From assembly GCA_001803565.1 (NCBI GenBank), contig MHDQ01000132.1, forward strand, positions 1 to 18,536: a DNA stretch of 18,536 nucleotides, read 5' to 3'. Numbering within the stretch: position 1 is the first letter of the stretch; each line of letters opens with the position of its first letter. The notes under the pieces were generated by a model that was not told the DNA's origin, made no database searches, and saw only the letters and a list, made by a program, of their open reading frames with translations. Made by a program: the position numbers and the translations under genes. Below are positions 1 through 18,536 of the stretch, piece by piece. This DNA comes from Nitrospinae bacterium RIFCSPLOWO2_12_FULL_45_22. Its GTDB lineage: Bacteria > 2-12-FULL-45-22.

Positions 1-11
1 AAAATTCGTAA

Positions 12-190
12 TCATTCACCGCAGAGCACGCAGAGGGCACAGAGGAAAGCTCCTGTAACTCAAGGCTTTAGCCTTGATCAACCCTAAAGGGTTGATTTAC
101 GGTCTTGGGTAACTCAGGGCTGAAGCCTGTCCCATATTTAATTCAGATTGTGTCCCATCTCAGCGTTCTCTGCGATCTCTGCGGTGAATG
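12..190. repeat. Inverted repeat with ccgcagag arms and three hairpins inside
   Basis: The left arm (about 12-45, containing ATTCACCGCAGAG) is matched in reverse complement by the right arm (about 158-190, containing CTCTGCGGTGAAT). The similarity runs on imperfectly for about 35 bases. Between the arms are small hairpins: CAAGGC/GCCTTG (61-76), a 9-bp perfect stem ATCAACCCT/AGGGTTGAT (77-96) and an imperfect AGGGCTGAAGCCT dyad (116-127). There is no ORF. It is one of several similar elements in this window. Confidence 0.75.
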
Positions 191-266
191 GTTAAAAATT
201 TATTGAACTATTGAATCCCCAAAAATATTTAAATTGTCCTAATGTCAACTTTTTTATTGGTTTGCA

Positions 267-349
267 TATATTATAGTAAAAGACAAAGGAAACATTCATG
301 GCCTTGAGGCTCCACTCTCAACTTATTTAAGTCGTTTACTATAATTATA
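267..349. repeat. Inverted repeat, TATAGTAAA-type arms
   Basis: TATATTATAGTAAAAGAC at 267-284 is repeated in inverted form at 331-349 (GTCGTTTACTATAATTATA), with two mismatches or indels and 46 bases between the arms. The TTTACTATA core also appears in the outer left arm of the element starting at 1540. It lies downstream of the HlyD-like gene and has no T-tract, so it is not an obvious terminator. Confidence 0.6.
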
Positions 350-402
350 TCAAGCCAAAAGGATAGTAGAAAAATGAAATTATGCGTATCTGAAGGAAAT
401 GA

Positions 403-1452
403 TTACTGGTGGTTAGCGGGGGACAGGAGGAGCAAGCCATCCCTTCTATGGGTATCTATGGTAGTGCTCAATGATAGGCCAACCCGTAAAGGCTTATCTG
501 GCGGTGGTGGTTCTTCCAGGACAATCTTTACCGGTACCCGCTGAACTACCTTTACCCAATTACCAGTAGCATTTTCTGGTGGCAGGAGAGAAAAAGCTGC
601 GCCAGTACCTGAACTGATACTATGGACTCTTCCTTTATATATATAACCCGGATAGATATCTGCCTCTATCTCTACCGGCTGTCCTACCCGCACATGGGTC
701 AGTTGAGTCTCTTTATAATTGGCTTCTATCCAGATACCGTCCAGCTTCACTATTGCCATCAGAGGCTGGCTTACCTGTATGCGGTGCCCTATCTCTACAG
801 TCTTCCGGGTGACAAACCCCTCTACGGGTGATTTGATGGTAGTATAGCTAAGGTTGAGCTCTGCTTCCTGTTTTTGGGTCAGGGGTTTTTGCACAATAGC
901 CCTTTCATATCTGGCCCCGTCCAATTCCCCTCCCAGGGCCGCTTTAGCATGTTCCAGTTCTTTAAGGGCAACATTAAGCTGCGATTCTGCTACTTTATAA
1001 TCCGTATCAGCACGGTCATATATCTCCCGGGAAACAACACCCTTATCATAGAGGGCTTTGGCCCTTTCTAAGTCCAGCTTTGCCTGGTCATATTGGGACT
1101 TAGCTAATTTTACTCTGGCCTGCGCTGTCTCTACCGCCGCATAGCGCTGGTCGACTTCTTCAACCGCAAGCCGCAGGCCCATCTCCATCTCTCGCAGTTT
1201 AACGGCATAATCATTGGGGTCTAATTTTACCAGGGTCTGTCCGGGTAATACATGCCAGTTATTGTCTACCAAGACCTCGTTCACGGTTCCCGGGATTCTG
1301 GAGCTTATATAAATAATATCTCCTTTAACATAGGCATTATCTGTGGTGACAAAATATTTCCTATAGGTCCACCATTTTATGCCAAAAAATATAGCGCCTA
1401 TACTAATCAATATGAGAATAGATATAATGAAAATCCGCTTTTTAGAGAACAC
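403..1452 (-). CDS. HlyD/EmrA-family membrane fusion protein
   Basis: This is a periplasmic adaptor of a multidrug or secretion efflux pump; family members link an inner-membrane transporter to an outer-membrane TolC-like channel. Residues 7-26 form a single N-terminal membrane anchor. It is followed by TTDNAYVKGD (36-45), the EmrA/HlyD hallmark, and a lipoyl-like half ending near LPGQTLVKLDPND. A long charged helical hairpin (about 85-190) follows, then the returning lipoyl half with SPVEGFVTRKTVEIGHRI and a beta-barrel region. The length of 349 aa is normal for EmrA. The start is GTG: a TGA lies two codons upstream in frame, so no earlier start is possible. The ribosome site is weak. No transporter or TolC gene is in the window; a partner could lie downstream, beyond position 1. 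The exported substrate is unknown. Confidence 0.93.
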   Translation of the reverse strand: MFSKKRIFIISILILISIGAIFFGIKWWTYRKYFVTTDNAYVKGDIIYISSRIPGTVNEVLVDNNWHVLPGQTLVKLDPNDYAVKLREMEMGLRLAVEEVDQRYAAVETAQARVKLAKSQYDQAKLDLERAKALYDKGVVSREIYDRADTDYKVAESQLNVALKELEHAKAALGGELDGARYERAIVQKPLTQKQEAELNLSYTTIKSPVEGFVTRKTVEIGHRIQVSQPLMAIVKLDGIWIEANYKETQLTHVRVGQPVEIEADIYPGYIYKGRVHSISSGTGAAFSLLPPENATGNWVKVVQRVPVKIVLEEPPPPDKPLRVGLSLSTTIDTHRRDGLLLLSPANHQ

Positions 1453-1539
1453 TTCTCATCGCCTGCCCGCATCAGTTGTCTGCGTTAGATTCTTATCTCG
1501 GAAGGAACTTTGACCCTTGAAACAGATTTATTAATCGTA

Positions 1540-1743
1540 TTTTACTATACTTTCGCAGAAAATGTAAACCAGACGCATAGAACATAGAGATTTCGCAGAG
1601 AGAGGAAAACCAAAGTTGAATTTTTAAAAGCTCGCTTCTAGTGCGGACTTTCAAAAATCCAGTAAGTTTTCTCTGCGAGCTTTGCGCCCTTTGCGTTTGG
1701 CTCTTTTGGGGTTGGGAAAAAGTGCGAAAGTATAGTTATTTTA
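1540..1743. repeat. Triple-nested palindromic element
   Basis: There are three concentric inverted repeats. The outer arms carry ACTATACTTTCGCA at 1540-1557 and its complement at 1723-1743. The middle arms are CCAGACGCATAG...CGCAGAGAG (1569-1602) against the complement at 1668-1700. The core arms are GAATTTTTAAAAGCTCGC (1618-1635) against the complement at 1643-1660. No ORF. Together with the promoter at 1827 it fills the 461-base gap between 1452 and 1914. The gap also has a 12-bp perfect palindrome, GGCCATATGGCC, at 1777-1788. Confidence 0.8.
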
Positions 1744-1826
1744 CATTAATAACCGATAGATCGCCAATAACAATTCGGCCATATGGCCAGTGAAGCAATA
1801 TCCCATTGAGATCTCCAATGGCATAC

Positions 1827-1855
1827 TTGACAGAAAGGAATTATTCTGTTAAGAA
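1827..1855 (+). promoter_or_regulatory. Predicted sigma70-type promoter
   Basis: A perfect -35 TTGACA (1827-1832) is followed after 17 bases by TAAGAA (1850-1855), a weak -10. It sits about 60 bases before the ATG at 1914 and on the same strand. A CCATTG/CAATGG hairpin (1803-1821) lies just upstream. Confidence 0.45.
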
Positions 1856-1913
1856 GATGGTAGTTTCAAGAGCAAAGGGGCAGTGACACTTTCTTTAACC
1901 AGAGGAGGGTATT

Positions 1914-2105
1914 ATGTTTTCCTTATTAAGATTGTTTGGTTTGTTTACTTTACCGGGCTTATTTCTTCTATCTATTGGTGGTATGCTGTGAGCGGCGGTA
2001 GTTGGGTTTGCCGTGGGCAAGCTGATGTCGAGATTTAGGCAGACCGGCACCTCTACCTGTGCTTCTCCTTCACCTACCGATATCCGGATAGGCACTTGTG
2101 GTTAG
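1914..2105 (+). CDS. Small membrane protein ORF with in-frame TGA (stop, recoding or decay)
   Basis: An ATG with a strong AGGAGG (1903-1908, 5-base spacing) opens a 25-codon hydrophobic ORF: it starts MFSLLRLFGLFTLPG and reaches GGML before TGA at 1989-1991. The same frame then stays open for 37 more codons to TAG (2103-2105). The continuation looks like a membrane helix with a basic cytoplasmic tail (AAVVGFAVGKLMSRFRQ). Read through, the product would be 63 residues with one or two membrane segments. A small hairpin (stem GTTTGCC/GGCAAGC, 2006-2022, loop GTG) starts 14 bases after the TGA. Options are a real 25-residue membrane peptide, a nonsense-mutated gene, or UGA recoding (selenocysteine). 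Two other genes here end in TGA, so UGA is a normal stop. I do not recognise the family. The antisense ORF over 1895-2095 is not protein-like. Confidence 0.45.
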
Positions 2106-2140
2106 AGAGGACAAGGAGTATATATTCACCGCATTTTTTA

Positions 2141-2290
2141 TCCTGAATCCAGAACGAATGATAAAAAATCCTTATCATATAAGGATTTACCGGGCACAAA
2201 ATGTAGCTGCAAAGCTTGTCTTTGCTACCGCCTAATCATGGCAGAGACAAGCTCTGCGGCTATCTGAGATTGATTCGCTCTGGATTCAGG
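2141..2290. repeat. Nested palindromic element, CCTGAATCCAGA arms
   Basis: Outer arms CCTGAATCCAGAACGAAT (2142-2159) and the complement at 2273-2290 match at 17 of 18 bases. Inside are a perfect 10-bp hairpin AAATCCTTAT/ATAAGGATTT (2166-2188) and a second inverted repeat built on AGCTTGTCT (2203-2227 against 2239-2263). No ORF. Confidence 0.8.
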
Positions 2291-2357
2291 TTTATAGTAA
2301 CCACAGATTCCACAGATAAAATAGATTTGGACCAGAGAAATCTGTAGTTTCTATAAA
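2291..2357. repeat. Short ccacagatt-type inverted repeat
   Basis: TTTATAGTAACCACAGATT (from 2291) pairs with the complement ending at 2357 (AATCTGTAGTTTCTATAAA). It abuts the preceding nested element directly and ends just before the stop of the minus-strand operon. It is AT-rich and lacks the GC stem plus T-tract of a terminator. Confidence 0.7.
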
Positions 2358-2373
2358 AAGTATTTGCTGAATT

Positions 2374-2817
2374 TTATCTTTTCCATTGGGAGCCGACCCT
2401 TGCTATCGTACTCATTAAGGATTTTGAGAGCGGAAAAGCTATATTACTCTTCCAGATAAAGGTATCCCAATAGCCCCGATAATAATAGATCTTCCCCTCC
2501 TTTATCCTAAAGACACTGCTCCCTTCTACTGAAAATTTTATCCCCAGCGTCGCCTCCGCATACCATTCTACACATGCCTCCTCGCCGGCAGCAAAGATAT
2601 TTTTGGCCTCCCACACTACCCGCATAACCAGATTCTCTAGCCCGGCATATTGGAAGTATTGTGCTGCCTGATCCTTCCCACGAAACGGCGGGAAGCGGGG
2701 GTCCAGCCAATAGACATCGTCACTGACTAATTCGAGGGTAGATGATTCTTGCACTCTATAAGAATTGCAAATACTCATATAACACTTTACTACCTCTATG
2801 GTCTTTTCACTCTCCAT
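2374..2817 (-). CDS. NTF2/SnoaL-like domain protein
   Basis: A 147-residue single-domain protein of the SnoaL/NTF2-like alpha+beta cone fold. Visible features are an N-terminal helix with VKCYMSICNSYRVQES, the early-strand pattern LVSDDVYWLDPRFPPFRGKD where polyketide-cyclase-like members place their active-site pocket, and a strand-rich second half (AACVEWYAEATLG, GSSVFRIKEGKIYYYRGYWD). The family covers ring cyclases, isomerases, limonene-epoxide-type hydrolases and non-catalytic binding subunits, so the reaction cannot be named. The start is set at ATG 2817, which has AAGGAGG upstream; an in-frame ATG at 2847 lies inside the preceding gene and has no ribosome site. It is the last gene of the five-gene operon, 4 bases after the methyltransferase stop. 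The Shine-Dalgarno sequence overlaps the end of that gene. Confidence 0.8.
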   Translation of the reverse strand: MESEKTIEVVKCYMSICNSYRVQESSTLELVSDDVYWLDPRFPPFRGKDQAAQYFQYAGLENLVMRVVWEAKNIFAAGEEACVEWYAEATLGIKFSVEGSSVFRIKEGKIYYYRGYWDTFIWKSNIAFPLSKSLMSTIARVGSQWKR

Positions 2818-2821
2818 GGTC

Positions 2822-3523
2822 TTATCCCCTCCTTGTATAAAAAACAATACTCTTGGGAAAGAAATGGTTTAAGATACTTTCAACCCTCTGGGCAAACCGG
2901 GAATGGATACCCAATACCAGGAATTTATGATACCAACTGGGGAGCCAGGCCAGTTCATTGCTTAACCCAAAAACACACCGTAGGAGCCAGTAGATAGAGT
3001 GAAAGGCGTGCTCAAAGCGGACAGCATGGATTTCTAGCTGATTCTGGAATAATTTTTTGGCCAATTCCCGAAAACCATATTTCCTGATATGGCCCCCCGG
3101 GCAGTTAAAATATTCTTTGGATAACCGTCCGTAGAGGGCTTCAGTAAACCAGGTAGGGACGGTTACCGCCATCTCTCCCTGCTTTTTTAATACCCGGACA
3201 AGCTCCCGGATCCCTCGGTTGTCGTCTGGTATATGTTCTAAAACCTCGGCACAAATAATCTTATGGAAAGCGCCATCTTTGAAGGGCAGGTTTTGGGCAT
3301 CGGCTTTCACCAGCCTGATTCTGCCTATAGACTCTTTCTTTAGGGCCATTAGCTCGATCATATAATGAACTTTTAATAAGCTCTCTCTATCGGTATCCAT
3401 AGCATAGATTTGGTAGTCTCCCTTCTTGCTCAATTCCAGGCAATGGCGCCCCGTGCCACAACCGGCATCTAGTACCAGCTCACCCGGCTTCACCTGGAAT
3501 ATATCAAGATTAACGGTAAGCAC
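2822..3523 (-). CDS. Class I SAM-dependent methyltransferase (Methyltransf_11 type)
   Basis: A 233-residue methyltransferase. Motif I is LVLDAGCGTG (16-25); the acidic ribose-binding residue lies in AMDTD (41-45). Motif post-II is KADAQNLPF (73-81) and motif IV is CAEVLEHIPD (91-100), the pattern of small-molecule and lipid-linked glycan methyltransferases of the UbiE/Methyltransf_11 group. The C-terminal third (from about 160) is helical, hydrophobic and basic, so membrane association is possible. The GTG start at 3523 has AGGAG 7 bases upstream and overlaps the end of the glycosyltransferase gene by 14 bases, suggesting translational coupling. The acceptor is unknown; position in a glycosyltransferase operon suggests a sugar or lipid-sugar. 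Confidence 0.9.
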   Translation of the reverse strand: MLTVNLDIFQVKPGELVLDAGCGTGRHCLELSKKGDYQIYAMDTDRESLLKVHYMIELMALKKESIGRIRLVKADAQNLPFKDGAFHKIICAEVLEHIPDDNRGIRELVRVLKKQGEMAVTVPTWFTEALYGRLSKEYFNCPGGHIRKYGFRELAKKLFQNQLEIHAVRFEHAFHSIYWLLRCVFGLSNELAWLPSWYHKFLVLGIHSRFAQRVESILNHFFPKSIVFYTRRG

Positions 3524-4748
3524 GGCGGGTCTCCTGATATGCCTGGATAATATCTCGACCTGCCTTCTCCCAGGTAAAATTCTCTGCTATCCGCTTCCGG
3601 GCTAATTCTCCCATCTTTTCCATTCTTCTCTCATCATGCAAAAGGCCCTTTATATGGAAAGCCAGGGCGGCTGGGTCTCGGGCTGGGACTAATATCCCCC
3701 CCTCTCCTTGCTCTCCTACTACCTCCGGTAAGGCGCCAGCCCAGGTAGCAATAACGGGTAGACCGCAAGCCATTGCCTCACCTGCCGGGAAGCCAAAGCC
3801 TTCATATAGCGATGGAACCACGGCTATCTGGGCCGCTGCATACAGATCTATCAATTTGTTCTGGTTAATATTCCCGCGAAATATCACTCTATCTTTTAAC
3901 CCATATTTTCTAACCAACCTTGAAGCATACTCTTTCCGTGTTGCTCCCCCATCCACTATAATTAGCTTAATATGGTCTTCTAATAACTGCATGGCCTGCA
4001 GGAGATATAAGATGCCTTTTTTCCGATCATCGGTATTACCGACAAAGATCAAGCTATGAGGTATTTTCTTTATGTTTGCTAATGGTCGAAATGCCTCCAG
4101 GTCTATCCCGTTATAAACTACCCGGATATTTTTTCTCGGTACCCGAAAATATCGCTCTATATCGTGGGCGGATTTATTAGATACCGTAATGATCTTATCC
4201 AATCTTTTGGCTACTATCCGCTGCATCAGCAAGGGGTAATATAATGCCATCCGTACTTTATCTCTAAGATGGGGCCGATGTTCAAACTCAATCCCGCAAT
4301 CAATGTGTAAGGGATGGTGGATGGTAGCGATTACTGGAATTTTGAGTGCCCTGAGAAGCAATAGCCCGTAACCCAGACATTGGTTATCATGGATGATATC
4401 GAAACGCTCATGCCGCAAAAGTTCTACTACCTTTTTGAAGGCACGCAGGCTAAAAGCCGTCATTTCAGGAAAGGAATTAAACCGGGTTACCACAAATTCA
4501 TAGAAATGGAGGGGAGAAAAGATCTGGAAAGGATTGCCGGGCGGTAAAAACCCGGTTTTGCGCCCAAAAAAATTGAAATTAGTAATCGGATATACAGGAA
4601 TGCCATCCATAGACTCAGGATAAGGAGGGCCAACCATCATTTTGACTTGATGCCCCTGCCGGACCAACTCTCGGGCCAGATAATAGATATATATACCTTG
4701 TCCACCACAATATGGGTTACCTCGATAGCTGAGGAGCAGTATCTTCAT
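3510..4748 (-). CDS. GT4-family glycosyltransferase
   Basis: A 412-residue GT-B retaining glycosyltransferase that transfers a sugar from a nucleotide donor, probably at the cytoplasmic face of the membrane. The N-terminal Rossmann domain opens MKILLLSYRGNPYCGGQG with the Gly-rich acceptor/phosphate loop at 15-18. The second domain starts near RVVYNGIDLEAF (209-220). The GT4 signature EGFGFPAGE gives the E-x7-E pair at E316 and E324, followed by CGLPVIATWAGALPEVV. Length and motifs are complete. The ATG at 4748 has GGAGG close upstream. It is gene 3 of the operon, 14 bases after the small membrane protein gene. The PYPE segment after the first strands recalls GT4 enzymes that sit beside methyltransferases in surface-glycan loci. 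Donor and acceptor are not predictable. Confidence 0.93.
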   Translation of the reverse strand: MKILLLSYRGNPYCGGQGIYIYYLARELVRQGHQVKMMVGPPYPESMDGIPVYPITNFNFFGRKTGFLPPGNPFQIFSPLHFYEFVVTRFNSFPEMTAFSLRAFKKVVELLRHERFDIIHDNQCLGYGLLLLRALKIPVIATIHHPLHIDCGIEFEHRPHLRDKVRMALYYPLLMQRIVAKRLDKIITVSNKSAHDIERYFRVPRKNIRVVYNGIDLEAFRPLANIKKIPHSLIFVGNTDDRKKGILYLLQAMQLLEDHIKLIIVDGGATRKEYASRLVRKYGLKDRVIFRGNINQNKLIDLYAAAQIAVVPSLYEGFGFPAGEAMACGLPVIATWAGALPEVVGEQGEGGILVPARDPAALAFHIKGLLHDERRMEKMGELARKRIAENFTWEKAGRDIIQAYQETRRAYR

Positions 4749-4762
4749 CGCCTCCGCATCTC

Positions 4763-4993
4763 CTATTCCTCGTCAGACTCGGATTTTGAGCCCGGGGTAG
4801 GAGATTCAACTCTGATAGTCATTATTGTCCAACCCACCCAGAACCCTAAGCCCAATATGATCAAAAATCCTAACGCCACTGGCATAGCTACAGCCCAATA
4901 ACTCTGCCGCAAGATACCCACAATGAATCCCAATCCTACCAATACTGTACCTAAACAGATTAACCCACCGTACAATCTTGAATAATCATTCAT
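4763..4993 (-). CDS. Small two-helix membrane protein
   Basis: A 76-residue protein with two hydrophobic segments (about 9-28 and 33-57), a short polar turn (LRQSYW) between them and a charged, Ser/Glu-rich tail (SKSESDEE). That suggests a hairpin in the membrane with both ends on the same side. The ATG at 4993 has a strong AGGAG at 8-base spacing, and the gene sits 25 bases after the upstream methyltransferase and 14 before the glycosyltransferase. It is therefore very likely real and co-expressed. I do not recognise a family. It could be a membrane tether for the glycan enzymes, but that is only inferred from position. Confidence 0.75.
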   Translation of the reverse strand: MNDYSRLYGGLICLGTVLVGLGFIVGILRQSYWAVAMPVALGFLIILGLGFWVGWTIMTIRVESPTPGSKSESDEE

Positions 4994-5018
4994 TATTCCT
5001 TCTCCTTTCTTAGGTGAG

Positions 5019-5876
5019 TTACTTTAACCGACATCTAGACACCAGGACGTCACTAAAGATAGGGAGCCTGGCTGCAATCTTGTCCAATACTATCAGGATA
5101 GACCAGGCAATAGCCTTAGGGAGCCTCTCTAATACGCTGTGCCAATGAGGCAAATTCCAAAAAAGCGATACTCCTACTACTGACTCAATAATCAGATATT
5201 TCTCCAGGGCCTTTTTTAAGACAAAATAATCAAACTTAAAGGTGTGATCCGCCGGGGGGTCCCAGGGATAACGCTCCTCTTTTTTCTGCTCTAAAAGGCA
5301 ATGAAGTTCAGGAGATGGCTGGGTATTGGCCTTGCCATATCCTTCCCAGGGCCTTCTTTGCGAGGACCTTTTGTTGAGTAGACTATGTTTGATCTTGATA
5401 TAGATTCTGGCTAAGCGACAGCCCAAGCTCTCATAATTAGTCACTGCGATAATAACCCGACCTGTACTTTTGGTAGCCCCTGCTATCTCTTTGATAGCGG
5501 CCTCAGGGTCGTAAAAGTGGTCCAGCGCGCCCTTGCAAACCGTCTTATCAAAACTCCTGGCTTTAAAAGGCATATCTTCGCCTATGCCCTGGACCAAATA
5601 GGCCTTTATTCCCCACCCCTGCAGCCATTCCCGGGCCTTGGCTAACATGATCCTTGAAGGCTCTAATCCTACCAAATAATGCCCATTATTGGCCATCTCT
5701 CTGGTATCTATCCCCATACCACAGCCTACATCTAGTATCCGGGCTCTCTGATCGTATAGCCCCACGGCATTAAAGGTCTCTTCGACCATCCTTTGAAAGA
5801 CAAAACTAGTCGCCAGATCCAATCTGAGAGGTAAGGCATGGGTATCGTCCCATTCTAGGTCAACTCTTTTGCTCAT
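5019..5876 (-). CDS. Class I SAM-dependent methyltransferase
   Basis: A 285-residue methyltransferase, first gene of the operon. SAM-binding motif I is ILDVGCGMG (47-55); the acidic residue after strand 2 is in VGLEPS (69-74). GEDMPF (99-104) and KGALDHFYDP (115-124) fill the places of motifs post-II and IV. A long insert (about 165-220, rich in K, R, P and W) and a hydrophobic C-terminus follow, more than in minimal Methyltransf_11 proteins. These may bind the acceptor or the membrane. ATG 5876 is the first start after a well-formed promoter and has only a weak purine-rich ribosome site. Its sequence is clearly different from the second methyltransferase in the same operon, so the two probably methylate different positions or intermediates. 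Confidence 0.88.
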   Translation of the reverse strand: MSKRVDLEWDDTHALPLRLDLATSFVFQRMVEETFNAVGLYDQRARILDVGCGMGIDTREMANNGHYLVGLEPSRIMLAKAREWLQGWGIKAYLVQGIGEDMPFKARSFDKTVCKGALDHFYDPEAAIKEIAGATKSTGRVIIAVTNYESLGCRLARIYIKIKHSLLNKRSSQRRPWEGYGKANTQPSPELHCLLEQKKEERYPWDPPADHTFKFDYFVLKKALEKYLIIESVVGVSLFWNLPHWHSVLERLPKAIAWSILIVLDKIAARLPIFSDVLVSRCRLK

Positions 5877-5965
5877 ACTTACTTCAGGTTTTGAATAATA
5901 ATTCAGGTGGGATAAAGGCTCAGATCATGCCTCTGAAGCACAGTAAGACAAACCAAGACCGCCTT

Positions 5966-5994
5966 CTTATAGCATAAACCAAAGGCCCCGTCAA
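5966..5994 (-). promoter_or_regulatory. Promoter of the five-gene glycan operon
   Basis: Reading the minus strand, TTGACG (5989-5994) is followed by exactly 17 bases and TATAAG (5966-5971), close to the sigma70 consensus. This would start transcription near 5959 and leave a leader of about 80 bases before the ATG at 5876. Confidence 0.65.
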
Positions 5995-6165
5995 CAGGAA
6001 AATGACTGGAGTTTATTCTAAAACTCCAGCTATCTACCCTCTTTACTTTTACGGATAGATTTGGTATTTTTGTCTCTGTCTTGCAGCTTAGGCAAAATAC
6101 TTAAATCCTTCATTAAGGGACTTGGAGCGGCCAGACTTCCGGGAAGAATTCAGGAATTAGCTAAA
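5995..6165. other. Intergenic stretch with one hairpin, otherwise empty
   Basis: It contains a perfect 9-bp stem CTGGAGTTT/AAACTCCAG (6006-6029, 6-base loop) behind the operon promoter. The hairpin has no T-tract on either strand, so it is more likely a palindrome or operator-like site than a terminator. Nothing else is evident up to the nested repeat. Confidence 0.4.
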
Positions 6166-6169
6166 GGAT

Positions 6170-6399
6170 TTGTAATTACTCAATAAGTTGTGGAAAATGA
6201 CCATTGAACCAGACGCGGAGGCGCAAAGTCTTTATAATAATTAACTATTGTCAATTCATTTAGAATACGGATATAATAAATAGTACGGATTAACACCGAT
6301 AAAAAATTTAAGCAAATCCGTCAAATTTCTGTTATCCGTGTCCTATTTAAGTCCTTCTCCGCGCCTCTGCGGTTACCCCAGGGTATTGAGCAATTACAA
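6170..6399. repeat. Triple-nested palindromic element upstream of rnhB
   Basis: Outer arms TTGTAATTACTCAATA (6170-6185) and the complement at 6384-6399 match at 15 of 16 bases. Middle arms ACCAGACGCGGAGGCGCAAA (6208-6227) pair with 6353-6375. Inner arms built on AATAGTACGGATTAACACCG (from about 6279) pair imperfectly with 6333-6348. The element ends about 35 bases before the first codon of the rnhB frame. Confidence 0.8.
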
Positions 6400-6433
6400 G
6401 GATTTAACCCTGTAAGAGTAGGGAGCTTCCTCC

Positions 6434-7030
6434 ATTTATTCCATAGAAAATAATTTACGGGAGCAAGGTTTTGGCAGAGTAGCTGGGGTAGATGAGGCAG
6501 GAAGGGGGCCTCTGGCAGGACCAGTAGTCGCTGCCGCGGTGATTCTTCCAGAAAAAATATGCTTGAGGGGCTTGAAAGATTCCAAGCAACTCAGCGCCAG
6601 CCAGCGGGAGGAGTTATTTAACCTGATTCGGGAAGGGGCCTCGGCCTGGGGCATAGGCATAGTGCGGCATGAGGCAATAGATCAGATGAATATATTAAGA
6701 GCCAGTTTGCTGGCTATGGAAAAGGCGGTCTCAAGGCTGGCTATTACCCCTGATTATATCCTGATAGACGGTACCGCCCCGATTAAGACCCTGATCCCCC
6801 AACTGCCCCTTAAGTATGGCGATACCCTTTGTGCCTCCATAGCCGCTGCTTCTATAATAGCTAAAGTAATCCGTGACCGGGTGATGCGGGTAGTAGACAA
6901 GCTTTATCCTCAATATTGTTTTGCCAAGAATAAGGGCTATGGCACCCAGGAACATCTGACTGCCTTGAGAGAATACGGTCCCTGCCCCTGGCATCGCAAG
7001 ACCTTCCGGGGTGTAAAGGAACTTCTGTAA
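6434..7030 (+). CDS. rnhB: Ribonuclease HII
   Basis: RNase HII cleaves the RNA strand of RNA-DNA hybrids and removes misincorporated ribonucleotides. The frame encodes the diagnostic VDEAGRGPLAGPVVAAAV, with metal-binding D20 and E21, then LIDG (D112) and KYGD (D130); the 18-residue gap between the last two matches the E. coli enzyme. SIAAASIIAKVIRD is the conserved helix. The problem is the start. From a TAG at 6419-6421 up to the DEAGRG motif there is no ATG, GTG or TTG in frame. The ATT at 6434, after a GGGAG, would give 198 residues, a normal length, so I place the start there; ATA at 6446 is an alternative. Starting at the first GTG (6539) would delete the active site. The nested repeat just upstream may have displaced the original start. 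It is followed 4 bases later by yraN. Confidence 0.9.
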   Translation: MYSIENNLREQGFGRVAGVDEAGRGPLAGPVVAAAVILPEKICLRGLKDSKQLSASQREELFNLIREGASAWGIGIVRHEAIDQMNILRASLLAMEKAVSRLAITPDYILIDGTAPIKTLIPQLPLKYGDTLCASIAAASIIAKVIRDRVMRVVDKLYPQYCFAKNKGYGTQEHLTALREYGPCPWHRKTFRGVKELL

Positions 7031-7034
7031 ATTT

Positions 7035-7421
7035 ATGGTAGCAGAGCATCTTGAAACCGGGAGAAAAGGTGAAGGGCTAGCCCAGGACTTTTTACGCAAA
7101 AAGGGCTATAAAATAGTGGCTACTAATTACCGCTGCCCCTTCGGCGAGATAGACTTAATAGCCCAGGATAAGGAGAGTATGGTATTTATAGAGGTTAAGA
7201 CCCGAACCAATGAAGATTTTGGCCCACCACAACTGGCTGTTACTGCTAGGAAGCAGAAACAGTTGATAAAGGTTGCCCTGAACTATCTCAAACGGAATCA
7301 CCTTCACCAACAAGACTGTCGGTTCGACATAGTAGCTATTAACCTAACCCAGGAAGGGGCCAAAAGGATTGAACTTATCAAAAATGCCTTTTCCCTCGAC
7401 CAAACTAAATATTTCTATTAG
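7035..7421 (+). CDS. yraN: YraN/UPF0102 family endonuclease-like protein
   Basis: A 128-residue protein of the UPF0102 family, with the restriction-endonuclease-like core: GRKGEGLAQDFLRKKGY (9-25), NYRCPFGEIDLI (31-42) and VFIEVKTRT (50-58). The E, D, ExK pattern (E13, D40, E53, K55) is the usual nuclease metal site. The biochemical role of the family is not firmly settled; a role in DNA repair or processing is commonly inferred. It lies 4 bases after rnhB, a gene order found in many bacteria, so the two are co-transcribed. The ATG at 7035 has only a weak ribosome site, consistent with coupling to the rnhB stop. The protein is full length. Confidence 0.92.
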   Translation: MVAEHLETGRKGEGLAQDFLRKKGYKIVATNYRCPFGEIDLIAQDKESMVFIEVKTRTNEDFGPPQLAVTARKQKQLIKVALNYLKRNHLHQQDCRFDIVAINLTQEGAKRIELIKNAFSLDQTKYFY

Positions 7422-7442
7422 AGATAATTTAAATAATTTCCT

Positions 7443-7533
7443 TTTTGGACGCAGATAAACACAGATTATTAGGATATAATCCTGAATTAGGCAAATATTT
7501 ATCTGTGCATATCTGCGAAAATCTGTGTCCAAA
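7443..7533. repeat. ggacgcagat / atctgcgtcc-type inverted repeat
   Basis: TTTTTGGACGCAGAT (from 7443) is inverted at ATCTGTGTCCAAA (ending 7533), with further CACAGAT and ATCTGCG copies inside. The centre has an AGGAT-ATA-ATCCT hairpin (7471-7483). The right arm ends about 15 bases before the ATG of the dehydrogenase gene and supplies an accidental upstream GTG (7525). Confidence 0.75.
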
Positions 7534-7548
7534 CTAATTAAAGGTATT

Positions 7549-8859
7549 ATGAGAAAAGAAATGGATTTAGAACGAAAGATCAGCGATAGATCGGCCCTCG
7601 TAGCGGTCATAGGACTGGGTTATGTAGGCCTGCCTTTGGCAGTAGAATTTGCTAAGGCCGGGTTTCAGGTGACCGGTATAGATGTGAATCCCTTAAAGGT
7701 CAGGATGATAACTGAGGGAGAGAGCTATATTCAGGATGTGGCTAAGGAAGAGCTAAAGTCCTTAGGGGAGCGCGGGTTGTTGGTGGCCGTCAACAATTAT
7801 GAACCTCTTAAAAAGATGGATACTATCAGTATATGTGTGCCAACACCCCTGAGTAAGACTAAAGACCCGGATATCTCTTGTATAATAGAAGTCACTAAGG
7901 AAATAAGCAAGGCCCTTCGGCCAGGCCAATTAATTATCCTGGAAAGCACTACCTACCCCGGGACTACTGACGAAGTTGTTTTACCTGAGCTGGAAGCTAG
8001 GGGCCTCAAGGTGGGTAAGGACTTTTTCCTGGCCTTCTCGCCTGAACGGGTTGACCCGGGTAATACGATGTATACGACTAAAAATACCCCTAAGATTATT
8101 GGTGGTGTTACCCCCCGTTGTGCCCATATGGCTAAGGAACTCTATCAGGTGGCGGTAGAAAAAGTAGTCTTAGTAAGCTCTACCAAGAGCGCCGAGATGG
8201 TAAAATTGCTGGAGAATACCTTCCGGGCGGTAAATATTGCCCTGGTTAATGAAGTAGCCCTTATGTGCCACCGACTTGGGATTGATGTCTGGGAAGTTAT
8301 TGATGCTGCGGCTACTAAGCCCTTTGGCTTCATGCCTTTTTATCCGGGACCTGGTCTGGGTGGTCATTGTATCCCTATTGACCCTCATTATCTGGCCTGG
8401 AAATTGAAGACCCTGGACTATAAGGCCCGATTTATTGAGTTAGCCAGTGAGATCAATACCAATATGCCTTATTATGTGGTTAATAAAGTTGCTGATGCCT
8501 TGAACAGTTTCCAAAAAAGCGTCAATGGCTCCAGGATCCTGGTCCTGGGCATTGGCTATAAACGGGATATAGACGATATCAGAGAGTCTCCCGCCCTGGA
8601 TATTATTCAGCTCTTGCAGGAAAAATCTGCCCGGGTTTTTTATCATGACCCCTATATACATCAGTTGGATGAAGGGCTGGGAGTCAAGTACACCCCCTTA
8701 GAAGAAAAGATAGTGAGAGAGGTAGACTGTGTCGTAATTGTCACGGATCATTCTCAGTATGATTATCAATGGCTAGTAGATAATGCCCGGCTTGTTATTG
8801 ATACCCGCAATGCCACCAAAGGCGTCCAGAACGGCCAGGAAAAAATCGTTAAGCTATAG
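7549..8859 (+). CDS. wbpA: Nucleotide-sugar dehydrogenase (UDP-GlcNAc 6-dehydrogenase, WbpA type)
   Basis: This NAD-dependent enzyme oxidises C6 of a UDP-sugar twice to a uronic acid for surface polysaccharide synthesis. The N-terminal Rossmann domain has VIGLGYVGLPLAVEFAKAG. ISICVPTPL and ESTTYPGTT follow. SPERVDPGN and PGPGLGGHCIPIDP carry the catalytic cysteine, C274 counted from ATG 7549. KSAEMVKLLENTFRAVNIAL is the dimer helix, and GIGYKRDIDDIRESPA starts the C-terminal UDP-binding domain. SPERVDPG and the catalytic loop fit WbpA-like UDP-GlcNAc enzymes better than UDP-glucose dehydrogenases; UDP-ManNAc is possible. The start is ambiguous: GTG 7525 lies inside a repeat arm and is unlikely; ATG 7549 has AAAGG; ATG 7561 is also possible. 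Confidence 0.93.
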   Translation: MRKEMDLERKISDRSALVAVIGLGYVGLPLAVEFAKAGFQVTGIDVNPLKVRMITEGESYIQDVAKEELKSLGERGLLVAVNNYEPLKKMDTISICVPTPLSKTKDPDISCIIEVTKEISKALRPGQLIILESTTYPGTTDEVVLPELEARGLKVGKDFFLAFSPERVDPGNTMYTTKNTPKIIGGVTPRCAHMAKELYQVAVEKVVLVSSTKSAEMVKLLENTFRAVNIALVNEVALMCHRLGIDVWEVIDAAATKPFGFMPFYPGPGLGGHCIPIDPHYLAWKLKTLDYKARFIELASEINTNMPYYVVNKVADALNSFQKSVNGSRILVLGIGYKRDIDDIRESPALDIIQLLQEKSARVFYHDPYIHQLDEGLGVKYTPLEEKIVREVDCVVIVTDHSQYDYQWLVDNARLVIDTRNATKGVQNGQEKIVKL

Positions 8860-8891
8860 CCCTGACGTTAGCTTTCAACGGTGATGAATCC

Positions 8892-8945
8892 AGGAGTCAG
8901 AAGGACAAAGTAGCTTTTATTCTGGCTACTGAATTCTGAGTTCTA
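8892..8945. repeat. Degenerate caggagtcag / ctgaattctgag inverted repeat
   Basis: AGGAGTCAGAAGGACAAAGTAGC (two blocks, AGGAGTCAGAA and GTAGC) faces the complement of TCTGGCTACTGAATTCTGAG (8921-8940). The dyad is imperfect, with an extra three bases in the left arm. It fills most of the gap before the radical SAM gene. Confidence 0.45.
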
Positions 8946-8961
8946 ATTTAAGGGAGATATT

Positions 8962-10356
8962 ATGAAGGTACTGTTTATATATCCCGATATTAAATCGGGA
9001 AACTTTAAGAGCTTTCACTTCGGTATTGGCTCTATTGCAGCGGTTCTGAAAGAGGCCGGTCACGAAGTATCATTATTATATTTGCAAGACGAACTGAAGA
9101 ACGAAGAATTAGTGAAGAGGGTCAAAGAAGTCAATCCCGGCCTAATAGCCTTTTCTACTGGCACGCAGCAATGGCGGTATGTAAAGGAATACAGCCAGGC
9201 CCTTAAAACCGCCCTGGCTACCCCTATTATCTGTGGTGGTAACCATGCAACTCTAGCACCGGATGAAGTAATTGCTAATGGAAGCATAGATTGGGCCTGT
9301 GTAGGCGAAGGGGAGCTGGCCATGTTAGAGTTGGTGGCTAGGCTAGAGAAGGGGGAACCGGTTAAGGATATTGCCAATATCTGGCAAAGGACTAAAAAGA
9401 AGGTAATAAAGAATACCCCGCGGCCATTAATTGACGATTTAAACCCCTTACCCTTTCCTGAGCGGGATATTTTCCAGTGTGATAAGTTGTTAAAAGATAA
9501 TGGCTATTATTTGACCGTAATGGCGGGCAGGGGTTGCCCTTATGCCTGCACCTATTGCTGCAACCCTGCCTTTAACCGCCTCTATGATGGGCAGGGGAGA
9601 GTTGTTAGAACGCGATCTCCTGAGAGGGTTATAGAAGAAATAACCGATCTACGGAGCCGGTATCGCATAGAGCTAATAGATTTTATGGATGAAGTTTTTC
9701 CCTTTAAAAGGGATTGGCTAACCCAATTCTGTCAGCTTTATTCCGAGAAAGTTCGGCTCCCTTTTCACCTGATGATCAGGCCAGAGATGGCCCAGAAAGG
9801 GAAGCTGAAACTATTGAAAGAAGCAGGCTGTGAGCAGGTTCGTATCGGAGTAGAATCGGGCAATGAAGAGTTCAGACGCACCCTCTTAAATCGTAATGTA
9901 TCCAATAAAGATATTATTAAGGCCTTTGAGGAGGCCGACAAGCTCGGCCTAAAGACCTATTCTTTTAATATAGTGGGCCTGCCGGACGAAACCCCCGCCC
10001 TGATCCGCGATACTATAGCCCTGAATAAACTGATAAGGCCTAATCATATCCAGGTCTCGGTCTTTTATCCCTATCCCGGGACAGAGCTATATCGGCTCTG
10101 TCAGGAAAAAGGGTATTTTACCGGGGAGGAGCGGACTTCGTTCTTTGCCAACAAGTCTGTCCTCCAGATGCCCACCATTTCTACCAAAGAGATTGCCAGG
10201 CACTATAAAAGATTTGTACTTACGGCTTTACTAATAAAACTAAGGAAAGAAAAAATAGGATTGATCATTAATATATTAAAAACCTTCTTCAGGAGCCAGG
10301 GTAAATGGGGTCTTATCCGACATTATTATAAAGCCCTCCTTTTAGCCTTTAAATAA
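8962..10356 (+). CDS. B12-binding-domain radical SAM protein
   Basis: A 464-residue protein. The N-terminal 150 residues are a cobalamin-binding-like Rossmann domain (MKVLFIYPD, GIGSIAAVLKEAGHEVSLL, PIICGGNHATLAPDE, DWACVGEGELAMLEL). It lacks an obvious DxHxxG motif, so if cobalamin binds it does so base-off without that histidine. The radical SAM barrel follows, with C192-x3-C196-x2-C199 in GRGCPYACTYCC binding the 4Fe-4S cluster, then DFMDE and IGVESGNEE, typical of the BchE/Elp3-like class. The C-terminal 60 residues are basic and helical. Members methylate or rearrange unactivated carbons in lipids, hopanoids, pigments and antibiotics. The start is ATG with AAGGGAG. It sits between a sugar dehydrogenase and another radical SAM gene. 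The substrate is unknown. Confidence 0.92.
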   Translation: MKVLFIYPDIKSGNFKSFHFGIGSIAAVLKEAGHEVSLLYLQDELKNEELVKRVKEVNPGLIAFSTGTQQWRYVKEYSQALKTALATPIICGGNHATLAPDEVIANGSIDWACVGEGELAMLELVARLEKGEPVKDIANIWQRTKKKVIKNTPRPLIDDLNPLPFPERDIFQCDKLLKDNGYYLTVMAGRGCPYACTYCCNPAFNRLYDGQGRVVRTRSPERVIEEITDLRSRYRIELIDFMDEVFPFKRDWLTQFCQLYSEKVRLPFHLMIRPEMAQKGKLKLLKEAGCEQVRIGVESGNEEFRRTLLNRNVSNKDIIKAFEEADKLGLKTYSFNIVGLPDETPALIRDTIALNKLIRPNHIQVSVFYPYPGTELYRLCQEKGYFTGEERTSFFANKSVLQMPTISTKEIARHYKRFVLTALLIKLRKEKIGLIINILKTFFRSQGKWGLIRHYYKALLLAFK

Positions 10357-10395
10357 GAGAACCCCAAATTATGCACCGCAGACGCAAAGTTCAGT

Positions 10396-10625
10396 AAGGA
10401 GTAAGCCGTGAGGAGTATCTGCTAGTACTTCGTTACATTAAAATGTTTTCACTGCGTAACCAAGCCTTTGCCACAAAGTCACGAAGACACAAAATTCCTA
10501 ATTCATTGTTTTTAAGTTTTTAAAGAAAAAATAACTCTTTGAGCCTTAGTGCCTTTGTGGCTAACACAAGGTTTTATTGTATACTTTTTAATGAAACGGT
10601 CTGCTAGCTGCTTACTGCTCACTCC
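10396..10625. repeat. Nested palindromic element, gccacaaag core
   Basis: The inner arms GCCACAAAGTCACGAAGACAC (10470-10490) pair with the complement at 10538-10561 (GTGCCTTTGTGGC). The outer arms around 10396-10443 (AAGGAGTAAG...GCTAGTACTTCG...CATTAAAA) pair with 10586-10625 (TTTTAATGAAACGG...GCTAGC...CTTACTGCTCACTCC). A lone ACCGCAGACGCAAAG arm lies just before (about 10374). It fills the whole 287-base gap between the two radical SAM genes. Confidence 0.72.
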
Positions 10626-10643
10626 CAAGAGGGGGGATTAGTA

Positions 10644-11600
10644 TTGAGAAAAAAGCTGGAAAAGAAGCTGATCAAGCTATTAGGCCAAAGTAGCGCGCTG
10701 GTATTAAGACAGCCCCGTTTAGCCCACCATATCCCCTTTAATATCCACAATACTAGAGAGCTCTACTCGGAGCTTTCGAACCAGCTATGTTGTGTCCTGG
10801 GCCGAGCAGTATCCTATCGGCTGCGGAGCATAATTGTCGAGCCTACTAATACCTGCAACTTGCGCTGCCTGACCTGTCCGGTCAATGTAGACTTAAAAAG
10901 AGAAAAGGGGTTTATGGAATTTACCCTCTTTAAGAAGATAGTGGATGATAATCCCCATTTAGATTTTCTCCATCTCACTTTTGCCGGTGAGCCCCTCTTA
11001 CACCCCAGGGTAATGGATATGATCAGTTATGCTAAATCCCACGGGGTCAGGGTAGGGTTGGTCACGAACGCCACCTTATTGGATAAGTTAGTGACCCAAC
11101 AACTATTGGATAGTGGCCTGGATGTAATAACCTTTTCGGTTGATGGTGTAGACGATACTTTTGAGCGGGTACGGGGGGTCAATTATAAGGCTATCGAAAC
11201 AAAGATATTAGATTTTATTGCGGCTGGTAAGGCCCAGGGTAATCCAGTAAAGACCGAAGTATCTATGGTCTTGTTTCACGAGACCCTGCCCTACGTAGAA
11301 TCATTTCAAAAAAGCTGGGAGGGGAGAGTAGACTGGGTAAATATTCAGCCCCAGATAGGCTTTGAAAAAATACCACGGAATAGGCGCTGCCGGAATCTCT
11401 GGCGGACCCTGGCGGTCTATTGGGATGGCAGGGTAGTACCCTGCTGCGTAGATTATGAAGGGGCCTGGGTACTAGGTGATGCCCGGCAAGAGAGCCTTTC
11501 TAAGATCTTTAATGGTCCACGGATACAGGCTTTACGGCAGAGACATGCTGCAGGCCGTTTTGACTCGATATGTGAGTATTGCAGCCCATTTTTTGGCTAG
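10644..11600 (+). CDS. Radical SAM/SPASM domain protein
   Basis: A 318-residue radical SAM enzyme. The 4Fe-4S motif is C71-x3-C75-x2-C78 in TNTCNLRCLTCP. HLTFAGEPLLHP holds the GEP motif that contacts SAM, and VTNATLLD and ITFSVDGVDDTFERVRG are further barrel signatures. A SPASM-type C-terminal cluster region follows: C249, C267 and C268 in VVPCC, then C310 and C313 near the end (CEYC). SPASM enzymes use extra clusters in peptide maturation, alcohol oxidation or cofactor chemistry; short forms like this are common in sugar and lipid loci. The start is TTG at 10644 with a G-rich ribosome site (GAGGGGGG) 8 bases upstream; no ATG fits better. The first 60 residues are basic and lack motifs. The substrate is unknown; no precursor peptide gene is seen nearby. 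Confidence 0.92.
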   Translation: MRKKLEKKLIKLLGQSSALVLRQPRLAHHIPFNIHNTRELYSELSNQLCCVLGRAVSYRLRSIIVEPTNTCNLRCLTCPVNVDLKREKGFMEFTLFKKIVDDNPHLDFLHLTFAGEPLLHPRVMDMISYAKSHGVRVGLVTNATLLDKLVTQQLLDSGLDVITFSVDGVDDTFERVRGVNYKAIETKILDFIAAGKAQGNPVKTEVSMVLFHETLPYVESFQKSWEGRVDWVNIQPQIGFEKIPRNRRCRNLWRTLAVYWDGRVVPCCVDYEGAWVLGDARQESLSKIFNGPRIQALRQRHAAGRFDSICEYCSPFFG

Positions 11601-11690
11601 CCCCCAGAGCCACCACTCAGGGTACCCAGGAGCCGAACCCAGGGCAGGATAAGGAGACATTATATCACTCAAATTATCCCGGAGCGTGAT

Positions 11691-12209
11691 ATGACCGATC
11701 AATATATTGAAATAATTCAAGGCGATATTACCAAAGTTGAAGTTGATGCCATTGTAAATGCGGCCAACAAGACTCTTCTGGGAGGTGGTGGGGTTGACGG
11801 CGCTATCCATCGGGCGGCAGGTCCGAAGCTTTTAGAAGAATGCAGTACCTTAGGAGGATGTGAAACAGGAGAGGCAAAGATTACCAGAGGGTATAATCTG
11901 CCGGCCAAATTTGTGATTCATACCGTGGGGCCGATCTGGCACGAAGGAAAAAGCAATGAAGCCGAGCTTCTGAGGAATTGTTATCTTAATTCCCTGAAGC
12001 TGGCCGAGGAGCACGGCCTAAAAACAATTGCCTTTCCCGCTATCTCTACTGGAGCTTACGGATACCCTATTGAAGAAGCGGCAAAGATAGCCATAAAGGC
12101 CGTAAGAGATTATCTTAAAAATTCCAAAATAGAGAAAGCTATCCTTGTGCTTTTTAGTGACAGAGACCGTCAAGTTTATGAAAGAACCATGAAACAGGTT
12201 TACGGCTAA
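11691..12209 (+). CDS. ymdB: Macrodomain O-acetyl-ADP-ribose deacetylase, YmdB type
   Basis: A 172-residue stand-alone macrodomain, likely hydrolysing O-acetyl-ADP-ribose or removing mono-ADP-ribose from proteins. The family motifs are all present: [17 protein letters not shown] (10-26) with catalytic-site Asn residues in [18 protein letters not shown] (31-44), [14 protein letters not shown] and [12 protein letters not shown] (115-126), the phosphate loop. Similarity to E. coli YmdB runs throughout, including the N-terminal GD and C-terminal YER segments, and the length is normal. ATG 11691 has GGAG at 7-base spacing. It stands alone: 90 bases after the SPASM gene and followed by a large nested palindrome, then a strong terminator. 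No ADP-ribosyltransferase toxin is visible next to it. Confidence 0.95.
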
Positions 12210-12256
12210 TTAAAATTCCCTCATTATGGCTAATTCAGTGTCGCTTACTTTCTCTA

Positions 12257-12462
12257 ATTGTAACCGTTCAGCCACCAAGGCACTAAGTCACCAAGAAGCT
12301 CAAAACTTAAAATGCAAAGTCTAAAATTAAGGTAATTATTCCTCCCTGCCTGTGCGGTGCACGCAGACAGGAGCTTTGCACTTTTAGCTTTGCGTTTTAC
12401 ATTTCCTTGGTGCCCTTGTGTCTTAGTGGCTGATAAAGCTTAGCCGGGTGAACGGTTACAAT
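12257..12462. repeat. Triple-nested palindromic element with perfect 14-bp ends
   Basis: The outer ends ATTGTAACCGTTCA (12257-12270) and the complement (12449-12462) match perfectly. Directly inside, GCCACCAAGGCACTAAG (from 12271) pairs with 12404-12430. Deeper, a short dyad of the AAAATGCAAAGTCTAAAA kind (about 12309-12326 against 12381-12399) surrounds a GC-rich core hairpin, CCTGCCTGTGCG...CGCAGACAGG (12345-12371). An 18-base unpaired insert (12431-12448) separates the two right-hand arms. No ORF. Confidence 0.85.
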
Positions 12463-12485
12463 CGCCTAACAAGCGGATTGAGTTG

Positions 12486-12517
12486 ACGGCGTACACTCTG
12501 TGCGCCGTTTTGTTTTT
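12486..12517 (+). terminator. Strong intrinsic terminator
   Basis: A 10-bp stem ACGGCGTACA/TGTGCGCCGT (12486-12495 and 12499-12508, one G-T pair, loop CTC) is followed at once by TTTTGTTTTT. It is the nearest terminator on the plus strand after the macrodomain gene, although 276 bases and a nested repeat lie between them. Confidence 0.8.
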
Positions 12518-12572
12518 AGAGACTCACAAGGTGTCTTTCAACTTCCGCCGCAACTCATCCTAATCGTTGCTA

Positions 12573-12851
12573 TCTAAGGTAAAGAATTCCGGCAGTAACC
12601 CATACCTCTAAAGGTTTTGCATAAAGTGCGGATTACTACGAGAAAGCTGCCCCCAAGGAATTAAGCAATCCATTAGGTCTATCCCCTAATGTCGTCAGAA
12701 GGTGTGATATTTGCCCCCCACTAATTCTGCGCGGGCTTCACATTATCTTTTTGATTATTACCTACACCAGCCTTTGTAGAGATACCAGATCTATTGTGAA
12801 TTGTTGTACTGATCGAGCAAGTTAATCTAAGGAGCACCAATGGGGTGAGTT
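12573..12851. other. Intergenic stretch, no feature recognised
   Basis: I find no convincing ORF, hairpin or repeat here. An AAGGAG followed by ATG at 12840 opens only two codons before TGA. Confidence 0.5.
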
Positions 12852-14075
12852 TCAAGGATAACTTCGTTCTGCTTCCTTTAACTGAGGGGTTATCAAAGCC
12901 CTTTCTGCCCGAGCTATCTCGTCCAGAAAGGCTTGATATTTTTTTTCTATGATAGGCCAGGAATAATTCTCTTTTACATAGCCTTCTCCATTGATGGCTA
13001 ACTGCTCCCCCAGGCGTTTATCCCGTAATAATCGCTCCAGAACAATCCTAAATTCGTCATAACTGTAATAAAACAACCCACCATTACTACGCAGGCATTG
13101 CCCCTTCAATACTGCGCACTTCCCATTAACGATAACGGGTGTCCGGGTCAGCCAACTCTCTAACAAAAGAATAGAGAAGCTTTCATAAGGCGAGGGCATG
13201 ACTGCAGCCGCAGCCGCCTGGAGGGCATCAAACTTGTCTTCTTCAGACAGTTGTCCTAGATAGATGATATTAGGATGTTGAGGAATAGGCATAATGGCAT
13301 TACCTATCAAGACCAATTTCAGGGGGCTATTAGTCTCGCGCTGGTAACGGAGAAAGTAATAAACTATCTCCTGGCACCCTTTAGACTTATCAACCCGGCC
13401 TACATAGATAATAAATTCTTCTTCTAAGCTATATTTACTCCTGAATCTCTGGCCATTAAAGTCTTTGGGCGGGTCAACTCCTACCCCGATAGTCTCTGAA
13501 GGGATATGATGATTATTGAACCGTTTCCACACCAGATCTGCTTCTTCAGGTGTAGAATAGATAATGGCTTTGGGGAGCAAAAAAAGCTCGTCGAATATAC
13601 TAAGATAGAGGGGTGGCTCATCATGGCCCAGGGGGATTAGGAGGGCCTTTTCTTTTACCCGGCGCAGGCCATAGTAGGTATGGGCATAGAGATAGGTGAC
13701 AAAGATAAAAAAATCATATTCGCTGGCCCTTGCCTCTAAAGCCTGTTGCAGGGAAGAGGAACATGGGCCCTGTAGTTCCATCCAGCGCTCTTCTTCCTCT
13801 TTGGTATGTTCACTACCATAAATCTTTTGGGTTAACTGGTCAAAGGCCTTTATGTCGCGGGGATTATCTACCGGAAAGCGCCAGACTGTTATGCCATTAA
13901 CCTCCCCTTTACCTTCAGGATACTCATTCCGCCAGCTCATATAATCTATGGCACAGGTAGTAAATACCTCAATAGTCCAGTATTTGCTGAGATGTTCTGC
14001 CAGGAGCCGACAGAGAAACTCTGCCCCACCCGTAACTTCTAAACCGTAGCGCTGAACTACAAAAGCAATCCTCAA
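12852..14075 (-). CDS. GT4-family glycosyltransferase
   Basis: A 407-residue GT-B glycosyltransferase. It opens MRIAFVVQRYGLEVTGGAE, with the GGAE acceptor loop at 16-19. IPLGHDEPPLYL (147-158) closes the first domain. The second domain begins FIIYVGRVDKSKG (221-233) and carries PSPYESFSILLLE, the E-x7-E nucleotide-sugar pair (E298, E306). The length is normal and no key motif is missing. The start is TTG at 14075, with AAGGA about 7 bases upstream; the TTG overlaps the TGA stop of the preceding gene (TTGA), so translation is probably coupled. It ends in TGA. With the coiled-coil protein it forms a two-gene unit read from a promoter at 14683-14712. It is not close in sequence to the other GT4 enzyme of this window. 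The transferred sugar is unknown. Confidence 0.92.
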   Translation of the reverse strand: MRIAFVVQRYGLEVTGGAEFLCRLLAEHLSKYWTIEVFTTCAIDYMSWRNEYPEGKGEVNGITVWRFPVDNPRDIKAFDQLTQKIYGSEHTKEEEERWMELQGPCSSSLQQALEARASEYDFFIFVTYLYAHTYYGLRRVKEKALLIPLGHDEPPLYLSIFDELFLLPKAIIYSTPEEADLVWKRFNNHHIPSETIGVGVDPPKDFNGQRFRSKYSLEEEFIIYVGRVDKSKGCQEIVYYFLRYQRETNSPLKLVLIGNAIMPIPQHPNIIYLGQLSEEDKFDALQAAAAAVMPSPYESFSILLLESWLTRTPVIVNGKCAVLKGQCLRSNGGLFYYSYDEFRIVLERLLRDKRLGEQLAINGEGYVKENYSWPIIEKKYQAFLDEIARAERALITPQLKEAERSYP

Positions 14076-14581
14076 CCCTGGTCCTTGCTCCCCTCAGGAT
14101 TATCCAACCTTTGCTCCAGGATTTTACTGCGATCTTCTAGCGCCTGGCAGCGGTTCTTCAAGGCCTGATTTTCTGCCAGGAGCTTTTCTATTTCCTCCCG
14201 CAAAAAATTTATAAAGGCAGCTACTTGCCGATTAAATCTTACCTGCTTATGAAAAAACACACCCACCATGAATTGCACCGGTGATATCAAGAGTCGTTTA
14301 CTCAGGACAATAAATCTCCCCAGCAACGGTCTATGTGATGTTATGCTATGCTCTCTGGTTATATCGGCGTACTCATTAAGCATCTTGAGATGGTACAGGA
14401 ATTTATCTTTGATAGGGATATTATCCGCTGCCGGTTGAATAGTAAGATTTTTTATCCTCTCGATCTCCGCCTCAGTATAGAGTCCCAGGGCTTTTTTTTG
14501 CTCTATCCGGCTCTGGATTTGCTGGATTAATGTCTTCAGATTAATGGTATTATCTCTTGTGGAGAATGTCTCACCCTTCAT
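14072..14581 (-). CDS. Coiled-coil protein with RPLLGRFIVLSKR-type motif
   Basis: A 169-residue protein. The middle (about 85-125) reads RPLLGRFIVLSKRLLI...FHKQVRFNRQV, a motif I recall from N-terminal parts of some methyltransferases and glycosyltransferases of surface-glycan loci, where it precedes a helical segment. Here it stands alone, followed by a C-terminal coiled coil (about 125-160, LREEIEKLLAENQALKNR) and a charged end. The first 75 residues are helical and charged. It may be a membrane-peripheral adaptor for the glycosyltransferase encoded next; its stop overlaps that gene's TTG start. ATG 14581 has AAAGG about 9 bases upstream. No catalytic motif is visible. The possibility that it is the leftover N-terminal half of a split methyltransferase is open. 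Confidence 0.72.
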   Translation of the reverse strand: MKGETFSTRDNTINLKTLIQQIQSRIEQKKALGLYTEAEIERIKNLTIQPAADNIPIKDKFLYHLKMLNEYADITREHSITSHRPLLGRFIVLSKRLLISPVQFMVGVFFHKQVRFNRQVAAFINFLREEIEKLLAENQALKNRCQALEDRSKILEQRLDNPEGSKDQG

Positions 14582-14682
14582 GGCTCAGCCTTTGTCGCGA
14601 TCCAGTCCTTAACTCTTCCCGCATATTTCCGCAGACGATAACTATTTTATATAAGGAAAATTCCTATCCTTCCTGGCTACTC

Positions 14683-14712
14683 ATTTTATTGGCCAAGTCT
14701 ATATCATGTCAA
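14683..14712 (-). promoter_or_regulatory. Predicted promoter of the coiled-coil/GT4 unit
   Basis: On the minus strand, TTGACA (14707-14712) and TAAAAT (14683-14688) are separated by 18 bases. The leader to the ATG at 14581 would be about 95 bases. Confidence 0.55.
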
Positions 14713-14721
14713 GCGTTATTC

Positions 14722-14737
14722 GCAGGCTAAAGCCTGC
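14722..14737. repeat. GCAGGCTAAAGCCTGC palindrome
   Basis: A 16-base unit with 7-bp stems (GCAGGCT/AGCCTGC) and an AA centre, followed by ACCTACC. Related units are AGGGCTGAAGCCT (116-127) and CAAGGCTTTAGCCTTG (61-76). It lies just upstream of the -35 of the minus-strand promoter. Confidence 0.6.
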
Positions 14738-14802
14738 ACCTACCAATTTTTACCCCCGTAACTGAGGCGCTACCTGAATTGGGGAGGGAAAGATTTTGGA
14801 GC

Positions 14803-14831
14803 TTGTTTTTATCTAATAATAAAGCTATTAT
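14803..14831 (+). promoter_or_regulatory. Predicted promoter of the cooT-like operon
   Basis: TTGTTT (14803-14808), a 17-base AT-rich spacer, then TATTAT (14826-14831). About 40 bases separate the expected start from the ATG at 14877. Neither hexamer is perfect. Confidence 0.4.
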
Positions 14832-14876
14832 ATTGCTACAGTCTGTAAAATGTAAGATGAGTAAGGAGGAGAGAAG

Positions 14877-15068
14877 ATGTGTGATACTAATGTTTTTCTT
14901 TGGCAGGGTAATAAAGAAGAGATACTATTGCGGGAGGTGACCAAGGTCAAGCGGAAAGAGGGAAAACTTTACCTGAGTACCCTCTTCGGTGAAGAACGGG
15001 TCGTGGAAGCAGAGATAGAAGAGATTGATCTTTTAGGCCATAAGATTTTGTTGCGAGAGATCAGTTAA
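14877..15068 (+). CDS. CooT-family nickel-binding protein
   Basis: A 63-residue protein that begins MCDTNVFLW and matches CooT-family small proteins over its whole length: a conserved Cys2, a hydrophobic strand, the centre YLSTLFGEERVVEAEIEEIDL and the ending LLGHKILLREIS. In Rhodospirillum rubrum CooT, Cys2 is the nickel ligand and the protein helps nickel insertion into CO dehydrogenase. In many anaerobes the homologues occur without CODH nearby, and older annotations call them predicted RNA-binding. No CODH gene is in this window. The ATG follows AAGGAGGAG, a strong ribosome site, and a likely promoter lies about 50 bases upstream. The next gene begins 18 bases later and is surely co-transcribed. 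Confidence 0.85.
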   Translation: MCDTNVFLWQGNKEEILLREVTKVKRKEGKLYLSTLFGEERVVEAEIEEIDLLGHKILLREIS

Positions 15069-15086
15069 TCTAGAAAAGGAGAGTTT

Positions 15087-15302
15087 ATGAGTCAGGAAAT
15101 GGAAAGATTAAAAAAACTCTTAGAGCATTGGATAGAACATAACAGTTCTCATGCACAGAACTATAAAGAGTGGGCAGGTAAAGCTCAAGACGATAAAAGA
15201 CCTAATGTGGCTTTTGAACTAAACCAGGTAGCGGAATTGACAGATAAAATTACCCACCATTTCCAGCGGGCTAAAGAACTCCTTGAGGAGAGAGGAAAGT
15301 AA
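15087..15302 (+). CDS. Small helical protein with a histidine stripe, CooT partner
   Basis: A 71-residue all-helical, charged protein. The first helix reads LEHWIEHNSSHAQNYKEW, placing H14, H18 and H22 one turn apart on one face, followed by W29. A second helix (about 41-68) has H57 and H58. I recall small proteins with an HWIEHN...H motif next to CooT-like genes in anaerobes, sometimes labelled nickel-related, but with no proven function. The His ladder fits a metal site and, with the CooT-like neighbour, suggests nickel or cobalt handling; this is inference. The ATG has AAAAGGAGAG upstream. There is no signal peptide or membrane segment, so it is cytoplasmic. No clear terminator follows before the convergent gene at 15356. 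Confidence 0.8.
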   Translation: MSQEMERLKKLLEHWIEHNSSHAQNYKEWAGKAQDDKRPNVAFELNQVAELTDKITHHFQRAKELLEERGK

Positions 15303-15355
15303 ATCTAGCCCGAGGTAATCTTTTTTCCTAACCAGCCCCTAAGGGCAAAAAACCT

Positions 15356-15448
15356 CTATTTCTTTTTGGAACCTTTCTTGCCAGTAGCTTTTTTAGGAGT
15401 GGGTTTTTTCTTTGCTTCTGCTTTTTTGGATTTGGCTTTTGTGGCCAT
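15356..15448 (-). CDS. 30-residue Lys/Ala-rich basic protein
   Basis: The ORF reads MATKAKSKKAEAKKKP and continues in the same Lys-rich style, ending KKGSKKK. About half the residues are Lys, and there are only A, T, S, P, G, K and E besides the Met. It resembles histone-H1-tail-like or nucleoid-associated basic peptides. Support for translation: AAGGAGAGG just before the ATG, and a TTGACA/TAATTT promoter (15555-15582) pointing at it with a leader of about 100 bases. A longer antisense-frame ORF over 15328-15582 on the same strand has no such support. Likely roles are DNA or RNA binding, or a ribosome-associated small protein; neither is shown. It is convergent with the CooT-like operon. Confidence 0.7.
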   Translation of the reverse strand: MATKAKSKKAEAKKKPTPKKATGKKGSKKK

Positions 15449-15554
15449 AGCCTCTCCTTCTCTGCTACCCCTTCAGCTATCGAGGGGCAGCGCAAAATTA
15501 TGGTTGACCTTGATAGATTACCCCGGGCTAACGAGGAATTTTTGATAATTAAAA

Positions 15555-15582
15555 AAATTAGCACAAAAAAAATCCATGTCAA
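15555..15582 (-). promoter_or_regulatory. Promoter of the Lys-rich small protein
   Basis: On the minus strand, TTGACA (15577-15582), a 16-base T-rich spacer and TAATTT (15555-15560). The leader holds a CTGCCCCT / AGGGG-TA-GCAG hairpin just before the ribosome site, which could modulate translation. Confidence 0.55.
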
Positions 15583-15655
15583 GAGAAAAATTTCAAAAAA
15601 ATGAAAAATTTTAATATTTCTTTTAAATTACCCTTCTTTCCTTTCTTATTTAATC

Positions 15656-16633
15656 TTATTTCAATATTTCTTGTTTAACTACCTGACCCTTACGGAAAAA
15701 GAATCTACGGTCTATCTGACCATCAAAATCAGTATCCTCCTCTTGTCGTTCTAATTCGCCGGCTTGAAAATATGACCTTACATCTACCTTCCCATCGCGG
15801 TTAGTATCTACTTCCTTTTTGCTCAACTGGCCGCCAACAAAGTACGCCTTCAGGTCTATCTGGCCATCAAAATCGGTATCCTTTTCCTGCTGGAGGAGTT
15901 CCTGCCCGGAATAGTAATCCCTCACATCAATAAGGCCGTCCTTATTTGTGTCTTCATCTCTCCTGCTAAGCTGACCATTCTGATAATAAAAAAAGATGTC
16001 TATCTCTCCATCATTGTCCCTATCCTCTTCCTGTCGTAATATCTTGCCACCCGCCCCGTAATATGACCATAGGTTTATCTTGCCATCCAGATCAGTATCC
16101 TCTTCCTCACGGACACGGGCGCCTTTCTCAAAATAGGCCAGCAGATCAGGGTAACGGTCACTATCTTTATCCTTCTCTATCCTGATTATCTCTCTATTAG
16201 AATAATAGAGCCAGGTATCCACAATATGATCATTATTAGTATCTCGCCACTCTCGCTCCATAACACCATTTTTATCCATAAAAAACCAGTGGTCAGGCTT
16301 GCCATCTCCATTAGTGTCCCGCTCTTGCCTATCTATTTTACCTTTCAAATAATAAGTCCAAAGGTCAACCCGACTATCATTATCGGTATCTTCTTCCTGT
16401 CGGTCTATTCCTTCCCCGACATAATATAGCCAAACCTCGATATCACCATCCCGGTCTAAGTCTTGTTCCTGTCGCACTAATCGCCCATCCTTACGGATAA
16501 AGTGGACAACAGGCCCCTGTGGTGAAGCTTCTCTAGTCTCTTTTGTCTCGGCTCCCCAGATGTTCTCTAACTCGAACAAGGATAAAAGGAATAAGAGTAG
16601 CAGGGATAGGTAGATATAGAGGGGGTTTTTCAT
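15656..16633 (-). CDS. Secreted protein of eleven 24-residue DxDxDG repeats
   Basis: 325 residues. An N-terminal signal peptide (hydrophobic 5-20, likely cut after WGA at 26-28) is followed by residues 54-319, which divide into eleven repeats of 24 residues; repeats 3 and 6 have 25. Each carries an E-rich start (RQEE), a DTDxDGxID-type loop with Asp at positions 1, 3, 5 and 9 like an EF-hand, dockerin or thrombospondin-3 calcium loop, then an aromatic pair (YY or YF) and Gly. Repeats 2, 4 and 5 have lost the loop Gly. The alternation suggests a beta-hairpin/Ca-loop solenoid stiffened by calcium outside the cytoplasmic membrane. No enzyme domain is seen. Its ATG overlaps the TAA of the chelatase gene by one base, with no ribosome site, so translation must be coupled. 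The function is unknown. Confidence 0.85.
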   Translation of the reverse strand: MKNPLYIYLSLLLLFLLSLFELENIWGAETKETREASPQGPVVHFIRKDGRLVRQEQDLDRDGDIEVWLYYVGEGIDRQEEDTDNDSRVDLWTYYLKGKIDRQERDTNGDGKPDHWFFMDKNGVMEREWRDTNNDHIVDTWLYYSNREIIRIEKDKDSDRYPDLLAYFEKGARVREEEDTDLDGKINLWSYYGAGGKILRQEEDRDNDGEIDIFFYYQNGQLSRRDEDTNKDGLIDVRDYYSGQELLQQEKDTDFDGQIDLKAYFVGGQLSKKEVDTNRDGKVDVRSYFQAGELERQEEDTDFDGQIDRRFFFRKGQVVKQEILK

Positions 16634-18536
16634 TAGAAATGTTGTTTTACTACTTCGATGATTCCGGTAGCCTTCAAATTGTGCACCCGGGTATATTGGG
16701 CACCCATAGCCTCAGCAATACTCCTGACGCTTCGGTTGGGACTCCATCCCTCGCTCACATCTATAACTAAGGACTTGATCTGTTCACCCGTCCGGATATG
16801 CCGGGCGATGTTCAAGATTTCTTGCATTATCTTAGCAAAGCCCCACAAGGCGTAATAATTGAGAGCACATTTACCTTCCAGGAGACCTACATTGGCCCGG
16901 CCATCGGAGATAAGGATCAATAAGGGAGATGACTTTCGATCCTTACGTAAGTAGTTCTTGATAACCTGATACCCACAAATAAGCCCCTGTCCCAGGGGAG
17001 TACGACCACCGGTTGGTAAGTCTTCCAAAAGCTTTTTGGCCAACTCAATGCTATCGGTAGGAGGTAAAAGGACATCAGCGCTAGTCTCCCTAAAGGCTAC
17101 CAGGCTTACTTTATCACGTTTCTGATAGGCATCGAATAACAAGGACATGATAGCCCCTTTGCTCTCGGTCATCAATTTTTCTCCCATAGAACCGCTGGCA
17201 TCTACTACAAAGACCAGGAGGTTACCGGTTTTCCTCTCCCGGACCTTTTCCCGAATATCTTTCTCTTCAATAGCAATAGCTACGCCACGCTTAACCCGCC
17301 TTGTCTGGTAAGGAGAAGCTGCCCGGATAGTGGCATCCAGTGCCACATCGTCATTACGTCTCTCCGAGGTACTGCGGATATAGCGGCCGCTCTTAGCCAG
17401 GGTTTTACTAGGGGTTCTTCGGCCCGCACCTATACGATAGTACTGGTCTTTTTTCAAGATCAGTGGGCGGACCTTAAAAGGTTGGCCAATGGGAAAGAGG
17501 GTTTCTAAGACGAATTGGCTGGTTCCCTCTGTCCCTTGTTCATCCAACTCTTCACCTAATTTCTGTCCGGGCCGGTCATCTTTTGCCTCTACTCGGAAAG
17601 GGACCGGCGAGCCATCTTTGCTGACTACTAGGGCTGGTTTAGTGGTGTAAGCATCGGTTTTAGTAAACCGGTCATGGCCCAGGGCGGCCTGGGGACCGAT
17701 AGGCTCCTGAGAATCATCGAAATAACCATCTTCTGCCGTGTCGGGGTCTGGTGCAGGTTTTTTTTGCGTATCAGCCTGTTTATTTTGCATTATCGGGGCA
17801 TTAACCGCAGCCATGGCTGGGCGGGCCCTATGGGGCAGGATTAATTCTGCTGCGCGCGTTATCTCCTGAAAGGTTACCCGGTAGCGATCCTGCAAAGCAG
17901 CAATGGTCTTTGCTGTATTGGCGATAAGGATATCTGAGCGATGCCCGGCCACACCATTAGCTAGAGAAATCTCTATTATGGCCTCCATTAGCCGGGGAGA
18001 AATCTCTATTTTCTCCAATAACCCCCTGGCATGTATGATCTTCTCTCTCAACTGTTCCTGGTCTGGCACCCATTTGTTCAAAAAAGCCTGGGGGTCCTTA
18101 TCAAACTCTTCCCGGTAGCGGCAGATAGCTACCCTTTGCTCTAAGTCACCACTGGCCTCTACTTCTACACACATCCCAAAACGGTCTAACAACTGGGGCC
18201 TCAACTCTCCTTCTTCGGGGTTCATAGTACCTATTAAGATAAACTCTGCTGGATGCCTAAATGAGATTCCTTCCCGCTCAATAAAATTTATCCCAGTAGC
18301 CGCAGCATCTAGCAATAGATTAACCAGGTAATCGTCCAAAAGGTTTATCTCGTCTACATACAAGATGCCCCGATTGGCCGAGGCCAATATCCCGGGTTCT
18401 ACTTTTCTCTCGCCTTGTTTGAGGGCCTGTTGAAAATCAATCCCCCCTACTAGCCGGTCTTCTGTCACTCCTAAAGGCAGCTCGATCACCCTGACTTGCC
18501 GCCAGGCAACCGGCAGCTTACCTTCTCGCTCCCAGA
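16633..18536 (-). CDS. ChlI-ChlD fusion chelatase ATPase (cobalto-/magnesium-chelatase type), 5' partial
   Basis: The frame stays open to the window edge. Fifteen codons before the GTG at 18489 already match the family ([11 protein letters not shown]), so the GTG is not the start and the Walker A part lies outside. Visible (numbered from that GTG): [10 protein letters not shown] (9-18), Walker [11 protein letters not shown] (42-51), sensor 1 [21 protein letters not shown] (85-105, in two blocks), GHRSD sensor 2 (182-186), an acidic/Pro linker (about 235-320), and a VWA domain with MIDAS motif DASGSMG (430-436), TPLG (497-500) and SDGRAN (528-533). Such I-D fusions drive metal insertion by a large BchH/CobN subunit into tetrapyrroles; the metal is uncertain. 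CooT-like and His-rich genes nearby favour Co or Ni over Mg. Confidence 0.93.

Follow-up and report, generated by a model that had tools for sequence, protein, structure and literature searches.

The window analysed here is a stretch of 18,536 nucleotides from Nitrospinae bacterium RIFCSPLOWO2_12_FULL_45_22, and in the intergenic DNA that follows its open reading frame at 11691-12209 lies a block of inverted repeats set one inside another (12257-12462, Table 1). The original prediction described this block as a palindrome three deep, with perfect 14-bp outer ends, a second dyad whose left arm begins directly after the outer one and a GC-rich hairpin in the middle. Each of these particulars is borne out, including the abutment of the left arm of layer 2 (the dyad GCCACCAAGGCAC..) on the outer arm, and so is the nesting itself; the depth is not, since the block has four concentric layers, one more than described, the A/T-rich third layer having been missed. 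On the right, layer 2 and the outer arm are separated by an asymmetric segment, the complement of which extends the right-hand end to GTAACCGTTCACCCGGCTAAGC, a sequence that resembles the IS66 end GTAACCGTTCACCCAGCATGAGC. The interval 12260-12459 is bounded by GTAACCGTTCA..TGAACGGTTAC, a terminal inverted repeat (TIR) that begins 5'-GTAA, as is characteristic of IS66-type miniature elements (MITEs). The strand folds far better than its shuffles, with z values of -6.5 as DNA and -7.3 as RNA, and 0 of 200 shuffles folded as well.

Table 1. Features of the nested block at 12257-12462 and of a second nested block in the window
Feature	Position	Strand	Description
Outer arm, left	12257..12270	+	IS66-type terminal inverted repeat, GTAACCGTTCA from 12260; 14/14 complementary to 12449-12462
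Layer 2, left arm	12271..12295	+	GCCACCAAGGCACTAAGTCACCAAG, GxxExxY-element-type end; family also flanks the GxxExxY genes of L296 and L189
Layer 3, left arm	12296..12332	+	A/T-rich, AAAATGCAAAG type; also lies beneath different outer layers in L009 and L013-L015
Innermost GC-rich hairpin	12345..12371	+	CCTGCCTGTGCGGTGCACGCAGACAGG; clean 27-nt insertion, at f 0.49 of host
Layer 3, right arm	12372..12405	+	pairs with 12296-12332
Layer 2, right arm	12406..12430	+	CTTGGTGCCCTTGTGTCTTAGTGGC
Asymmetric 18-nt segment	12431..12448	+	TGATAAAGCTTAGCCGGG
Outer arm, right	12449..12462	+	IS66-type terminal inverted repeat; pairs with 12257-12270
Second nested window block	6172..6397	+	GTAATTACTCAATA..TATTGAGCAATTAC; flanked by exact copies of the 8-bp target duplication AAGGATTT

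IS66 elements have ends that start GTAAGCG and are flanked by 8-bp duplications (PMC11946415). Exact 8-bp duplications border 21 of 140 GTAA..TTAC dyads where 0.0 were expected, examples being the copy at L005 (TAAAATTA) and the second nested block of the window, and one family in the genome begins exactly GTAAGCGTTCAGC. A general scan of all dyads for target duplications returned 34, compared with 1 in the shuffled genome; these include a 9-bp family (GGGTGTGGC..) and others. The original prediction saw no transposase in the window; a matching one is encoded elsewhere in the genome. The single IS66 TnpC gene (Pfam DDE_Tnp_IS66, contig C275) is preceded, 133 bp upstream of its start, by GTAACCGTTCACCC, which is also the end of the window family; the other end of that element is lost in a scaffold gap. 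Judged by these ends, the outer layer appears to be a MITE of the IS66 type, and its mobiliser is predicted to be the IS66 transposase elsewhere in the genome. The block resembles IS66-family MITEs in its GTAA ends, in the 8-bp duplications of its family, in having no gene of its own and in the presence of a matching transposase in the same genome. It differs from them in an interior of stacked, unrelated palindromic modules and in the missing duplication of the 12257-12462 copy, at which 1 of 8 bases matches. Because that copy has no duplication, its own insertion is neither dated nor proven by the duplication test.

These same properties bear on the precedent offered by the original prediction, namely REP-linked or IS200-like transposases, by which REP-type palindromes would be moved through hairpin-recognising Y1 (RAYT) enzymes. 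Such REP/BIME sequences are, like the block, short intergenic hairpins, and five Y1_Tnp genes are indeed present in the genome. The nested families are missing around all five, however, and single-strand transposition by Y1 enzymes leaves no target duplications, whereas the outer layer shows 8-bp ones together with IS66 ends. On the surroundings of the Y1_Tnp genes we rejected this explanation, the least probable of those considered here.

Our sample comprised 1.63 Mb of the genome, as stretches, from a fragmented 3.67-Mb assembly that is 85% complete. Inverted repeats with a score of at least 13 within 400 bp number 191, whereas Markov-shuffled versions of the same 60 contigs yield 12, and the 1.63 Mb contain 45 distinct outer/inner nested combinations. 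Within the window, the concentric plan expected in other gaps is found in dyads that hold further dyads at 1-201, 1528-1752, 2142-2290, 6172-6397 and 10391-10640. The block at 12257-12462 has 55 matches across the genome, several of them 98-99% identical. Because three copies at unrelated loci (L001, L002 and L003) are ~99% identical over the whole nest, the nest must be able to move as a unit. Other copies differ layer by layer. L005 (L052:11740-11912) is the same nest minus the 27-nt hairpin, with the hairpin point at 85 of 173 bases, and hairpins of this type are also found off-centre in L156 and in copies from Desulfobacterota. Contigs C4, C11, C81 and C292 retain the outer two layers around a different core; L009, L014 and L015 have layers two and three inside another outer dyad (AACCACGGATGAACACGG..); in L013 and the window block at 10458 the outer dyad is different again; and in L011 and L012 the cores have been exchanged, not just added. 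Since the layers recur in such different combinations, we could rule out one long degenerate palindrome. The original prediction thus stands in so far as it saw independent modules stacked on one another, and is incomplete in that the nest also spreads as one block; travel of the nest as a single unit, which, if invariable, it had named as contrary evidence, does occur, but alongside the mixing of layers.

The GTAATTGCTCAATA family, which includes the block at 6172-6397 and has five further members, likewise keeps the same ends around several different interiors. L056:10592-10650 might be taken for the ancestral empty site of the 6172 block, a reading that we rejected: part of the inner arm survives there, which marks it as a deletion derivative. 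Some other "empty" copies may also be deletion derivatives, and an empty copy need not be the older state. A separate nest was noted at L100:2599-2733, where a TA-flanked insert with a GTCATTCCGGG..CCGGAATGAC palindrome, which resembles repeats known in other bacteria, lies at the exact centre of an element with a 9-bp duplication.

The arms of the inner layers are made of quasi-periodic words of 7-9 bases, and arms of this kind surround genes of two families, GxxExxY (TIGR04256, a PD-(D/E)XK nuclease) and the S23/IVP four-helix bundle protein (PF05635). The genome contains 12 GxxExxY and 9 IVP genes or remnants. A dyad encloses 20 of these 21 (P<=0.031 each; P<=0.0013 for 16), as judged against 1500 random placements. 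The arms around these genes belong to families that are also seen as layers (GCCACAAAGGCACCAAG, ACCACAGAGGCACGGAG, AACCACAAAGACAC, AAACCACGAGATTAACAC, GGACGCAGATTTGCGC, AGAACAAAGAGCAAAGA, GGTTATTAGGTCATT, TGCAAAATTAGCAATTAGC and others), and 63 of 313 dyads have arms like the flank of such a gene on another contig, versus 4 of 313 random pieces. Layer 2 of the window block is itself a match to the flank of the L296 gene. Pfam places L296, L189 and L320 in PDDEXK_3 and L306 and L326 in 23S_rRNA_IVP. Two GxxExxY remnants have IS66-type ends together with exact 8-bp duplications (CTGTTGAT, GGCATCCT), for which null placements gave 0 of 400. Among the open reading frames checked within 12257-12462 there is no GxxExxY or IVP frame, and the arms alone remain. 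As part of the explanation that we favour, the inner modules are probably the ends, or the gene-less remnants, of small elements in which arms enclose one GxxExxY or S23/IVP gene.

Two further palindromes of the window touch on these genes. At 7443-7521, CGCAGATATGCACAGAT..ATCTGTGTTTATCTGCGTCC is of the family found on either side of the GxxExxY gene L302, and the dyad at 1-201 (TTCACCGCAGAG..), which has a possible degraded GTAA-type end (GTAATCATTCACC), has an arm family that also flanks the GxxExxY gene L320 in Bacteroides finegoldii.

The junction of the TIR with layer 2 is found in >100 genome stretches outside this genome, in Desulfobacterota, Latescibacterota, KSB1, Cloacimonadota, Aerophobetes, Dadabacteria and others, and 17 of the 35 complete elements that bear it have exact 8-bp duplications. 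One such element, L189, has a complete GxxExxY gene, and L200, L204, L225 and L248 are deletion derivatives of it. Isolate plasmid records from other phyla place 10 of 20 GxxExxY or IVP genes inside such dyads (shuffle p 0.005), with no dyad around the other half; the gene on a Bacteroides finegoldii plasmid has TTCACCACAGAGGACGCAGAGG arms, of the family seen at 1-201 in the window. None of the plasmid records carries the window block, and viral contigs gave one match for each of the two gene families. An orthologous plasmid site in Nostoc has both states: C052 and N. edaphicum carry the arms together with an IVP gene, and C057 (two plasmids) and UHCC 0926 lack them. In ATCC 53789 related arms enclose another core that has no gene, and a different nested palindrome adjoins the site in C057 p_H. 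The target at this site is not obviously a hairpin, there is no clean duplication and the junctions are imprecise.

Two observations concern CRISPR-associated loci. In Anabaena 90 and Pseudanabaena (the L329/L331 pair) an S23 gene lies between cas6 and cas4 in both, and the heptads flanking the Pseudanabaena gene are direct, not inverted. In the Nitrospinae genome, L161 (contig C291) has a CRISPR-like array at 9200-10400 (GTTTCAATCCCGTATAAATCCGGTCTAGTCTTCCTAC), and the same contig holds the only reverse transcriptase match of the genome, at 14072-14662 in a 1003-aa frame that is possibly RT-Cas1.

Presence or absence at an orthologous site, together with the target duplications, mixed layers and gene cargo, fits mobile DNA and makes it highly improbable that these repeats are instead regulatory binding sites or terminators. 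That the block forms a very stable hairpin would suit such a role, and the multicopy heptad repeats of Geobacter metallireducens have been annotated as sites for a regulator, IHF/HU (PMC2700814). A secondary regulatory use of the block could accompany its mobility.

The original prediction placed insertion at the exact centre of a dyad. Insertion points are not spread evenly: among 43 distinct nested pairs in which the inner dyad could have been placed elsewhere, 27 (63%, binomial p 0.002) have it in the central 40% of the host, a result to be read with the caveats that dyad detection is biased and that independent insertions are few. The insertions that could be mapped on host copies lie at f 0.49, 0.43, 0.61, 0.50, 0.86, 0.58, 0.56 and ~0.65 (the last from an alignment), so that seven of the eight fall at f 0.43-0.65. 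The insertion at f 0.86, in L150, has a 9-bp duplication, and GC-rich hairpins lie within host arms in L260 and L196. Insertion at the centre is a preference with clear exceptions, not a rule, and the prediction holds for the central tendency and fails for its exactness. We infer that this preference may reflect insertion at hairpin loops, in extruded or single-stranded DNA; insertion at hairpin tips, as 23S rRNA intervening sequences (IVSs) do, is plausible but not proven.

Ordinary nested transposition would require no such preference. Elements would insert at random into element-rich intergenic DNA, and the concentric cases would stand out because both arms are needed for recognition. This account is consistent with the off-centre insertions, with GC-rich hairpins that land anywhere and with a dyad detection that favours inserts between intact arms, but it leads one to expect even placement in the outer loop, against the central bias just described, and dyads of the same families enclose the TIGR04256 and PF05635 genes. 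We regard it as rather improbable. Slightly more credit, though still well short of an even chance, is due to break and repair at hairpin tips, the main rival for inner layers without duplications. Here the centre would be a fragile site, at which extruded hairpins are cut or stall forks during replication, and repair or template switching would add hairpin DNA through microhomology, with no element enzyme acting on the inner layers. Most inner layers are without a clear duplication, short stretches of sequence are often common to both sides of a junction (GCCAC where the TIR meets layer 2; CCGCAG for the pair L056/W), and both the exchanged cores of L011 and L012 and the imprecise Nostoc junctions would be explained. 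The clean 8- or 9-bp duplications at several inner insertions (L073, L061; L150) argue against it, as do inserts that are whole, recognised element families and not random filler, and a search for the hairpin-cutting nuclease SbcD gave no match in this genome, which is 85% complete. SbcD was found in 13 of 14 control genomes, and its apparent absence here might let long palindromes persist.

Among known systems, the 23S rRNA IVSs that carry an S23p/IVP gene also have complementary ends and a long stem around one small gene, with the PF05635 family inside related arms, and they too were inserted at hairpin loops, having replaced small ones (PMC4990558). In contrast to them, the arms here are quasi-periodic and present in many copies, GxxExxY can take the place of the IVP gene, the window copy is gene-less and the block is intergenic rather than in a 23S rRNA helix. 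In Lobosphaera mitochondria, LIMP palindromes share stems of short units and two complementary arms round a loop; they have a fixed 7-nt loop and occur in the organelle only, and neither nesting nor a gene is reported for them (PMC4524435). The small dispersed and STRR repeats of cyanobacteria deserve comparison as well.

These cyanobacterial repeats are short, intergenic and multicopy, and are built of heptad or octad words. The present sequences share these features and their quasi-periodicity with them and with the heptad repeats of Geobacter (PMC2700814), and differ in that they are arranged as paired arms on either side of an IVP or GxxExxY gene and as layers of nests. In the open-licence literature we found nothing on nested palindromes, cyanobacterial small dispersed repeats or IS66 MITEs, no title on repeats among papers naming GxxExxY, and no paper joining "four helix bundle protein" with repeats. 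Judged from that literature, the novelty of the nested-element picture is likely but not certain.

In our favoured reading, the block is probably a composite non-autonomous element, an IS66-ended MITE holding gene-less hairpin modules that were layered near its middle, lost their genes and also spread as a whole. We prefer this because of the outer ends, the duplications and the matching end beside the transposase gene, because the same arms surround two gene families, and because layers mix, the inner hairpin is present or absent in matching copies, the Nostoc site varies and whole blocks move. An IS66 transposase of the cell would move the outer MITE and generate the 8-bp target duplication. 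Hairpin-ended elements of the GxxExxY/S23 type would have inserted into, or been captured by, such MITEs, and modules added one after another close to the centre of a hairpin already present would have built the nest; we infer that the GxxExxY and IVP proteins may take part. Deletion would then have removed the central genes, and the finished composite would have spread as a unit through IS66.

These findings join the orphan families GxxExxY and S23/IVP with unexplained intergenic palindromes in one picture, that of small hairpin-ended mobile elements, and the nests preserve the sequence in which insertions took place and point to hairpin tips as favoured targets. More speculatively, and with the odds somewhat against it, a widespread and undescribed class of hairpin-ended mini-elements, each with quasi-periodic arms and one GxxExxY nuclease or S23-type gene, may insert preferentially into the tips of other hairpins and so build nests; these would be the DNA counterparts of 23S rRNA IVSs and of many short repeats in bacteria that lack an explanation, and probably the source of both. 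What rRNA intervening sequences do and where they come from have been unclear since 1990 (PMC4990558), and intergenic copies with orthologous empty sites make both directly testable.
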